Assembly: GCF_001428365.1 (NCBI RefSeq)
Contig: NZ_LMSH01000002.1
Coordinates: 682,132-746,131, forward strand
Direction: 5' to 3'
Length of the DNA: 64,000 nt
Source of the DNA: Arthrobacter sp. Soil763
Lineage (GTDB): Bacteria; Actinomycetota; Actinomycetes; Actinomycetales; Micrococcaceae
Shown here: positions 1-64,000 of the stretch, in pieces
Numbering within the stretch: the first letter of the stretch is position 1
Layout of the letters: each line of letters opens with the position of its first letter
Program-made: the position numbers and the translations under genes
The notes under the pieces: generated by a model
What the model saw: only the letters and a program-made list of their open reading frames with translations
Told to the model about the DNA's origin: nothing
The model's database searches: none

Positions 1-97
1 CCCCGGCCGCGTGGACGGCGGCAACGAAGCCGGGGGTCGACGTGCCGCCCGCCATCGGCGCGGCGACGACCGGGGTACCGAAGATGTCCTGCGGCAT
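1..97 (-). CDS. Nitronate monooxygenase, N-terminal fragment (runs off left edge)
   Basis: Only the first 32 codons are inside the window. The peptide contains VVAAPMAGGTSTPGFVAAV, which fits the first beta-strand and glycine-rich FMN loop of the 2-nitropropane dioxygenase/nitronate monooxygenase family. These are TIM-barrel flavoenzymes that oxidise alkyl nitronates to carbonyl compounds and nitrite. The ATG at 97 follows an AGGAGCG ribosome-binding site on the minus strand. The gene is divergent from the kinase at 134, with about 36 bp between starts. The family call rests on the N-terminus only; the catalytic His region is outside the window. Confidence 0.7.
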   Translation of the reverse strand, partial: MPQDIFGTPVVAAPMAGGTSTPGFVAAVHAAG

Positions 98-121
98 TGC
101 TCGCTCCTGTCAGTGATTCAG

Positions 122-127
122 TAGGCT
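122..127 (+). promoter_or_regulatory. -10 box TAGGCT, leaderless promoter of the kinase gene
   Basis: TAGGCT fits the actinobacterial -10 consensus TANNNT and ends 6 nt before the GTG at 134, so transcription should begin at or next to the start codon. No clear Shine-Dalgarno is present and no good -35 box is visible. The placement supports the GTG as the true start. Confidence 0.5.
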
Positions 128-133
128 GTTCCG

Positions 134-1066
134 GTGACTCATTCTGACATCCCGGCCCCTGCGGATCCCGCCCCCTCCACCGGTGCCGGCGCCGTGATCG
201 GCCTCGATATCGGCGGCACCAAGACGCGCGGGGTCCGGTTCGAATCCGGCGCCCCCGTGGCGGACGAATCCGTGGGGAGCGCCAACGTGCAGAACGTGAC
301 CCCCGAGGTGGCTGCCCGCAACCTCGCGGAGCTGTTCGCACGGATCGGCGGCGGCGACATCGCCCAGGTCTACGCCGGCGCCGGCGGCATCGACACCGAC
401 GACGACGCCGCGGCGCTCGCCGCGCTGATCGCCCCGCACGTACCCGGCGCCAAGGTCACCGTGGTGCACGATTCCCGCTTGCTGCTGGCGGCCGGGGGCG
501 CCAGCACGGGCGTGGCCGTGATCGCCGGGACCGGCTCGGCCGCGTGGGGGCGCAACAGCGCCGGCGCCGAGGCCCGCGCCGGCGGCTGGGGTTACCTCCT
601 CGGCGACGAAGGCAGCGGCTACTGGCTCGGCCGCGAGGCCGTCCGCCATAGCCTGCGCCGAATGAACCAGGGGCTGGAGCCGGATGAACTCACCCGGGCG
701 CTGCTGGCCTCCTGCGGCGTCGACCACCCGAACAAGCTGATCGCCCTGTTCCACTCGCCTGAAACCGGCCGCCGCTTCTGGGCCCAGCGCGCACGGCTGG
801 TGGTGGAAGCCGCCGACGCCGGCCATGCCCCGAGCCAGGCGCTGATCGACCAGGCCGGCCGTGACCTGGCCGCCCTCGCCGAACAGGCTGTGCGGCAACT
901 GGGCATCGACGGACCGGTCATCCTGGGCAGCGGCCTGGGCATGAACGTGGTGCGGTTGCAGGACGCCTTCCGGGCCGCGCTGGCCGCGGCCGGGATCACC
1001 GATGTGCGGGTTCTGCAGCAGGAACCGGTGTTCGGGGTGCTCCAGCTCGTCGCCGAACAGGGCTAG
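134..1066 (+). CDS. BadF/BadG-type ATPase family, N-acetylglucosamine-kinase-like
   Basis: A 310-residue ASKHA-fold sugar kinase. The phosphate-1 motif GLDIGGTKT is at residues 23-31, the acidic HDSR segment near 115, a second phosphate loop (AGTGSAAWG) near 133-140, and GDEGSGYWLG near 157, typical of GlcNAc kinases. It probably phosphorylates an amino sugar (GlcNAc to GlcNAc-6-phosphate) in the cytoplasm. The N-terminus before residue 20 is a Pro/Ala-rich tail. It converges on the pirin gene with a 6-bp gap. Substrate is inferred from family; glucosamine or other sugars remain possible. Confidence 0.75.
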   Translation: MTHSDIPAPADPAPSTGAGAVIGLDIGGTKTRGVRFESGAPVADESVGSANVQNVTPEVAARNLAELFARIGGGDIAQVYAGAGGIDTDDDAAALAALIAPHVPGAKVTVVHDSRLLLAAGGASTGVAVIAGTGSAAWGRNSAGAEARAGGWGYLLGDEGSGYWLGREAVRHSLRRMNQGLEPDELTRALLASCGVDHPNKLIALFHSPETGRRFWAQRARLVVEAADAGHAPSQALIDQAGRDLAALAEQAVRQLGIDGPVILGSGLGMNVVRLQDAFRAALAAAGITDVRVLQQEPVFGVLQLVAEQG

Positions 1067-1072
1067 GGCGAG

Positions 1073-2128
1073 TCAGCGGCGGCGCCGCGGCCGCAGCGGC
1101 ACCCCGGGCAACGGGGGAGCGGGGATCCGGCCGGCCTCCGCGCCGGCGTCGGGGCCGTGCCCGCGCACCAGCCCGAACCGCGCACCGGAAGCCTCCGCCT
1201 CGGTCAGGCCGGTCTGGGCCTCCCAATCCAACCGCGCCTGCGCCACCTCCTCGTGGCTGCGGCCCACGAAGTTCCACCACATCAGCAGTTCCTCTTCGAA
1301 CGGTTGCCCGCCCAGCAGCACAAAGCGGGTCTCCGGGGCGGCTTCGAGCTCCAGGCTGCGGCGCCCGGAGCCAAGGTAGCCCAGCGGCCCGGGCCCGAGC
1401 TCCTGCCCGTCCAGCCGCAGGACGCCGTCGAGCACCAGCACGGCGTGCTCGAACTCCGGCTCCAACGGCAGACTGACCGGGCCGGCAGCGCTGATGTCCG
1501 CCCCGACGATTGGGGAGTAGACCGTGGCCGGCGACGCGGCTCCCGCAAGGGAACCGACCATCACGGTGGCGGTGAACCCCGCCCCGCGGACCACCGGCAG
1601 CTCGCGGTGCTGTTCGAACGCCGGCGGGCGGTGCCGTTCGGAATCCGGCAGCGCCACCCACAGCTGCAGCCCGCGCTGGACCGGGACCTCCGGCGGCGGC
1701 CCGACAGGCGTCCCGTTGCCGGGGACCTCCCGCTGCCCGGGGAGGATAGCGAATTCCGAGTGCGACACGCCGCGGCCTGCGGTCATGATGTTCAGTTCCC
1801 CAGGCCGGACCAGCACGTCGCTGCCGACGCTGTCGCGGTGCCGGATGGTTCCGGCCAGCGGCCAGGTGACCGTCTGCAGCCCCGTGTGCGGATGCGGCAG
1901 CACGGACATTGCGACCCGGTCGGGGCCGAAGCTGTCCAGGAAGCACCACGCGCCCACCGTGGGCAATCCGCGCTGGGGCAGGGTCCGTGAGACGTTCATC
2001 GCGCGGACCCCGCCCAACGGCACCTCCCGTGCGGGCCACAGCTGCAGGCACGGTCCGCTCGCGGAACCCTCGACGCTGTGGGCGGCGGGGCAGACTTCTT
2101 CAGGCGGGCGGAGTTCAAGATTGGTCAC
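1073..2128 (-). CDS. Pirin family cupin protein
   Basis: 351 residues. The N-terminal cupin has PHPHTGLQTVTW followed by HRDS and GELNIMTAGRGVSHSEF, the pirin signature in which His residues and a Glu hold a non-haem metal; some relatives show quercetinase activity. A C-terminal pirin domain follows (LLLGGQPFEE around residue 290). I chose the GTG at 2128 because a TAGAGT box lies 6 nt upstream; an in-frame TTG at 2134 is the alternative. It is divergent from the NUDIX gene (65 bp between starts). Whether it acts as an enzyme or a regulator cannot be told from sequence. Confidence 0.85.
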   Translation of the reverse strand: MTNLELRPPEEVCPAAHSVEGSASGPCLQLWPAREVPLGGVRAMNVSRTLPQRGLPTVGAWCFLDSFGPDRVAMSVLPHPHTGLQTVTWPLAGTIRHRDSVGSDVLVRPGELNIMTAGRGVSHSEFAILPGQREVPGNGTPVGPPPEVPVQRGLQLWVALPDSERHRPPAFEQHRELPVVRGAGFTATVMVGSLAGAASPATVYSPIVGADISAAGPVSLPLEPEFEHAVLVLDGVLRLDGQELGPGPLGYLGSGRRSLELEAAPETRFVLLGGQPFEEELLMWWNFVGRSHEEVAQARLDWEAQTGLTEAEASGARFGLVRGHGPDAGAEAGRIPAPPLPGVPLRPRRRR

Positions 2129-2134
2129 CCTCAA

Positions 2135-2140
2135 ACTCTA
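2135..2140 (-). promoter_or_regulatory. -10 box TAGAGT, leaderless promoter of the pirin gene
   Basis: Read on the minus strand, TAGAGT is followed by 6 nt (TTGAGG) and then GTG at 2128. It matches TANNNT and has the same spacing as several other starts in this window. Confidence 0.5.
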
Positions 2141-2181
2141 GGGCCCGGAGGCGCCAGGCGGCAGGGCCGGTCCGGCGCCGT

Positions 2182-2187
2182 TACGCT
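2182..2187 (+). promoter_or_regulatory. -10 box TACGCT, leaderless promoter of the NUDIX gene
   Basis: TACGCT then 6 nt (GGATCA) then ATG at 2194. No ribosome-binding site precedes the ATG, consistent with a leaderless mRNA. Confidence 0.5.
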
Positions 2188-2193
2188 GGATCA

Positions 2194-2646
2194 ATGACTC
2201 TGGCATTCGACACCCGTCCCGCCGCCTACGGCGTGGTCATCCGGGAGGATTCCCTCCTGCTGGCCTACTGGAAGCAGGGCGGCCGCGAGGGCTGGACGCT
2301 GCCCGGCGGCGGACTGGACCTGGCCGAACACCCGGTGGACGGCTGCCGCCGGGAGATCTTCGAGGAGACCGGCTACCACGCGCAGATCGGCGCCATGCTC
2401 GGGATCGACGTCGGGTACTGGCCCGCCGAGAGCAGGCTCGACGGCGGCCGGCGGGACTTCCAGTCCCTGCGGCTGGTGTACGAGGCGAGCATCAGCGGCG
2501 GCGAGTTGCGGCACGAGGTCGGGGGCAGCACTACCCATGCCGCCTGGATCCCGCTGGCCGAGGTGCCGGCCCTGAACCGGGTCTCGCTGGTGGACGCCGC
2601 CCTGCGGCTGTACCGCGAGCGGCCGCGGGACGGAAAACTCGCCTGA
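2194..2646 (+). CDS. NUDIX hydrolase
   Basis: 150 residues containing one complete NUDIX box: GGGLDLAEHPVDGC followed by RREIFEETGY (about residues 33-56). This gives the G-x5-E-x7-REUxEExGU pattern whose Glu residues bind the divalent metal for hydrolysis of nucleoside-diphosphate-linked substrates. It is a single-domain cytosolic protein. The substrate cannot be assigned from sequence. The open frame extends upstream to 1909, but that part is antisense to pirin; the -10 spacing supports the ATG at 2194. Confidence 0.85.
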   Translation: MTLAFDTRPAAYGVVIREDSLLLAYWKQGGREGWTLPGGGLDLAEHPVDGCRREIFEETGYHAQIGAMLGIDVGYWPAESRLDGGRRDFQSLRLVYEASISGGELRHEVGGSTTHAAWIPLAEVPALNRVSLVDAALRLYRERPRDGKLA

Positions 2647-2742
2647 AAAATTCCTAGCCAGCCGCCCCCGGGTCCGGCTACGCTGGGGAAACCGCGGCCG
2701 AAGAGGCTGCGAATGAGCCAGCCGACCGGGGAGGTGGAAGCA

Positions 2743-2820
2743 ATGAATGCAACGGAACTGCGCGCGCAGCGCACACCCAGCCACGTCATTACTCCTGCCC
2801 CGGCCGTCCGCATCTCCTAG
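2743..2820 (+). CDS. Candidate small ORF upstream of rsgA (25 aa)
   Basis: ATG at 2743 has a strong ribosome-binding site (GGGGAGGTGG, about 6 nt away) and opens a 25-codon frame beginning MNATELRAQRTPSHV and ending at TAG 2818-2820. A TACGCT box at 2679-2684 could be its promoter. It lies 70 nt before the TTG start of rsgA, so it could be a leader peptide or upstream ORF. I do not recognise the peptide; it has no hydrophobic stretch and no run of a single amino acid. Evidence is the signal set only. Confidence 0.35.
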   Translation: MNATELRAQRTPSHVITPAPAVRIS

Positions 2821-2890
2821 CCATCAGCTCAACCGGTCCACATCGACCGCAGCGGGCGATACTCCTCCGGGGCCCATCAAAGGGCTTCCA

Positions 2891-4057
2891 TTGAAAATTC
2901 AGTTCAGTCACCACTCTGGCCTCGCAGGGCCGGCCCGTTACGGTTTCACCGAGGCCGTCGCGGAGCTTTACACCGCCAACCCCGTACCCGGCGGCACGTC
3001 CGCCGGCCGCGTCGTACGGGTAGACCGCAACCTCGTCCTCGTCGCGGACCACGGCGGCCAATCCCATCTGCCCTACCCCCGTTCTGGCCCGGTCCCCGCT
3101 ACCGGCGACTGGGTCTGGCTCGGCAGCAATGCCGCCGGCGAACCGGCCATCGTGGGGGTGCTGCCGCGCCGCTCCGAATTGAGCCGCAAGCGCGCCTTCG
3201 AGGCATCCTCCGAGGCGCAGGTTCTCGGCGCCAACATGGACATCGTCGGGGTGGTCGTGCCGGTGGACCGCCCGCTGACGCACAACAGGCTCGAACGGAC
3301 CCTCGTCGCCGCCTGGGATTCCGGGGCCACCCCGCTGGTGGTCATCACCAAAGCGGACCTCTCCGACGTGGCGGACGACGTCGTCGGGCAGGTCATGCTG
3401 CAGGCCGCGGGCGTCGACGTGGTCACCACCTCTGCCGAGCAGGGGGACGGCCTCGACGAGTTGCTGGCCCACCTGCCGCCGGGCGGGACCATCGTATTGC
3501 TGGGCCCCTCGGGCGCCGGAAAGTCCACCCTGATCAACGCCCTCGTCGGGTTCGAGGCGCAGGAGACAGGTGCTGTGCGGGCCGGTGACGGGAAGGGCCG
3601 GCACACCACGACCTCCCGGGAACTCGTTCCGTTGCCCGGCGGTTCCGTCCTGATGGACACGCCCGGGGTACGCGGCTTCGGCTTGTTCGACGCCGAGGAC
3701 GGTCTGGACGAGGTCTTCGGCGATCTGGACGAGCTCTTCGCCCAGTGCCGGTTCGCCGACTGTGCACACGGCAGGGAACCCGGCTGCGCCGTGCAGGCCG
3801 CGCTCGCGGACGGTGTCCTCGACGAGCGCCGCTGGGCGAGCTACCTCAAGATGCAGCGCGAGCTGGCGGCCCTGGCGCGGCGGCATGATGCCGCGGCCCG
3901 GCGGGCGTACCAGCGCGAGTGGCACCAGAAAATGGTGGTGGCCAGCCGGAGCCAGCGGGCCGCCGAGCGGTACAGCCACGAGCAGCCCGGCAGGGGCTCG
4001 AAGAACGGCCCGGGGAAAACAAAGACCCGGGGACGGGGCGCCGCCGGGGAGCCCTAG
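2891..4057 (+). CDS. rsgA: Ribosome small-subunit-dependent GTPase A
   Basis: 388 residues from a TTG start. It is a circularly permuted GTPase: G4 (TKAD, about 152) precedes G1/P-loop (GPSGAGKST, about 205-213) and G3 (DTPG, about 255). An N-terminal OB-fold precedes these, and a C-terminal zinc finger CRFADCAHGREPGC lies near 286-299. RsgA binds the 30S subunit late in assembly and hydrolyses GTP. The open frame runs upstream to 2747, but the homologous region starts near residue KIQFSHH and AAAGGG precedes the TTG, so I chose 2891. The tail is basic and Gly-rich. A hairpin follows. Confidence 0.9.
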   Translation: MKIQFSHHSGLAGPARYGFTEAVAELYTANPVPGGTSAGRVVRVDRNLVLVADHGGQSHLPYPRSGPVPATGDWVWLGSNAAGEPAIVGVLPRRSELSRKRAFEASSEAQVLGANMDIVGVVVPVDRPLTHNRLERTLVAAWDSGATPLVVITKADLSDVADDVVGQVMLQAAGVDVVTTSAEQGDGLDELLAHLPPGGTIVLLGPSGAGKSTLINALVGFEAQETGAVRAGDGKGRHTTTSRELVPLPGGSVLMDTPGVRGFGLFDAEDGLDEVFGDLDELFAQCRFADCAHGREPGCAVQAALADGVLDERRWASYLKMQRELAALARRHDAAARRAYQREWHQKMVVASRSQRAAERYSHEQPGRGSKNGPGKTKTRGRGAAGEP

Positions 4058-4119
4058 CTCCGCGCCGCGCATCCGCATCCGGCGCGGCACCGAATGCCAG
4101 TCGTAGCGCGGCCGCCGGA

Positions 4120-4152
4120 GGCACCGGTCCCGGGGAACCCCGGGGCCGGTGC
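4120..4152 (+). terminator. Hairpin downstream of rsgA
   Basis: GGCACCGG and CCGGGG arms pair with CCCCGG and CCGGTGCC around an AA loop. The stem is very GC-rich with no clear T-run, as is common for actinobacterial terminators. Confidence 0.5.
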
Positions 4153-4193
4153 CGGCATTGCCGGCGGTGGCAGCTACGCTGGGTCCTACCCGC

Positions 4194-4223
4194 TTTACAG
4201 CCAAAAATCAGCATGCATATGAT
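4194..4223 (+). promoter_or_regulatory. Sigma70-type promoter for the osmoprotectant operon
   Basis: TTTACA (4194-4199), an 18-bp spacer and TATGAT (4218-4223) lie about 50 nt before the first gene of the operon. This is one of the best two-box promoters in the window, in a locally AT-rich stretch. Confidence 0.45.
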
Positions 4224-4273
4224 CAGTTGGCTGGACCGTCCTGTGTTGCCGCCAACAGTTAGGTAAGCCCGGA

Positions 4274-5371
4274 ATGGCAGAAGCCATGATCGAGTTCCAG
4301 AGCGTTACCAAGACATACCAGGGCGGCCAGCCCGCGGTCGATGACCTCACCATGTCCATCGACAAGGGAAAAATCACGGTCTTCGTCGGTCCGTCCGGCT
4401 GTGGCAAGACCACCTCGCTGCGGATGATCAACCGCATGGTCGAGCCGACCTCGGGCACCCTCACCGTCGACGGGCGGGACGTCACCTCCGTGCCGGCGGC
4501 ACAGCTGCGCCGGTCCATGGGCTACGTCATGCAGTCGTCCGGGCTGATGCCCCACCGGTCCGTGCTGGACAACGTCGCCACCGTCCCGCGCCTGAACGGG
4601 GTGTCCCGGGCCGCCGCACGCCAGCGGTCCCGCGAACTGCTGGACGTCGTCGGCCTCGACCCCGACCTGGGCCGGCGCTACCCCTCCCAGCTTTCCGGGG
4701 GCCAGCAGCAGCGCGTCGGCGTGGCCCGGGCGCTGGCCGCAGACCCGCCGGTGCTGCTAATGGACGAGCCCTTCAGCGCCGTGGATCCGGTGGTACGGGA
4801 CGAACTGCAGAAGGAACTGCTGCGCCTGCAGCGGGACCTGGCCAAAACCATTGTGTTCGTCACCCACGACATTGACGAGGCCACGGTGCTGGGGGACAAG
4901 GTGGCCGTGTTCGCCGGGGGCGGGAAACTGGCGCAGTACGCGACGCCCGAGGAAATCCTGCGGGCCCCCGCGAACGACTTCGTCGCCTCCTTCGTCGGCC
5001 GGGACCGGGGCTTCCGGCACCTCGCATTCAGCCCGTCCGACGGCGTCACGATCCACCCGGTGGACACCGTCCGCACCGGCGAGCTCGACGGCCCGGACCG
5101 CGCCGCGGCCGACCGGTGGCAGCTCGTCGTCGACGACGGGGGCCGCCCGCTGGGCTGGAGCGCCCCGGGCGCCGGCGCCGCGATCGTCCCCGGCGGGTCC
5201 CTGTTCCGCAAGGGGGAGACCCTCCGCCGCGCCCTCGACGCGGCACTGTCCTCCCCATCCGGGCTCGGCGTAGCCGTCGACCCCGACGGCCGCGTGGCGG
5301 GAGTGATCACAGCCGAGGAAGTGCTCGCCGTCATCGAGGCGGACCGCCGGCTCCGGCAGGGCGTGGGCTGA
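4274..5371 (+). CDS. Glycine betaine/choline-type ABC transporter ATPase (OpuCA/ProV-like)
   Basis: 365 residues. Walker A GPSGCGKTT (39-47), Q-loop region, signature LSGGQQQR (about 139-146), Walker B VLLMDEPF (about 159-166) and the H-loop VTHD (about 195) are intact. The C-terminal third, after about 240, resembles the degenerate CBS-containing tail of OpuCA/ProV that senses ionic strength (GVAVDPDGRVAGVITAEEVLAVI near the end). First gene of a four-gene operon; its TGA overlaps the next ATG by one base. It energises uptake of compatible solutes. A second ATG at 4286 is possible. Confidence 0.85.
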   Translation: MAEAMIEFQSVTKTYQGGQPAVDDLTMSIDKGKITVFVGPSGCGKTTSLRMINRMVEPTSGTLTVDGRDVTSVPAAQLRRSMGYVMQSSGLMPHRSVLDNVATVPRLNGVSRAAARQRSRELLDVVGLDPDLGRRYPSQLSGGQQQRVGVARALAADPPVLLMDEPFSAVDPVVRDELQKELLRLQRDLAKTIVFVTHDIDEATVLGDKVAVFAGGGKLAQYATPEEILRAPANDFVASFVGRDRGFRHLAFSPSDGVTIHPVDTVRTGELDGPDRAAADRWQLVVDDGGRPLGWSAPGAGAAIVPGGSLFRKGETLRRALDAALSSPSGLGVAVDPDGRVAGVITAEEVLAVIEADRRLRQGVG

Positions 5372-6072
5372 TGGAATGGTTCCTGGCCAACAGCGGGCAG
5401 GTCTTCAGCCTCGCCGGCCAGCACCTGGTCCTGGCGGTCCTGCCGATGGTCCTTGGCCTGCTCGTCTCCATTCCGCTGGCCCAGCTCGCCCGGCGGAACC
5501 GGACCCTGCGCACGGTCATCCTGACCGCGTCCTCACTGCTGTACACCATTCCGTCGCTGGCGCTGTTCATCATCCTGCCCACCATCCTGGGGACCCGGAT
5601 CCTGGACCCGGCCAACGTCGTGACCGCCCTGACGATCTACGCCGTTGCGCTCCTGGTCCGCGCCGCCCTGGACGCCTTCGACTCCGTCGATGAGGACCTG
5701 CAGCAGGCCGCCATCGCCATGGGCTACAAACCGCTGGCCCGGTTCCTGCAGATCGACCTTCCGCTGTCCCTGCCGGTGCTGTTCGCCGGCCTGCGCGTGG
5801 TCTCGGTCAGCAACATCTCCCTGGTCAGCGTCGCCGCCCTGCTGGGCATCGGAAATCTTGGCATGCTGTTCACGTCCGGGCTGCAGCGCGACTTCGTCAC
5901 CGAAGTGGTGGTGGGCATCGTCGCGATCCTGGTGCTGGCCCTGCTGATGGACGCCGTCCTGGTCCTGCTGGAACGGCTCCTGACTCCCTGGACCCGGCCC
6001 GGCCGCGGGAAATCCGGTACCGCGCCGGCGGACCGCAGCCCGTCCGCCACCCCGGCAGGAGCCTCCGCATGA
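5371..6072 (+). CDS. Osmoprotectant ABC transporter permease (OpuCB-like)
   Basis: 233 residues, five to six membrane segments, with the binding-protein-dependent permease EAA-type loop (DLQQAAIAMGYKPLARFLQIDLP, near residues 108-130). The start is the ATG at 5371 in the TGATG overlap with the ATPase. The open frame extends far upstream, but only as antisense-like sequence inside the ATPase. It ends in an ATGA overlap with the next permease, so the genes are translationally coupled. Confidence 0.85.
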   Translation: MEWFLANSGQVFSLAGQHLVLAVLPMVLGLLVSIPLAQLARRNRTLRTVILTASSLLYTIPSLALFIILPTILGTRILDPANVVTALTIYAVALLVRAALDAFDSVDEDLQQAAIAMGYKPLARFLQIDLPLSLPVLFAGLRVVSVSNISLVSVAALLGIGNLGMLFTSGLQRDFVTEVVVGIVAILVLALLMDAVLVLLERLLTPWTRPGRGKSGTAPADRSPSATPAGASA

Positions 6073-6815
6073 GCAACGTTTTTTCCGACACTTTCGCCTG
6101 GCTCGCCGACGCCGGGAACTGGACCGGCAGCACCGGCGTCCCGGTCCGCCTCGCCGAGCACCTGCAGTACACCGGCCTGGTCATGCTGATCGCGGCGGCC
6201 ATCGCGGTCCCGGTGGGGCTCTACGTCGGCCACACCGGCCGGGGCCGGGTCGCGGTGGTCGCCCTCGCCGGCGCGCTGCGGGCGCTGCCGACCCTGGGCC
6301 TGCTGACCCTGTTCGTGCTGCTGGCCGGGATCGGGCTGATGCCGCCGGTCTGGGCCCTCGTGATCCTGACCGTGCCGCCGCTGCTGGCGGGCACGTACGC
6401 GGGCATCTCCAGCGTCGACCGGACCGTCGTCGACGCCGCCCGCGCCATGGGCATGACGGAACTGCAGGTGTTGTTCCGCGCCGAGTTCCCCAACGCCCTG
6501 CCGGTGATGTTCGGCGGGTTCCGCACCGGTGTGCTGCAGGTGATCGCCACGGTGTCGGTCGTGGCCTACATCAACCTCGGCGGCCTGGGCCGCTATCTCT
6601 TCGACGGGCTGGTGCTCTCGGACTTCCCGCAGATGCTGGGCGGTTCGCTGCTGATCGCCGGGCTGGCCATCGCCGTCGACCTGCTCCTCGTCCTGATCCA
6701 GCGGCTCTTCCTCTCCCGCGGGGCCGCCCGTAAACCAAACCGCAGCCGGCAGGCGGCGGTTGAGCTCACAGACCCCGCGACCGCGGAGACTGTCGTCCAA
6801 GGAGGTACGTCATGA
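6069..6815 (+). CDS. Osmoprotectant ABC transporter permease (OpuCD-like)
   Basis: 248 residues and about six membrane helices. The EAA-like loop reads VDAARAMGMTELQVLFRAEFP (near 123-143), with the cytoplasmic Gly typical of the ProW/OpuC family. It starts in the ATGA overlap with the first permease and ends in another ATGA overlap with the binding-protein gene. Two different permeases plus a separate lipoprotein is the OpuC arrangement rather than the ProVWX one-permease form. The last 30 residues are polar and probably cytoplasmic. Confidence 0.85.
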   Translation: MSNVFSDTFAWLADAGNWTGSTGVPVRLAEHLQYTGLVMLIAAAIAVPVGLYVGHTGRGRVAVVALAGALRALPTLGLLTLFVLLAGIGLMPPVWALVILTVPPLLAGTYAGISSVDRTVVDAARAMGMTELQVLFRAEFPNALPVMFGGFRTGVLQVIATVSVVAYINLGGLGRYLFDGLVLSDFPQMLGGSLLIAGLAIAVDLLLVLIQRLFLSRGAARKPNRSRQAAVELTDPATAETVVQGGTS

Positions 6816-7774
6816 AGGAAATCCGTCATCGAGCACTGGGCAGGCGCGCATTTGGCGGCCTGGCCGCCGGCGTCGGCGTGGCCCTGGCCCTGTCCGCCTG
6901 CGGGGGCTCGTCCGACCCGCTGTCCTCGGCACCCGCCAGCGGCGGCTCCTCCGCCGCGGCCGGCGGCGCCCTCGTCATCGGCTCGGCCGACTTTACCGAG
7001 AGCCAGATCATCGCCGAACTCTACGCCGGGGCGCTCAACGCGGCCGGCGTGAAGGCCAGCACCAAGCCGAACATCGGCTCCCGCGAGGTCTACTTCAAGG
7101 CCGTGCAGGACGGCTCCGTGGACGTCATCCCGGACTACAGCGGCAACCTGCTGCTGCACGTCAATAAGGACGCGACCGAGATCTCCGCCGAAGACATCGC
7201 CAAGGCCCTGCCGGGCAAGCTGCCCGAGGGCCTGGCCGTGCTGGACGCGGCCAAGGCCGAGGACAAGGACGCCATGGTGGTCACCAAGGCCACCGCGGAG
7301 AAGTACCAGCTGAAGTCCATCGAGGACCTGGCCAAGGTCTGCAGCGAGATCGTCGTCGGCGCCCCCGCCACCTTCGCCGAACGCGCCTACGGCCTGCCGG
7401 GCCTGAAGAAGAACTACAACTGCGTGCCCAAGAAGCTGGAGCCCTTCAGCGACGGCGGCGGCCCGGTGACGGTCAAGGCCCTGCTCTCGGACCAGGTGCA
7501 GGTGGCCGACATCTACACCACCACCCCGGCCATCGCTGACAACGACCTGGTGGTGCTGGAGGACCCGAAGAACAACTTCATCGCCCAGCAGGTCCTGCCG
7601 CTGTACAACAAGGCCAAGATGACCGACAAGGCCAAGGAGGCGCTGAACGCCGTCTCCAAGCAGCTGACCACCGAGGACCTGATCAACCTCAACCGCGCGG
7701 TCGGCGGCAGTGAAAAGCAGAACCCGAAGGACGCCGCGGCGGCCTGGCTCAAGGACAAGGGCCTGGTCAAGTAG
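6812..7774 (+). CDS. Osmoprotectant-binding lipoprotein (OpuCC-like)
   Basis: 320 residues. The signal peptide ends in the lipobox LSAC (Cys about 30), preceded by an RR pair in the n-region, followed by a Gly/Ser linker. The mature domain begins VIGSADFTESQIIAELYAG, the hallmark of OpuAC/OsmX glycine-betaine-type binding proteins, and contains YSGNLLLH and LVVLEDPKN segments. It would deliver betaine, choline, carnitine or similar compounds to the permeases. Aromatic-cage residues cannot be mapped without alignment. Last gene of the operon; a strong hairpin follows. Confidence 0.85.
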   Translation: MKEIRHRALGRRAFGGLAAGVGVALALSACGGSSDPLSSAPASGGSSAAAGGALVIGSADFTESQIIAELYAGALNAAGVKASTKPNIGSREVYFKAVQDGSVDVIPDYSGNLLLHVNKDATEISAEDIAKALPGKLPEGLAVLDAAKAEDKDAMVVTKATAEKYQLKSIEDLAKVCSEIVVGAPATFAERAYGLPGLKKNYNCVPKKLEPFSDGGGPVTVKALLSDQVQVADIYTTTPAIADNDLVVLEDPKNNFIAQQVLPLYNKAKMTDKAKEALNAVSKQLTTEDLINLNRAVGGSEKQNPKDAAAAWLKDKGLVK

Positions 7775-7792
7775 GCACGGTTCCTCACAGTT

Positions 7793-7842
7793 CGACGGCG
7801 GCCGCCGGACCCGGGTGCGCCCGGGTCCGGCAGCCGCCGTCG
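7793..7842 (+). terminator. Long hairpin after the osmoprotectant operon
   Basis: A stem of more than 20 bp: CGACGGCGG and CGCCGGACCCGGG pair with CCCGGGTCCGG and GCCGCCGTCG around a TGCG loop. A second partial copy of the right arm (GTCCGGCAGCCGCCGTCG) follows at 7849-7866. It marks the 3' end of the four-gene operon. Confidence 0.6.
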
Positions 7843-7950
7843 TTGCGTCCGGCAGCCGCCGTCGTCGGCCCTGCCCGGTGCCGGAAGGCCGCGTCCCGCT
7901 GTGAGGCAAGTCTCAGGGGAAGTACATCCGCCATATGGCATATTTGATAA

Positions 7951-9171
7951 ATGGCAGATTTCAAGCAGTCCACCAAGCTTCATAATGTCCTCTACGACAT
8001 CCGTGGACCGATCCTGCAAGCCGCCCAGCAGATGGAGGCAGAGGGACACCGCATCCTCAAGCTGAACATCGGCAACCCGGCCCCCTTCGGCTTCGAGGCC
8101 CCCGACGCGATCCTCGTGGACATGATCCGCCACCTGCCGCACGCCCAGGGCTATAGCGACTCCCGCGGCATTTTCTCCGCCCGCACGGCCGTCTCGCAGT
8201 ACTACCAGACCCGCGGGATCCAGAACATCCACGTGGACGACATCTACCTCGGCAACGGCGTCAGCGAACTCATCACGATGTCCCTGATGGCCCTCCTCGA
8301 CGACGGCGACGAGGTCCTCATCCCCACCCCGGACTACCCGCTCTGGACGGCCTCCGTGGCCCTCGCCGGGGGCAAGCCCGTGCACTACCTCTGCGACGAG
8401 GAGTCCGGCTGGCAGCCCGACCTGGAGGACCTCGAGTCCAAGATCACCCCGCGCACCAAGGGCATTGTGGTGATCAACCCGAACAACCCCACCGGTGCGG
8501 TCTACCCGGAGGAAACCCTGCGGAAGATCGTGGCGCTGGCCGAGAAGCACGGGCTGGTGCTGTTCGCCGACGAGATCTACGAGAAGATCCTCTACGAGGA
8601 TGCCGTGCACGTGAACATGGCCGCGCTCACCGGCGACGACGTGCTCTGCCTGACTTTCAGCGGCCTCTCCAAGGCCTACCGGGTCTGCGGCTACCGGGCA
8701 GGCTGGATGGCCATCTCCGGTCCCAAGAAGGACGCGGCCGACTACCTCGAGGGCATCAACCTGCTGGCCAACATGCGCCTGTGCGCCAACGTGCCGGCGC
8801 AGCACGCCATCCAGACCGCCCTGGGCGGTTACCAGAGCATCAACGACCTGATCCTGCCGGGCGGACGGCTGCTGGAGCAGCGGAACAAGGCCTACGACAT
8901 GCTCAACGCCATACCCGGCGTCAGCACGCAGCAGGCCCGCGGGGCGATGTACCTGTTCCCGCGCCTCGATCCGGAGGTTTACCACATCCGCGATGACGAG
9001 AAGTTCGTCCTGGACCTGCTGCGCCAGCAGAAGATCCTGGTCTCCCACGGACGGGCCTTCAACTGGGTCCGGCCGGACCACTTCCGCATGGTGACCCTGC
9101 CGAACGTCAAGGACCTCGAGGAAGCCATCAACCGCATGGGAGACTTCCTGAGCCGGTACCAGGGCAACTAG
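7951..9171 (+). CDS. alaA: PLP-dependent aminotransferase, AlaA-like (glutamate-pyruvate)
   Basis: 406 residues, fold type I class I/II aminotransferase. Motifs: LNIGNPAPFGF (about 33), YSDSRGIFSAR (about 69), NPNNPTGAVYP (about 177), DEIYEKILY (about 211) and the Schiff-base lysine in SGLSKAYRVCGYR (Lys241). This set matches the AlaA subfamily making alanine from pyruvate and glutamate. ATG at 7951 has no strong ribosome-binding site. It stands alone between two hairpins. Symbol is by family resemblance. Confidence 0.8.
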   Translation: MADFKQSTKLHNVLYDIRGPILQAAQQMEAEGHRILKLNIGNPAPFGFEAPDAILVDMIRHLPHAQGYSDSRGIFSARTAVSQYYQTRGIQNIHVDDIYLGNGVSELITMSLMALLDDGDEVLIPTPDYPLWTASVALAGGKPVHYLCDEESGWQPDLEDLESKITPRTKGIVVINPNNPTGAVYPEETLRKIVALAEKHGLVLFADEIYEKILYEDAVHVNMAALTGDDVLCLTFSGLSKAYRVCGYRAGWMAISGPKKDAADYLEGINLLANMRLCANVPAQHAIQTALGGYQSINDLILPGGRLLEQRNKAYDMLNAIPGVSTQQARGAMYLFPRLDPEVYHIRDDEKFVLDLLRQQKILVSHGRAFNWVRPDHFRMVTLPNVKDLEEAINRMGDFLSRYQGN

Positions 9172-9189
9172 GATTCGGGACAGCAGCGC

Positions 9190-9209
9190 GGCCGGACGAA
9201 CGTCCGGCC
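9190..9209. terminator. Short hairpin between alaA and the PPK2 gene
   Basis: GGCCGGAC, a GAAC loop and GTCCGGCC form a perfect 8-bp stem. It lies 18 nt after the aminotransferase stop and about 28 nt before the next ATG, so it could end one transcript or sit in the leader of the next. Confidence 0.4.
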
Positions 9210-9236
9210 GGCTGCCTGAACCGGAAAGAGGCTTTG

Positions 9237-10091
9237 ATGGAAGAAGTCGTGAACTTCGACGAACACCCCTCCGAGACGCTGAAGGCGGGGAAGAAGTTCA
9301 AGCTCGGCGACCTCGACCCGGGCTCGACCCCCGGGTACGGCGGTGACAAGGCCGCCGGCGAGCGGCTGCTGGCCGAGCTCGACGGCAGGATCACGCAGCT
9401 GCAGGAGCAGCTCTTCGCCGAATCGCGGACCGGCGGCAGGAAGCGCGTCCTGCTGGTCCTGCAGGCGATGGACACCGCGGGCAAGGGCGGGATTGTCAAC
9501 CACGTCATGGGGCAGATGAACCCCCAGGGCGTCCAGCTTAAATCGTTCAAGGCCCCCACCCCGGAGGAACAGTCCTACGACTTCCTCTGGCGGATCGAAA
9601 AAGAAGTGCCGGCCGCCGGAATGGTGGGCGTGTTCGACCGCTCCCACTACGAGGACGTGTTGATCCACCGGGTGCACCGCTGGGCGGACACCGAGGAGCT
9701 GGACCGCCGGTACCGGTCCATCAACGAATTCGAGGCCCGGCAGTCCGCCGCCGGCACCAAGATCGTCAAGGTCATGCTCCACATCAGCCGCGACGAGCAG
9801 CAGGAGCGGCTCCTCGCCCGGCTGGAGGACCCCGAGAAGCGATGGAAATACAGCAGCAACGACCTCAAGGAACGTGCGTTCTGGGACGACTACATGGACG
9901 CCTACCAGGCCGCCTTTGAGCGGACCAGCTCCGAGCACGCGCCGTGGCACGTGGTCCCCGCGAACAAGAAGTGGTACGCGCGGATCGCCGTCCAGCAGTT
10001 GCTGCTGGACGCGCTGGAGGGGTTGTCGCTGCAGTGGCCCCAACCGGAGCTCGACGTCGACCTCGAACGCGAACTGGTGAAGCGCTCCTAG
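9237..10091 (+). CDS. Polyphosphate kinase 2 family protein
   Basis: 284 residues. Walker A MDTAGKGGIVNHV (about 78-90), Walker B-like GVFDRSHYEDVLI (about 133-145) and the lid segment RLLARLEDPEKRWKYSSND match PPK2, which transfers phosphate between polyphosphate and nucleotides (class I: ADP to ATP; others act on NMP). The ATG at 9237 follows GGAAAGAGG at a good distance. It converges on xseB with a 15-bp gap. Class and direction of reaction are not decided here. Confidence 0.85.
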   Translation: MEEVVNFDEHPSETLKAGKKFKLGDLDPGSTPGYGGDKAAGERLLAELDGRITQLQEQLFAESRTGGRKRVLLVLQAMDTAGKGGIVNHVMGQMNPQGVQLKSFKAPTPEEQSYDFLWRIEKEVPAAGMVGVFDRSHYEDVLIHRVHRWADTEELDRRYRSINEFEARQSAAGTKIVKVMLHISRDEQQERLLARLEDPEKRWKYSSNDLKERAFWDDYMDAYQAAFERTSSEHAPWHVVPANKKWYARIAVQQLLLDALEGLSLQWPQPELDVDLERELVKRS

Positions 10092-10106
10092 CCGGCGGCG
10101 GGCGGC

Positions 10107-10349
10107 TCAGCCCTCCTGGACGCCCTTGTCCCGCGCCGCGGCAAGCCGCTTGCGCGCGCCTTCGAGCCACTCTTCGCAGCGGGCGGCCAGGGCCTCTCCG
10201 CGTTCCCACAGGGCGAGTGACTCTTCGAGGCTGGCGCCGCCGGCCTCAAGCCGGCCCACCACGGCCACGAGCTGTTCGCGGGCTTCCTCGTAATTGAGCT
10301 TGTCGATGTCGGTGTCCGGTGCGGGGGCCGACGCGTTTTCTGCTGCCAT
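10107..10349 (-). CDS. xseB: Exodeoxyribonuclease VII small subunit
   Basis: 80 residues. The core [37 protein letters not shown] is the conserved helical hairpin of XseB, which stabilises the large subunit. It lies downstream of xseA on the same strand with a 140-bp gap, and the two likely share a transcript. The N-terminal 15 residues are variable and Ala/Pro-rich. ExoVII degrades single-stranded DNA from both ends to acid-soluble oligonucleotides. Confidence 0.9.
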
Positions 10350-10489
10350 GCTGGTGCTCCTTGTCTGGAACCGGAACCACGTCGGGCCCGGCCCGGCCGC
10401 CGCTGCGGGCCGGGAATGCTGGTTGGGACAGTACTGCTGGATGGGGCGGTGCTGGAGAACGGTGCTGCTGCTGTGACAGGCAGCCGGGG

Positions 10490-11773
10490 TCAGTCCCCGG
10501 CGGACTGCCGCCCGGACGTGGACCGGGCCGTAAACCTGCCGCCGGCGACGCGGACGGCCAGGGCCGTGCCCGCCGGGGCCTGGTCCGGGTGGTACACCAC
10601 GGTGTGCCGGGCGCCCGGGGCGGCGTTGCCGTCGTCGAGCTGGACGACTGCGTAGCCCCGGTCCAGCGTTTTCTGCGGCGAGAGGGCACGTACCTGGGCT
10701 TTGAGGTGCACCAGCTGGTCCGCCGCCCGCACCACCGCGGTGTTGACGGCGGCGAACGAGCGGCCCTTGAGCCGTTCGACGTCGTCGTGCCGGGCCGTGA
10801 CCATGCCCTCCGGGGCGGCGAGCACCGGGCGGGAGCGCAGCGAGGCGAGCCGGTCGGCTTCGCGTTCGACCAGTCGGCCCACCCCACGCCGCAGCTGGTC
10901 GCGGGCCTGCCGGACGCGGGTGAGTTCCTCCGCGACGTCGGGCACAATCCGCTTGGCCGCGTCGGTGGGCGTCGAGGCCCGCAGGTCCGCGACGTCGTCG
11001 AGGATCGGCCGGTCCGCCTCGTGGCCGATGGCGCTGACGACCGGGGTGGACGCGCCGGCGACCTCGCGGATCAGTTCCTCGCTGCTGAACGGCAGCAGGT
11101 CCTCCAGGGCGCCGCCGCCGCGGGCAATCACAATGACGTCCACGACCGGGTGGGCGTCGAGCTCGCGCAGCGCGCCGATGACCTGGGCGACCGCGGTGTT
11201 GCCCTGGACGGCCACTTCGCGGATCTCGAACTCGACGGCGGGCCAGCGCAGCGCTGCGTTGCGGAGGACGTCCTTCTTGGCGTCGGAGTCGCGGCCCGTG
11301 ATCAGGCCGATCCGGTGCGGGAGCAGCGGCAGGCGCTTCTTACGCGAGTCGGCGAACAATCCCTCCGCGGCCAGCGCCTGGCGCAGACGCTCGATCCGGG
11401 CCAGCAGGTCGCCGAGCCCCACCGGGCGGATGTCCTTCACGGACATGTTCAGCCGACCCGTCTTCAGCCAGAACTCGGCCTTGAGCAGGGCCACCACCCG
11501 GGAGCCGCGCTCCAGCGGCAGGGCCTGGCGGTCCAGGACGTTCGTCCACACCGAGGCGGGCAGCGAGATCTCCGCGTCGATGTCGCGCAGCGTGAGGTAG
11601 GCGTTCGTGCCGCGCCGGTTGAGCTCGATGACCTGACCCTCGACCCAGGCGGAGGGCGCCCGGTCGATGTGCATCTTGAGCTTCTGGGAGAGCAGCTGCA
11701 GCGGCCAGGGGTTGTCCGGGCTGGTGTCGGCGGCGGTGGGCGGCAGCGTACTGGCGGCGGTGTTCTCAGACAT
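10490..11773 (-). CDS. xseA: Exodeoxyribonuclease VII large subunit
   Basis: 427 residues. An N-terminal OB-fold ([22 protein letters not shown], about 42-63) is followed by the catalytic domain with [30 protein letters not shown] and [22 protein letters not shown]. The last carries the GHE..D and RASTP motifs of the family. I start it at the ATG at 11773 (MSENTAAS); the frame is open back to 11938 but that stretch has no family similarity. Partner of xseB. Confidence 0.9.
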
Positions 11774-11958
11774 GCCGGCCACCGCCGGCGGGAAGTGCCT
11801 GGTGCATGGGGAGTGGTCCTTTGGTGGGTCAGGGAGCTGCTTCAACTCTATCCATAGCTCTACCAGCAGGGGCCGACGTTTCGGCCGGCCCGCTTTCGGC
11901 CCCGCCCCGGCGCCCCCGTAGGATGGCTCTACTCCCAACCCTTTCCTAGGAGACTTTC

Positions 11959-12822
11959 GTGCGCACTTTCGTCTCGGCCGTCGCGGTTTTGCTCGGCCTC
12001 GCCATGGCGGCCGTGGCGGTCCCCGCCATCTGGGTGGACCGCAACATCGTTCAGGAGGACGGCTTCGTGGCCCTGACCGCGCGGCTGGGCAAGGACCCCG
12101 CCTTCCAGCGCCGGCTGGCCACCGCGGCCGTCAACAACATCTCCTTCGGTGACCAGCAGCTGCCCGACGCGCTGGCCGGCGTCGTCAAGCCCGTCCTTGA
12201 GGACGCGGCACAGTCGCTGACGTCAATGCCCGGCTACTCCGAGGCGTGGGCGGAGACCCTGCGCCGGAGCCACCGCTTGAGCTTCGCGGACCCGCGCACG
12301 CTGCCCGCCGACGTCGACGGCACCACCTCGCTGACCCTTGACGTGGCCCCGTTGGTGGGCCTGGTGGTGAAGAAGGTCTCGGAGGCGTCCCCGGTGCCGC
12401 TGAGCGCGCCGGGAGAGGTGCGGATCGGGATCGGCCAGTCCAACCAGCGCCAGCTCATCGAGCGGGTCACGGCCTACGCCCCGATGGGCTCCCCGGTGGC
12501 CATCGGCGCCGCCGTGGCGTTCCTGCTGGCTTTTGTTGCCGCCCGGCGGAAGTGGACGGTCCTTGCCGCGGCCGGCGCGGGCACCCTTGTCCTGGCCGGC
12601 GTGTGGAAGCTGGGCGTCGAGGCTGCGGGCCGGGCGGTCCAGGGGACCGGGAACAGCAGCGACGTCGCGGAGATCTTCAAGCGGGAGTTCGTGGCGGCGT
12701 CCACGGCCGGCTTCGGAGAATGGCTTACGGCCGCGCTGGTGGTCGGGGGCGGGCTCCTGCTGTCCGGGGTCGCGGTCCGGGCAGTTGGCGGGCGCAAGCC
12801 GGGGGCCATCAGCCGCCCGTAA
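11959..12822 (+). CDS. Hypothetical membrane protein
   Basis: 287 residues from a GTG preceded by CTAGGAGA. A first membrane helix spans about 4-24. An extracytoplasmic domain of about 150 residues follows, with no Cys and no motif I recognise. Further helices lie near 174-192, 198-217 and 250-275. A TAGGAT box at 11919-11924 is the likely -10, giving a leader of about 28 nt. It is divergent from xseA and followed by ispH after 23 bp. Function unknown. Confidence 0.7.
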
Positions 12823-12832
12823 CGGACACCGG

Positions 12833-12838
12833 TAGCAT
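12833..12838 (+). promoter_or_regulatory. -10 box TAGCAT before ispH
   Basis: TAGCAT lies 7 nt from the ATG at 12846. The spacer GGAAGGC also looks like a ribosome-binding site, so the gene may be read either from a leaderless transcript or from read-through of the upstream gene. Confidence 0.35.
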
Positions 12839-12845
12839 GGAAGGC

Positions 12846-13937
12846 ATGACCTCCACCGCTGTATCCATCCCGATGCCCTCCGTTCCGCGCCGGCGGCGCT
12901 CTCCGGAGGAAGTCCTGGCGGCGGCCCCGGTGGCCGGCCCCAAGAAGGTGCTGCTGGCCGCGCCGCGCGGCTACTGTGCCGGCGTGGACAGGGCCGTGAT
13001 CGCGGTGGAGAAGGCCCTCGAGCACTACGGCCCGCCGGTTTACGTCCGCAAGCAGATCGTCCATAACGTCCACGTGGTCAGTTCGCTGGAGGAAAAGGGC
13101 GCGATCTTCGTCGACGAAACCGACGAGGTTCCGGAGGGCGCGCTGGTGATCTTCTCGGCCCACGGCGTCTCGCCGGCCGTCGTGCAGTCAGCGGAGGACC
13201 GCGGGCTGCGCACCATCGACGCCACCTGCCCGCTGGTGACCAAGGTGCACCGCGAGGCGGTCCGCTTCGCGAAGGACGACTTCGACATCCTGCTGATCGG
13301 CCATGACGGGCACGAGGAAGTCGAAGGGACGGCCGGGGAGGCGCCCGAGCACATCCAGATCATCAACGGCCCGCACGAAGTGGACAAGGTGACGGTCCGG
13401 GACCCGGAGAAAGTCATCTGGCTCTCGCAGACCACCCTGAGCGTGGACGAGACGATGGAGACCGTGCGGCTGCTGAAGGAGCGTTTTCCCACGCTGCAGG
13501 ACCCGCCCAGCGATGACATCTGCTACGCCACGACCAACCGGCAGGTGGCCATCAAGAAGATCTCGCCGCAGGCGGACCTCGTGATCGTCGTCGGCTCGGC
13601 CAACTCCTCAAACTCGGTCCGCCTGGTGGAGGTGGCGCTGGAATACGGTGCCAAGGCTTCCTACCGGGTCGACTTCGCCAACGAGGTGGACGAGTCCTGG
13701 TTTGAGGGCGTCGCCACGGTCGGCGTAACCTCGGGTGCGTCGGTTCCCGAGGTGCTGGTCAAGGACGTCCTGCGGCTCCTGGCCGACTACGGCTACGGCA
13801 CCGTCGAGGAAGTCGTTACGGCCGAGGAAGACCTGCTCTTCTCGCTGCCGAAGGAATTGAGGGCCACCCTGAAGCAGGCCGGTGACGTCTCCCGGGCCCT
13901 CGGCGGCCGCGGCGCACGCAACCCGCGCCAGTCCTGA
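12846..13937 (+). CDS. ispH: 4-hydroxy-3-methylbut-2-enyl diphosphate reductase
   Basis: 363 residues. It catalyses the last step of the MEP pathway, HMBPP to IPP and DMAPP, with a [4Fe-4S] cluster. The three cluster cysteines are visible: Cys44 (PRGYCAGVD), Cys128 (DATCPLVTK) and Cys226 (ICYATTNRQ). The catalytic THxxH-like [14 protein letters not shown] region sits near 156. An N-terminal extension of about 35 residues precedes the conserved core, as in other actinobacteria. The frame is open upstream inside the previous gene, but family similarity starts after 12846. Confidence 0.95.
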
Positions 13938-13993
13938 CCGCGGTCTTGACTGTGCGGTCCTGACTGCGGGGCCCTGACCGCACCGTCCTAACC
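13931..13993. repeat. Degenerate tandem repeat of 12-14 bp spanning the ispH stop
   Basis: Successive units GTCCTGACCGCG, GTCTTGACTGTGCG, GTCCTGACTGCGGG, GCCCTGACCGCACC and GTCCTAACC begin at about 13931, 13943, 13957, 13971 and 13985. The first unit includes the ispH TGA. No gene lies here before rmuC ends at 14029. Confidence 0.5.
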
Positions 13994-14028
13994 TTCCATG
14001 GCTGGCCGGCAGTGCTGAGCCGACGGGA

Positions 14029-15273
14029 TCAGGCGGCGGGCTCCTCTTCCGCCGTCGCGCTGTGGCCGGCGCCCTGCTGCAGTTCGGGGGCGGCCACGGA
14101 ACGCGGCGTCACCTCGACGGCGGCGGGGGCCACCAGGCCGGCGGCGTCCATGGCATTGAGCTTCCGGGCTGTCGGCAGCACCCTGGCCTCCAGGGTCCCG
14201 ACCAGGGAGTTGTAGCGGTCTACGGAGGTCTTTAGCGACGAGCCAAGACGCGTGACATTTTCGCCCAGCGTGCCCATGCGTTCGTAGAGCTGCTGCGCGA
14301 GTTCGAAGAGCTCGCGTGCGCTGTCGGTCAGGACGTCCTGCCGCCAGGTGAAGGCCACCGATTTCAGCACCGCCAGCAGCGTCCCGGGGGAGGCAAGGAC
14401 GACATTCCGGGACAGGGCGTGGTCCAGCAGCGCCGGGTCCGCCGAGAGCGCCGCGGCGAGGATCGACTCCGCGGGGAGGAAGCAGACCACCAGTTCCGGC
14501 GCGTTGCCCGGAATGTCCCAGTACTTCTTGTTGCTCAGGGCGTCCACGTGGGCCTTGAGGGCCTTCGCGTGAGCGGCCAGCAACTGCTGCTGGCCGTGCA
14601 GGCTTCCAGCCGGCGCCCTGCCGCCTGCAGGGGCGCCGAGTTCCTGGGCCTCAAGGTAGGCCGCCAGCGGCACCTTCGCGTCGACCACGAGCTGCTTGTC
14701 GCCGGGCAACTGCACCACGAGGTCCGGGCGGACGGTGCCTTCTGAGCCCTGTCCGGAACTGTGCAGCTGCTCGTGGAAGTCAACGTGCCGCAGCATGCCG
14801 GCGGCCTCGACCACCCGGCGCAGCTGCACCTCGCCCCATTGCCCGCGGGCGCTGTTGGACCGCAGCGCGGATTCGAGGGCGTGCGTGGAGCGCAGCAACT
14901 GCTCGTCGGAGAGCCGGGCCTCCTGCAGCTGCTGTGCCAGCTGGCCGTACTGCTCCAGCCGGTCCCGTTCCAGCAGCGAGACCTGCTGCTGCACCGCGGT
15001 GAGCTTTTCCGCCACCGGCGCCAGCGCGCGCAGGACGTTGCCGTCCTGGCTGCGCGCCTGCCCCAGCTCGCGGTTCTGGTCCGCCAGCAGGCGGCGTTCG
15101 GCATCGGCCGCCGCGTACCGGGCGCTGACCTCCGAAAGCCGGGCGGAGACGCCGTCGAAATCCTGTTCCAGTGCCGCGGTGCGGCGGCGGTAGACGACAA
15201 AGGTGAAGGCGGCGCCGGCAACGGCCCCGATCAGCAGCATCAGCAGGGCGAGAATGAGTGCGAAAGCGTCCAT
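14029..15273 (-). CDS. rmuC: RmuC family DNA recombination protein
   Basis: 414 residues. An N-terminal membrane helix (about 4-26) is followed by a long Ala/Gln/Arg-rich coiled coil (about 30-130). The RmuC nuclease-like domain then has RGQWGEVQLRRVVEAAGM, RPDLVVQLPGDKQLVVDAKVPL and a later FLPAESILAAAL. RmuC limits inversion rearrangements in E. coli; its biochemical activity is not settled. The ATG at 15273 is chosen because it opens the membrane helix; the frame continues to 15483 only as antisense of ychF. Convergent with ispH. Confidence 0.85.
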   Translation of the reverse strand: MDAFALILALLMLLIGAVAGAAFTFVVYRRRTAALEQDFDGVSARLSEVSARYAAADAERRLLADQNRELGQARSQDGNVLRALAPVAEKLTAVQQQVSLLERDRLEQYGQLAQQLQEARLSDEQLLRSTHALESALRSNSARGQWGEVQLRRVVEAAGMLRHVDFHEQLHSSGQGSEGTVRPDLVVQLPGDKQLVVDAKVPLAAYLEAQELGAPAGGRAPAGSLHGQQQLLAAHAKALKAHVDALSNKKYWDIPGNAPELVVCFLPAESILAAALSADPALLDHALSRNVVLASPGTLLAVLKSVAFTWRQDVLTDSARELFELAQQLYERMGTLGENVTRLGSSLKTSVDRYNSLVGTLEARVLPTARKLNAMDAAGLVAPAAVEVTPRSVAAPELQQGAGHSATAEEEPAA

Positions 15274-15395
15274 GCCTTCACTCTGGCACGCACCCCTGAC
15301 ACTTTTAGCCAGTGACGCACGGTCACCCGGCATCCCCGAGCGAGGCCGGCGGCGGACGGCGGCCCGCCGCCGCAGGGTACCGCCCCGATTACCGG

Positions 15396-15401
15396 TAGAA
15401 T
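15396..15401 (+). promoter_or_regulatory. -10 box TAGAAT, likely leaderless promoter of ychF
   Basis: TAGAAT lies 8 nt before the GTG at 15410. There is no Shine-Dalgarno in the intervening CAATACTC, so the transcript probably starts at or within two bases of the start codon. Confidence 0.5.
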
Positions 15402-15409
15402 CAATACTC

Positions 15410-16495
15410 GTGGCTCTTACTATTGGCATCGTCGGACTGCCCAACGTCGGCAAATCAACCCTTTTCAACGCACTGACCCGCAACCAGGTGCTCGCGGCGA
15501 ACTACCCGTTCGCGACGATCGAGCCCAACGTCGGCGTCGTGAACCTGCCGGACCCGCGGCTCGAGAAGCTCGCCGCCATCTTCGGTTCCGCCCGCCTGCT
15601 TCCGGCTGCGGTCTCCTTCGTGGATATCGCCGGCATCGTCAAGGGCGCCTCCGAGGGGGAGGGCCTGGGCAACCAGTTCCTCGCGAACATCCGCGAGGCC
15701 GAGGCCATCGCGCAGGTCGTCCGCGTGTTCGATGACCCCGACGTCATCCACGTCGACGGCAAGGTCGACCCCCGCTCCGACATGGAGACCATCAACACCG
15801 AGCTGATCCTCGCCGACCTTCAGACCATCGAGAAGGCCATCCCGCGGATCGAAAAAGAAGTCAAGATCAAGAAGCGCGAGGCCGCTGAACTGGCGGCCAT
15901 CAAGGCCGCCCAGGCGGTGCTGGAGCGCGGAGACACCATCTTCTCCTCGATCAAGAGCGACAAGCTGGAGATGCAGCACCTCAAGGAGCTCGGCCTGCTC
16001 ACGGCCAAGCCCTTCATCTACGTCTTCAACGTGGACGAGGGCATCCTCGGCAGCCCCGAGAAGCAGGAAGAGCTGCGCGCCCTGGTAGCCCCGGCCGACT
16101 GCATCTTCCTCGACGCCAAGCTCGAGGCCGACCTCGTCGAACTGGACGAGGAGGAGGCCCGCGAAATGCTGGAAATGAACGGCCAGGAAGAGTCCGGCCT
16201 GGACCAGCTGGCCCGCGTGGGCTTCCACACCCTCGGCCTGCAGACCTACCTCACTGCCGGCCCGAAGGAGACCCGCGCCTGGACCATCCACCGGGGCGAC
16301 ACGGCCCCGCAGGCCGCCGGCGTGATCCACTCCGACTTCCAGCGCGGTTTCATCAAGGCCGAGGTCGTCTCCTTCGACGACCTGATCGAAGCCGGGTCCA
16401 TGGCCGAGGCGAAGGCCCGCGGCAAGGTCCGGATCGAAGGCAAGGAATACGTGATGGCCGACGGCGACGTGGTGGAGTTCCGCTTCAACGTCTAG
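15410..16495 (+). CDS. ychF: Redox-regulated ATPase YchF (Obg family)
   Basis: 361 residues, the usual length. G1 GLPNVGKST (7-15), switch region [12 protein letters not shown]3-like [20 protein letters not shown], an Obg-family coiled coil (about 130-170) and a C-terminal TGS-like domain ending [14 protein letters not shown] are present. YchF prefers ATP because its G4 is NVDE rather than NKxD. It binds ribosomes and acts in stress responses. The last 29 bp of this gene and its terminator recur downstream at 18503 and 21778. The reading frame here is complete. Confidence 0.95.
16467..16495 (+). repeat. ychF 3'-end direct repeat, copy 1 (att-like)
   Basis: The 29 bp from ACGTGGTGGAGTTCC to CAACGTCTAG at the end of ychF are repeated exactly at 18503-18531 and 21778-21806. 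This is the copy in the intact gene. Confidence 0.85.
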
Positions 16496-16520
16496 TTCCT
16501 GACTTCCTACGTTTTCGGCG

Positions 16521-16554
16521 ATGGCCGCTAAGAACACCTGTTCTTAGCGGCCAT
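16521..16554 (+). terminator. Perfect hairpin terminator after ychF, copy 1
   Basis: A 16-bp perfect stem (ATGGCCGCTAAGAACA with TGTTCTTAGCGGCCAT) with a 2-nt CC spacer, followed by GCGCTTTT. The same hairpin occurs at 18557 and, with one base missing from the left arm, at 21832. Confidence 0.8.
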
Positions 16555-16734
16555 GCGCTTTTCGACCGCGTGCGAGGGTAAGAGTGCGTGAAATTCTGAG
16601 GCGACCGGGTCACCCGCGCGATAGTTTGACGGGCTCGGCCAGCCAAAAGCCCTGCATGGTGCCACGACAGCCAAAGGGGTTTCGCAGACGCAACGGACCC
16701 GGATCGACTGGCCTTATGAAATAGGGTCTGGCCC

Positions 16735-17082
16735 ATGGATATGCAAATAATTATCGCGGCCATGGCGTTGGCGCTTTCTGCGGTTGCCCTAGTGCGCGGG
16801 GAAATACTTCAAAGCCGTCGTGTCTCTGAAGACGCTCAGCAGCGTGCGGTGGAGTATGTCAGGGAAGCCTTGGAAGGAGTCCTAGGTGTCATGGAACACG
16901 CCGACGTTAGGCCTCCACCCAAGGCGGAAATTAGTAGAGTCATGCTCGATTTCGAGCGAACATGTCGACGTTGGGAGCAGCTGCTCCCAACGGGTGCCAA
17001 GCACCTGCGGCTGAGTGTTCGACATGCAATGGCGAACTGCTTCGGGGCCGCCGGCATCGATAGCGGCAGATCCTCGGATTGA
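16735..17082 (+). CDS. Hypothetical small membrane protein, probably frameshifted
   Basis: 115 residues. One N-terminal membrane helix (about 4-20) is followed by a helical region with paired Arg/Glu residues. The end, GIDSGRSSD, looks artificial. A second frame open to 17260 continues with a convincing aromatic-rich domain (see the next entry). I infer one original protein of about 170 residues split by a +1 change near 17060-17085, or two overlapping genes. First gene of islet A; the upstream 239 bp hold the ychF terminator and nothing else recognisable. Confidence 0.45.
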   Translation: MDMQIIIAAMALALSAVALVRGEILQSRRVSEDAQQRAVEYVREALEGVLGVMEHADVRPPPKAEISRVMLDFERTCRRWEQLLPTGAKHLRLSVRHAMANCFGAAGIDSGRSSD

Positions 17083-17260
17083 AGGCTTGGAGATAAGGAC
17101 CTTCGACTCACATTGGTGGGACATCGGCTACACCTATGTCGAGCACGCTCGGGCGCGTTTTGGTCATTGGTTGGTTGAAATTCCACGGAGGCCACTGGTT
17201 ATCGTTCGCTACGACCAGTGGCGAAGCGATGAAGACTATCCATCAACCAACTGGTCTTAG
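17060..17260 (+). pseudogene. Out-of-frame continuation of the 16735 gene
   Basis: Frame 2 here reads DPRIEGLEIRTFDSHWWDIG then YTYVEHARARFGHWLVEI and VIVRYDQWRSDED before TAG at 17258-17260. The density of Trp, Tyr, His and Arg and lack of low-complexity codons suggest real protein. An ATG-like start exists at 17015 in this frame but has no ribosome-binding site. Best read as the C-terminal half of the preceding gene after a frameshift; 17261-17490 then holds no convincing gene. Confidence 0.4.
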
Positions 17261-17490
17261 GCCTAGTGGCAAGCTGGCAGACGCAGCAGGGCGGGATCGC
17301 AGCGGCCCTACGGTCGATGTGCGGGAAGTGAATGGGCAACTGCTTGAGGAACCGATTCGTGTGCTCGGTCGAGCCGGCTGAAGACTGCGAATCTGAGGCC
17401 GAAACTCCTGACGCGAGCTCATTCGAAGAGCCCTCACAGTAAGGCCCACGTGGGGAGCAAGGGATCCAGCCAGGACGTGAAGGTTCTCTA

Positions 17491-17610
17491 ATGCGGGGGA
17501 AGAACCGTCGTCAAGTCATGAAATACTCGTCAATACTCAAACTTGGCCTTATGTTTGTTGAACTGTTTGGTCTAGCTTTCGGGCTGGCATCCTTCCCCAG
17601 AAAGCACTGA
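17491..17610 (+). CDS. Candidate 39-aa membrane peptide
   Basis: ATG at 17491 opens a 39-codon frame ending in TGA 17608-17610. After a basic start (MRGKNRRQVMKYSS) comes a hydrophobic segment ILKLGLMFVELFGLAFGLA (about 15-33), then SFPRKH. It stops 3 nt before the TTG start of the zinc-ribbon gene, so the two are probably coupled. The ribosome-binding site (GAAGG) is modest. Too short for a family call; a start at the second ATG (17518) is possible. Confidence 0.4.
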   Translation: MRGKNRRQVMKYSSILKLGLMFVELFGLAFGLASFPRKH

Positions 17611-17613
17611 GTA

Positions 17614-18435
17614 TTGAAAAAGATTGACGATCTCTATTGTGAAGCCTGTGGTGTGCATTTCTCCGCCAAACCGAAGGCGGGGCCGTTCGGGTTCATGCGG
17701 GCTGGTTGCACAAGTTGTTTGTCGAAGGTCGTCCTTCCGCTAACTACTTCCATGAGGTTAACCTACTGGGCCCTCGTTGTTTTAGGTGCAACCGGTATAT
17801 CGGTGCTATGGATGCGGGGGTATTGGGTTTACTACATTGGGCCCGTTCTAACGATTGCAATTACCAGTCTAGTGATCGATCTCGTGATCAGGTCGGCGGG
17901 CGTCAGGAATGCTACAGGCGCTGATGGTAGCAAGAAGCGGCGTATAAAGAGGTTGATTAGGGAAGTCGCCTGGACGATGGGCGTTGTCACAGCCGTTCAC
18001 ATTGTAGTGGTGTTCGCGGTTGAAACAGCCGAGGTGCACACGGTTACGGATCGGCCAGAGAGCCCAGAGACGTTCACCTCGGAACAGTATCTCACCGGCA
18101 AGTATATTGTTAGACAGGACGATAATCCGGTCTGCCGGGTGGGGCAATACTATAGTGATTGCATTAATGACTATGTCAATCAGTATAACTATTCATGCGC
18201 TGATATTGAGCTGACTCTGTTTAGTTCAGTTGAATGTAAGTCGTACTTGCAAAACATAGACGACATGAAGGCTAAGGATCAGCCAGGTTGGATCGTCTCA
18301 GGCGTCGGAGGTCCCGGGCACCTCAGCCGCAGAGCCGAGGTGTCCAGCCGTGATGTTAGCAACAATGATTATGAGCCTGCCGTAACCCATTCGGCTGTCT
18401 GCTACCTAGGGTTCGTCGGAGAATGTTTACCGTGA
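17614..18435 (+). CDS. Unknown zinc-ribbon membrane protein (islet A cargo)
   Basis: 273 residues from TTG at 17614. An N-terminal zinc ribbon has CEAC at 9-12 and CTSC at about 32-35. Two helices (about 48-66 and 72-92), a basic loop KKRRIKRLIRE and a third helix (about 121-139) follow. The C-terminal half, probably extracytoplasmic, has several Cys (CRVGQYYSDC, YSCADIEL, VECKSYL) that could form disulfides. Codon use is unusually AT-rich (many AAT, TAT, ATA) compared with neighbours, suggesting acquisition. No function recognised. Confidence 0.6.
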   Translation: MKKIDDLYCEACGVHFSAKPKAGPFGFMRAGCTSCLSKVVLPLTTSMRLTYWALVVLGATGISVLWMRGYWVYYIGPVLTIAITSLVIDLVIRSAGVRNATGADGSKKRRIKRLIREVAWTMGVVTAVHIVVVFAVETAEVHTVTDRPESPETFTSEQYLTGKYIVRQDDNPVCRVGQYYSDCINDYVNQYNYSCADIELTLFSSVECKSYLQNIDDMKAKDQPGWIVSGVGGPGHLSRRAEVSSRDVSNNDYEPAVTHSAVCYLGFVGECLP

Positions 18436-18502
18436 TGCCCCTGCACTGTCGCGGATCTCGGTGAGCTTTAAACAGGCGTCCTAGAGGTTATTCGGCTACG
18501 GA

Positions 18503-18531
18503 ACGTGGTGGAGTTCCGCTTCAACGTCTAG
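18503..18531 (+). repeat. ychF 3'-end direct repeat, copy 2
   Basis: Exact 29-bp copy of the ychF 3' end including its TAG. It is preceded by AGGTTATTCGGCTACGGA, which closely resembles the bases before copy 3 but not the ychF sequence before copy 1. It is followed by the ychF terminator copy at 18557-18590. Confidence 0.85.
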
Positions 18532-18556
18532 GTCCTGGCTTCCCAAGATTTCGGAG

Positions 18557-18590
18557 ATGGCCGCTAAGAACACCTGTTCTTAGCGGCCAT
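18557..18590 (+). terminator. ychF-type hairpin terminator, copy 2
   Basis: Identical 34-nt hairpin to the one after ychF. It has no intact gene in front of it other than the 29-bp ychF remnant, which shows it was moved or duplicated with the remnant. Confidence 0.7.
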
Positions 18591-18632
18591 CGTCTTGTGA
18601 GCGTGCTGGTAAGCGAGGAGTTCCGCGCTGTA

Positions 18633-18711
18633 TCAGTCCCATGAAGATTCTGCGGCAAGGACCTGCGCCAGGTCGGTAGGGCGACTCCACAAGGCCAATG
18701 GCCCAACGGGC
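18633..18711 (-). pseudogene. C-terminal remnant of an alpha/beta hydrolase
   Basis: On the minus strand the frame ending at TGA 18633-18635 reads PVGPLALWSRPTDLAQVLAA then ESSWD. The intact hydrolase at 23099-23824 ends with PTGHWPMWSRPADLAHIIAS then EASND. The remnant is therefore a diverged 3' fragment of a homologue, with the rest of the gene gone. The corresponding stretch is missing downstream of repeat copy 3. Confidence 0.6.
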
Positions 18712-18720
18712 TGAGAAATG

Positions 18721-19221
18721 TCATTCGGACGGACGTCGACTGGCCCCGTCCGCCTCCAAACGCTGGCGTGCGGTATTCAGTCCTGGTCCGACCGGGACCT
18801 GGTCGGTAGCTGCTGCCAGCCCGAAAAGCGGCATATCGCTGTACATGCTTTCCCTGCCACCGGCGATCGTCTCGTAGGTCTCGTGCCATACGCCGACGTC
18901 GCCAGTGCCGGCGGATTTGCGCATGAACCGGCGCCAGGGCTCAAGGTGCGGCGCAGACCGGTCCGCCGCGAACCGCTGCAGGTGTTCCGGGCTCTTCCAG
19001 TAGGTGACCATGATGGTGGTCCGGCCGAACCATTGCTGGTAGCCCAGCAACCCGGCCTCCGGCGTCTTGGCCAGGTAGGCAAGCATCTTGGGCATGGCCA
19101 CCCCCACCCGTGCCACCTTCCCGAATTTCCACCACCGGTTAGCACACATCCCGATCAGGAAGACCGTGACCGGGCCCCCGGGAGCGGCGGTGAAACGCCC
19201 TATGTGTACTTGTTCCGCCAT
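18721..19221 (-). CDS. DUF4188 family protein, copy 1
   Basis: 166 residues. The conserved core FLIGMCANRWWKFGKVARVG, GYQQWFGRTTIMVTYWKS and RFAADRSAPHLEPWRRF is that of DUF4188/Monooxy_af470-like proteins, ferredoxin-like-fold proteins with no settled function. It is divergent from the TetR gene at 19276, with operator-like palindromes between them, so the TetR protein probably controls it. By eye about 84% identical to the second copy at 21929. Start ATG 19221 follows GGGGAA. Confidence 0.8.
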   Translation of the reverse strand: MAEQVHIGRFTAAPGGPVTVFLIGMCANRWWKFGKVARVGVAMPKMLAYLAKTPEAGLLGYQQWFGRTTIMVTYWKSPEHLQRFAADRSAPHLEPWRRFMRKSAGTGDVGVWHETYETIAGGRESMYSDMPLFGLAAATDQVPVGPGLNTARQRLEADGASRRPSE

Positions 19222-19234
19222 CGCTTCCCCTGTT

Positions 19235-19262
19235 CATAACAGTGTTACAGAACAGTGTTATG
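19235..19262. promoter_or_regulatory. Operator between DUF4188 and TetR genes, copy 1
   Basis: Two copies of the short palindrome AACAGTGTT, 13 bp apart within CATAACAGTGTTACAG and AACAGTGTTATG, bounded by CATAACA and TGTTATG. It overlaps the likely -10 of the TetR gene, as expected for autoregulation. The same element occurs at 22446. Confidence 0.6.
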
Positions 19263-19275
19263 CAATACTGGTGCT

Positions 19276-19845
19276 ATGGCAAGACCCATAGTTCACGACG
19301 GCAACTTGCGTCGCAGGCTGCTCGACTCCGCAGCCTCCCTGATCGCCCGCGACGGCGCCTCTGTCGTATCGCTGCGCGGTCTTGCCGCTGCCGCGGGGAC
19401 CTCCACGACGGCGGTATATTCACTCTTCGGGGGCAAGACGGAACTGCTGAGTGCCGTGCTCGACGACGGCTTCGCTTCCTTTACTGCCTCGCAACAAGAG
19501 GCAGCCGCTGGCGGCCTCGAAGCATTGGGGCGGGCCTATCGAACCTGGGCGTTGGAGCATCCGGTCCTCTATGGCTTGATGTTCGGCGGCTCACTGCCCA
19601 GTCAGGTGCCGTGCCGGCCGACGCCGGGAGCCGTTGAGCCATCGATCGGGCCGCTGTTCGCCGCGGTGGCTGCAGCGTTGCCCGGAGCCCCGGAGGACGA
19701 GATCGCCTCGATGGTCGGAGTTGTGTGGGGCCAAGTCCACGGGCTGGTGTCACTGGAACTTGCCGGCGCGCCGGCGGCTGGCTGGGCTTGGGATGCGGCC
19801 TACGATGCTGCCCTCCGGCAGATTGGCCGCTCGCTGGGACGCTAG
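19276..19845 (+). CDS. TetR family regulator with WHG-type C-terminus, copy 1
   Basis: 189 residues. HTH: DGASVVSLRGLAAAAGTSTT then AVYSLFGGKTELL (about 26-58). The C-terminal ligand domain has ALGRAYRTWALEHPVLYGLMF, the TetR_C_33/WHG type. I take ATG at 19276 rather than the GTG at 19255, which lies inside the operator; the box ATACT ends 6 nt before this ATG, so the mRNA may be leaderless. By eye about 83% identical to the copy at 22487. Probably represses itself and the divergent DUF4188 gene. Confidence 0.85.
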   Translation: MARPIVHDGNLRRRLLDSAASLIARDGASVVSLRGLAAAAGTSTTAVYSLFGGKTELLSAVLDDGFASFTASQQEAAAGGLEALGRAYRTWALEHPVLYGLMFGGSLPSQVPCRPTPGAVEPSIGPLFAAVAAALPGAPEDEIASMVGVVWGQVHGLVSLELAGAPAAGWAWDAAYDAALRQIGRSLGR

Positions 19846-20133
19846 GGGAGTGCGGCCCGCAGTATGCCGGGGGATCGCGGCGTCGGCCAGCAGTCATGAA
19901 TGGGAGTCTCAAGACGATCGGCGGCGAAATCGTCGGTGTGGTCCCCTCTGCGCCAAGTCTCCACGAACAGTGGCCAACCGTGAGAACGCCAATTGCGATT
20001 GGGGACCTGCTAGTTTCGCCAAGGATGGCTATCTCGAAATCAGGTGTCGTCTCTTGGGAGCAGTGGCTGCCACATGTCCGAAAACAGGGCTCTCAGTTTC
20101 CGCTGGGGGACAGTATGCAAAGAGGGATCGCAG

Positions 20134-20724
20134 ATGATCGATGACAATGAAATGCTGCTGATGCTGCGACTCGAGCCACTTGACCGCTCAGCCAAAACGG
20201 CCTTCGCGGCCGCGTGTGCCCAGCGCCTCGTGCATTTGTCCAACCGGTACTCTCAGCAAGTAGGCGACTCGTTGCGTGAGCAGCGACTCGCCGTCATCGT
20301 CTCGGCGGCCTCGCAAGCAGCCGCTGGGCGGGGCATCGATGCGACCCGAATGAAGGCTGAAGCAGAGGCCATGGTTCCGGACGAGGACGAAGAAGGGTGG
20401 TCGGCAGGTAGAACCTACGCTGGCAACGCCGCAGCCGCTGCCGCCTACGCGCTGCGGACCTGGCTCACCAACGACCCTCAAGAGGCCGCCTGGGCAGCTC
20501 GGCAGCTCTTAGATACGGCAGATCTCGCTTACTCTCAGGCGATCCGCGGCGGCGACCTTACCTCCGAGGATGAGGAAAAAGCATACCTGGAGTCTCCAGT
20601 CTTCCAGTCAGTCACGTTCGCCATCCAGCGCGATCTCGAGGCAATAGAGACTGGCCGCTCGTGGTCCGAGTTGCGTCAGAGAGCCGAATTGGAGGGAAAG
20701 GATTGGGTTGCCTCCATGCCGTAG
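20134..20724 (+). CDS. Unknown helical protein (islet B cargo)
   Basis: 196 residues, predicted nearly all helical, acidic, no membrane segment. The opening LRLEPLDRSAKTAFAAACAQRLVHLSNRY and the later WAARQLLDTADLAY recall the layout of DUF416-type proteins, but the match is weak and I do not assign it. The ATG at 20134 follows AAAGAGGGA; earlier in-frame starts (20044) lack such a site. The 288 bp before it (19846-20133) show no convincing gene. The next gene begins 67 bp later on the same strand. Confidence 0.6.
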   Translation: MIDDNEMLLMLRLEPLDRSAKTAFAAACAQRLVHLSNRYSQQVGDSLREQRLAVIVSAASQAAAGRGIDATRMKAEAEAMVPDEDEEGWSAGRTYAGNAAAAAAYALRTWLTNDPQEAAWAARQLLDTADLAYSQAIRGGDLTSEDEEKAYLESPVFQSVTFAIQRDLEAIETGRSWSELRQRAELEGKDWVASMP

Positions 20725-20791
20725 CGTTTCGGCTGTCCTGTCCGCTAAGCGCCCTTTAGCGGCTGGTGGCGCCGAATGCCATACTTGGCGC

Positions 20792-21700
20792 ATGTCTGGA
20801 AATGCACCCGCCGAGGACAACCAACCGCTGTTCGCGCGGCCAATTCGGCTTGTCGACGGTGTCAACTTCTCCACTTGGCCTGACCTCAAGTGGAGCCGAG
20901 CTAATACCCACATCGCGGCGATGCAATCGAAATTCGGCGAGTGGCACGCCAGCGCGCCCGTATCGGTTGAAGCCGTGTTGCGCGATGACCGCCAAGGAAT
21001 CGACCTGGTTGCCCGCGTTCCACGTGGAATACCGAAGCACGAATGGTCGCTTGATCTCGGCGATGCGTTGCACAACCTCCGCAGCGCATTCGACGCTGTG
21101 GCATGGGGTATGGCCCACTTCAACGATGCGCAGCCCACTCGGCCGAAGAATGTCACCTTCCCAATCTGCGAGGATGAAAAGCGGTGGAAAGAAGCAGTCA
21201 AGGCTTGGATCGGCGATATACACCCGGCGTTCCAAGAGCGGCTACGGATCATGCAGCCGTTCACCTATGCGTCTGGCGGCCTGACAGTATTGTCGATGCT
21301 CCACGACCTCGACATCCAGGACAAGCATCGCGAGATCTTGACGGTCTCGGCTGACCTGCATTCGGTTAATCTGTCCGGATCATTCGAATACGAGAACCAC
21401 GACACCGCAGCCATGCCACGGGTGGAGATGTACTCCGATATCAAGTTTGCCGATGGTGTGGTGCTCGGGACAATCCACGCTGGAGCGCACATTCGGATGG
21501 TCGGTGAGATGATCCTTCGCCCAGAGATCAAGGTGCAGTTGATCTACGAGAGCGCTGCGCACGATGTTGTACCGATGCTCCAGCAGTTTGCCGTGGAGAC
21601 TCGGCGTTGCCTCGACATCCTGATGTCTGGACTTGCTGAGCCGGACGAATCAGAAGAGGCGGAATGGACGCCGATGGAGGTGGGACCCCACTCTGCGTAG
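20792..21700 (+). CDS. Unknown soluble protein with DALHNLRSAFD motif (islet B cargo)
   Basis: 302 residues. The motif LGDALHNLRSAFDAVAWGM (about 88-106) is found in many uncharacterised bacterial proteins, followed by KNVTFPICEDEKRWK and HDLDIQDKHREIL, where the His/Asp/Lys-rich DxxDKHR is conserved in the same group. No signal peptide or membrane helix. The C-terminus is acidic (EPDESEEAEW). Likely co-transcribed with the gene at 20134. Function unknown; the helical HxLR region may be HEPN-like, but that is speculation. Confidence 0.65.
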   Translation: MSGNAPAEDNQPLFARPIRLVDGVNFSTWPDLKWSRANTHIAAMQSKFGEWHASAPVSVEAVLRDDRQGIDLVARVPRGIPKHEWSLDLGDALHNLRSAFDAVAWGMAHFNDAQPTRPKNVTFPICEDEKRWKEAVKAWIGDIHPAFQERLRIMQPFTYASGGLTVLSMLHDLDIQDKHREILTVSADLHSVNLSGSFEYENHDTAAMPRVEMYSDIKFADGVVLGTIHAGAHIRMVGEMILRPEIKVQLIYESAAHDVVPMLQQFAVETRRCLDILMSGLAEPDESEEAEWTPMEVGPHSA

Positions 21701-21777
21701 CGGCTGGTGTCCAGACGCTGCGTACGGATGAGGCGGGCCTGAGCGGCGGCCTCTGCGCCAGGTTATTCCGTGACGGA

Positions 21778-21806
21778 ACGTGGTGGAGTTCCGCTTCAAC
21801 GTCTAG
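21778..21806 (+). repeat. ychF 3'-end direct repeat, copy 3
   Basis: Exact 29-bp copy of the ychF 3' end. The preceding AGGTTATTCCGTGACGGA matches the bases before copy 2 at about 15 of 18 positions, so the repeat is part of a longer shared junction. Confidence 0.85.
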
Positions 21807-21831
21807 GTCCTGGCTTCCTAAGATTTCGGCG

Positions 21832-21864
21832 ATGGCCGCTAAGACACCTGTTCTTAGCGGCCAT
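21832..21864 (+). terminator. ychF-type hairpin terminator, copy 3 (one base lost)
   Basis: Same hairpin as at 16521 and 18557 except that the left arm reads AAGACACC instead of AAGAACACC, leaving a one-base bulge. This suggests relaxed selection on this copy. Confidence 0.65.
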
Positions 21865-21928
21865 CGTCTTGTGAGTGTGCTGGTAAGCGAGGAGTTCCGC
21901 GCTGTATGGCCGCGCGGGCTGTGAAATC

Positions 21929-22432
21929 TCATTCGGGCGGACGTCGACTGACCCCGTCCGCCTCCAAACGCTGGCGGGCGGTGTTCAAGCCTGCTCCCAC
22001 CGGGACATGCCCGGTAGCGGCTGCCAGCCCGACGACCGGCATGTCGCTGTACACGCTTTCCCTGCCACCCGGCATCGTCTCATAGGTCTCGTGCCACACG
22101 CCGATGTCCCCGGTGCCGGCTGATTCGCGCATAAACCGGCGCCAGGGCTCAAGGTGCGGTGCCGAACGGTCGGCCGCGAACCGCTGCAGATGCTCCGGGC
22201 TTTTCCAGTAGCTGAGCATGATGGTGGTCCGCCCGAACCATTGCTGGTAGCCCAGCAACCCGGCTTCCGGATCCTGGGCCAGGTGGGCCAGCATCCTGGG
22301 CATGGCCGCGCCTACCCGTGCCACCTTCCCGAACTTCCACCACCGGTTCGCGCGCATTCCTATCAGGAAAACCGTCACCGGGCCGTCCCCGGGTTCTGCG
22401 GTGAACCGCCCTGTGTGCACTTTTGCCGACAT
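21929..22432 (-). CDS. DUF4188 family protein, copy 2
   Basis: 167 residues, same family as the gene at 18721 (FLIGMRANRWWKFGKVARVG; GYQQWFGRTTIMLSYWKS). Differences from copy 1 are spread along the length, about 26 positions, which argues against a recent duplication. ATG at 22432 has a strong AGGAGG site. Divergent from the second TetR gene across the same type of operator. This copy is probably the resident locus, because it is followed by the intact hydrolase. Confidence 0.8.
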   Translation of the reverse strand: MSAKVHTGRFTAEPGDGPVTVFLIGMRANRWWKFGKVARVGAAMPRMLAHLAQDPEAGLLGYQQWFGRTTIMLSYWKSPEHLQRFAADRSAPHLEPWRRFMRESAGTGDIGVWHETYETMPGGRESVYSDMPVVGLAAATGHVPVGAGLNTARQRLEADGVSRRPPE

Positions 22433-22445
22433 GTGTCCTCCTCGT

Positions 22446-22473
22446 CATAACAGTGTTATGAAACAGTGTTATG
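22446..22473. promoter_or_regulatory. Operator between DUF4188 and TetR genes, copy 2
   Basis: CATAACAGTGTTATG followed by AAACAGTGTTATG: two AACAGTGTT palindromes 14 bp apart, conserved in arrangement with 19235-19262 although the flanking genes have diverged. TAATAC at 22474-22479 could be the -10 of the TetR gene. Confidence 0.6.
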
Positions 22474-22486
22474 TAATACTGGTGCT

Positions 22487-23056
22487 ATGGCAAGACCTGT
22501 AATCCACGACGAGAGCCTGCGTCGCAAGCTGCTCGACACTGCAGCCATCCTTATCGCGCGGGATGGTGGTGGCTCCGCGTCGCTGCGCAGTATCGCCGCT
22601 GCCGCCGGCACGTCGACGACGGCGGTGTATTCGCTCTACGGGGGCAAGGCGGAACTGTTGACTGCCGTACTCGACGACGGCTTCGCTTCCTTTGCCGAGG
22701 CCCAACAAGAGGCCGCTTCTGCCGGCCTCGAAGCGTTGGGCAGGGCCTACCGAACCTGGGCGCTGAAGCATCCGGTCCTGTACGGCCTGATGTTCAACGG
22801 CGTTCTCGCCAGCCGGGTGCCGTGCCGGCCGACGCCAGGAGCCGCTGAGCCCTCGATCGCACCGCTGTTCGCTGCGGTTGCAGCAGCGCTGCCCGGAGCA
22901 GCGGACGACGAGGTCGCCTCGATGGTCGGCGTCGTTTGGGGCCAGGTCCACGGGTTGGTGTCACTGGAACTGGCCGGTGTGCCGGCGCCTGGCCGGAGTT
23001 GGGATGCGGCCTATGATGCCGCCCTTCGGCAGATTGGCCGCTCGCTCGGACGCTGA
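22487..23056 (+). CDS. TetR family regulator with WHG-type C-terminus, copy 2
   Basis: 189 residues. The HTH SLRSIAAAAGTSTT then AVYSLYGGKAELL is nearly identical to copy 1 in the recognition helix, so both regulators should bind both operators. The C-terminal part has ALGRAYRTWALKHPVLYGLMF. The start at 22487 matches copy 1; an in-frame GTG at 22466 lies inside the operator. Similarity with copy 1 ends at the stop codon. The hydrolase converges from downstream. Confidence 0.85.
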   Translation: MARPVIHDESLRRKLLDTAAILIARDGGGSASLRSIAAAAGTSTTAVYSLYGGKAELLTAVLDDGFASFAEAQQEAASAGLEALGRAYRTWALKHPVLYGLMFNGVLASRVPCRPTPGAAEPSIAPLFAAVAAALPGAADDEVASMVGVVWGQVHGLVSLELAGVPAPGRSWDAAYDAALRQIGRSLGR

Positions 23057-23098
23057 GCGTCCGGTCGTGGGCAAGCCCCTCGGGAGGAGGGTAGTGAG

Positions 23099-23824
23099 TC
23101 AGTCGTTCGAGGCTTCCGATGCAATGATGTGAGCGAGGTCGGCCGGGCGACTCCACATCGGCCAGTGGCCGGTCGGAAGGTCGACGTAGTGAACGCTTTT
23201 TAGCCTGGCAACCTCGGCGAACATGGGATGGCCGGCCTTGACCAGTTCCTGTACCTGCGCACTCGGCATTGAGCTGCACACGAAAGTGGTGGGCACGTCG
23301 AAGCGGGCGTCGTTTGTCAGCTGGACGACCTGGCGAAGGACGGTTCCGGGCTCCGACACTGCGCGGTCGCGGAACCGCTCCAGGGCATCGGCGCTGAGGC
23401 CCTCGATGCTGGCCTGCTCGCCGAGCATCTCAAATGGTGGCAGCGGGAGTCCCTCCAGATCCTCCGGGAAGTCGGGGGCGAACGCGACGCCGGGCGCTGC
23501 CGGGCCGCTGTCGACCCAGATGACGCGGCTGAACAGCTCGGGGTGGCGATCGAGGACAAGACTCACCGGTGCGTTGGCTCCGCTGTGCGCCACGACGACC
23601 ACCGGCCGGGAGCTGTCCATGGCGGCCTGTTCGATCGCCGCCGCCTGCTCCTCCAGCGTTCTGCTCAACCGGCCGGTATCTGTTTCGTCGAGGCCCGGCA
23701 GGGTCAGCGGGATGGCCCGGTGGGCCGAGGAAGTCAGGTGTTCCAGGACTTCGTCCCATGCCCACGCCCCCAGCCAATGGCCCGGAATCAGCAGGATCGT
23801 CGAAATGCTTGTTTCTGTTGTCAT
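23099..23824 (-). CDS. Alpha/beta hydrolase
   Basis: 241 residues. The oxyanion region LIPGHWLGAWAWDEV (12-26) and nucleophile Ser81 in VVVVAHSGANAPV are visible; the elbow is AHSGA, so the first Gly of GxSxG is Ala. A catalytic His is likely in TGHWPMWSRP near the C-terminus. It resembles esterase/EstC-like hydrolases of small molecules. It is divergent from the WYL regulator (73 bp between starts), which may regulate it. A remnant of a related gene lies at 18633-18711. Confidence 0.8.
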   Translation of the reverse strand: MTTETSISTILLIPGHWLGAWAWDEVLEHLTSSAHRAIPLTLPGLDETDTGRLSRTLEEQAAAIEQAAMDSSRPVVVVAHSGANAPVSLVLDRHPELFSRVIWVDSGPAAPGVAFAPDFPEDLEGLPLPPFEMLGEQASIEGLSADALERFRDRAVSEPGTVLRQVVQLTNDARFDVPTTFVCSSMPSAQVQELVKAGHPMFAEVARLKSVHYVDLPTGHWPMWSRPADLAHIIASEASND

Positions 23825-23897
23825 GCCACCATCCTCGCCCGCCTCCCGGACAACTGTGTGGCACTATTTATGGCACGGATCAACGACGGGTGAGGAA

Positions 23898-24593
23898 ATG
23901 AAGCGAGTCGAGCGGCTGCATGCATTGTCGGAAATGCTGCGACGCAGCCGGTCCCGTGGATGCACTGCCGACCGGCTGGCTATTGAGTTCGGCGTGTCTG
24001 TGCGCACGATCAAGCGCGATATCGACGCTTTGGAGAACAGCGGGGCTCCGATCTGGTCCCGTCCGGGACCTCGCGGCGGTTATGGCCTGGCTAGTCAGGC
24101 TGATCTCCCACCTGTGAGACTGACGTCGGCCCAAGCGGTGGCTCTTCTCGCGGCGGTTTCAGCGGCCCCTGATGCGCCCTACGCTGATCTTGCCTCCGTC
24201 GCCATCGGTAAGATTCTCCACGTGCTCGATCCCCGGACCCGGCTGAAGGTCGATGAACTAGCACGCCGCATCTGGGTCAACACGGACCAACCCGGAACGC
24301 GGGCCGTTCGATCGGCCCTTGAAGAAGCGATGTCCGAGCAACAGGTCGTTCGCATCCGCTACACCGCACAAAATGGTAATGAGACCGCCAGGGACGTCGA
24401 ACCAGTCATCTTCGCCTCAACCAACGGCCACTGGCACTTAATTGGTTGGTGCCGGCTACGTAACGAGATGCGCTGGTTCCGTGTGAGCCGCATCGGGCAC
24501 GCCACCGTAACCACGACGCCCTGCGGCACCCATACCGTTGAGGAGATCGGTATCCCGCCAGCAACCTCCAGGTCAGTTCACGTTGCCGGTTGA
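23898..24593 (+). CDS. YafY-type HTH and WYL domain regulator
   Basis: 231 residues. An N-terminal winged HTH (LHALSEMLRRSRSRGCTADR then LAIEFGVSVRTIKRDIDAL, 6-44) with the RxGP..GGY wing (GPRGGYGLAS) is followed by a WYL domain (VEPVIFASTNGHWHLIGWCR then RNEMRWFRVSRI, about 175-210). WYL regulators sense small ligands or nucleic acid. At 231 residues it is shorter than typical full-length forms, lacking most of the WCX extension. Start ATG 23898 follows GAGGAAA. Likely partner of the divergent hydrolase gene. Confidence 0.85.
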   Translation: MKRVERLHALSEMLRRSRSRGCTADRLAIEFGVSVRTIKRDIDALENSGAPIWSRPGPRGGYGLASQADLPPVRLTSAQAVALLAAVSAAPDAPYADLASVAIGKILHVLDPRTRLKVDELARRIWVNTDQPGTRAVRSALEEAMSEQQVVRIRYTAQNGNETARDVEPVIFASTNGHWHLIGWCRLRNEMRWFRVSRIGHATVTTTPCGTHTVEEIGIPPATSRSVHVAG

Positions 24594-24677
24594 TGCAAGC
24601 CGCAACTAGCCGAAGCAGGTGCCTTTGATAGCTTGGAACCGGTGGGAACGACGGGGAAGCGCGACGAAAGGAATCCC

Positions 24678-25283
24678 ATGAAGGCAGATCCAAACAAGTC
24701 CGGCGACGTCAACGCTGAACTGCCGACCGAAGACCCGACTGGACAGGACCCCGCAGCGGCAGATCCTGCTGCGGATGTAAAGCTGCAACTCCAGCTGGCC
24801 ATCTTTGAGGTCAGCAAGGACTCCAAAGGAAAAAGCCTCGGCGAGATCACCGAAAGCCTGCGTTCTGCTATCGCCTCCCGTGGAGTGGAGGAACCGCCAT
24901 TGACCTGGCTGGAATCTGTGGCCTCCTCAGCGTTCTATGGTGAGCCCTACATCATAGATTTCCCCACAGCGGTGGCGGCAGATGCGGCCGTGCCCGCCCC
25001 GAATGAAGCAGTCAGGAAGCGCCTCGCGTCCCGCCGAAAACTCCGCGCGGAGCAGCTTCCGGCGGAGATCTTTCCCTCTGCGTCCGAGTGGAACGTGCCG
25101 GACGGGGAAACCCGCGGCGGCGCTGGCCCGGGCAAGGCTCCGCGGTCAATGAAGGGGTCTGTGATCCTGGGTGTCATTGGCGCCGTCATCGCGGCGACGA
25201 TAGTGGTCGTCCAGTCTGCCCGCACATCCAGTCGCCGTGGGACATCCCTGCCGACGCGGTCCATCAAAGGGCAGCACCGCTAG
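24678..25283 (+). CDS. Hypothetical protein with C-terminal membrane helix
   Basis: 201 residues. The acidic, Pro/Ala-rich N-terminus (about 1-35) is followed by a folded stretch (LQLAIFEVSKDSKGKSLGEI then RSAIASRGVEEPPLTWLESV) resembling a short winged-helix-like domain. A linker precedes one helix (SVILGVIGAVIAATIVVV, about 159-177) and a basic tail. It would be tail-anchored with the N-terminus in the cytoplasm. ATG at 24678 follows AAAGGAA. No family recognised. Confidence 0.6.
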   Translation: MKADPNKSGDVNAELPTEDPTGQDPAAADPAADVKLQLQLAIFEVSKDSKGKSLGEITESLRSAIASRGVEEPPLTWLESVASSAFYGEPYIIDFPTAVAADAAVPAPNEAVRKRLASRRKLRAEQLPAEIFPSASEWNVPDGETRGGAGPGKAPRSMKGSVILGVIGAVIAATIVVVQSARTSSRRGTSLPTRSIKGQHR

Positions 25284-25358
25284 AGCAGCGAAGCGCCCGG
25301 CGCGAAGTACGCCGGGGCCGCTCTCTTTCAGCGTCCGATCTCCGGGATGGTGCCGGCG

Positions 25359-25913
25359 TCAGTCCCCGGGAAGGGTGCAGATGTGCCCGTCGGGGTCGAC
25401 CGGGTAACCGCACAGCGGGCACGTCGGACGCCCGGCGCCCACAATTTCGCGGGTTCGCTGGGCGAAGGCCCGGGCGGTACCGACAGGAATCCGCACCAGC
25501 AGCATTTCGGAGTCCCCGGCGCCGTCCTGGTCCAGTGACCCGTCGTCCTCATCAGCCTCGACATCAGTGATGGGTTGGGCCTCAATGACGACCTGGACCG
25601 TCGTCGGGTCCCAGCCCAAACTCATTGCGCCGACGCGAAACTGCTCCTGGACGGCCTCAAGCGGGTCGTTGTCGACAAGTTCAAGGGGAGTACCCGCGGG
25701 AACGCTGAAAGGGTTGCCCTCGACCGTGCTGAGCTGGTCGAGAATCTCGTCGATCTTCTCGGCGAGCAGAGCGGACTGCTGCTTCTCCATTGCAACGCTG
25801 ACGACCTTGGCCCCGGCCCGCACCTGCAGGTAGAACGTCCGCGACCCCGGAACGCCGATAGTGCCAACGACGACCCGATCAGGCCAGTCGAACTCGTGAA
25901 CACGGGAAGGCAT
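25359..25913 (-). CDS. DUF3090 family protein
   Basis: 184 residues. The opening HEFDWPDRVVVGTIGVPGSRT then FYLQVRAGAKVVSVAMEKQQ is diagnostic of DUF3090, found mainly in actinobacteria beside a histidine phosphatase and mycothiol genes. The C-terminus has a zinc-ribbon-like CPLCGYPVDPDGHIC. Here the usual neighbours are absent from the window. A TAAAAT box lies 6 nt before the ATG, so the mRNA is probably leaderless. Function unknown. Confidence 0.85.
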   Translation of the reverse strand: MPSRVHEFDWPDRVVVGTIGVPGSRTFYLQVRAGAKVVSVAMEKQQSALLAEKIDEILDQLSTVEGNPFSVPAGTPLELVDNDPLEAVQEQFRVGAMSLGWDPTTVQVVIEAQPITDVEADEDDGSLDQDGAGDSEMLLVRIPVGTARAFAQRTREIVGAGRPTCPLCGYPVDPDGHICTLPGD

Positions 25914-25919
25914 GTCAAT

Positions 25920-25925
25920 ATTTTA
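25920..25925 (-). promoter_or_regulatory. -10 box TAAAAT, leaderless promoter of the DUF3090 gene
   Basis: On the minus strand TAAAAT, 6 nt (ATTGAC), then ATG at 25913. Close to the consensus TATAAT and with the spacing seen at other starts in the window. Confidence 0.5.
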
Positions 25926-26027
25926 GGCACACTGGGGTCGGGGCGCCCTGCTTGCGCCGCGGCAACGCGACGAGGGGCATGGTCGGCCCGTCGCCCGCTG
26001 CCGCTTTGTGGGCGCGTCCGGACCTTG

Positions 26028-26984
26028 TTAGTCCTCGTACAGGGCGATGAAGCGGCCAACCACGCCGCCCTTGCGGAGCTTGGCGATGGCGTCCGGGATG
26101 TCCGCCTGCGTGATCAGGTTCATCGGCGGGTTCAACTCGCCCGACTTCATGAGCGCGTAGAGCTGCTCCAGGTCTTCCTTGGTGCCGGACTTGGATCCCT
26201 TGATGGAGAGCTGGTTGACGATCAGGGGATAGGTGTTGATGGTCGATTCGAGGCGACCCATGCCTACCTGGACCAGGGTGCCGAACTCGGCCAGGGTCTC
26301 AATCGCGTCCGCGGTCGTTGTGCCGAAGCCGGCATAGTCGACAATCAGGTCGAGCTTCTTGTCCTTGAATGCGGTGATGGAATCGGCCACACCGGCCAGG
26401 CCGATTTCGTCGGCCAGCTTCTGGGTCTCGGGGTTAACTTCCGCGCCGTAAACCTCCGCGCCGGCCAGGACGGCAACGCGGGCGCCGATATAGCCAAGGC
26501 CGCCCAGGCCGATGACACCGACCTTCATGCCTGCCTTGGCCCCGCCCACGGCCATGATTGCGTGGTACGAGGTGAGTCCGGCATCCGTGGCCATGGCGCC
26601 GAGGTCAAAGGGCACCTCGTCGGGGAGTCTTACCAAGTTGTCGTCGGTGGCGAGCAGTTTCGGGGCGAACCCTCCGTCCCATTTGCCGTAGCCGAGGGCA
26701 TCACCATCGCTCATCACGGGGGAGAGGCCCACCCGGTCGCCGACCTTCCAGTGCTCCATGCCGTCGCCGACTTCAGTGATGATGCCGGCGTTCTCGTGGC
26801 CCATGGTGCGCGGCAGCGCCGGAAACAACGGCATCCAGCCGGCGTCGTCGAGAGCGGTGACGTCAGAGTGGCACACTCCGGCAGCCTTCACGCCGACCAC
26901 GACCTGGCCCGGGCCGGCGGTCGGTTCGGGCACTTCGTTGAGCTCGAGCGGGTTGTTGGTGCCGGTGAACTGCCATGCCTTCAT
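26028..26984 (-). CDS. Zinc-type alcohol dehydrogenase (MDR), lacking the structural-zinc loop
   Basis: 318 residues. Catalytic zinc ligands are visible in AGVCHSDVTALDD (Cys about 37) and MGHENAGIITEVG (His-Glu about 62-63). The NAD(P) Rossmann motif is GVIGLGGLGYIGARVAVLAG (about 155-174). The usual four-cysteine structural zinc lobe is replaced by SPVMSDGDALGYGKWDGGF without cysteines, so the protein is about 20 residues short. Substrate unknown; NAD(P)-dependent oxidation of an alcohol is likely. A palindrome lies 30 bp upstream of the start. Confidence 0.8.
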   Translation of the reverse strand: MKAWQFTGTNNPLELNEVPEPTAGPGQVVVGVKAAGVCHSDVTALDDAGWMPLFPALPRTMGHENAGIITEVGDGMEHWKVGDRVGLSPVMSDGDALGYGKWDGGFAPKLLATDDNLVRLPDEVPFDLGAMATDAGLTSYHAIMAVGGAKAGMKVGVIGLGGLGYIGARVAVLAGAEVYGAEVNPETQKLADEIGLAGVADSITAFKDKKLDLIVDYAGFGTTTADAIETLAEFGTLVQVGMGRLESTINTYPLIVNQLSIKGSKSGTKEDLEQLYALMKSGELNPPMNLITQADIPDAIAKLRKGGVVGRFIALYED

Positions 26985-27013
26985 GGGGGCATCTCCTTAG
27001 GTCCGATTCCGAG

Positions 27014-27031
27014 TGCATGTATTTGCATGCA
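27014..27031. promoter_or_regulatory. Palindrome upstream of the alcohol dehydrogenase gene
   Basis: TGCATG, 6 bp, CATGCA: a candidate regulator-binding site 30 bp before the dehydrogenase ATG at 26984. The 140 bp beyond it towards the TetR gene hold no gene. Confidence 0.35.
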
Positions 27032-27171
27032 TTTTCAGCCTACGCCTGTGATGCTGGCATATGCCCCCCAGTGTGACGAGGCTCATGGAGGCCCCGCAAG
27101 AGGCCTGGAACGGCGGAAGAGAGTCGAGCGGAGCGGGTGATCCGCCCCGTCCGGTGTGCACTGCGGCTGAA

Positions 27172-27768
27172 CTACCGCCCGGCTTCGGCGGCCTGGCGCT
27201 CTGCCGCGAAGGGGCCGAGCAGTGTCTTGAGGTGGGCGTGTACCTGCGCCACTGTTTGACCGGATTCGAGCATGCGGGTGCCGGCGTGGACGACGGCGTT
27301 GATCATCTCGGCGACTGACTCGGCGTCCGCAACCCCGAGGTCGGTGAGTGTCGCAATCAGCGGTTCCTGCAGCTGGCGGTGCATCCGGGTGGCCTGCTCG
27401 TCGAGTTCGGCGCCGGGAGCCAGTGCAGCCAGCGCTGCTCCAACGGCGTGTGCTCCTTCGGCGACCAGGTCAACGTTGGCCGTCGCGTAGGCAAGGATCC
27501 GGTCCGCCTCGGTGGGGGCATCCGCCATGGCGCCGGTGACGCGCTCGGTCCAGCGCGGGAAAATGTCACGGACCAGGGCCTGGAGCAGGTCCTGCCGGGA
27601 ATCGAAGTACTGGTAAACGCTGGGCCTTGAAAGCCCTGCCCGCACGGCCACCTCGGCCATGGTCGGCGCTTCCGACGTTTCCTGCAGCAGTTCGTGGGCA
27701 GCATCCAGCAGTGCGCGCTCCTGTGCGGCGCGGTGTTCCGCGACGGTGGCTGCACTGATTCTGGGCAT
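27172..27768 (-). CDS. TetR family regulator of the ABC operon
   Basis: 198 residues. The HTH is APTMAEVAVRAGLSRPSVYQ then YFDSRQDLLQALV (about 34-66), with a ligand domain of no recognised type. It lies 101 bp downstream of the ATPase gene on the same strand and has its own ribosome-binding site (AAAGGATC). It may be the last gene of the permease-ATPase operon, whose upstream twin palindrome is a fitting operator. Alternatively it controls the dehydrogenase downstream. Confidence 0.8.
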   Translation of the reverse strand: MPRISAATVAEHRAAQERALLDAAHELLQETSEAPTMAEVAVRAGLSRPSVYQYFDSRQDLLQALVRDIFPRWTERVTGAMADAPTEADRILAYATANVDLVAEGAHAVGAALAALAPGAELDEQATRMHRQLQEPLIATLTDLGVADAESVAEMINAVVHAGTRMLESGQTVAQVHAHLKTLLGPFAAERQAAEAGR

Positions 27769-27869
27769 TGCGGGATCCTTTGATGCTGAGTTGGCCTGAG
27801 CTTCAAGAATACGGCGCGAGACGGCGGCCCGCTGGGCAGGCCGCCGTCGTCGTACCCGAAGCGTGGAGG

Positions 27870-28601
27870 CTAGCGCACCGGGGCAGGGGCTCCCAGGCGG
27901 CCATCGACCATCTCGGCGACGCGGTCGCAGTAGCCGAGGACATCGTGGTCGTGGGTCACCATGACTGTGGCGACGCCGTGCTCGTGGCTTTGCCGGGCGA
28001 GCAGTTCCACGACTTCGCGGCTGCGGGCCCGGTCCAGGGAAGCGGTCGGTTCATCCACGAGGAGGAGTTTCGCCCCGGAGACGAGTGCCCGCGCGATGCC
28101 GACGCGTTGCCGTTCGCCGCCGGAGAGCTGTGCGGGGCGGTTGGCGGCACGGTGGGCCATGCCAACGGATTCCAGCAAGACGGCCGGGTCGAAATTCTTC
28201 GGTCCGCCCGCGAGCCGGTTGACCAGCCGGAGCTGGTCCGCCGCCGTGAGCGCCGGGATGAGGTTGCCGGACTGAAAAACGAAGCCAATGTTCGCCAGCC
28301 GGAACGCGGCGCGTTTGCCCCGGCTCAACTGGGAGAGATCCTGGCCGTTGATGCTGACCGTTCCGGAATCCGGGGAGGCGAGGGCGCCGGCGACGGCGAG
28401 CAGTGAGGATTTGCCGGACCCGGACGGCCCGACGATGGCCAGAAATTCCCCCGGGGCAACGTCGAGGCTGACGTCGTCCAGGGCCTTCACCTTGGTGTCA
28501 CCGTCGCCGAGTTCCATCACTGCGTGGCGGATGGACAGGCCGGCGGGTCCGGGTGCGTCGGCGGTGCGGGCGCCGGCTGACGTGAACGTGGGGTTGGTCA
28601 T
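27870..28601 (-). CDS. ABC transporter ATPase, LolD/MacB type
   Basis: 243 residues. Walker [11 protein letters not shown] (about 57-66), signature LSGGERQRVGIARAL (about 158), Walker B LLLVDEPTASLD and H-loop VTHDHD are intact. The long D-loop region and SLDRARSREVVELL are typical of the MacB/LolD/FtsE group that pairs with FtsX-like permeases. Its start overlaps the permease stop by ATGA, so translation is coupled. Probably exports or senses a peptide, lipid or drug; substrate unknown. Confidence 0.85.
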   Translation of the reverse strand: MTNPTFTSAGARTADAPGPAGLSIRHAVMELGDGDTKVKALDDVSLDVAPGEFLAIVGPSGSGKSSLLAVAGALASPDSGTVSINGQDLSQLSRGKRAAFRLANIGFVFQSGNLIPALTAADQLRLVNRLAGGPKNFDPAVLLESVGMAHRAANRPAQLSGGERQRVGIARALVSGAKLLLVDEPTASLDRARSREVVELLARQSHEHGVATVMVTHDHDVLGYCDRVAEMVDGRLGAPAPVR

Positions 28602-29740
28602 CGCTGTCCTCCAAGGGCGTTGAGCGGGTCGATGCGGGAAATGCGCACCACGGCCACGGCGGCGCCGATCAGGCCCAGTCCAATGGTGAGGGCGGTGGCG
28701 ATGGCGATCGGTGCGGCCTCAAGCGCGAACGGCATGGCGTCGGGCATGGCGGCACCGAGCCCGAGGCCGGCGGCCACGCCCAGCGCGGTAAAGCCCACCA
28801 GCAGGATGGCGGCCTGGGCCAGCCCGTCCCGCAGCAGGTAGCTCGTTGAAGCTCCGATGGCCCGCAGTACGGAGATTTCGTGCTTGCGCTGGATCGTCCA
28901 GACGGTGAAGAACGCGCCGACCACGAGAGCGCAGATCGCGTAGAGGAACACCTGGATCATGCTCAGGGTCATGGTCTCGGCCTCGTAGCCCGGCGACGCG
29001 TTGAAGGCGGCGGACAGGGACTTGCTGGACGTCCCGGCCGTCGTGTCGCCGGCGGCAAGATCCAGCTTGGTGCCGGGTTCCGCCTGGACGGCCACGACGC
29101 TGGCGGTATCAAAGCTGAGCGCGGACAACTGCGCGCTGCTCGGTGTGCCGGGGGCGGCCTGGCCGGAGGCGATCAGCTGCCAGGTTTTCAAGGGCAGGTA
29201 GGCGACGTCGACGTGCCCGAACGTGGCCTGACCTTCGGTGAAGCCGACAACCTTGAGTTTCGTGCCGATCCGGTCCAGGGTCACGACCGTGCCGAGGTCG
29301 ATGCCTTCAGCCTTTGCGGTCGAAGACACGACAATGCCGTCAGCGGCCCCGAGGGCGGTGCCGGCAGAGCGGGACGGTTCCAGGAAGGATCCGGGCTCGA
29401 CGCCGAAAAGCGTGAGGTCGATCTGCTTGCCGGAATCGGTGGTGGCATTGGCCATGCCAACGCCCATCTTCTCCGCCGCGGCCACGCCGGCCGTGCCGCG
29501 CCAGGCGTTGAGCTGTTGGTCATCGATCACGGAGCGGGAAAATGCGTTGTCGGTTTTCGTGCCCTGGTCGAAGGCGAAGGCGGTCACGGGCATCGACTTG
29601 AGGCCGGACACGCCATCGTTGACGAGGCCTGAGGACAGGCCGGAGAGCATCACCATCAGGACGGCGATAAGGGCGATGACACCGCCCATCAGGCTGAAGC
29701 GGCCACGCGCGAAGATCAGTTCGCGGAGTGCAAGGAACAT
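28598..29740 (-). CDS. ABC transporter permease, FtsX-like
   Basis: 380 residues. The MacB-type topology is clear: one N-terminal helix (about 15-37), a large extracytoplasmic domain (about 40-240), and three C-terminal helices (about 255-278, 300-325, 340-365). The last loop carries ISRIDPLNALGGQR, the usual C-terminal FtsX ending. The ATG at 29740 opens FLALRELIFARGRFSLMGG; the upstream open stretch to 29797 runs into the operator. First gene of a permease-ATPase(-TetR) operon. Confidence 0.85.
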   Translation of the reverse strand: MFLALRELIFARGRFSLMGGVIALIAVLMVMLSGLSSGLVNDGVSGLKSMPVTAFAFDQGTKTDNAFSRSVIDDQQLNAWRGTAGVAAAEKMGVGMANATTDSGKQIDLTLFGVEPGSFLEPSRSAGTALGAADGIVVSSTAKAEGIDLGTVVTLDRIGTKLKVVGFTEGQATFGHVDVAYLPLKTWQLIASGQAAPGTPSSAQLSALSFDTASVVAVQAEPGTKLDLAAGDTTAGTSSKSLSAAFNASPGYEAETMTLSMIQVFLYAICALVVGAFFTVWTIQRKHEISVLRAIGASTSYLLRDGLAQAAILLVGFTALGVAAGLGLGAAMPDAMPFALEAAPIAIATALTIGLGLIGAAVAVVRISRIDPLNALGGQR

Positions 29741-29779
29741 TGGGGGTCCTAGGTTGGGTGGAGTAAGTGGAAAGAGATG

Positions 29780-29816
29780 CTGACGCGCTGTCAGCATCTT
29801 TCTGACAGCATGTCAG
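29780..29816. promoter_or_regulatory. Twin-palindrome operator of the ABC operon
   Basis: CTGACGCGCTGTCAG (29780-29794) and CTGACAGCATGTCAG (29802-29816) are 15-bp palindromes with CTGAC/GTCAG arms, 22 bp centre to centre, i.e. about two helical turns. They sit 40-76 bp upstream of the permease ATG. TetR dimers commonly bind pairs of such sites. Confidence 0.65.
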
Positions 29817-29909
29817 CAAAGCGCGGAGGTGGCAAATTCCCGCCCTGCCGCCGGCGAATTGGCCTTCGGATGGTCTTGCGCCGCCGCGGTGCCCCTGCCC
29901 AAAATCACC

Positions 29910-30350
29910 ATGGAGACTCTTCGATTCAGCGTCGATGTCGACGCTCCCGCGCAGCACGTCTGGAATGTCATGCTCGGTCTCGACACCTACCGGGAGTGGG
30001 CCAGTACCTTCCGCGAGGGATCGACCTATCAGGGCGGTTGGAACGAGGGTGACGAGATCCGTTTCCTCGGCCCGGACGACGTCGGAACCTTGGGCGGCCT
30101 CTTAGGTACCGTCGTTGAAAACCGGCCCCACGAGTTCGTGTCAATCCGCTATTTGGGCAGTATCGAGAACGGCGCCGAGAACCGTGGGGGACCGGCCGCC
30201 GGACTCCACGAAAATTACACATTCAGCCAGGCCGGCGGCGTGACGACACTCGTTGTAGAGCTTGAGGTGCCCGACGAGTGGGCCGACGACATGCGCGGCA
30301 TGTGGTCGGGGGCGATCATCGCAATCAAGCGGATGGCGGAGCGGACTTAG
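29910..30350 (+). CDS. SRPBCC (START-like) domain protein
   Basis: 146 residues. METLRFSVDVDAPAQHVWNVMLG is the usual first strand and helix of a SRPBCC hydrophobic-pocket domain. ITLVV-like strands and a final long helix (WADDMRGMWSGAIIAIKRMAE) complete it. The ATG at 29910 is chosen because the domain begins there; the frame is open to 29829. It may bind or transform a small hydrophobic molecule. After it, 30351-30683 (333 bp) holds no convincing gene, only the upstream region of the peptide-binding lipoprotein. Confidence 0.75.
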   Translation: METLRFSVDVDAPAQHVWNVMLGLDTYREWASTFREGSTYQGGWNEGDEIRFLGPDDVGTLGGLLGTVVENRPHEFVSIRYLGSIENGAENRGGPAAGLHENYTFSQAGGVTTLVVELEVPDEWADDMRGMWSGAIIAIKRMAERT

Positions 30351-30683
30351 GGCGACGCTGCATCCTGGCCGGCCGACCGGTAATGGCCGATTAACTCGAA
30401 ATCATCCAATTCTCAGGGATGGCGGGGTTTTGATGCCTGGCGCTTTTATCTTGGTGTCCGTCATCCGTCAATGAATTTAGGTAAATTAAGTCGCCGTCCC
30501 GCACCAATTGTTGCAGCTCGATAACGAACTTTATTCACGGTCAACTTTCGTGCCCTTCCGCCCTGCCGGGGGTTTACGCTTCATGCCATGTGAGACGCAC
30601 CACACTGCCGCTGGGGGAGTGTGGACGTCCTTCTGGTGCCGTTGGCGCCGGTCTCATCCACACCACAGAAACAAGGAGGCGGA

Positions 30684-32465
30684 ATGCGATTCGGTCGTAT
30701 TTCCAAAGCAGTGGGGGTCGCGGCAGCAGCAGCACTCGCACTGAGCGCTTGCGCGGGCAACAGTGGCGGGTCAACCCCGTCGTCCGCAGCGGCAGCAGCC
30801 AAATCAGGCGGATCGGCAACAGTCGTGGAGGTGAACGCGTTCAACACGTTCAACCCCAACACCGCCGATGGCAACACTGACATCAACTCCAAGGTCAGCT
30901 ACGCCACCCACTCCGGGTTCTTCTACATCGACAACAAGCTGAACGTTGTACGCAACGAAAAGTTCGGCAAGATGGAAAAGGTCTCAGACAACCCGCTGAC
31001 GGTGAAGTACACCATCAACGACGGCGTTAAGTGGTCCGACGGCACCCCCGTCTCGGCAGCCGACCTGGTGCTGCAGTGGGCGGCGTTCTCCGGCTACTAC
31101 AACGACGCCGACGCAGAGGGCAAGAAGGGTACGACCTACTTCTCCTACGCAGGCGACCCGACCGGCCTGGCCCTCACCGACTTCCCTGAACTCGGCGACG
31201 ACAACCGCTCCATCACCCTGAAGTACTCGAAGCCGTTCGCCGACTGGGAGATCGCCCTCGGCGGCCCCGGCATCGACATCCCGGCTCACGTCCTCGCCAA
31301 GAAGGCCGGCCTGGCCGACGCCAAGGCGTTCGTTGACATGATCAAGGGCATGCCGCGCGGCGACGCCAAGAGCCCGAAGCCTGCCAACAAGCAGCTCAAG
31401 GCCATGGCGGACATGTGGAACACCGGCTTCGACACCAAGACGCTGCCGGCCGATCCGAGCCTCTTCCTCTCCAACGGCCCTTACGTCGTCAAGGCGATGA
31501 ACCAGGACCAGTCCCTGACCATGGTCAAGAACAAGGACTACAACTGGGGCCCGGAAGCCAAGCTCGACGAAATCACCGTCCGCTACATCGGTGAGGCTCC
31601 CGCCCAGGTCCAGGCGCTGAAGAACGGCGAAGCCGACATCATCGCCCCGCAGGCCTCCGCCGACACGGTGGAGCAGCTCAAGGCCCTCGAAAGCCAGGGC
31701 GTCACGGTCGAGGTGGGCAACCAGCTCTCCTACGACCACATCGACCTGAACTACAGCGGCCCGTTCGCTGACAAGAACGTCCGCGAAGCCTTCATGAAGA
31801 CGGTTCCGCGCAAGGACATCGTGGACAAGATCGTGAAGAAGCTTGACGAAAACGCCAAGCCGCTGGACTCCCAGCTCTTCGTCCCGGACCAGGCCAAGTA
31901 CGCCGACTCCGTCAAGGACAACGGTTCTTCCGCCTACCAGGATGTTGACATCGAGGGCGCCAAGAAGCTGCTCAACGGTGCCACGCCGTCGGTCCGCATC
32001 ATGTACAACAAGGACAACCCCAACCGTGTTGACGCCTTCTCCCTGATCCGCGAGTCCGCCGGCAAGGCAGGCTTCAAGGTCGTCGACGGCGGCCTCGGCA
32101 AGTCCGACTGGGGCAAGGCCCTCGGTGACGGCAGCTACGACGCCACCATCTTCGGCTGGATCAACTCGGGCGTCGGCGTCTCCGGCGTGCCGCAGATCTT
32201 CAAGTCCGGCAACGACTCGAACTTCAACAAGTTCAGCGACCCGGAAGCCGACAAGCTGATGGAAGAGCTCATCGTCACCACCGACAAGGCCAAGCAGGAT
32301 GACCTCATCCAGCAGATCGATAAGAAGATCTGGGCCTCCGCCTACGGCCTGCCGCTGTTCCAGGCAGTGGGTGTGGACGCGTACAGCGACCGCATCACCG
32401 GCGTGAAGTACATGCCGAACCAGACCGGTGTCTGGTGGAACTTCTGGGAGTGGGCTCAGAAGTAG
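30684..32465 (+). CDS. Oligopeptide-type ABC transporter binding lipoprotein (system 1)
   Basis: 593 residues. Signal peptide with lipobox LSAC (Cys about 23) then a Ser/Ala linker. The SBP_bac_5 domain contains VKYTINDGVKWSDGTPVSAADLV, the family signature, and ends VWWNFWEWAQK. It should capture peptides outside the membrane. ATG at 30684 has an AAGGAGG site. A hairpin separates it from the permease genes, which would favour excess binding protein. Confidence 0.9.
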   Translation: MRFGRISKAVGVAAAAALALSACAGNSGGSTPSSAAAAAKSGGSATVVEVNAFNTFNPNTADGNTDINSKVSYATHSGFFYIDNKLNVVRNEKFGKMEKVSDNPLTVKYTINDGVKWSDGTPVSAADLVLQWAAFSGYYNDADAEGKKGTTYFSYAGDPTGLALTDFPELGDDNRSITLKYSKPFADWEIALGGPGIDIPAHVLAKKAGLADAKAFVDMIKGMPRGDAKSPKPANKQLKAMADMWNTGFDTKTLPADPSLFLSNGPYVVKAMNQDQSLTMVKNKDYNWGPEAKLDEITVRYIGEAPAQVQALKNGEADIIAPQASADTVEQLKALESQGVTVEVGNQLSYDHIDLNYSGPFADKNVREAFMKTVPRKDIVDKIVKKLDENAKPLDSQLFVPDQAKYADSVKDNGSSAYQDVDIEGAKKLLNGATPSVRIMYNKDNPNRVDAFSLIRESAGKAGFKVVDGGLGKSDWGKALGDGSYDATIFGWINSGVGVSGVPQIFKSGNDSNFNKFSDPEADKLMEELIVTTDKAKQDDLIQQIDKKIWASAYGLPLFQAVGVDAYSDRITGVKYMPNQTGVWWNFWEWAQK

Positions 32466-32496
32466 CCCGCCACCGCAAGTGACACTTAGCTAGCTG

Positions 32497-32534
32497 AAGG
32501 CGTCGGGACCACGGCTTTACGGTCCCGACGCCTT
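32497..32534 (+). terminator. Hairpin between binding-protein and permease genes (system 1)
   Basis: A 14-bp perfect stem (AAGGCGTCGGGACC with GGTCCCGACGCCTT) around a 10-nt loop, then TCT. It lies 31 nt after the lipoprotein stop and 115 nt before the permease start, so it is likely a partial terminator that lets some transcripts continue. Confidence 0.6.
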
Positions 32535-32648
32535 TCTAGCGACCCTCCCCGGCGATGCATGGCGCGGCCGCATCAACCGGGGGATCCGGCCTAACTCTGC
32601 GACCGGTCCGGGCGATCCCTGGGCCCGAATACCGAGGTTCTATTCCCC

Positions 32649-34190
32649 ATGGTGACCTACATAGTCCGGCGGCTTCTGACTGCCGCCCTCATTCTTCTCG
32701 GCGCATCCTTCCTGGTGTACCTCCTGACAGCGGCGTCAGGCGATCCCCTCGAGGAATACCGCGCCATCAATGCCGCCAACAAGCAGCAACTGATGGACGC
32801 CCGCACCGAACTCCTGCAGCTGGACGTCCCCCCGCCGCTGCGCTACTTCAAGTGGCTCGGCGGTGCGGCCCAGTGCCTCGTCCCCTTCGCCGGCACCTGT
32901 GATCTCGGCAAGAACATCGTCGGCCAGCCCGTCACGGACGCCCTCGGCCACGCCCTGGTCCAGACCCTGACCCTGGTCACCGGCGCCACGGTCCTCGCCA
33001 TCCTGATCGGCATCACCCTGGGCATCATCACAGCCCTGCGCCAGTACAGCGCCCTCGACTACGGCGTGACGTTCATGGCCTTCCTGTTCTTCTCCCTGCC
33101 GATCTTCTGGGTCGCCGTCCTGCTCAAGGAATTCGGCGCCATCGGCTTCAACAACTTCCTGCGGAATCCCGAGATACCGCTGGCAACCGCCATCGGCATC
33201 GGCCTCGTCCTCGGCGCGGTGATCGCGGTGGCGGTCGGCGGGGAGCTCAAGCGCCGCGTCCTCGCCGGCGGCGTCGTGTTCCTGTTCGTGGCAGCCATCC
33301 TCATCTACTTTTCCGCCACCGAATGGTTCAAGACCCCCGGTCTGGGACCGGTGCTGATCGCGATCGCCGGCGTTGGCCTCGCCTTCGCCGTCACCCTGCT
33401 GACCGCCGGGCTGAAGAACCGCAAGGCCCTGCAGTCCTCGCTGATCGCCGTCGGCGTCGGCGTGGTCCTATACTTCGTCGTCCAGCCCCTGCTGGACCAG
33501 GCAACGTTCCTGATGATCGTGCTCCTCGGCGTCGCAACCGTCCTGGTCGGCCTGGGCATCGGCTACCTGGTGGGCGGCTACGACCGCGGGCAGTCCATGC
33601 GCGCCGCGGCCATCACCTCGTTCCTCGTCGGCTTCATGGTGCTGCTGGACCGCTTCATGCAGGCCTGGCCCAGCTACTTCAACAACAGCAGGGTCCGCGG
33701 CCGCCCGATCGCCACGATCGGGGCGAGCACGCCGAATATCGAAGGCGACTTCTGGGTCCTCGGACTGGACACGTTCACCCACCTGATCCTGCCGACCCTG
33801 GCCCTGATCCTGATCTCGCTGGCCAGCTACACCCGGTTCACCCGCGCCTCGATGCTGGAAATCATGAACATGGACTACATCCGGACCGCCCGGGCCAAGG
33901 GCCTGACGGAACGGACCGTCGTCATGCGCCACGCGTTCCGCAACGCGCTGATCCCGATCGCGACGATCGTCGCCTTCGACATCGGCGGCCTGATCGGCGG
34001 CGCAGTCATCACCGAATCGGTCTTCTCCGTCCGGGGCATGGGCTTCCTCTTCCTGGACGGCATCTCCCACGTCGACCCGAACCCCGTCATGGGTGTCTTC
34101 CTGTGTGTCGCCATCACCGCCATGGTGTTCAACCTCATCGCGGACCTCGCCTACTCCGCACTTGATCCGCGCGTAAGGGTAAAAGCATGA
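32649..34190 (+). CDS. Oligopeptide ABC permease OppB-like, with large membrane insertion
   Basis: 513 residues; OppB is normally about 310-330. N-terminal VTYIVRRLLTAALILLGASF and the C-terminal permease domain (TFTHLILPTLALILISLASY; EIMNMDYIRTARAKGLTERT; DIGGLIGGAVITESVFS) are standard. Between them, about residues 177-336, are some six extra hydrophobic segments not found in ordinary OppB. The EAA loop near 410-440 is intact, so the protein should still couple to the ATPase. Ends in an ATGA overlap with the next permease. Confidence 0.85.
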   Translation: MVTYIVRRLLTAALILLGASFLVYLLTAASGDPLEEYRAINAANKQQLMDARTELLQLDVPPPLRYFKWLGGAAQCLVPFAGTCDLGKNIVGQPVTDALGHALVQTLTLVTGATVLAILIGITLGIITALRQYSALDYGVTFMAFLFFSLPIFWVAVLLKEFGAIGFNNFLRNPEIPLATAIGIGLVLGAVIAVAVGGELKRRVLAGGVVFLFVAAILIYFSATEWFKTPGLGPVLIAIAGVGLAFAVTLLTAGLKNRKALQSSLIAVGVGVVLYFVVQPLLDQATFLMIVLLGVATVLVGLGIGYLVGGYDRGQSMRAAAITSFLVGFMVLLDRFMQAWPSYFNNSRVRGRPIATIGASTPNIEGDFWVLGLDTFTHLILPTLALILISLASYTRFTRASMLEIMNMDYIRTARAKGLTERTVVMRHAFRNALIPIATIVAFDIGGLIGGAVITESVFSVRGMGFLFLDGISHVDPNPVMGVFLCVAITAMVFNLIADLAYSALDPRVRVKA

Positions 34191-35290
34191 GCCAGCCAAG
34201 CCAGCAAGACGAAATCATGGCCGAAGAGGCCGCCCTGCCCCAGCCGCCCGCCGCCGGGATCGAGCCCGTCCTCGAGGCCAAAGGCCTGAGCCAGGGCCAG
34301 ATCGTCCGAAAACGCTTCCTCGGGCACTCCGGCGCCATTATTGGCCTGGTCGTGTTTGCGTTCATCTTCATCCTGGCCTTCACCTCGGTCGGCTACCTCG
34401 GCATCCCGGGCTGGTGGAAGTACAACCACGAGCAGGTATCCCCGCTGGTCAACGACGGCGCACCGACCTCGTCGCTGTGGCCGCTGGCCTGGGGCGAGCA
34501 CCCCTTCGGCCAGGACCGGATCGGCCGCGACCTGTTCGCCATGACCATGCGCGGGGCGCAGCAGTCCATCACCGTCATGATCGTCATCGGCCTCATCGCC
34601 GGCCTGATCGGCGTCGTCGTCGGCGCGGTTTCCGGCTACTTCCGCGGCTGGGCCGAGGCCATCCTGATGCGCCTGACCGACGTCATCATCATCATTCCCG
34701 CGCTCCTGCTGGCCGCCGTGATGGCGCAGATGGCCGGCCGGCGCGACTCGGGCAGCTGGTTCTCCGCCTTCGCCAGCACCAACGGCGTGCTGGCCCTGGG
34801 GATCTTCCTGGGCTTGATCAGCTGGGTCAGCCTGGCCCGCCTGATGCGCGGCGAGTTCCTCTCGCTGCGCGAGCGGGAGTTCGTGGACGCCGCACGGATC
34901 TCCGGGGCCAGCAACGCCCGGATCATCTTCAAGCACATCCTGCCCAACGCCGTCGGCGTGCTGATCGTCAACGTCACGCTGACCATGTCCGCGGCCATCC
35001 TCACCGAGACGGCGCTGAGCTTCCTCGGCGTCGGGGTTAAGGCCCCGGACACCTCCCTGGGCCTGCTCATCTCGCAGAACCAGCAGGCCTTCTCCACCCG
35101 GCCCTGGCTGTTCTGGTTCCCCGGCCTGTTCATCGTGCTGATCTGCCTGAGCATCAACTTCATCGGCGACGGCCTGCGTGACGCCTTCGACCCGCGGCAG
35201 AAGAAGTTCAACGCCAAGAAGGCCAAGGACGCCGAACGGAAGCCGGAACCTGCCCCGGTCACCGCGCTCGACGGACCCGGGGACCGCTAA
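34187..35290 (+). CDS. Oligopeptide ABC permease OppC-like (system 1)
   Basis: 367 residues. A cytoplasmic N-tail of about 45 residues precedes the OppC_N helix (GAIIGLVVFAFIFILAF) and the transport domain with HPFGQDRIGRDLFAMTMRGA and the EAA loop FVDAARISGASNARIIFKHILP (about 238-259). The C-terminal FDPRQKK is typical. Translationally coupled to the large permease. The ATPase of the system begins 733 bp later, beyond an antisense gene. Confidence 0.9.
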   Translation: MSQPSQQDEIMAEEAALPQPPAAGIEPVLEAKGLSQGQIVRKRFLGHSGAIIGLVVFAFIFILAFTSVGYLGIPGWWKYNHEQVSPLVNDGAPTSSLWPLAWGEHPFGQDRIGRDLFAMTMRGAQQSITVMIVIGLIAGLIGVVVGAVSGYFRGWAEAILMRLTDVIIIIPALLLAAVMAQMAGRRDSGSWFSAFASTNGVLALGIFLGLISWVSLARLMRGEFLSLREREFVDAARISGASNARIIFKHILPNAVGVLIVNVTLTMSAAILTETALSFLGVGVKAPDTSLGLLISQNQQAFSTRPWLFWFPGLFIVLICLSINFIGDGLRDAFDPRQKKFNAKKAKDAERKPEPAPVTALDGPGDR

Positions 35291-35320
35291 ATGCGGTGCT
35301 GCCCTGACTTCGGCCGCCGG

Positions 35321-35944
35321 CTACGCGGCGGCCACCGCCCAGTAGCTGGCGGCCAGCAGCAGCAGGTCGCCGGCGACGACTGCCCAGCGCGGACGCACCA
35401 GGCCGGCGGCGCCGTCGCCGGTGTCCAACGCACCGCTTTCGACCAGGTCCCGCCAGCGCGTGCGCACCAGTTGGGCGGCCTGGCCGGAATCGGTGGTCTT
35501 GAGGTCACCCGGGCGGACCGACCTGCCCGGGCCGTAGCTGGTGTCCGGCAGGCCGTGCAGGTCCTCGGGACGGGCGTTGCGCCCGCCCCAGATACCGGGG
35601 GCCGGTGCGGCCCAGGCCGCGTAGCTGCGTTCTGCCGTCACCAGCGTCAGGGCGTACCGGGTGTCGACGTGCACCAGGGCGGCCCACGGCACCAGGACGG
35701 AGCGGAACGGGTTCTCCAGGGTGACGCCGCCGTCGTGCACGACGACGGCGGGCATCCAGAAGAACTGCCAGCCCAGCAGTGCGAGCAGCAGCAGCGGCGC
35801 CGTGGTCGGCAGTGCCGCGACGCCGGCCGAGGCGACCGTCACCACCAGGCCGACGGCGGCCACGGCCCAGGCCAGCCAGGCGAACCATTTGTTCGTGCGG
35901 GCCTTGAAGACTTCGACGTTTCCGGCAGAGGGCACAGTGCTCAT
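35321..35944 (-). CDS. PH-domain membrane protein, antisense within the Opp locus
   Basis: 207 residues. Two adjacent helices (about 22-40 and 44-62) are followed by a bacterial PH-like domain (VVHDGGVTLENPFRSVLVPW then AALVHVDTRYALTLV, about 70-105) of the bPH_6 type and a last helix (about 185-205). I use ATG at 35944 (MSTVPSAG); a start at 35953 is also open. It lies on the opposite strand between oppC and the fused ATPase, splitting the operon. Function unknown. Confidence 0.75.
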   Translation of the reverse strand: MSTVPSAGNVEVFKARTNKWFAWLAWAVAAVGLVVTVASAGVAALPTTAPLLLLALLGWQFFWMPAVVVHDGGVTLENPFRSVLVPWAALVHVDTRYALTLVTAERSYAAWAAPAPGIWGGRNARPEDLHGLPDTSYGPGRSVRPGDLKTTDSGQAAQLVRTRWRDLVESGALDTGDGAAGLVRPRWAVVAGDLLLLAASYWAVAAA

Positions 35945-36023
35945 GCCCCCCATAATTCAGTATTCCGAGTTCCAGCACTAATCACCGGTGCGGCGGCGGC
36001 TCGGGCGGAAGGAAAAATCCATC

Positions 36024-37865
36024 ATGACTGACTTCATCACCCTGGACCCGGCCCCGGCCCCCGCGCCCGGCAAGGGTGCCACCGTCCTGGAGGTCCGTGA
36101 CCTGAGCGTCGATTTCGGCGTGGACAAGAAGTGGGTTCCGGCGGCCATCGGCCTGAACTACGAGGTGCGCGCCGGCGAGGTGCTGGCGATCGTGGGGGAG
36201 TCCGGCTCCGGCAAGAGCGCCAGCTCGATGGCCCTCCTGGGCCTGCTGCCCAGCAACAGCCGGGTCAGCGGCAGCGTCAAGCTCGCCGGCCAGGAGCTGC
36301 TCGGCGGCAACGAGGCGAACATCCGTTCGGTCCGCGGCAAGGACGTCGCGGTCATCTTCCAGGAGCCGATGACGGCGCTGAACCCGGTCTACACCGTCGG
36401 CGCACAGATCGTGGAAACCATCCGGCTGCACAACGAGGTCTCGCCGGACCAGGCCCGCGAACGCGCGCTCCGGATGCTCGAACTCGTGGAGCTGCCGGAT
36501 CCGGAGAAGGCCTACAAGTCCTACCCGCACCAGCTCTCCGGCGGCCAGCGCCAGCGGGCCATGATCGCCCAGTCGCTCTCCTGCGACCCCAAGCTGCTGA
36601 TCGCGGACGAACCCACGACGGCGCTTGACGTCACCGTCCAGGCCGAAATCCTCGACCTCATGCGCAACCTGCGCAACAAGCTCGACAGCGCGATCGTGCT
36701 CATCACCCACGACATGGGCGTCGTGGCCGACCTTGCCGACCGGATCGCCGTCATGCGCCGTGGACTCATTGTCGAAACCGGAACCGCCGCGGAAATTTTC
36801 CACAACCCGCAGCACGAATACACCAGGGCGCTCCTGGCCGCCGTCCCGCACCTGGGTCAGGGCGGCGCGGCCAACGATGACGACGTTGATGTCACCGCCG
36901 CCCTCGCAGCCGCCACCCACGCCGACCTGGACGCGGTACCGCGGTCCGAGCTGCTGCGGCGGGAACGCGAAAACGCCGCTGCGCTGGCCGCGGCCGCCAG
37001 CGCGGCAAGCACCGCGGCGAAGGAGCAAGGCGAGCCGGTGCTGGAACTGACCGACGTCGCGATCGAATACCCCAAGCAGGGCCGGGTTCCTGCCTTCCGC
37101 GCCGTGGAAGGAGCCAACCTCGCGATCTACCCGGGGCAGGTCGTGGGCCTCGTGGGGGAGTCGGGGTCCGGCAAGACCACCATCGGGCGTGCCGCCGTCG
37201 GACTGCTGCCGGTGGCCGCCGGCACCATGAAGGTGGTGGGGCAGGACATCTCCGCCGCCAAGAAGAACGGCCGGCAGCTGCACGAAATGCGCCGGCACGT
37301 CGGCATGGTCTTCCAGGATCCCTCGTCCTCGCTGAACCCCCGGCTGCCGATCGGCGAGAGCATCGGTGAACCGATGTTCCTCGCCGGAGTGGCCAAGGGC
37401 GCCGAACTGCAGTCGCGGATCGAGGCGCTGCTGGACCAGGTCGAACTGCCGCGCGACTACCGCAACCGGTACCCGCACGAGCTTTCCGGCGGGCAGAAGC
37501 AGCGCGTCGGCATCGCCCGGGCGCTGTCGCTGAAACCGAAGCTGATGGTGGCGGACGAACCGACGTCGGCCCTGGACGTCTCGGTCCAGGCCAAGGTGCT
37601 CGAACTCTTCCAGAACCTGCAGAAGGAGCTTGGTTTTGCCTGCCTGTTCGTCACCCACGACCTCGCCGTCGTCGACGTGCTCGCCGACCGCATCTGCGTG
37701 ATGCAGCGCGGCCGGATCGTGGAGCAGGGCACCCGCGACCAGATCCTGCGCAACCCGCAGGAGCCCTACACCCAGCGGCTCCTGGCCGCCGTTCCGCTGC
37801 CCGATCCGGAGAAGCAGCGGGAGCGCCGGGAGCTGCGCGCCCAGCTCCTCTCGGGCGCCAGCTGA
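36024..37865 (+). CDS. Fused OppD-OppF dual ABC ATPase (system 1)
   Basis: 613 residues with two complete nucleotide-binding domains. NBD1: Walker A GESGSGKSAS (about 60), signature LSGGQRQRAM (about 172), Walker B LLIADEPTTALD. NBD2: Walker A GESGSGKTTI (about 388), signature LSGGQKQRVG (about 490), Walker [13 protein letters not shown]. Each has the oligopeptide/dipeptide C-terminal region (HEYTRALLAAVP; EPYTQRLLAAVP). It powers peptide import. ATG at 36024 follows GGAAGGAAAAA. Confidence 0.9.
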   Translation: MTDFITLDPAPAPAPGKGATVLEVRDLSVDFGVDKKWVPAAIGLNYEVRAGEVLAIVGESGSGKSASSMALLGLLPSNSRVSGSVKLAGQELLGGNEANIRSVRGKDVAVIFQEPMTALNPVYTVGAQIVETIRLHNEVSPDQARERALRMLELVELPDPEKAYKSYPHQLSGGQRQRAMIAQSLSCDPKLLIADEPTTALDVTVQAEILDLMRNLRNKLDSAIVLITHDMGVVADLADRIAVMRRGLIVETGTAAEIFHNPQHEYTRALLAAVPHLGQGGAANDDDVDVTAALAAATHADLDAVPRSELLRRERENAAALAAAASAASTAAKEQGEPVLELTDVAIEYPKQGRVPAFRAVEGANLAIYPGQVVGLVGESGSGKTTIGRAAVGLLPVAAGTMKVVGQDISAAKKNGRQLHEMRRHVGMVFQDPSSSLNPRLPIGESIGEPMFLAGVAKGAELQSRIEALLDQVELPRDYRNRYPHELSGGQKQRVGIARALSLKPKLMVADEPTSALDVSVQAKVLELFQNLQKELGFACLFVTHDLAVVDVLADRICVMQRGRIVEQGTRDQILRNPQEPYTQRLLAAVPLPDPEKQRERRELRAQLLSGAS

Positions 37866-38145
37866 CGCGGCCAGAGCCCCGATTTTCGGTTAATGGACTG
37901 TAACCCGGAGGTGTGATCGAGCGAATAATACCAGCGAGTAACGTATGACTTGAAATGCGTTTCGATTGACGCTAGCCGTCACGGAGTTGTCGAGTCACGG
38001 TTTGGCAACGGAGTTCCATTATTCGGACTCCTTGCGGTTAGGCTACTTCCATATGTAGGCCACGTCACAGGGCATCCCTGTGCCCGGGCCTGCCGGGAAG
38101 CATAAGTCTTTCCCGCACGAACTCCCACAACTCATAGGAGGCGGA

Positions 38146-39783
38146 ATGCGTTTTTCGCGCACTTCCAAAGCATTGGGCGTCATGGCAATCGCCGCTCTCG
38201 CCCTTACCGGCTGCGGTGGCGGCGGTTCGACCGCCGGCGGCAGCACCGGCGGCGGCGCCAGCAAGGTCATCATCGCTGACGGTTCCGAGCCCCAGCGCCC
38301 GCTCATGCCGGCCGACACCAACGAAGTTGGCGGCGGCAAGGTCATCGACCTGATCTTCGCCGGCCTGGTCAGCTACGACCCCAGCGGCAAGCCCGTGAAC
38401 GAACTGGCCGAGTCCATCGAGGGCAAGGACGGCAAGAACTTCACCATCAAGCTCAAGAAGGACCAGAAGTTCACCAACGGCGAGGCGATCACCGCCAAGA
38501 CCTTCGTGGATTCCTGGAACTTCGGTGCGGCTGCGAAGAACGCCCAGCTCAGCGGCAGCTTCTTCGAAAGCATCAAGGGTTACGACGAGGCCAGCGCCGA
38601 AGGATCCAAGGTCGAGACCATGTCCGGCCTCAAGGTCGTTGACGACCTGACCTTCACCGTTGAACTGAAGCAGCCCGAATCCGACTGGCCGCTGCGCCTC
38701 GGCTACAGCGCCTTCGTGCCGGTTCCCTCCGGTGCCCTGAAGGATCCGAAGGGCTTCGGCGAGAAGCCGGTCGGCAACGGCCCGTACAAGCTGGCCGACG
38801 GCGGCTGGCAGCACAACGTGCAGATCCAGCTCGTCCCGAACCCGGAGTACAACGGCCCGCGCAAGGCCAAGAACGCCGGCGTGACGTTCAAGATCTTCCA
38901 GAACGACGACGCCGCGTACCAGGACCTGCTGTCCAACAACCTGGACATCCTGCAGACCATCCCCACGAGCGCGCTGAAGAACTTCAAGTCCGACCTCGGT
39001 GACCGCACCATCAACAAGCCGTACGCCGGCAACCAGACCATCGCGATTCCGGAATACCTGCCGGAGTGGAGCGGCGAAGCCGGCAAGCTGCGCCGCCAGG
39101 CCCTCTCCATGGCCATCAACCGCGATGAGATCACCAAGGTCATCTTCAGCGGCGCCCGCCAGCCCGCGAAGGACTTCACCGCTCCCGTACTGGACGGCTA
39201 CAGCGACTCGATCCCGGGTTCCGAGAACCTGAAGTTCGACGCCGAGAAGGCCAAGGCCACCTGGGCCAAGGCCGACGCCATTCAGAAGTGGGATGCGAAC
39301 AAGACCTTCACCATCGCCTACAACGCCGACAAGGGCGGCCACAAGGCCTGGGTTGAAGCCGTCGTGAACCAGCTGAAGAACACCCTCGGCATCAAGGTCG
39401 AAGGCAAGCCGTACGCCACCTTCAAGGAAGCCCGCAACGACGCCACCGCAGGCACCCTCACCGGCTCGATCCGCGCCGGCTGGCAGGCCGACTACCCGTC
39501 GCTGTACAACTTCCTTGGCCCGATTTACAAGACCGGTGCCGGCTCCAACGACGCACGCTACGCCAACCCGGCATTCGACAAGGCCATCTCCGACGGCCTC
39601 GCCGCCTCCTCGGTCAGCGAAGGCAACAAGGCCATGAACAAGGCCCAGGAAATCCTCCTGACCGACCTTCCGGCCATCCCGCTGTGGTACCAGGTTGCCC
39701 AGGGCGGCTGGAGCGACAAGGTCACCAACGTTGACTACGGCTGGAACGGTGTTCCGCTGTACTACAACATCTCCGGTAAGTAA
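38146..39783 (+). CDS. Oligopeptide-type ABC transporter binding lipoprotein (system 2)
   Basis: 545 residues. Lipobox LTGC (Cys about 23) then Gly/Ser linker. The SBP_bac_5 core has LAESIEGKDGKNFTIKLKKD, FTNGEAITAKTFVDSWNFG and later TGSIRAGWQADYPSLYNFLG, where the WxADYPS segment is typical of DppA/OppA. ATG at 38146 follows TAGGAGG. The 280-bp upstream region has no gene; TAGGCT at 38039-38044 is a possible -10. It shares overall layout with system 1 but only modest sequence similarity. Confidence 0.9.
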   Translation: MRFSRTSKALGVMAIAALALTGCGGGGSTAGGSTGGGASKVIIADGSEPQRPLMPADTNEVGGGKVIDLIFAGLVSYDPSGKPVNELAESIEGKDGKNFTIKLKKDQKFTNGEAITAKTFVDSWNFGAAAKNAQLSGSFFESIKGYDEASAEGSKVETMSGLKVVDDLTFTVELKQPESDWPLRLGYSAFVPVPSGALKDPKGFGEKPVGNGPYKLADGGWQHNVQIQLVPNPEYNGPRKAKNAGVTFKIFQNDDAAYQDLLSNNLDILQTIPTSALKNFKSDLGDRTINKPYAGNQTIAIPEYLPEWSGEAGKLRRQALSMAINRDEITKVIFSGARQPAKDFTAPVLDGYSDSIPGSENLKFDAEKAKATWAKADAIQKWDANKTFTIAYNADKGGHKAWVEAVVNQLKNTLGIKVEGKPYATFKEARNDATAGTLTGSIRAGWQADYPSLYNFLGPIYKTGAGSNDARYANPAFDKAISDGLAASSVSEGNKAMNKAQEILLTDLPAIPLWYQVAQGGWSDKVTNVDYGWNGVPLYYNISGK

Positions 39784-39789
39784 TAACTG

Positions 39790-39831
39790 AACAACGGCGG
39801 GGGCTGCCTGGTTGGGGCCCCCGCCGTTGTT
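39790..39831 (+). terminator. Hairpin between binding-protein and permease genes (system 2)
   Basis: A 15-bp stem (AACAACGGCGGGGGC with GCCCCCGCCGTTGTT) around a 12-nt loop, followed by TTG. It lies 6 nt after the lipoprotein stop and 166 nt before the next start. Same position as the hairpin of system 1. Confidence 0.65.
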
Positions 39832-39997
39832 TTGCTTCCACCCATTTCTAGGCACCCGCTCCGGCCGGTGTACTCCGCAGCCGGACCGCCGTGACCGCAC
39901 CGGCGGGGGGCTGCAAACCATAGTGAAAAGGTTCTTTGATGAACAACTCCGCCGCATCCTTGGACAGGATGCCTGCTGACGGGGGTGTCCTTCGCTG

Positions 39998-40927
39998 ATG
40001 GCGACCTACATCCTCAAGCGTTTCCTGCAGCTGATCCCGGTCTTCCTCGGTGCCACGCTGCTGGTCTATTTCCTGGTCTTCAGCCTGCCCGGCGACCCCA
40101 TCGTGGCCCTCTTCGGCGACAAGCCGGTCAACGAGGCCGTCGCCGCGCGGCTGCGCGAGCAGTACCACCTGGACCAGCCGTTCTGGATCCAATACCTGCT
40201 CTACCTCAAGGGCATCTTCACCTTCGACCTCGGCCAGGACTTCTCCGGACGTCCGATCGCCGCCGTGCTGGGCGAAGTTTTCCCGGTCACCGCACGCCTG
40301 GCCGTCATGGCCCTGATCTTCGAGGCCGTCTTCGGCATCATCTTCGGCCTGATCGCCGGCCTGCGTAAGGGCAAGTTCTTCGACGGAACCGTCCTCGTCG
40401 CCTCGCTGATCGTGATCGGCATCCCGATCTTCGTCCTCGGCTTCCTGCTGCAGTTCACCATCGGCGTCCAGCTTGGCTGGGCGAAACCGACGGTCAGTTC
40501 CGCCGCCACGGTGCAGGACCTGATCCTGCCGGCGATCGTGCTGGGCCTGGGCTCCTTCGCCTACGTGTTGCGCCTGACCCGGACGTCCGTGATCGAGAAC
40601 ATGAACGCGGACTACGTCCGCACCGCCACCGCCAAGGGCCTGTCCCGGTTCCGCGTCGTACGCGTACACATCCTGCGCAACTCGCTGATCCCGGTCATCA
40701 CCTTCCTCGGCGCCGACCTCGGCGCGCTGATGGGCGGCGCGATCGTCACCGAGGGCATCTTCAACGTGCCCGGCGTCGGCAACCGGCTGTACCGGGCCGT
40801 CACGCAGGGCGAGGGCCCCACGGTCGTCTCGATCGTCACCGTCCTGGTGCTGATCTACGTCGTGTCCAACCTGCTCGTAGACCTGCTGTACGCCTGGCTT
40901 GACCCAAGGATCCGCTATGACGCCTGA
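39998..40927 (+). CDS. Oligopeptide ABC permease OppB/DppB-like (system 2)
   Basis: 309 residues, normal length. ATYILKRFLQLIPVFLGATL, then LREQYHLDQPFWIQYLLYLKG, and the EAA region NMNADYVRTATAKGLSRFRVVR (about 197-218) are standard DppB/OppB features, with six helices. Unlike the permease of system 1 it has no inserted membrane block. Its end overlaps the start of the next permease by 11 bp. Confidence 0.9.
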   Translation: MATYILKRFLQLIPVFLGATLLVYFLVFSLPGDPIVALFGDKPVNEAVAARLREQYHLDQPFWIQYLLYLKGIFTFDLGQDFSGRPIAAVLGEVFPVTARLAVMALIFEAVFGIIFGLIAGLRKGKFFDGTVLVASLIVIGIPIFVLGFLLQFTIGVQLGWAKPTVSSAATVQDLILPAIVLGLGSFAYVLRLTRTSVIENMNADYVRTATAKGLSRFRVVRVHILRNSLIPVITFLGADLGALMGGAIVTEGIFNVPGVGNRLYRAVTQGEGPTVVSIVTVLVLIYVVSNLLVDLLYAWLDPRIRYDA

Positions 40928-41909
40928 GAACATCGCCCCCGACCAGCGCTCCGCCGCGCCGGCCCGGCGGCACATCGAACACTTCGTCGCCGACTTTGCC
41001 GAGACGCCGCTGCAGGCAACCGACAAGGTCAAAGAGGACCAGGCCCCGCTCAGCCTCTGGGGGGAGGCCTGGAAGAACCTGCGGCGACAGCCGCTGTTCC
41101 TGATCTCGGCGTTCCTGATCCTCGTCGTCGTCGCCGTCTCGCTCTTTCCCTCGCTGTTCTCCGGCATCGACCCGGCCTCCGAGGCGTGCCAGCTGGCGAA
41201 CTCCGACGCCGGTCCGGCGGCCGGCCACCCGCTCGGCTTCACCCAGCAGGGCTGCGACGTCTACGCCCGGGTCATCTTCGGTACCCGTTCCTCCGTCACT
41301 GTCGGCCTGTTCACCACCCTCGGTGTGCTGCTGATCGGCGGCATCATGGGTGCCCTGGCCGGCTACTACGGCGGCTGGGTCGACGCGGTCCTGGCCCGGG
41401 TCAATGACATCTTCTTCGCGTTGCCGCTGATCCTCGGCGCCATCGTGATGATGCAGCTGCCCGTGTTCCGCACCAACCGCACGGCCTGGACGCTCGTACT
41501 GATCCTGGTCACCTTCGGCTGGCCTCAGATCGCCCGCATCACCCGCGGCGCCGTCATCGAGGTCCGCAACGCGGACTTCGTCACGGCCGCCCGCTCGCTC
41601 GGCGTCTCCAAGTTCGGTGCGCTGCTGCGCCACGTGCTGCCGAACTCGCTGGCGCCGATCATCGTCGTGGCGACCATTTCGCTGGGCACCTTCATCGTGG
41701 CCGAGTCCACGCTGTCGTTCCTCGGCATCGGGCTGCCGCCGAGCGTCATGTCCTGGGGCAATGACATCCAGGCGGCGCAGGCGTCGCTGCGGTCCAACCC
41801 GATGCCGCTGCTCTGGCCGGCCATCGCGCTCTCCATCACCGTCCTGAGCTTCATCATGCTGGGCGACGCCCTGCGCGATGCGCTCGATCCCAAAGCGCGC
41901 AAGCGATGA
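40917..41909 (+). CDS. Oligopeptide ABC permease OppC/DppC-like (system 2)
   Basis: 330 residues. The N-terminal tail of about 45 residues (IEHFVADFAETPLQATDKVK) precedes OppC_N (LWGEAWKNLRRQPLFLISAF). The transport domain has AGYYGGWVDAVLARVNDIFF and the EAA loop FVTAARSLGVSKFGALLRHVLP (about 222-243). The ATG at 40917 gives an 11-bp overlap with the upstream permease; an alternative at 40899 is less likely. The stop overlaps or abuts the ATPase start. Confidence 0.9.
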   Translation: MTPENIAPDQRSAAPARRHIEHFVADFAETPLQATDKVKEDQAPLSLWGEAWKNLRRQPLFLISAFLILVVVAVSLFPSLFSGIDPASEACQLANSDAGPAAGHPLGFTQQGCDVYARVIFGTRSSVTVGLFTTLGVLLIGGIMGALAGYYGGWVDAVLARVNDIFFALPLILGAIVMMQLPVFRTNRTAWTLVLILVTFGWPQIARITRGAVIEVRNADFVTAARSLGVSKFGALLRHVLPNSLAPIIVVATISLGTFIVAESTLSFLGIGLPPSVMSWGNDIQAAQASLRSNPMPLLWPAIALSITVLSFIMLGDALRDALDPKARKR

Positions 41910-41920
41910 AAGGGGACGCC

Positions 41921-43642
41921 ATGAACGCCTCTGTCGAAATCCACGAAGCTGGCGCGTCCGCCGAACGGCCGCTCCTTGAAATCAAGGACCTGGCGATCAG
42001 CTTCACCACCAGCAACGGCGAGGTCAACGCGGTCCGCAACGCCCACCTGACCGTGATGCCCGGGGAGACCGTCGCGATCGTCGGCGAGTCCGGCTCCGGC
42101 AAGTCCACCACGGCGCTGGCCGCGATCGGCCTGTTGCCGGGCAACGGCAGGGTGGCGGCCGGCCAGGTGCTCTTCGACGGCGAGGACATTGCCCACGCCT
42201 CGGAGAAGCGGATGATCGAGCTGCGCGGCAACAGCATCGGCATGGTGCCGCAGGACCCGATGTCCAACCTCAACCCGGTCTGGAAGATCGGCTACCAGGT
42301 GCGCGAAACGCTCAAAGCCAACGGCCTGCCCAGCGGCCCGGACGACGTCGCCAAGGTGCTGTCCGAAGCCGGGCTGCCGGACGCATCGCGCCGCGCCAAC
42401 CAGTACCCGCACGAGTTCTCGGGCGGCATGCGCCAGCGGGCCCTGATCGCCATCGGCCTTTCCTGCCAGCCGCGCCTGCTCATCGCCGATGAGCCGACGT
42501 CGGCGCTGGACGTCACCGTGCAGCGGCAGATCCTGGACCACCTGGACAAGATGACCACCGAGCTCGGCACGGCCGTGCTGCTGATCACGCACGACCTGGG
42601 TCTCGCCGCCGAACGCGCCGACAAGGTCGTGGTGATGTACCGCGGCCAGGTCGTCGAGTCCGGCCCGTCCCTGGAACTGTTGCGGAACCCGCAGCACCCC
42701 TACACCCAGCGGCTGGTGGCCTCGGCGCCGTCGCTGGCGTCCCGGCGCATCCAGGCCGCCAAGGAACTCGGCGTCGAATCCGGCGACCTCCTGGCCCCGG
42801 CCGAAGATGTAGCGGTCGAAACGTCGATGCCCGAAGAGGTGCTGCAGATTGAGAACCTGACCAAGGTCTTCAAGCTGCGGTCCGGGTTCGGCCGCTCCAC
42901 CGACTTCACCGCCGTGGACAACGTCTCCTTCAGCGTCAAGCGCGGAACGACGACGGCGATCGTGGGGGAGTCCGGTTCGGGCAAGTCCACCGTGGCTCAG
43001 ATGGTCCTGAACCTGCTGCAGCCCACCTCGGGCAAGATCGTGTTCGACGGCGTCGACACCTCAACGCTGAACAACAAGGAGATCTTCGCGTTCCGGCGCC
43101 GGGTGCAGCCGATCTTCCAGGACCCGTACGGTTCGCTGGATCCGATGTACAGCATCTTCCGGACCATCGAAGAGCCGCTGCGTACCCACAAGATCGGGGA
43201 CAAGGCCAGCCGCGAGAAGAAGGTCCGGGAGTTGCTGGACCAGGTGGCGCTGCCGCAGTCCACCATGCAGCGGTACCCGAACGAACTCTCCGGCGGCCAG
43301 CGCCAGCGCGTAGCCATCGCCCGTGCCCTGGCCCTCGATCCCGAGGTGATCATCTGCGACGAGGCCGTCTCGGCCCTCGACGTTTTGGTCCAGGCGCAGG
43401 TGCTGAACCTGCTCGCGGACCTGCAGTCCCGCCTCGGCCTGACCTACCTGTTCATCACCCATGACCTCGCGGTCGTCCGGCAGATTGCCGACCATGTGTG
43501 CGTGATGGAGAAGGGCAAGCTGGTCGAGACCGGTTCCACGGACGAGGTGTTCGACTCGCCGCGGCAGGACTACACCAAGGCCCTGCTTAACGCGATCCCG
43601 GGGGCGCATCTGATGCTGCCGCCGGAAGCCGCCACGGCCTAG
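41921..43642 (+). CDS. Fused DppD-DppF dual ABC ATPase (system 2)
   Basis: 573 residues, two NBDs. NBD1: Walker A GESGSGKSTT (about 55), then SGGMRQRALIAIGLS and [15 protein letters not shown]2: Walker A GESGSGKSTV (about 352), [15 protein letters not shown] and VIICDEAVSALD, where the second has Ala in place of the usual Pro after DE. NBD1 signature reads FSGGM instead of LSGGQ, as often seen in DppD. I start at 41921, behind AAAGGGGA; the ATG at 41906 overlaps the previous stop by ATGA and is also possible. Confidence 0.9.
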   Translation: MNASVEIHEAGASAERPLLEIKDLAISFTTSNGEVNAVRNAHLTVMPGETVAIVGESGSGKSTTALAAIGLLPGNGRVAAGQVLFDGEDIAHASEKRMIELRGNSIGMVPQDPMSNLNPVWKIGYQVRETLKANGLPSGPDDVAKVLSEAGLPDASRRANQYPHEFSGGMRQRALIAIGLSCQPRLLIADEPTSALDVTVQRQILDHLDKMTTELGTAVLLITHDLGLAAERADKVVVMYRGQVVESGPSLELLRNPQHPYTQRLVASAPSLASRRIQAAKELGVESGDLLAPAEDVAVETSMPEEVLQIENLTKVFKLRSGFGRSTDFTAVDNVSFSVKRGTTTAIVGESGSGKSTVAQMVLNLLQPTSGKIVFDGVDTSTLNNKEIFAFRRRVQPIFQDPYGSLDPMYSIFRTIEEPLRTHKIGDKASREKKVRELLDQVALPQSTMQRYPNELSGGQRQRVAIARALALDPEVIICDEAVSALDVLVQAQVLNLLADLQSRLGLTYLFITHDLAVVRQIADHVCVMEKGKLVETGSTDEVFDSPRQDYTKALLNAIPGAHLMLPPEAATA

Positions 43643-43659
43643 CCGGACGGCCCTTGCGG

Positions 43660-43700
43660 AAGCGGGCCGGCATCCACCGTCAGGGGATGCCGGCCCGCTT
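43660..43700. terminator. Bidirectional terminator between system 2 and the SGNH gene
   Basis: AAGCGGGCCGGCATCC pairs with GGATGCCGGCCCGCTT over 16 bp, followed by TTCTG; the opposite strand begins AAGCGG after AAA. It serves two convergent genes ending at 43642 and 43720. Confidence 0.7.
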
Positions 43701-43719
43701 TTCTGTCGTTAGGGGACGC

Positions 43720-44562
43720 CTAGATCAGCCCGAGGTCCGCGAGGCGTTCTTCGAGCAGGTCGGCAGCAACCTCGTTGCCTTGCTCGTTCAGATGACGGTC
43801 ATCGGCCAGGTGGTCGGCCAGGCCGTACCGGGTCAGCCAGTCGCCCACACTGACGAAGGACAGCCCGTACTCCTTGGCCACCGATCCCAGCAGCGAGTCG
43901 ACCTCCGTCCGGCGTCCGCCGCCGGCCTGGACTCCCCGCGCCAGCGTCCCGATCATCACGACGTCGGCTTCCGGGTAGCGCTCCTCGACGGCCTCGATCA
44001 GCCGTTCGGCGTGCTCCGTGATCTCGACGTCGGACGCGCCGCGCGTGGCATCGTTGCCGCCGCCTTCGATGACGACCACCGGAGGGGCGCCGTACGGCAG
44101 ATGCCAGTCGCCGTTCTCGAGGGCATCGATGTAGTTGCCGCGGGAGCCGTTGGCTGCCACGAAGCCGGTGCCGCTGCCGCCGCAGAACACGACCCCGTAG
44201 CCCAGCCGGCCGAGCGCGAGCCTGGTCCAGCTCCTGGCGGGCTCGGACTGGGAGTCGCCGATCAGCACAGCGGTATTCGCGATGTCCTCGACAATGACTT
44301 CGTCCCGGCCGTTGGCCGGATTCCGGTAGAGGGCCCCGGCAGGAAGGCGGTCCGGATCGACCGCAGACTTCCGGCGTGCCGAACCGGCAGCGGCCGGCTG
44401 CCCGGAGCCTGTCCCGGCCCCCGCGGCGACGGCCACGCCCTGCACCCGGTCCGTAGTTCTTTCGGGGGCCGCGGAGTCCACCGCCGGGCTGCAGCCGCCC
44501 ACCAGGAGGGCTGCGGCGAGAAGGGGCGGGATGGCACGGGCCATTTTCGGGGCTCTTCGCAT
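43720..44562 (-). CDS. SGNH/GDSL-hydrolase lipoprotein
   Basis: 280 residues. Signal peptide with lipobox LVGGC (Cys24), a Ser/Ala/Gly linker to about 70, then the SGNH domain: block I VLIGDSQSEPARSW (nucleophile Ser), block III VVVIEGGGNDATRG (Asn), block V DDRHLNEQGNEVAADLL (Asp and His). It would be an extracytoplasmic esterase or acetylhydrolase, possibly acting on cell-wall polymers. ATG at 44562; MARAIPP at 44544 is an alternative start. Confidence 0.85.
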   Translation of the reverse strand: MRRAPKMARAIPPLLAAALLVGGCSPAVDSAAPERTTDRVQGVAVAAGAGTGSGQPAAAGSARRKSAVDPDRLPAGALYRNPANGRDEVIVEDIANTAVLIGDSQSEPARSWTRLALGRLGYGVVFCGGSGTGFVAANGSRGNYIDALENGDWHLPYGAPPVVVIEGGGNDATRGASDVEITEHAERLIEAVEERYPEADVVMIGTLARGVQAGGGRRTEVDSLLGSVAKEYGLSFVSVGDWLTRYGLADHLADDRHLNEQGNEVAADLLEERLADLGLI

Positions 44563-44724
44563 GTGGGACTCCCCGTGTGCTCGTAGTTACTCCAGCCATA
44601 ATGGGGCATCGCCCAGGCAATAGCCAGTGATTTTGGTCACCCGAAACGGCTGCGGCGTTCCAATTTGGTAACGGGCGCAGGGTCCGGCGGTCCGGGATTT
44701 TAGGACGATAAATGCCTGAGCGTC

Positions 44725-44730
44725 TAGAAT
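44725..44730 (+). promoter_or_regulatory. Possible -10 box TAGAAT of typA
   Basis: TAGAAT lies 101 nt before the typA ATG, giving a leader of roughly 95 nt. No clear -35. The 269-bp gap between the SGNH gene and typA has no gene. Confidence 0.3.
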
Positions 44731-44831
44731 GAATGAAGGCGCCCTGTGCCAAGGGCCTTGTCCGTCGTGCGTTCCGGTTGGAAATGTCGCGATACCTCAG
44801 CTGACTTCACCACTGAATCGAGCAATAACGC

Positions 44832-46760
<1,929 letters not shown>

Positions 46761-46787
46761 TCCCGGTCCGCGGAATCCGGTCCAGCT

Positions 46788-47159
46788 GTGACTAGGAGGG
46801 CTGCCGGTGCGGCAGGCGGCATTGCCGCCGCCGTACCGGCAGCCCTTTTTGCTGCCCTCGCCGGGACCGTCCTGCACGGCCAGAAGGTCCTGGTGGCCGG
46901 CGTCGATGTGCCGTGGGGCGCTGGCGCGGCGCTGCTGCTGCTCGCCGCCGTCGAACTCTGGCTTGGCGCGGCGTTCCGCTCCCTGCTCCCGACGGCGGCC
47001 TGCGGCGTCCTCTGCTACGCGCTGGCCGGGTGGTGGACGACGCTCCCGCCGGGCAGGCGGCTCATCATCGGGGACCTTGCCGGGAACCTCTGGATCTACG
47101 GCATCGCCGTGGTCACGGTCGGCATGCTCGTCTACTGCCGCCGCTACCGGCGGCCCTGA
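46788..47159 (+). CDS. Hypothetical small membrane protein downstream of typA
   Basis: 123 residues from GTG at 46788, with four predicted helices (about 8-28, 38-60, 62-80, 95-115) and a basic C-terminus CRRYRRP. It sits 27 bp after typA. The first codons overlap an intrinsic terminator (46798-46850), so either it is expressed only by read-through or its start lies further downstream, where no good ribosome-binding site is visible. Function unknown. Confidence 0.55.
   Translation: MTRRAAGAAGGIAAAVPAALFAALAGTVLHGQKVLVAGVDVPWGAGAALLLLAAVELWLGAAFRSLLPTAACGVLCYALAGWWTTLPPGRRLIIGDLAGNLWIYGIAVVTVGMLVYCRRYRRP
46798..46850 (+). terminator. Intrinsic terminator after typA, inside the next ORF
   Basis: GGGCTGCCGGT (46798-46808) pairs with ACCGGCAGCCC (46835-46845) and is followed directly by TTTTT. 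The loop contains an inner hairpin (GGCGGC, ATT, GCCGCC). This is the most canonical rho-independent terminator in the window. Confidence 0.75.
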
Positions 47160-47174
47160 CCTTCCCCGGCCGGC

Positions 47175-47520
47175 GATGGACATGCCCATCCCTGGCCGCC
47201 CAGGCCTGCCACCGGTGACGGACATGCCCATCCCTGGAAGTCAGGACTGGGCATGTCCGGTTATGCCCATTGCTGAGCTCGGGAAGCGGGCATGCCCATC
47301 CGGACTGCTGCTTCGCCGGTGACCGACATGCCCATCTGGGGCAGTGAGGACTGGGCATATCCGGTTATGCCCGCTGCTGAGCTCGGGCCGCGGACATGTC
47401 CATCCGGCCCTCCGATGACGGACCTGCTCTCTCCTGGCCGTTAGGACCGGACATGCCGGGTTATGCCCACTCCTGGCCGCTAGGAGCAGGCATTCCGAGT
47501 TGTGCCCACTGCTGGTCGCG
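47175..47520. repeat. Repeat array A, upstream of the AbiEi/DUF559 gene
   Basis: Three units begin at about 47216, 47320 and 47416 (spacing 104 and 96 bp), after a partial unit at 47175. Each unit has GGACATGCCCATCC or a variant (47178, 47220, 47288, 47325, 47392) and a palindromic block with TGGGCATRTCC next to GGTTATGCCCA (47248, 47352; degenerate at 47446 and 47490). No gene lies in 47160-47596. The motif is the reverse complement of the one in array B. Confidence 0.8.
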
Positions 47521-47596
47521 GCCCCCGGGCATGCGTTCTGCACATAGCGGAGTCCAGTGCTGTCGGCCTGCAACCCAGGGCCGCCACCATGGGCGG

Positions 47597-48406
47597 ATGA
47601 ACAGACTCAGCGAAGTTATGGCAACGTACGACGGCGTCGCCCGGGCTAAACATCTGGCCGCCGCCGGTGTCTCCACCACCCGGCTGCGGGTTGCGATGGC
47701 CGACGGCGCCGTCACCCGTGTCGCCCGAGGTGTCTACGCCGTGCCGGGCGCCGACCCGCAACTGGTCGCCATCCGATCCCTTCCAGCGGAGCCGGCCTGT
47801 GTGACGGCTGCGGTGCTGAGCGGACTTTGGGTGATGCAGGCGCCCGCTCAGCCGCACATCGCCATCACCCACAGCCGCGCCTACCCAGGGTTTGTCTGCC
47901 ACCGGATGAGCGCGCCGCCGAGTCTCGCCGACACGGTCATACAGTGTCTGCGCTGCCTTCCCGACCTGGACGGGCTTGCCGTGGCCGAATCCGCCGTCGT
48001 GCTCAAGGGGCTACCGCTGGCGGAGCTGCGCCGGGGTCTGGTCGGGCGAAACGATGCCCGGGAGCGTCGGCTCGTAGCTGCGATTGTGCCGCAGTCACAG
48101 TCCATCATCGAGTGCATGGCCCGGTACCTCCTCCGGCGTGCGGGCTACCTGGTCGAGTCGCAAGTCAACATCCCCGGGATGGGACACCTGGATCTCATGG
48201 TCGACGGGCGGCTTGGCATCGAGGCTGACGGCGCGGAGTTTCACATGGACCGGACGAGCTTCGAGGAAGACCGGCGCCGATGGAACGTCACCACCCGTTT
48301 GGGCGTGCCAACCCTGGTGGTGAGCTACTCGCTGCTCCGATACCGCCCGCAGGAATTCCTGGCCCTCGTCCGGGATACGCTGCGCCGGCTCCCGGCCGCC
48401 GCATAG
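47597..48406 (+). CDS. AbiEi-like antitoxin domain fused to DUF559/Vsr-like nuclease domain
   Basis: 269 residues. N-terminal winged-helix of the AbiEi antitoxin type (VMATYDGVARAKHLAAAG then VSTTRLRVAMADGAVTRVAR followed by GVYAVPG, about 7-52). The C-terminal DUF559/Vsr-like fold of the PD-(D/E)xK class has GHLDLMVDGRLGIEADGAEF (Asp199, Glu209, Asp211), His216 and EEDRRRWNVTTRLG. No toxin partner is adjacent. It stands alone between two inverted repeat arrays. The nuclease residues look intact; activity is inference. ATG at 47597 follows GGGCGG, a weak site. Confidence 0.75.
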   Translation: MNRLSEVMATYDGVARAKHLAAAGVSTTRLRVAMADGAVTRVARGVYAVPGADPQLVAIRSLPAEPACVTAAVLSGLWVMQAPAQPHIAITHSRAYPGFVCHRMSAPPSLADTVIQCLRCLPDLDGLAVAESAVVLKGLPLAELRRGLVGRNDARERRLVAAIVPQSQSIIECMARYLLRRAGYLVESQVNIPGMGHLDLMVDGRLGIEADGAEFHMDRTSFEEDRRRWNVTTRLGVPTLVVSYSLLRYRPQEFLALVRDTLRRLPAAA

Positions 48407-48439
48407 CACTGGGCGGGCGCAGCGGTCGGACCGACTTGC

Positions 48440-48633
48440 CTGCAACGGGCATGTCCGGCTGACCAGACCGGGAGTGGGCATATCCGGTCATGTCCAGTGG
48501 TCGCGGCGAAGGATGGGCATGTCCGGAGGCGGCGGGCCGGGCGAGAGCTGAGCATGTCCAGCGGGCCGGGCAGGGAATGGGCGTATCCGGTTATGTCCAG
48601 CGGTCGCGGCGAAGGATGGGCATGTCCGGAGGG
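48440..48633. repeat. Repeat array B, downstream of the AbiEi/DUF559 gene
   Basis: GGGCATGTCC or GAGCATGTCC at 48447 and 48550, a palindromic block beginning TGGGC at 48475 and 48578, and GGATGGGCATGTCC at 48511 and 48614 all recur with a period of exactly 103 bp. The two 55-bp stretches from 48475 and 48578 differ at about four positions. Orientation is opposite to array A. No gene is present in 48407-48657. Confidence 0.8.
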
Positions 48634-48657
48634 ATAGCGCCGGTGGGGGAGTGGTGG

Positions 48658-48912
48658 CTACCGGAGCGCGGCGGACGGGCCGGGGCGGCGGCGGGGCGGG
48701 GGCGGCGGCACCGGCTTGGCAGCCAGGACGAGGGCGAGCGGCACGACAACGTCGGACCGCCTGGTGCGGATGGTGCAGTCGGTATCGGTGCGGGCCACCA
48801 GCTCACCCAGGGCGTCCGTCATGCCGCCCTCGATGCGGTACCGGACCACCACGCGGGTGCCCAGGCATGCGGCGGCAAGGAACGCCTGGGGCGGCGGCAG
48901 GGAGGCACTCAC
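48658..48912 (-). CDS. Small SH3-like domain protein (Rv0428c N-terminal type)
   Basis: 84 residues. The central LGTRVVVRYRIEGGMTDALG then ELVARTDTDCTIRTRRSDVVVPL matches the small beta-barrel found at the N-terminus of Rv0428c-like GNAT acetyltransferases, but here there is no acetyltransferase domain. The C-terminus is Pro/Arg-rich. It is divergent from fdxA. It could be a stand-alone domain or a truncated gene; the codon pattern looks normal. Confidence 0.6.
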   Translation of the reverse strand: MSASLPPPQAFLAAACLGTRVVVRYRIEGGMTDALGELVARTDTDCTIRTRRSDVVVPLALVLAAKPVPPPPPRRRPGPSAALR

Positions 48913-49033
48913 CCGTCCATCCTAGGTCGCGGGAGGCCCGCGGAAGGTCCGGGAGCCCGCCCTGCGCCGTCCGGCCGATCAGCCCGCGCGGACCCGTGTG
49001 ACGCCCGGCTAGGTTCGCGCATGCAGGCTGGGA

Positions 49034-49039
49034 GATAAT
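49034..49039 (+). promoter_or_regulatory. Possible -10 box GATAAT of fdxA
   Basis: GATAATAGGC occurs 80 nt before the fdxA start; the same ten bases occur before the DUF3117 gene (62993). No good -35 is visible. Confidence 0.35.
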
Positions 49040-49120
49040 AGGCTCGGAAGTCAGCAGCCCGGCGCTCAGGCCGGGCATGATCCGGCCGGACGCCGGACCC
49101 AACGTGGAGAGGCCAGGGAC

Positions 49121-49447
49121 GTGACGTACGTAATCGCGCAGCCGTGTGTTGATGTCAAGGACAAGGCATGTATTGAAGAGTGCCCGGTCGACTGCATCTA
49201 CGAGGGTGAGCGTTCCCTGTACATCCACCCGGACGAGTGCGTGGACTGCGGCGCCTGCGAGCCGGTGTGCCCCGTCGAGGCCATCTACTACGAGGATGAC
49301 ACCCCGGAGGAATGGGCGGACTACTACAAGGCCAACGTCGAGTTCTTCGACGTGCTTGGCTCGCCCGGCGGCGCCGCGAAGATCGGCAACACCCACACGG
49401 ACCACCCGATGATCGCGGCCCTGCCGCCGCAGAACCAGGACAACTAG
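49121..49447 (+). CDS. fdxA: 7Fe ferredoxin
   Basis: 108 residues from GTG at 49121, after GGAGAGG. Cys9, Cys17 and Cys50 fit a [3Fe-4S] cluster and Cys21, Cys40, Cys43 and Cys46 a [4Fe-4S] cluster; Cys25 is the extra Cys often present. The C-terminal half (EEWADYYKANVEFFDVLGSP then GGAAKIG) is the actinobacterial extension. It transfers electrons, partner unknown. It precedes dapC by 12 bp, a conserved actinobacterial pairing. Confidence 0.95.
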   Translation: MTYVIAQPCVDVKDKACIEECPVDCIYEGERSLYIHPDECVDCGACEPVCPVEAIYYEDDTPEEWADYYKANVEFFDVLGSPGGAAKIGNTHTDHPMIAALPPQNQDN

Positions 49448-49459
49448 GGCGGCGCCCCG

Positions 49460-50608
49460 GTGACCTCTGCCGTGCGCAGCTTCGGCCTCAGCCTGCCCGA
49501 CTACCCCTGGGAAGCCATGGCCCCGTACCTGGCCCGGGCGGCGGACCACCCCGGCGGCGTCGTGAACCTCTCAATCGGTACCCCCGTCGATGACACCCCC
49601 GCGCTGGTCCAGGAGGCGCTCCGGGCCGCGGCCAACGCCCCGGGCTACCCGACGGTGCACGGCACCCCGGCGCTCCGCGAGGCCATCGCGGCCTGGTTCG
49701 AGCGGCGCCGCGGCGTCCCCGGCCTGAACCCGGACCACGTCATGCCCACCGTCGGGTCCAAGGAACTCGTGGCCTGGCTGCCGTTCCTGCTCGGGCTCAA
49801 GACCGGCGACGTCGTCGTCCGGCCCACGGTGGCGTACCCCACCTACGACATCGGGGCCACCTTTGCCGGGGCCGAGCACGTGGCCGCGGATGACTTGGAC
49901 GAACTCGACGCCGGGACCCGGGCCCGGGTCCGGCTCATCTGGGTTAACTCCCCGGGCAATCCCACCGGCAGCGTCCGCGACGCCGCGTCCCTGGCGCGGC
50001 TCGTCGCGCAGGCGCGGGACGTCGGCGCCGTCGTGGCCTCCGATGAGTGCTACGCCGAACTCGGCTGGGGTGAGTGGGACGTCCAGCGCGGCGGGGAGCC
50101 CGTCCCCAGCATCCTGGATCCGCGCGTTTGCGGCGGCTCGCACGACGGACTCCTGGCGGTGTATTCGCTGAGCAAGCAGTCCAACCTGGCCGGCTACCGC
50201 GCCGCCTTCGTGGCCGGGGACGGCGGGCTGATGGCCAACCTCGTCAACAGCCGCAAGCACGCGGGCATGATCGTTCCCTTCCCCGTACAGGAAGCCATGC
50301 GGGTGGCCCTCGGCGACGACGGCCACGTCCAGGCGCAGAAGGACCTGTACCGGGGCCGCCGGGAGCGGATCCTGCCGGCCCTTGAGCGCTTCGGCCTGGC
50401 CATCCACGAGTCCCGCGCCGGGCTGTACCTGTGGTCCACCGCCGGCGAAGACACCTGGGAGACCGTGGGCCGGCTCGCAGACCGGGGCATCGTCGTCGGT
50501 CCCGGCGTCTTCTACGGCGACGCCGGCGACGGCTTCATCCGGGTGGCGCTGACGGCCGCCGATGAGCGGATCGACACCGCCGTCGGGCGCTTGGCTACGG
50601 GACCGTAA
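49460..50608 (+). CDS. dapC: Succinyldiaminopimelate aminotransferase
   Basis: 382 residues from GTG at 49460, fold type I PLP enzyme. Motifs: SIGTPVDDTP, GYPTVHGTPALREAIAAWF, VNSPGNPTGSV, SDECYAELGW and Schiff-base Lys239 in YSLSKQSNLAGYRAAF. It converts N-succinyl-2-amino-6-ketopimelate to N-succinyl-diaminopimelate in lysine and cell-wall synthesis. Call is supported by adjacency to fdxA and nearby dapD and dapE. Probably one transcript with fdxA. Confidence 0.85.
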   Translation: MTSAVRSFGLSLPDYPWEAMAPYLARAADHPGGVVNLSIGTPVDDTPALVQEALRAAANAPGYPTVHGTPALREAIAAWFERRRGVPGLNPDHVMPTVGSKELVAWLPFLLGLKTGDVVVRPTVAYPTYDIGATFAGAEHVAADDLDELDAGTRARVRLIWVNSPGNPTGSVRDAASLARLVAQARDVGAVVASDECYAELGWGEWDVQRGGEPVPSILDPRVCGGSHDGLLAVYSLSKQSNLAGYRAAFVAGDGGLMANLVNSRKHAGMIVPFPVQEAMRVALGDDGHVQAQKDLYRGRRERILPALERFGLAIHESRAGLYLWSTAGEDTWETVGRLADRGIVVGPGVFYGDAGDGFIRVALTAADERIDTAVGRLATGP

Positions 50609-50840
50609 CAATGCTGTGACGCGGGCCACAACATGCCCGGTTTGCGCGTCTTTACGCCGCCCCGGATTAGTGCCACCCGCGATCTGCCGGTAGTTTTTAA
50701 CTGACTATCAATGGTGGCTTTCCACAAGAAGGCAGCGCGGCCGTTGGAATCCGTGTCCAGATGCAGGTTCCGTGGGCGGCTTCACCAGATGTTGGATCAA
50801 GCTTTCAACAAGGGGCCCAGATGCCTCATGAGGAGAATCC

Positions 50841-52124
50841 ATGACTGAGACCACCAGCGCAACCCTGCGTCATGCGGGCGGCGAGCTCGAGCTGCCCCGC
50901 ATCAAGGTTGTTGAGGGAAACGAAGGCTACGACGTTTCCAAGCTGCTGAAGCAGACCGGCGCCGTTGCCTTTGACCCCGGGTTCATGAACACCGCGGCCA
51001 CCACCTCCGCCATCACCTACATCGACGGCGACGCCGGCATCCTGCGCTACCGCGGATACCCGATCGAGCAGCTCGCCCAGCACTCCAGCTTCCTCGAGGT
51101 TTCCTACCTGCTGATCTACGGCAACCTGCCGACGCCGGCGGAGCTTGAGGCCTTCGACCAGCGGATCCGCCACCACACCCTGCTGCACGAGGAGCTCAAG
51201 GGCTTCTTCAGCGGCTTCCCGCGGGACGCCCACCCGATGCCGGTCCTGTCCTCGGCCGTGTCCGCGCTCTCGACCTTCTACCAGGATTCGCTGGATCCCT
51301 TCAACGCCGAGCAGGTCGAGGTCTCGACTTACCGCCTGCTGGCCAAGATGCCGGTTATCGCCGCGTACGCCCTGAAGAAGTCCGTCGGCCAGCCGATGCT
51401 GTACCCGGACAACTCGCACAACCTCGTCGAGAACTTCCTGCGCCTGAGCTTCGGCCTGCCCGCCGAGCAGTACGAGGTGGATCCGGTCGTCGCCAAGGCC
51501 CTGGATCTGCTGCTGATCCTGCATGCGGACCACGAGCAGAACTGCTCCACCTCGACGGTCCGCCTGGTCGGCTCCTCCAACGCCAACCTCTTCGCCTCCG
51601 TCTCGGCCGGCATCAACGCCCTCTTCGGCCCGGCCCACGGCGGCGCCAACGAGGCCGTGCTCAAGATGCTCCGCCAGATCCAGGCCGACGGCATCAAGCC
51701 CGAGGACTACATGGAGAAGGTCAAGAACAAGGAAGACGGCGTCCGCCTCATGGGCTTCGGGCACCGGGTCTACAAGAACTACGACCCGCGCGCCAAGATC
51801 GTCAAGGCCACCGCGCACGAGATCCTCAGCAAGCTCGGCGGCAACGACGAACTGCTGGACATCGCCCTCCGCCTCGAAGAGAAGGCGCTGCAGGATGACT
51901 ACTTCATCGAGCGCAAGCTCTACCCGAACGTGGACTTCTACACCGGCCTGATCTACAAGGCCATGGGCTTCCCGGAGAAGATGTTCACCGTCCTCTTCGC
52001 GATCGGCCGCCTGCCGGGCTGGATCGCGCAGTGGCGCGAAATGATCAGCGACCCGAACACCAAGATCGGCCGCCCGCGGCAGCTCTACACGGGTGAGCCG
52101 GAACGGCAGTACCCGACGGTCTAA
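50841..52124 (+). CDS. gltA: Citrate synthase
   Basis: 427 residues, type II-like citrate synthase. ITYIDGDAGILRYRGYPIEQ (about 54-73), ILHADHEQNCSTSTVR (about 225), GPAHGGANEAV and GFGHRVYKNYDPRAKI (about 306-321) hold the catalytic His and substrate-binding Arg residues; a catalytic Asp lies in EKKLYPNVDFYTGLIY-like ERKLYPNVDFY. Condenses oxaloacetate and acetyl-CoA. ATG follows GAGGAGA. The 232 bp upstream contain no gene and probably its promoter. Confidence 0.95.
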   Translation: MTETTSATLRHAGGELELPRIKVVEGNEGYDVSKLLKQTGAVAFDPGFMNTAATTSAITYIDGDAGILRYRGYPIEQLAQHSSFLEVSYLLIYGNLPTPAELEAFDQRIRHHTLLHEELKGFFSGFPRDAHPMPVLSSAVSALSTFYQDSLDPFNAEQVEVSTYRLLAKMPVIAAYALKKSVGQPMLYPDNSHNLVENFLRLSFGLPAEQYEVDPVVAKALDLLLILHADHEQNCSTSTVRLVGSSNANLFASVSAGINALFGPAHGGANEAVLKMLRQIQADGIKPEDYMEKVKNKEDGVRLMGFGHRVYKNYDPRAKIVKATAHEILSKLGGNDELLDIALRLEEKALQDDYFIERKLYPNVDFYTGLIYKAMGFPEKMFTVLFAIGRLPGWIAQWREMISDPNTKIGRPRQLYTGEPERQYPTV

Positions 52125-52138
52125 ATTCAGCAACGCAC

Positions 52139-52182
52139 GACGCCGGTCGCGCACCTCACGCTTGAGGCGCGCGGCCGGCGTC
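52139..52182 (+). terminator. Hairpin after gltA
   Basis: GACGCCGG and CGCGC arms pair imperfectly with GCGCG and CCGGCGTC around a loop containing CTCACGCTTGAG, followed by GGCGTTT. Placed 15 nt after the gltA stop. Confidence 0.5.
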
Positions 52183-52299
52183 GGCGTTTAGGGCGTCGCA
52201 CCCCTCTCGGCGGCAGCCGGCCCCGCCGTGATGCGGGAGTTACAGGTGTGACCGGCGTGGGGCGCCGGACCAACTGCCCATCCGTGCTAAAAAAGACCA

Positions 52300-52926
52300 A
52301 TGCCCAAATTTGTCGACGCTGCTTTGCGGCGCCAGGAAGTCGTGGACGCCGTCTTCCGAATTGTCGCCGCCGACGGCCTGGAACGGGCGTCCCTGCGCGA
52401 AGTGGCCGACGAGGCCAACCTCGCCGTAGGCTCCGTGCGGCACTACTTCGCCAGCAGCGACGAGCTCCTGGCCCATTCCTTCGGCGCTGTGGTGGACCGC
52501 ATCGCCGGCCGGCTCGACGCCGCCGAGGCCCGGCTGCCGGGGACCCGCGGCACGGCCGAACACCGGGCCGCGGTGCTGGAGCTGCTGAAGGAACTGCTGC
52601 CGCTGGACGAGGAGCGCGCCGTCGACGCCTGCGTCTGGATGGCCTTCAAGAACGCCGCACGGACCCGCCCGTTCCTGGCCCCGGAGGCTGACCGCAGCCA
52701 CCGCACGGTTGCCGCCGTCGTCGGACGCCTCATGATGGACCTGAACGGCGCCTCCGGCGACCCGGACCACCAGCGGCTGGTCACCGAGGCCGAGCGTCTC
52801 CTCGCCACCCTCGACGGCCTGACCATGCACGCCCTGCTGCAGCCGGAATGGATGACCGCGCAGATGTGCCACGACGTCCTGGAGGCCCACCTGGCCAGCC
52901 TGGGCGGTCCGGGAACGGGCCGTTGA
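52300..52926 (+). CDS. TetR family regulator (BetI-like C-terminus)
   Basis: 208 residues. The HTH is LERASLREVADEANLAVGSV then RHYFASSDELLAHSF (about 27-61), with a TetR_C_6/BetI-type ligand domain (ERAVDACVWMAFKNAARTRP). Target not evident: neighbours are gltA and an unknown gene. ATG at 52300 has no clear ribosome-binding site; TAAAAA ends 6 nt upstream, so it may be leaderless. Confidence 0.8.
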   Translation: MPKFVDAALRRQEVVDAVFRIVAADGLERASLREVADEANLAVGSVRHYFASSDELLAHSFGAVVDRIAGRLDAAEARLPGTRGTAEHRAAVLELLKELLPLDEERAVDACVWMAFKNAARTRPFLAPEADRSHRTVAAVVGRLMMDLNGASGDPDHQRLVTEAERLLATLDGLTMHALLQPEWMTAQMCHDVLEAHLASLGGPGTGR

Positions 52927-52998
52927 CCGCCGCCATTACCGCGCGGGGACATCAGGAATAGACTGGAAAAGTACGTGCTGCCAAGGGAGGCAAATCGG

Positions 52999-53610
52999 AT
53001 GCACCACACAGGCGGTCCCGGCTGGCGAATCACCATGGACACCTCCGGCCCTATGCTCATAGCGCTGTATGTTCGCGACGCCGCCGGCCTGGATACCGCG
53101 GGCCACCCGGCGCTCTGCCACGTGGCCCCGAAAATCCGGCCCTCCGACCACTCGCACCTGATCAACGAGGTCGGCGGCATGCCGGCGTTGAAGACGGAGT
53201 GGGAAGCCTGGTGGGCCCAGCTGCTCAAGGCCCACCCCGAGATGGAGCCGGAGCTCGGGCCGCCGGGTTTCCGGGCTTTCGGGAACTCCCCGGCCCTGCG
53301 GCGGGTACTGCAGGCACACTTCGGCGCCGCGCTCAGCTGGGCGCGGGAACGCCGGGGCGAGTACCTCGCGCTCGAAGCGGAGCGGGACGCCAGCGGAGCC
53401 ACCCAGCTGCTCGCCGACATGGTGGATGACCGGTTACTCGAAGTGGGCCGCGCCGCCCGGGATTTCGAGCTGACCATCATCGAGCTCCCGCTCGCCGAAC
53501 CGCGGGCCTGGTACCTGGAACCGGACAAGATCATCATGAGCTCGGCACTGCTCTCCGAACCCGAGCTGTTCCGCAGTTACGTCCAGCCGGTCGTCGACCT
53601 GCTGGTCTGA
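52999..53610 (+). CDS. Hypothetical protein
   Basis: 203 residues from ATG at 52999, behind AAGGGAGG. No signal peptide or membrane helix. Notable segments are MLIALYVRDAAGLDTAGHPALC, a Trp-rich helix TEWEAWWAQLLKAHP (about 59-73) and a C-terminal beta-rich region FELTIIELPLAEPRAWYLE then PDKIIMSSALLSE. I recognise no family. It follows the TetR gene on the same strand with a 72-bp gap. Confidence 0.65.
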   Translation: MHHTGGPGWRITMDTSGPMLIALYVRDAAGLDTAGHPALCHVAPKIRPSDHSHLINEVGGMPALKTEWEAWWAQLLKAHPEMEPELGPPGFRAFGNSPALRRVLQAHFGAALSWARERRGEYLALEAERDASGATQLLADMVDDRLLEVGRAARDFELTIIELPLAEPRAWYLEPDKIIMSSALLSEPELFRSYVQPVVDLLV

Positions 53611-53658
53611 GCCTGCCCCGCCGCCCTCGGGATGCGTCGCCCAGTGCGCCGGTCCCGC

Positions 53659-54510
53659 CTAGCCCGCCGGCGCCTCCGCGAGGGTGATCGTGACCTGGCC
53701 GCCGGCCGTGCCGTCCGTGGCCTGCCAGCCGTTGCGGGCGGACCTCGACCAGGCCTGGCCGTCCGCCCGGACATCGGCGATGGACAGCGGTTTGGCATTG
53801 GCCACGGCCCACTGTGCGACCGCCCAGGCGCGGTTGCCCTCGGCCACAACCGTCACCGTCCGCCCGGACACCGCTGCCGCGACCCCGAAGTCGGCGGCCA
53901 GCCGGTCCTGGACCTCGGCCGGGTCGCCGGCGGCGTCGGGCTTGCGGAGGGAGCAGTCCAGGCCCTGCGGCGTGAAGCCGGTGAGGGCGGAGGCGAAGGC
54001 CCGCGCCATCGGCTCGTGCTGGGCGTAGGCACCGGGGTAGGCGGAGCGCTGCACCCGCTGCGCCGCCTGGGTGATGGGCAGGGATTCATAGCCGGGGACC
54101 TTGACCAGCGCATCATAGAACGCGTTGGTCGCATGGTACGGGTCCATTACCTGTTCTTCGGTGCCCCAGCCCTGGGAAGGCCGCTGCTGGAACAAGCCGC
54201 GGGAATCCGGACCGGCCTGGTCGCCATGGCCGATGTTGCGCAGTTTTGACTCCTGCATGGCCGTGGCCAGGGCGATGCTGGCGGCGCGCGCGGGCAGCCC
54301 GCGCCGGACAGCGACGGCGCTGATCAGGGCGGCGTTGGCGGCCTGGTCGGTGGCGAGATCCTCGCCGCCGGCGCCCGTGGCGGTGCAGCGCTCGGTGATC
54401 AGCGTCTCGGAGCGCTGCAGGAACCCCACGGCCGTGTAGATGGCGCCGGCCACCATGACCAGCACCAGCATCAGCACCGTTCGACGGCGCCAGCTACCTT
54501 TGCGTGCCAC
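53659..54510 (-). CDS. Membrane-anchored protein with lysozyme-like fold
   Basis: 283 residues. One N-terminal signal/anchor helix (about 11-30), then a domain with AASIALATAMQESKLRNIG, DSRGLFQQRPSQGWGTEEQV and PYHATNAFYDALVKVPGY. The Glu in MQESKL and the GLFQQRPSQGWG loop are like those of lytic-transglycosylase or lysozyme-like proteins common in actinobacteria. The C-terminal 80 residues form a separate unknown domain. Possible role in peptidoglycan handling outside the membrane. It lies 65 bp downstream of dapD on the same strand. Confidence 0.65.
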   Translation of the reverse strand: MARKGSWRRRTVLMLVLVMVAGAIYTAVGFLQRSETLITERCTATGAGGEDLATDQAANAALISAVAVRRGLPARAASIALATAMQESKLRNIGHGDQAGPDSRGLFQQRPSQGWGTEEQVMDPYHATNAFYDALVKVPGYESLPITQAAQRVQRSAYPGAYAQHEPMARAFASALTGFTPQGLDCSLRKPDAAGDPAEVQDRLAADFGVAAAVSGRTVTVVAEGNRAWAVAQWAVANAKPLSIADVRADGQAWSRSARNGWQATDGTAGGQVTITLAEAPAG

Positions 54511-54575
54511 GTGACTACTCCCTTGGGCCCCGCGGGGCCGGTCCGGTCCTGCGCCGGCCGGTGGCCGGGCGGCGG

Positions 54576-55586
54576 CTAGTTGGCGTGCAGGGCCTCATTG
54601 AGTTCCACGGTCTGCCCGGCGCGGGGGAGGACCTCAACCTCGCCGGTGGAGGAGTTGCGGCGGAACAGCAGGTTGGGAACGCCGGAGAGCTCCACGGCTT
54701 TCACGATCCGGCTGGTGTCCTCGCCGTCGGCGTCCTTGGGCCCGGCCACCCGCACGCGCGTGCCGGCCGTGACATACAGCCCGGCCTCGACGACCGAGTC
54801 GTCGCCGATGCTGATGCCCACGCCGGAGTTGGCGCCGAGCAGGACCCGCTCGCCGAGTGAGATCTTTTCCTTGCCGCCGCCGGAGAGGGTTCCCATGATC
54901 GAGGCGCCGCCGCCGACGTCGGTGCCGTCACCGGCCACGACGCCGGCGGAGATGCGGCCTTCGACCATGGACGTGCCGAGCGTGCCGGCGTTGAAGTTCA
55001 CGAAGCCCTCGTGCATGACCGTGGTGCCCTCGGCCAGGTGCGCGCCGAGCCGCACCCGGTCGGCGTCGGCGATCCGGACACCGGAGGGGATCACGTAGTC
55101 GACCATCCGCGGGAACTTGTCCACGCCGTAGACGGTGACCGCGCCGCGCTTGCGCAGCCGCGCACGGGTCAGCTCGAAGCCGTCGACGGCGGCCGGGCCG
55201 AAGTTGGTCCACACCACGTTGGGCAGCTTGCCGAAGATCCCGTCGAGGTTGATGGTGTTCGGCTGGACCAGGCGGTGGGAAAGCAGGTGCAGCCGCAGGT
55301 ACGCGTCGGCGGTGTCGGCCGGGGCCTCGTCAAGGTTGACCTGGACGAAGACGACCTTCTGCTCGGTGCCGCGGTCGGCGTCGTCGCCCTGCTCGGCGAT
55401 CTCCAGCAGCGCCTGGTCGGCGTTGGCGACGTCGCGGAGCTGCTCCGCGGCGGTGCCCAGGGCCGGAGCAGGGAACCAAACGTCCAGCACGGTGGCGTCG
55501 GCGTTGCGGGTGGCGATCGTCGCGATCCCGTAGCCGAAGGCTGAACGGGCGTCGGAGGGCACGGCGGCAGCAGGGGTTTCAGTCAT
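54576..55586 (-). CDS. dapD: Tetrahydrodipicolinate N-succinyltransferase
   Basis: 336 residues. The C-terminal left-handed beta-helix shows hexapeptide-type repeats (VRLGAHLAEGTTVMHEGFVN then FNAGTLGTSMVEGRI; GDGTDVGGGASIMG; LGANSGVGISIGDDSVVEAG). The actinobacterial DapD form is recognised by the N-terminal domain and these repeats. It adds succinyl from succinyl-CoA to tetrahydrodipicolinate. Divergent from dapE with 69 bp between starts. A TAGACT box lies 6 nt before the ATG. Confidence 0.9.
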   Translation of the reverse strand: MTETPAAAVPSDARSAFGYGIATIATRNADATVLDVWFPAPALGTAAEQLRDVANADQALLEIAEQGDDADRGTEQKVVFVQVNLDEAPADTADAYLRLHLLSHRLVQPNTINLDGIFGKLPNVVWTNFGPAAVDGFELTRARLRKRGAVTVYGVDKFPRMVDYVIPSGVRIADADRVRLGAHLAEGTTVMHEGFVNFNAGTLGTSMVEGRISAGVVAGDGTDVGGGASIMGTLSGGGKEKISLGERVLLGANSGVGISIGDDSVVEAGLYVTAGTRVRVAGPKDADGEDTSRIVKAVELSGVPNLLFRRNSSTGEVEVLPRAGQTVELNEALHAN

Positions 55587-55592
55587 GCCACA

Positions 55593-55598
55593 AGTCTA
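55593..55598 (-). promoter_or_regulatory. -10 box TAGACT, leaderless promoter of dapD
   Basis: On the minus strand TAGACT, 6 nt (TGTGGC), ATG at 55586. One half of a divergent leaderless promoter pair with dapE. Confidence 0.55.
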
Positions 55599-55643
55599 TC
55601 GACGGTCCCCGCGCCCCCGAAAACGGTGACGGGGGAGGACAGC

Positions 55644-55649
55644 TAGAGT
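55644..55649 (+). promoter_or_regulatory. -10 box TAGAGT, leaderless promoter of dapE
   Basis: TAGAGT, 6 nt (GGAACG), GTG at 55656. The same arrangement as dapD on the other strand, so the two genes share a 69-bp promoter region. Confidence 0.55.
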
Positions 55650-55655
55650 GGAACG

Positions 55656-56780
55656 GTGACTGAGCACCCTGCCCCCGCCCGCCTGGACCTGCGCCAGGAC
55701 GTTGCCCTGCTGACCGCGGACATCATCGACATTTTCAGCGTCTCGGGGGAGGAAGGCCGGCTGGCCGACGCCGTCGAGCGCGCCCTCCGCGGCATCCCGG
55801 AGCTTGAGCTGACCCGCGACGGCGACGCCATCGTCGCCCGGACCAGCCTCGGCCGGGACGAACGCGTGATCCTCGCCGGACACCTGGACACCGTCCCGCT
55901 GCCCACCACCGACGGCGCGCTGGGCACCGTGCCCTCCTACTGGCCCTCCGGAGCGCCGGGGGAAGGCCTCCTGTACGGCCGGGGCGCCACCGACATGAAG
56001 GGCGGCGTCGCCGTGCAGCTGGCACTCGCGGCCGGACTGTTCGACGGCGGTGCGGAGCCGGACAAGGACGTCACCTTCGTCTTCTACGACCACGAGGAGG
56101 TCGAAGGGGTCAAAAGCGGGCTGGGCCGGCTGGTCCGCAACCACGGCGACCTGCTCGAGGGCGACTTCGCGATCCTGCTCGAGCCCACCCACGGGACGGT
56201 TGAGGGCGGCTGCAACGGCACCATCCGCTTCGAGGCGACGACCCTCGGCGAAGCCGCGCACTCGGCCCGTGCCTGGATGGGCAGCAACGCCATCCACGCC
56301 GCGGCTCCGATCCTGGCCCGGCTGGCTGCCTACGAACCGCAGACCGTGACTGTGGACGGGCTGGACTACCGCGAGAGCCTGAACGCCGTGCGCGTCCACG
56401 GCGGGACCGCCGGCAACGTCATCCCGGACCGCTGCGTCGTGGAGATCAACTACCGCTTCGCCCCGGACAAGTCCATGGAACAGGCCGAGGCACACGTCCG
56501 GGGCCTCCTGGAGGGCTTCGACCTGGTCCGGACCGACGGCGCGAACGGCGCCCGTCCCGGCCTGAACCACCCGGCCGCCGCGTCCTTTGTCGCCGCCGTC
56601 GGCGCCGAACCGAAGCCCAAATACGGCTGGACCGACGTCGCCCGTTTCAGCGAACTCGGCGTTCCCGCAGTGAACTTCGGCCCGGGGGACGCCCTGCTGG
56701 CGCACAAGGACGACGAGCACGTCGACGCCGACGCGATCCGCGACTGCCTGCGCGCGCTGCGCACCTGGCTTGGCGTGTAG
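55656..56780 (+). CDS. dapE: Succinyl-diaminopimelate desuccinylase
   Basis: 374 residues from GTG at 55656. An M20 metallopeptidase-family enzyme: LAGHLDTVPL (metal His), GRGATDMKGGVA (bridging Asp), FYDHEEVEG (catalytic Glu-Glu; the usual E-E is followed by VEG), and VINYR-like dimer-domain residues, with a final HKDDEHVD carrying a metal His. Hydrolyses N-succinyl-LL-diaminopimelate. The actinobacterial DapE form has this short N-terminus. A strong terminator follows. Confidence 0.9.
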   Translation: MTEHPAPARLDLRQDVALLTADIIDIFSVSGEEGRLADAVERALRGIPELELTRDGDAIVARTSLGRDERVILAGHLDTVPLPTTDGALGTVPSYWPSGAPGEGLLYGRGATDMKGGVAVQLALAAGLFDGGAEPDKDVTFVFYDHEEVEGVKSGLGRLVRNHGDLLEGDFAILLEPTHGTVEGGCNGTIRFEATTLGEAAHSARAWMGSNAIHAAAPILARLAAYEPQTVTVDGLDYRESLNAVRVHGGTAGNVIPDRCVVEINYRFAPDKSMEQAEAHVRGLLEGFDLVRTDGANGARPGLNHPAAASFVAAVGAEPKPKYGWTDVARFSELGVPAVNFGPGDALLAHKDDEHVDADAIRDCLRALRTWLGV

Positions 56781-56811
56781 CGCCGCTCCGAACCTGCACT
56801 CATAAGTAGAA

Positions 56812-56853
56812 AAAGGAAGGTCCGGAACCCTGCGGGGTTCCGGACCTTCCTTT
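56812..56853. terminator. Strong terminator between dapE and gluD
   Basis: AAAGGAAGGTCCGGAACC pairs with GGTTCCGGACCTTCCTTT over 18 bp around a short CTGCGG loop. T-run on the + strand and A-run on the other side make it suitable for both convergent genes. Confidence 0.8.
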
Positions 56854-56874
56854 GTGTCCAGGGGCTGGACCGGC

Positions 56875-57711
56875 CTACTTGGCCGGGGCGGTCCCGGCGA
56901 CCGGGACGTGCGCCGTGCCGCCGGCGGCCTTCTTGGAGCCCCGCTTCTCGATCCAAATCGCCAGGCGGGAGACCGCCAGGTTGATCGCGATGTAGATGGC
57001 CGCGGCCACGAAGAACACCGGGAAGAGGTACTGCGGGCCGAGGAAGTCCGCCATCACCTGCACCGCGCGCAGGAGCTCGCCGTACGCCACGATGTAGCCC
57101 AGCGAGGTGTCCTTCAGGAGCACCACCAGCTGCGCCACCAGCGAGGGGAGCATCCGGCGGATGGCCTGCGGCAGCTCAATGGTCAGCCGCGACTGGAAGC
57201 TGGTCAGGCCGATCGCCAGGCCGGCTTCCCGCTGGCCCTTGGGCAGGGACTGGATGCCGGCACGGATGATCTCGGCGAAGATCGCCGAGTTGTACAGGAC
57301 CAGGCCTGCCACGACCGCGATGAACGAGCTGGTGGCGAAGACGAGCAGCACGAACAGCATCATCAGGACCACCGGCATCCCGCGCAGGAATTCCAGCACA
57401 ATCCGGGTCGGCACCCGGATCCAGGCGATGTCGGAGATCCGCATCAGGCACAGCAGCAGGCCCAGCGGGAAGGCGATGACCGCGGCCACCGCGGCCGCGC
57501 TGAGCGTGGCGCCGATGCCGTTGGCGATCAGGTTCCACACGTCCGCCTGGCTGAAAATGGCCCAGCGCTGGCTCTCGAAGATGCCCTGCTGGGCGAGGGT
57601 CATCACGGCCACGGCGACGACGGCGGCGATCAGGATGATGCCGATGACCGAACCGATCAGGGAAACGCGGCGGGCCTTGGGACCCGGGACGTCGTAGAGA
57701 ACTGAGCTCAT
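56875..57711 (-). CDS. gluD: Glutamate-type amino acid ABC permease (GluD-like)
   Basis: 278 residues. HisM/GltK family permease with five or so helices; the EAA loop reads AGLAIGLTSFQSRLTIELPQ (about 167-186), preceded by YNSAIFAEIIRAGIQSLPKG. An N-terminal cytoplasmic tail and a Lys/Ala-rich C-tail flank it. It begins in an ATGA overlap with gluC. Last gene of gluABCD. Confidence 0.85.
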   Translation of the reverse strand: MSSVLYDVPGPKARRVSLIGSVIGIILIAAVVAVAVMTLAQQGIFESQRWAIFSQADVWNLIANGIGATLSAAAVAAVIAFPLGLLLCLMRISDIAWIRVPTRIVLEFLRGMPVVLMMLFVLLVFATSSFIAVVAGLVLYNSAIFAEIIRAGIQSLPKGQREAGLAIGLTSFQSRLTIELPQAIRRMLPSLVAQLVVLLKDTSLGYIVAYGELLRAVQVMADFLGPQYLFPVFFVAAAIYIAINLAVSRLAIWIEKRGSKKAAGGTAHVPVAGTAPAK

Positions 57712-58358
57712 CGTGCGATCGCCACCTTTCGTTCAACCACGTTGGCCAGGTAGCCAAGCGGGACGGTAATCAGCAGGTAGAAGAACGCGACGCCGACCAG
57801 CACCCACATGACGGCGTCGCCGTGGTCGTTGGCCAGCTGCTTGCCGTAGCCGAAGAGTTCCAGGACGTAGAAGGCGCCGGCCACAGAGGAGTTCTTCACC
57901 AGGGCGATCAGGATGTTGATCAGCGGCGGGATCACCGTCCGGAGTGCCTGCGGCAGGATGATCAGGGAGAGCACCTGGCCGAACTTCATGCCGATGCTGC
58001 GGGCGGCCTCGGCCTGGCCGACCGGAACGCTGTTGACACCGGAGCGGACGGCCTCGGCGATGAACGCCGCGGTGTAGGCGCTCAGGGCGATGATGGCCGC
58101 GATTTCAAACTGCTCGAAGGTGACGCCCAGGCGGGGCAGTACGACGGCGGCGAAGAAGAACGCGATGGTCAGCGGGGTATTCCGGACGACTTCGACGTAG
58201 GCCATGCTGAAGCCGCGCAGCGCCGCGATGGGGGAGACCCGGGCCGCCGCGAGCAAGGTGCCGAAAACCAGGGCAATGATTCCCGAGACCACGGCCAGGA
58301 AGAGGGTTCTGAGAAAGCCGTCCCAGTACTGGGGCAGGCTTTCAATGATGACGTCCAT
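57708..58358 (-). CDS. gluC: Glutamate-type amino acid ABC permease (GluC-like)
   Basis: 216 residues. The HisM/GltJ-type fold has YTAAFIAEAVRSGVNSVPVG and the EAA loop QAEAARSIGMKFGQVLSLIILPQ (about 128-150). Shorter than gluD because it lacks the N-terminal tail. Its stop overlaps gluD by 4 nt. It is separated from gluB by 98 bp that contain a hairpin. Confidence 0.85.
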   Translation of the reverse strand: MDVIIESLPQYWDGFLRTLFLAVVSGIIALVFGTLLAAARVSPIAALRGFSMAYVEVVRNTPLTIAFFFAAVVLPRLGVTFEQFEIAAIIALSAYTAAFIAEAVRSGVNSVPVGQAEAARSIGMKFGQVLSLIILPQALRTVIPPLINILIALVKNSSVAGAFYVLELFGYGKQLANDHGDAVMWVLVGVAFFYLLITVPLGYLANVVERKVAIAR

Positions 58359-58407
58359 AGGTTCCTTCAGCTGCGTTGAGGGGGTTCAAGCAAGAACAGG
58401 GCAGGGA

Positions 58408-58446
58408 CGGCCGCCGGCCCGCATGGGTCGCGGGTGCCGGCGGCCG
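58408..58446 (-). terminator. Hairpin between gluB and gluC
   Basis: CGGCCGCCGGC pairs with GCCGGCGGCCG (11 bp) around a 17-nt loop. It lies just after the gluB stop in the direction of transcription and before gluC, the same position as the hairpins after the two oligopeptide-binding genes. Confidence 0.5.
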
Positions 58447-58456
58447 CCGTGCCTGT

Positions 58457-59338
58457 TTAGTAACGGTCGATGGCGGGAAGCTTCGGGGCCGTCTTGATGA
58501 CGGCGCCGGCAGTGGCCTCCCAGGCCTTCTTGTAAGAACCGTCCTTGTCGAAGGCTTCCAGCTGGTCGTTGATCCAGCTGCGGAAGACCTTGTCGTCCTT
58601 CTTCAGGCCGATGCCGTAGGGCTCCTTGGTGAAGGTCTCGTCGGAGGCGAGCTTGAAGGCGTCCGGCTCCTTGTTGACGAAGCCGGCGAGGATGACGTTG
58701 TCGGTGGTGACGGCTTCAACCTGCTTGTTGCGCAGCGGCTCCAGGCAAGCGGAGTAGGTCGCGGCCGGGACCAGGACAGCCCCGTACTTCTCGACGATGG
58801 TCGAGGCGGGGGTGGAACCGGTCACGGAGCAGACCTTCTTGCCCTTAACGTCTTCGGGCTTGGTGATCGAGGAGTTGTCCTTGTTCACCATCAGCGCCTG
58901 GCCTGCCTCGTAGTACGGGCCGGCGAAGTCGACTTCGGTCTTGCGCTTGTCGCTGATCGTGTAGGTGGCGACGATCAGGTCGACCTTGCCCTGCTTGATG
59001 AACTGCTCACGGTTGGCGGACACCGTCTCAACCCACTCGATCTTGTCAGCGGGGATGCCCAGCTTGGCGGCGAGCAGCTTGCCGATCTCGACGTCGAAAC
59101 CGACCGGCTTGCCGTCCAGGCCCTTCTGGCCGAACAGCGGCTGGTCAAACTTGGTGCCGATGGTGATCTTGCCGGCGGAGGAAAGCTTTGCCATGGTGCT
59201 GTCGGCGGCAAAGCTCGGCTTCTCGGCGACAGGCGGGTTGGAAGTGGAGGAGCTGCCGCCGCACGCGCTCAGGCTCAGGGCCAAAGCTGCCGATGCGGCA
59301 ACCAGAAGGGATTTCCTTCGGGTCAAAAATGCCTTCAT
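58457..59338 (-). CDS. gluB: Glutamate-type binding lipoprotein (GluB-like)
   Basis: 293 residues from ATG at 59338 (MKAFLTRRKS) behind a GGAATG-type site. Lipobox LSAC (Cys about 25), then Gly/Ser. The SBP_bac_3 domain has ITIGTKFDQPLFGQKGLDGK then PVGFDVEIGKLLAAKLG and KVDLIVATYTISDKRKTEVD. It captures acidic amino acids, probably glutamate, outside the membrane. A longer open start exists at 59368. Confidence 0.9.
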   Translation of the reverse strand: MKAFLTRRKSLLVAASAALALSLSACGGSSSTSNPPVAEKPSFAADSTMAKLSSAGKITIGTKFDQPLFGQKGLDGKPVGFDVEIGKLLAAKLGIPADKIEWVETVSANREQFIKQGKVDLIVATYTISDKRKTEVDFAGPYYEAGQALMVNKDNSSITKPEDVKGKKVCSVTGSTPASTIVEKYGAVLVPAATYSACLEPLRNKQVEAVTTDNVILAGFVNKEPDAFKLASDETFTKEPYGIGLKKDDKVFRSWINDQLEAFDKDGSYKKAWEATAGAVIKTAPKLPAIDRY

Positions 59339-59441
59339 GACATTCCTTTCATTGGTCGGCTGCCTCACGGCAGCCTGGGTGCGAACTCTGCGGAAAATTG
59401 GAGCCTGGCGGGACGGGGACGGCCCGGTGCGCTGAGGAGGC

Positions 59442-60197
59442 TCAGTGCGTCAGGAGCTTGGAGAGGAAGTCCTTGGCCCGGTCGCTCTTCGGGTTGGTGA
59501 AGAACTCCTCGGGCGTGGCGTCCTCCACGATCTGGCCGTCGGCCATGAAGACCACGCGGTCCGCCGCCTTGCGGGCGAAGCCCATCTCGTGGGTCACCAC
59601 GATCATGGTCATGCCTTCCTTGGCCAGCTGGATCATGACGTCGAGGACCTCGTTGATCATTTCCGGGTCGAGGGCCGAGGTGGGCTCGTCGAAGAGCATG
59701 ACCTTGGGCTTCATCGCCAGGGCGCGGGCGATCGCCACACGCTGCTGCTGGCCGCCGGAAAGCTGTGCAGGCAGCTTGGGAGCCTGGTGTCCGACGCCGA
59801 CGCGTTCCAGCAACGCCATCGCGTCCTTGTCGGCCTCGGCCTTGGAGACGCCCTTGACCTTGATCGGGCCGAGTGTGACGTTTTCCAGGATCGTCTTGTG
59901 CGCGAAGAGGTTGAAGGACTGGAAGACCATGCCGACGTCGGCGCGCAGCTTGGCGAGCTCCTTGCCTTCGGCGGGCAGTTCCTTGCCATCGATCTTGATA
60001 ACGCCGTCGTCGATGGTTTCCAGGCGGTTGATGGCGCGGCACAGCGTCGACTTGCCGGAGCCCGAGGGGCCGATCACGACAACGACCTCTCCCTTGCGGA
60101 CGTTCAGATTGATGTCCTTGAGGACGTGCAACTGGCCGTAATGCTTGTTCACGGCATTCAGGGAGACGAGGGCATCGCCGGGCACTTGAGTAGTCAT
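59442..60197 (-). CDS. gluA: Glutamate-type amino acid ABC ATPase (GluA-like)
   Basis: 251 residues. Walker [10 protein letters not shown] (about 41-49), signature [15 protein letters not shown] (about 146), Walker [16 protein letters not shown]-loop [10 protein letters not shown]. The polar amino acid (HisP/GlnQ/GltL) family. First gene of the operon; TAGATT lies 6 nt before the ATG, so the operon transcript is probably leaderless. Operon order ATPase, binding protein, two permeases equals gluABCD of corynebacteria. Confidence 0.9.
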
Positions 60198-60203
60198 AAG
60201 AAG

Positions 60204-60209
60204 AATCTA
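60204..60209 (-). promoter_or_regulatory. -10 box TAGATT, leaderless promoter of gluABCD
   Basis: On the minus strand TAGATT, 6 nt (CTTCTT), ATG at 60197. Confidence 0.5.
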
Positions 60210-60347
60210 GCGAACATTAGCGGATTATGACCCCAATCACTCGGAGATGCCCAACATCGTGACCCAAGAGATATCCGCAGGTCAGCGGGCCTGCGGTGCG
60301 GTGTACCCGGCCCGGCCGCGCCGCCCGGCCGGTGCTTTGATCCGCGC

Positions 60348-60353
60348 TAGCCT
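60348..60353 (+). promoter_or_regulatory. -10 box TAGCCT of the LOG-family gene
   Basis: TAGCCT, 6 nt (ATGGAC), ATG at 60360. The spacing favours the second of two closely spaced ATGs (60354 and 60360). Confidence 0.4.
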
Positions 60354-60359
60354 ATGGAC

Positions 60360-61226
60360 ATGAGCACCGAACCGCAGCCCTCCAAAGACCAGAACCCCGC
60401 GCCGGCAGCCGGGGCCGGGCGGCGGGACACCCCGCCCGCCAACGGAATCCGGCACAAGGGGCCGCTGGAACTGCGCCGCAAAGCCGCCAGGGTCACGATG
60501 TCCGACCAGACGCTGCTGGACACCAAGGGGCCCGGACAGTTCGTGCACACCGACCCTTGGCGCGTACTCCGGATCCAGAGCGAATTCGTCGAAGGGTTCG
60601 GCGCGCTCGCCGACCTCGGCCCGGCCGTCAGCGTGTTCGGATCCGCCCGCACGCAGCCCGGGAGCCTGAACTACGAACTGGCCGTGGAAGTCGGGCGCAA
60701 GCTGGCCGAGGCAGGGCTGGCGGTTATCACCGGCGGCGGCCCCGGCTCGATGGAGGCAGCCAACAAGGGCGCCGTCCAGGGCAACGGCGTCTCCGTGGGC
60801 CTTGGCATCGAACTGCCCTTCGAGCAGGGCATGAACCAGTGGGTGGACCTGGGCATCAACTTCCGCTACTTCTTCGCGCGGAAGACCATGTTCGTCAAGT
60901 ACGCCCAAGGGTTCATCGTGCTCCCCGGCGGCCTCGGCACCCTGGACGAACTCTTCGAGGCCATGGTCCTGGTCCAGACCCGCAAGGTCACCTCGTTCCC
61001 GATCGTGCTGATCGGCACGGCCTTCTGGAGCCCCATGCTGGACTGGCTCCAGACCACCCTGGTCACCGAGGGCATGATGGCCGAGGAGGACCTGGACTTG
61101 GTGCAGATTGTCGACGACCCCGCGCTCGCGGTTGCCCTGATCGTCGAGGGCGCCGCCCGGCACCGCAACCCGAACGGCGGGACCACCGGTGCCGGCACGG
61201 ACCCCGCCGGCGGACCGCAGGCCTGA
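60360..61226 (+). CDS. LOG family protein (cytokinin riboside phosphoribohydrolase-like, TIGR00730)
   Basis: 288 residues. Rossmann-like VSVFGSARTQPGS (about 89-101), GLAVITGGGPGSMEAANKGA and the hallmark PGGLGTLDELFEA (about 184-196) with the catalytic Arg-Glu of LOG enzymes nearby (FFARKTMF). They cleave ribose-5-phosphate from cytokinin nucleotides or other nucleotides. A variable N-terminus of about 50 residues precedes the domain. Start at 60360 is preferred from promoter spacing. Confidence 0.85.
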   Translation: MSTEPQPSKDQNPAPAAGAGRRDTPPANGIRHKGPLELRRKAARVTMSDQTLLDTKGPGQFVHTDPWRVLRIQSEFVEGFGALADLGPAVSVFGSARTQPGSLNYELAVEVGRKLAEAGLAVITGGGPGSMEAANKGAVQGNGVSVGLGIELPFEQGMNQWVDLGINFRYFFARKTMFVKYAQGFIVLPGGLGTLDELFEAMVLVQTRKVTSFPIVLIGTAFWSPMLDWLQTTLVTEGMMAEEDLDLVQIVDDPALAVALIVEGAARHRNPNGGTTGAGTDPAGGPQA

Positions 61227-61261
61227 GCAGTCCGCCCGGCCGCGTCTGGCACGATGGTGCT

Positions 61262-61615
61262 GTGAGTTTCTTCCTGGTCTTCGTGGCGGTCCTGCTGGCC
61301 GCCGTCGCCATCCTTGCCGGCACCGACCTGGTGCCGCGGCTGTTCCGCCGCCGCGACGGCGAGCAGCCCTTTGACGACGGCTTCGACGAACCCGTCGCTT
61401 CGCTGCCGGCCGTGCTGCTCCCCGCCGAGGCCGGCCCGGCCGACGTCGACCGGATCCGCTTTGCCGTGGGCGTCCGGGGCTACCGGATGGACCAGGTGGA
61501 CCAGGTCCTCGACGAGCTGCGGGACCAGCTTGCCCGGAAGGACGGCGTGATCGCCCGGCTGCAGAGCGAGCTGGAGAACCGGGCGCCGGAGCACGCGCCG
61601 GACCGGCAAGCGTGA
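61262..61615 (+). CDS. DivIVA-domain membrane protein
   Basis: 117 residues from GTG at 61262. One N-terminal helix (about 2-22), a basic segment (RLFRRRDG), a variable linker and a DivIVA domain VGVRGYRMDQVDQVLDELRD (about 79-98) followed by a short coiled coil. Such small anchored DivIVA proteins are common in actinobacteria and probably act in growth or division sites. Its stop overlaps the next GTG start by 4 nt. Confidence 0.8.
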   Translation: MSFFLVFVAVLLAAVAILAGTDLVPRLFRRRDGEQPFDDGFDEPVASLPAVLLPAEAGPADVDRIRFAVGVRGYRMDQVDQVLDELRDQLARKDGVIARLQSELENRAPEHAPDRQA

Positions 61616-62907
61616 GCGTGACCGCCCCGGACCGCCCCCGGCCCTCACCTGGCGCGACGCTTGCGGCCGCCGGCGCGCACGCCGCGCGGTGGCCGTGGTG
61701 GCTGCAGGCGGGCGTGCTCTACCTCGCCGCCCGCCTGGTCAGTGCCGCCATTTTTATGGCTGCGGCCCTGCACCAGGGCGTGAATCCGTGGTTCCCGGCC
61801 AAACCGGACTACTGGAACTTCATCAACATCTGGGACGCCCGCTGGTACGGCGAGGCGCTCGGCAACGGCTATCCCTCCCGGCTGCCGACCGACGAGGCCG
61901 GCAACGTCCAGGAAAACGCCTGGGCCTTCTACCCGCTGTTCCCGGTCCTGGGCCGTGCCCTGACCGGGCTCACCGGCATCGCGCCGGCAGCGTCGCTGAC
62001 CATTATCGCCATGGCCTCGGGCCTGGCGGCCGCGCTGGTGGTCTACCGGCTCTTCCGGGAGCTGGCCACGCACCGCACGGCGCTGTGGGGCGCCGCGTTC
62101 TTCGCGACCTTCCCCGTCGCTCCGGTCCTGCAGGTGCCCTACGCGGAGTCACTGAACCTCCTGCTGCTTGCCACAGCCCTGCTGCTGGTGGTGCGCCGGC
62201 GCTACCTCTGGGCCATGCCGGTGGTGCTGCTGATGTGCCTGTCCCGGCCCACCGGCGTGCCGTTCGCCGCGATGGTCGGCCTGCTGTTCCTGCACCGGCT
62301 GTTCACGCACGACGGGTTCCGCGGCCGGGTGCTGCGGCGCCGTGGCCTCCCGGCGGCCGGCGCGCCGGCGCCTGTCGCCGGCGGTCCGTCCGGCGCCGGG
62401 GGGCTGTGGTCGCTGGCTGCCCTCGCCGTCGTCAGCGCCGCCGGCGCCCTCGCCTGGCCGGCCATTGCCTGGGCCACCACCGGCGACATCCAGGCGTACA
62501 CCAAGACGGAAACCGTGTGGCGCGGCCATGACCTGGTGCCGTTCAAGCCCTGGTTCGATACCGGCGTCCAGCTCTTTGGGCCGGTCCTGGGGCTGCTGGC
62601 GCCGTTCGCCTTCGTGGCCGTGTTCGTGCTGGTGATGATGTCCCGGCCCGTGGCCGCCCTGGGCACCGAACTGCGGCTCTGGTGCGTGTGTTACGTCGGC
62701 TACCTGCTGGCCTTCCTGCACCCGCAGACCAGCACCTTCCGGATGCTGCTGCCGCTCTTCCCGCTGGCCCTGGGGGCGGCGTTCGTGTCCCGCTCCCGCG
62801 CCTACCGCGGCACGGTCGTGCTCATGTTCGTGCTGCTCCAGATTGTCTGGATCGTGTGGCTCTGGACCTGGGCGCAACTGCCCGGCGGCGGCGACTATCC
62901 GCCGTGA
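61612..62907 (+). CDS. Integral membrane GT-C mannosyltransferase-like protein
   Basis: 431 residues, 9-10 helices. The first large extracytoplasmic loop carries NIWDARWYGEALGNGYPSR, with the WDARWY pattern of PIG-V-type/GT-C mannosyltransferases in which the Asp is catalytic, followed by AWAFYPLFPVLGRAL and VPYAESLNLLLLA. It would use polyprenyl-phosphate mannose for cell-envelope or protein mannosylation. Coupled to the DivIVA gene by GTGA. Acceptor unknown. Confidence 0.75.
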   Translation: MSVTAPDRPRPSPGATLAAAGAHAARWPWWLQAGVLYLAARLVSAAIFMAAALHQGVNPWFPAKPDYWNFINIWDARWYGEALGNGYPSRLPTDEAGNVQENAWAFYPLFPVLGRALTGLTGIAPAASLTIIAMASGLAAALVVYRLFRELATHRTALWGAAFFATFPVAPVLQVPYAESLNLLLLATALLLVVRRRYLWAMPVVLLMCLSRPTGVPFAAMVGLLFLHRLFTHDGFRGRVLRRRGLPAAGAPAPVAGGPSGAGGLWSLAALAVVSAAGALAWPAIAWATTGDIQAYTKTETVWRGHDLVPFKPWFDTGVQLFGPVLGLLAPFAFVAVFVLVMMSRPVAALGTELRLWCVCYVGYLLAFLHPQTSTFRMLLPLFPLALGAAFVSRSRAYRGTVVLMFVLLQIVWIVWLWTWAQLPGGGDYPP

Positions 62908-62992
62908 CGCCGGACACCTTTCGGGGCCGGACGCGCGGCATTCCGCGGCGCCCCGGAAAGTCCATCGATTAGCTACACGCGCGTAATTACGG

Positions 62993-62998
62993 GATAAT
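62993..62998 (+). promoter_or_regulatory. Possible -10 box GATAAT of the DUF3117 gene
   Basis: GATAATAGGC, identical over ten bases to the element before fdxA, 133 nt before the ATG at 63131. The 223 bp between the mannosyltransferase and this gene hold nothing else recognisable. Confidence 0.35.
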
Positions 62999-63130
62999 AG
63001 GCACCAAGCAAGGAAAATTGAGTGTGAGCCACGGCGGCCACTGTTGCGGACGCCGGGCGGCTTGTTGACCAAGCGGACACAGCCCGGCCGGGCTGGAAAG
63101 TCACGGGACTACTGGAGGGGGATATTCCTC

Positions 63131-63298
63131 ATGGCTGCTATGAAACCACGCACCGGCGACGGCCCGATGGAAGTGACCAAGGAGGGTCGCAGCCTGATCA
63201 TGCGGGTTCCGCTGGAAGGCGGAGGGCGGCTCGTCGTTGAGCTCAACACTGCGGAAGCTACGAATTTGCGGGAGTGCTTGGTCGGCGTCACCGAATAG
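63131..63298 (+). CDS. DUF3117 family protein
   Basis: 55 residues. MAAMKPRTGDGPMEVTKEGR then SLIMRVPLEGGGRLVVELN is nearly invariant across actinobacteria (DUF3117). The fold is a small beta-hairpin type; function unknown. ATG at 63131 follows GGAGGGGG at about 10 nt. A strong terminator follows. Confidence 0.9.
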   Translation: MAAMKPRTGDGPMEVTKEGRSLIMRVPLEGGGRLVVELNTAEATNLRECLVGVTE

Positions 63299-63314
63299 CC
63301 GGACCACCGCCATG

Positions 63315-63350
63315 AAAGGGGTCCGCTGCCGGCTGGCAGCGGGCCCCTTT
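63315..63350. terminator. Terminator between DUF3117 and O-methyltransferase genes
   Basis: AAAGGGGTCCGCTGCC pairs with GGCAGCGGGCCCCTTT, with one mismatch, around a GGCT loop, followed by CTT. Fits both convergent genes. Confidence 0.75.
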
Positions 63351-63363
63351 CTTGGCATCCGGG

Positions 63364-63996
63364 CTACTTCTTGACGGCCACCAGCAGCCCGTCGCCGGTG
63401 GGCAGCATGGCCGAGGCGAGCCGGTCGTCGTCGCGGATGGACTTGCCCACCTGGCGCAGCACCACGGTGGTCGCCTCCCGGGCCGCCGGGTTGGCGACCC
63501 GGTCCTTGTCCAGGGCGTCGTTGACGATCAGCAGCCCGCCGGACTTGAGCAGCCGGATCGCCTGCTCCACGTAGCCGGGATAGTTGGGCTTGTCCGCGTC
63601 GATGAAAACCAGGTCATAGGCGCCGTCGGTCAGGCGCGGCAGCACGTCCCGGGCGCGGCCGGAGATGGTCCGGGTCCGGTTGGCCGGGCTGCCGGATTCC
63701 TGGAAGGACTCCCGGGCGGCGCGCAGGTGTTCGACGTCGACGTCGATAGTGGTCAGGACGGCCTGCGGGCCCAGGCCGCGCAGCAGGCAGACGCCGGAGA
63801 CGCCGGCCCCGGTGCCGATCTCCACCGCGGTCTGCGCCTTCGAGGCTGCGGCAAGGACCGTCAGCACGGCCCCGACGCCGGGCCCGATCGGCGTGACGCC
63901 CAGTTCGAAGGACCGCTCCCGAGCGCGCATCAGAACCTCATCCTCGGCAGGCAGATCTTCTGCGTAGGACCAGCTCGTGGACTTATCGGCGCTCAT
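63364..63996 (-). CDS. SAM-dependent O-methyltransferase
   Basis: 210 residues. The Methyltransf_3 (catechol-O-methyltransferase-like) family: motif I AVEIGTGAGVSGVCLL (about 77-92), the acidic end of strand 2 TTIDVDVEHLRAARE, and YDLVFIDADKPNYPGYVEQAI (about 130-150) holding the metal Asp residues. Class-I Rossmann fold; substrate unknown. Complete, with ATG at 63996 four bases from the window edge, so the promoter is outside. Confidence 0.85.
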   Translation of the reverse strand: MSADKSTSWSYAEDLPAEDEVLMRARERSFELGVTPIGPGVGAVLTVLAAASKAQTAVEIGTGAGVSGVCLLRGLGPQAVLTTIDVDVEHLRAARESFQESGSPANRTRTISGRARDVLPRLTDGAYDLVFIDADKPNYPGYVEQAIRLLKSGGLLIVNDALDKDRVANPAAREATTVVLRQVGKSIRDDDRLASAMLPTGDGLLVAVKK

Positions 63997-64000
63997 GGGT

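Follow-up and report, generated by a model that had tools for sequence, protein, structure and literature searches.

SCC elements insert at the 3' end of the conserved gene rlmH and leave it intact. Integrons are arrays of small exchangeable cassettes, some of them toxin-antitoxin or defence modules, at one chromosomal entry site, and the CIMEs of streptococci are att-bounded islands that lack an integrase of their own and are descended from ICEs encoding tyrosine integrases. According to PMC6222049, ECC and complex SCC contain multiple attR copies as well as inverted repeats within attR, and PMC3783163 gives 25 bp for the attP half-site of large serine enzymes. Here, we describe two tandem cassettes devoid of integrase behind ychF in the window (the whole stretch of 64,000 nucleotides that was analysed, G000:C2:682132-746131, from Arthrobacter sp. 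Soil763). They are bounded by repeats with an arm resembling a half-site found next to genes for large serine recombinases (LSRs), and sequence comparisons make it quite probable that such an enzyme inserted them in trans. The likely recombinase, its probable half-site and the apparent breadth of the family are what we add to the preliminary description. An integration hotspot common to several actinobacterial genera can be named, with an att half-site at base resolution and the recombinase family likely to use it; the spread of integrase-less cassettes becomes testable, and genetic work on actinobacteria gains candidate integrases whose landing site in the genome is conserved.

The host gene, ychF (15410..16495, + strand, 361 aa), has its 3' end as the attachment site. 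As first reported, the last 29 bp of this gene, ACGTGGTGGAGTTCCGCTTCAACGTCTAG (16467-16495), recur on the same strand as exact copies at 18503-18531 and 21778-21806; because these 29-mers are exact, chance is excluded. The third copy is the last junction of the window and likely corresponds to the displaced end of ychF, a role suggested by the empty-site and shared-neighbour comparisons below. Copies 2 and 3 are preceded by a 23-nt arm, AGGTTATTCnGnnACGGAACGTG, absent from intact ychF; about 18 bp of it had already been noticed (AGGTTATTC...ACGGA, at 18485-18502 and 21760-21777 and not before copy 1). This P arm (AGGTTATTCnGnnACGGAACG) is joined to the ychF 3' end at 18485-18531 and 21760-21806, with 15/15 fixed positions in each case, and a search of the whole genome allowing up to three mismatches found no other arm-plus-end junctions. 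From the arm comparison, its two occurrences, AGGTTATTCGGCTACGGAACGTG (18485..18507, +) at the right end of cassette 1 and AGGTTATTCCGTGACGGAACGTG (21760..21782, +) at the right end of cassette 2, are likely recombinase half-sites. The site on the ychF side (16448..16495, +) consists of a B arm, the putative crossover dinucleotide GT (16472-16473) and the half that supplies the remaining codons of VVEFRFNV*. We infer that GT is the crossover because the identity with ychF is lost there beside distant LSRs and because it is the centre of symmetric sites.

An inverted repeat, ATGGCCGCTAAGAACA..TGTTCTTAGCGGCCAT, begins 25 nt after each 29-bp copy (16521..16554, 18557..18590 and 21832..21865, all +). 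The position and the symmetry are those previously reported, but the three hairpins are not identical, one A being absent from the third. The first, with a 16-bp stem, belongs to a left-end block common to many cassettes of the genus. Their description as terminators was not upheld, since none of the three terminator-like sites of a consensus scan falls at a hairpin, and hairpin 1 has four T only among the next ten bases.

Cassette 1 (16474..18509, +; 2,036 bp from crossover to crossover) carries ORFs of 115 aa (16735..17082, +), without Pfam match above the cut-off, and 273 aa (17614..18435, +), without Pfam match. Cassette 2 (18510..21784, +; 3,275 bp) carries a monooxygenase (PF13826; 18721..19221, - strand), a TetR regulator (PF00440, PF13305; 19276..19845, +), an ORF of 226 aa without Pfam match (20044..20724, +) and one of 302 aa from its ATG, without family match (20792..21700, +), which was submitted as 304 residues from 20786 to PADLOC and the search for relatives and as 330 aa from 20708 to Pfam. 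PADLOC gave no match for the six cargo proteins of the window. The right neighbour (21929..23056) is a second divergent monooxygenase (-) and TetR (+) pair, also found after the last clear junction in two relatives (G018 and G201) and 84% identical over 1.15 kb to the first pair (18721-19845). What copies 2 and 3 have in common goes beyond the repeat and arm described first and extends to this pair after each. The presence in cassette 2 of a diverged copy of the neighbouring pair is not predicted by simple cassette insertion and goes against an LSR-cassette reading. Profile searches detected no recombinase gene (PF00589, PF00239) in the islets, and the interval from ychF to the last junction gave no PF00589 match; all four PF00589 and all six PF00239 matches of the genome are outside the window, bearing out the initial statement that it contains no integrase.

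Arm-plus-end junctions were recovered in 24 of 206 genomes of the genus (none with the reversed control); among named actinobacteria, including Brevibacterium, Kocuria and Corynebacterium, 28 stretches from 27 records contain them. In 18 of the 24 genomes, the junction was within 35 kb of ychF on the same contig and strand; it was 76 kb away on the same strand in G104 and split between contigs in G224. Repeats elsewhere and unrelated to ychF had been proposed as an argument against integration: the window's own genome has none and those of relatives are mostly near ychF, but four of the 24 genomes (G068, G094, G141 and G143) have their match away from it, and G211 and G215 have additional matches not joined to it. 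Viral contigs yielded neither junction-pattern matches nor confirmed LSR loci. Plasmid and phage records yielded distant LSRs and, respectively, one and two short matches, which fall in the portion of the query that corresponds to the ychF end.

The arrangement varies from one relative to another; a uniform one had been named as an outcome that would refute the integration scheme. Empty sites were recognized for G193, G216 and G215 (contig C18), in which the last junction is followed, starting from its stop codon, by about 700 nt that align at 89-93% with the DNA behind ychF in G019, where this gene is single and intact. Relatives having the window's own right neighbour were found with other cargo only, none with an empty site. 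The window's genome (G000), G018 and G201 have both left and right neighbours in common; between these, G000 and G018 share 32-59 nt, at the ends only, and the cargo of G201 has nothing in common with the others at E 1e-5. Tandem arrays of ychF-end segments were observed in several species, and 45 of 54 segments between junctions measured 0.6-5.7 kb (one of the 54 comes from G044, with an arm score of 6/15, a genome left out as junction evidence). The ychF 3' end is a hotspot for gene cassettes, because the same spot is empty or occupied by other blocks in related bacteria. Integration at the end of ychF with restoration of the gene, giving tandem islets, as originally proposed, agrees with the empty sites, the alternative cargo, the arrays in several species and an element end, shared by copies 2 and 3, that looks like an LSR half-site.

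The conservation of the arm ends 25 nt to the left of GT (59 copies). In 10 of 30 LSR loci, the P arm is located 13-21 nt before the LSR start, with 12-19 of 19 positions matching and 0-13 of 300 shuffles equally good, and is best read as a half-site of this LSR family, whose members combine PF00239 and PF07508. A ychF-type junction occurred together with an LSR in six of the 28 named stretches, intact in L174 and as a 5' remnant in L157, L164, L165, L166 and L170. Against this reading, the arm is present with no ychF end after it at nine close LSR loci (L175-L177, L179, L180, L182-L184 and L186), and L178, 83% identical to P0007, has no arm. YchF had a foreign tail in 10 of the 11 LSR stretches containing ychF (20 stretches fetched); similar tails are encoded in two symmetric P-P' sites, by the right half of each (RHGITSAGQGKK* and RHGITSASQGKK*). 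As to integrase genes beside ychF elsewhere, suggested earlier as a check, LSR genes are near rewritten ychF ends and tyrosine integrases at ychF in G016, G033 and G163. Also against the reading, no intact LSR close to P0007 was present in the window's genome or in 204 genomes of the genus among the best candidates scored (up to seven per genome), the best full-length one being 37% identical, with one C-terminal fragment at 51%; nor did PF00239 in 15 genomes, or P0007 in 395 family and these 204 genus genomes (best few candidates each), reveal one in the genus. The islets of the window look like orphan cassettes, because they contain no recombinase and no intact close LSR was found in the 204 genomes among the candidates scored.

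The peptide VVEF[RK]FNV* is encoded by 47 of the 77 arm matches scoring at least 11/15. The last five codons of these 77 played no part in retrieving the loci; of 208 codon changes there, 143 are synonymous, versus 20% expected. In the mechanism that we propose, a cassette carries its own codons for the last YchF residues (VEFRFNV*) at its left end and the P arm of about 25 bp at its right end. The P-arm/ychF-end site of a putative circular form would recombine, by a presumed pairing, with the end of ychF at GT; the cassette codons would then complete ychF, with its function kept, and the old end would move behind the cassette as the observed junction. Repeated insertions would produce arrays, and the odd repeats of the ychF end could be explained in this way. 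Elements with their own recombinase gene use the same spot but rewrite the YchF tail, for instance to RHGITSAAQGKK*. An LSR acting in trans is our inferred mover for the cassettes of the window. We note that the half brought in is P' for LSR elements and ychF-like for the small cassettes; a P-B' circle recombining with ychF would depart from the textbook attP x attB reaction, which speaks against an LSR-cassette reading.

The ychF cassettes work like SCC and CcrB is the nearest named NCBIfam model for the LSRs of the ychF family, but they are not SCC members. As in SCC and ECC, a large serine recombinase would insert the element, the end of the target gene is restored, and tandem or composite arrays contain several att copies. 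By contrast, two LSRs of the ychF family reached 80 and 63 bits versus the cut-off of 900 for CcrB (NF047343), the window islets have no ccrA/B/C-type recombinase gene, the target is the 3' end of ychF and not rlmH, the hosts are Actinomycetota, and the cassettes are mostly of 0.6-5.7 kb and bring synonymous last YchF codons. Phage-type large serine integrases (phiC31, TP901-1, SPbeta and others) resemble the family in their PF00239 and PF07508 domains, with relatives of solved structure, and in the attP half-site of about 25 bp (PMC3783163). However, all 60 matching phage records were below 60% identity (about 29-31% for the 15 listed), viral contigs had no exact junction match, and none of 20 scanned cargo proteins fell in a phage structural family. 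Unlike integrons, the window islets lack a tyrosine recombinase domain and use the end of a housekeeping gene as their site; among the matches listed, no intI-type integrase (PF00589) fell within P-arm segments in the large arrays of G143, G147, G181, G193 and G211. The islets are bounded by att sites without their own integrase like CIMEs, but here many unrelated cassettes of one to three genes are associated with an LSR half-site. Our literature search found no description of a ychF-targeting LSR cassette family.

Each junction could instead mark where an LSR element once inserted and later lost both recombinase and left half, ychF being restored by homologous recombination, so that the islets would be relics that never moved as units. 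Several cassettes have 5' LSR remnants of about 59-85 aa at their right end, which fit this scenario, as do the rewriting of ychF by LSR elements and the lack of intact close LSRs, among candidates scored, in the genus genomes searched, and it would account for the imported gene pair in islet 2. We nevertheless consider it unlikely: the recurrence of whole cassettes, bounded by junctions on either side and keeping their own left half, in other species and at other array positions suggests that they moved as units. One cassette of 0.9 kb is present in both G081 and G216 with att copies at both ends (914 aligned bp, 96.1%), and its left half CGCTTTAACGTCTGA is identical in both although the host ychF ends differ. 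In G030 and G211, the dehydrogenase gene is located deeper inside a longer segment with a different left half, which goes against an LSR-cassette reading.

That the cassettes were moved by the tyrosine integrase of 15-16 kb islands found at the same ychF end in some relatives is highly improbable. A 368-aa frame of this type does end 31 nt behind ychF, reading toward it, in G016 and G033, another is at the same place in G163, and one lies just behind the P-arm junction in G104. However, the distal repeat of these islands, GTTCCGCTTCAACGT, starts about 9 nt further right, after a different end (ATAAGGTAC), the P arm adjoins LSR genes instead, and the cassettes with AATTTAGATTCAATGT ends lack the tyrosine-island core. 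By their ends, the four integrases belong to separate type-B islands. PF00589 was searched in 15, 21 and 23 genomes, with positions compared to junctions in the first two sets, among the matches listed. Segmental duplication of the ychF 3' region by homologous recombination, with later filling and no site-specific recombinase, is equally hard to believe. In its favour, the hairpin and the 1.15-kb gene pair (84%) are common to copies 2 and 3, and the window pairs are 84% alike versus 86% between the right-hand copy and G018, as would follow import from a third species. However, nothing in ychF is a source for the P arm, whose sequence is conserved between genera, segments with unrelated cargo are alike at their ends only, and the empty sites join precisely at the ychF stop.

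Returning to cassettes likely inserted by an LSR, we are evenly divided as to whether Actinobacteria share an integron-like pool of toxin-antitoxin, anti-phage and metabolic cassettes that would be shuffled at the ychF 3' end by a trans-acting LSR family, the synonymous YchF codons of each cassette keeping the gene intact when it is first. Relatives of the 304-residue query were present in seven of 395 family genomes including the window's own (six of 394 others), without P-arm site in the 2.9-3.9 kb around each of the six (best 12-14/22 positions). The cargo proteins chosen for scanning included HigB and zeta-type toxins and GmrSD and ApeA-like defence candidates, and because of this toxin and defence cargo, ychF neighbourhoods may yield new small defence and addiction modules. 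The scanned cargo also included an NB-ARC/TPR protein without PADLOC match and an SMC-like ATPase matching a PADLOC candidate system.

The end of ychF occurs in the window (placed by genome search at G000:C2:682132-746131, forward strand, G000 being its own genome) in three exact 29-bp copies, and about 18 extra bp precede copies 2 and 3, both as claimed in the preliminary description. A hairpin does follow every copy, as also claimed, but the third is one base short rather than identical, and none of the hairpins was called as a terminator, the name given to them earlier. Neither a tyrosine nor a serine recombinase domain was found in the window, in agreement with its reported lack of an integrase. 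Behind both copy 2 and copy 3, which close the two islets (16474..18509 and 18510..21784), comes a monooxygenase/TetR pair; the two pairs are related (84%). Immediately upstream of ychF, on the reverse strand (14029-15483), lies a putative rmuC-like gene.

A ychF-end search of 59 genomes recovered second copies behind ychF in several relatives, and up to 20 kb behind ychF was taken from 53 relatives, 50 of them orientable by the ychF end and three not. Two kinds of junction were distinguished: type A, with the arm of the window (the P arm, absent from intact ychF), and type B, with another end and a shifted core; second copies in the genomes G004, G022 and G044 are examples that match neither well. 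A search of relatives, suggested earlier for the repeat with its hairpin, retrieved the type-A pattern, with at most three mismatches, in 24 of 206 genus genomes, the reversed control giving 0. Among named genomes, the exact pattern was present in 28 stretches (27 records) from Arthrobacter, Pseudarthrobacter, Kocuria, Nesterenkonia, Brevibacterium, Dermabacter, Brachybacterium, Demequina, Corynebacterium and Acidipropionibacterium; viral contigs gave 0 matches to the exact junction.

The proposed comparison of the ychF-downstream locus across strains revealed both tandem arrays and empty sites. In G193, in G216 and on contig C18 of G215, the DNA from the last junction's stop codon onward aligns over about 700 nt, at 89-93%, with the DNA that follows the single intact ychF of G019; other arrays align less completely to G019, G094, G020, G002 or G024. 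As read from these alignments, the empty sites show the joining at the ychF end. G018 and G201 likewise carry the monooxygenase/TetR pair of the window after their last clear junction, with four segments and one, respectively, between ychF and the pair, compared with two in G000. In this interval G000 and G018 have only 32 and 59 nt in common, at the ends, and G201 has nothing in common with either at E 1e-5. Site-specific integration at the ychF 3' end is supported by empty sites, by other cargo between the same neighbours and by recurring cassettes; the arrangement in the window is real, and its reading as a site-specific cassette array is well supported.

Junction-like sites lie just behind the TetR gene of the pair in G018 (locus L226; inverted, 15 of 22) and in G201 (L229; decayed, 14 of 22, encoding VADFRLEA and a stop codon), so that the pair, instead of having been the neighbour from the start, may be cargo of an old cassette. 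The window DNA after the pair, up to 25400, scores at best 12 of 22; in G072 and G025 the pair stands in stretches where scanning of both strands found no type-A junction (best 15 and 14 of 22), and no relative combining the pair with an empty ychF site was found. The copy within islet 2 probably came in either with a cassette, as its cargo, or as DNA that flanks ychF in another species.

Segments between adjacent sites number 54, that of G044 being doubtful; they measure 570 bp to 33 kb, and 45 are no longer than 5.7 kb. A given cassette may turn up again in different species and array positions; G081 and G216 have 914 bp in common (96.1%), reaching the att copies at both ends. A short-chain dehydrogenase gene is found in G014, G030, G147, G194 and G211, and a polyketide-cyclase-like gene in G147 and G181. 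The dehydrogenase cassette travels with the left half TTCCGGTTTAACGT in G014 and G194, first behind ychF, and in G147, within the array, despite differing displaced ychF ends; G030 and G211 have the gene farther inside a segment that is longer and has a different left half. The HigB-type cassette (Pfam assignment made in L157 only) has DNA relatives at 74-79% in Brevibacterium casei, Acidipropionibacterium and Arthrobacter stretches. Pfam families were matched by 17 of 20 selected cargo proteins and not by three; they comprise HigB, zeta toxin, PIN, GmrSD, ApeA/HEPN, NB-ARC/TPR, SMC-like ATPase, helix-turn-helix and metabolic or transport families. PADLOC matched four of 10 cargo proteins (E up to 0.001) and not the other six. 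Segments of 18-33 kb separate ychF or a first cassette from a junction in G143, G147, G181 and G193 (L115-L118, L129, L130, L136, L137); those of G143 and G193 hold apparently conserved chromosomal genes, presumably of the DUF3090 neighbourhood, and look as if the array had drawn in chromosomal DNA. The 97% identity of G081 and G215 over 9.8 kb adjoining ychF suggests recent exchange of a large segment. An Arthrobacter hankyongi I2-34 contig (L155, L172, L205) carries an array with repeated PhnA-domain cassettes, and a large serine recombinase (LSR) of 504 aa, P0007, is encoded on a contig of equal length.

VVEF[RK]FNV and a stop codon are encoded by 47 of 77 P-arm matches, picked by the arm and the four following bases in loci mostly obtained with the ychF-end pattern; the K variant is found in copies from Corynebacterium and Dermabacter. 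Among the final five codons, outside the pattern used to pick the copies, synonymous changes make up 143 of the 208 changed codons, against 20% expected without selection (p-value 5e-52, overstated because the copies are related). We read this bias as cassettes having once adjoined ychF.

In L174 (Brevibacterium casei), a gene for a 514-aa LSR with PF00239 and PF07508 (Pfam) has its start some 37 nt to the left of the junction and points away from it; its first 59-85 codons persist at this position in L157, L164, L165, L166 and L170. Scores were obtained for 499 relatives, and among the 120 listed all those with a named source are actinobacterial. The P arm lies 13-21 nt upstream of the LSR start codon in 10 of 30 LSR loci (12-19 of 19 positions) and was found there in none of the other 20, the close locus L178 included. 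Except in L174, no ychF end follows the arm in close LSR loci, so that those elements sit elsewhere or their other half has decayed. Conservation of the arm stops 25 nt left of GT (59 copies), matching the half-site length given for this enzyme class in PMC3783163.

YchF is encoded in 11 of 20 LSR surroundings, and in 10 of these its end is replaced, by RHGITSAAQGKK, RHGITSASQGKK, RHGG[QA]SGSGKK, R[ST]GLTSGGKK, RSGSASKR, RHNTTSPQKK or RFNATGSGNK before the stop codon; only L218 keeps FRFNV. Such ends show, at the sequence level, LSR elements inserting in ychF. Two symmetric P-P' sites away from ychF, L139 (G141:C1:2591469) and L140 (G068:C20:28636), consist of arm-GTGGTGGA-inverted arm; translated, the right halves give RHGITSAGQGKK and RHGITSASQGKK before a stop codon; given this symmetry and these tails, they look like the complete attP of the ychF-targeting LSR family. 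For attP x attP, PMC3783163 mentions activity of the enzymes A118 and Ccr. Both sites adjoin restriction/defence-like genes (GmrSD-, Dam- and HsdM-like from sequence reading). In small cassettes the left half is ychF-like, not P'. In L126 (G191), ychF ends in FRFNV and a stop codon followed by CTGCGGGCCAGGGCAAGAAGTAG, similar to the rest of the tail that LSR elements encode; this may be an intermediate linking P' to the ychF-like left halves. Different left arms stand beside six LSRs that are less closely related, or beside their neighbours (L217, L220-L224); there, ychF identity ends at GT or 1-2 bases left of it (the pattern being anchored at GT), for which reason GT is taken as the crossover dinucleotide. 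Half-site and target identify the likely recombinase family behind the arrays. An intact close LSR turned up neither in the genome of the window nor among the best few candidates from each of 204 genus genomes, and the islets are therefore probably stranded unless an LSR comes in.

Among the matches listed from open-licence papers, none described serine recombinases or cassettes that use the 3' end of ychF. The site taken by pneumococcal prophages near ychF lies upstream of the gene (PMC8637289, PMC10383233), the island BreLI of Brevibacterium has a different target gene (PMC6579920, PMC5719810), and a word search of the main text of an LSR survey (PMC10083194) did not retrieve ychF. The ychF array works similarly to SCC but is not a member of it.

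The integrase that the preliminary description had proposed to look for beside ychF elsewhere has two counterparts, the LSR genes near ychF in the 11 surroundings and a tyrosine integrase of 368 aa (L043, L037), which lies beside ychF in 15-16 kb islands bounded by type-B junctions in G016 and G033. The type-B core lies in the same ychF end, shifted by about 9 nt, two unrelated recombinase classes having a common target; a tyrosine integrase also lies at this place in G163 and just behind a P-arm junction in G104.
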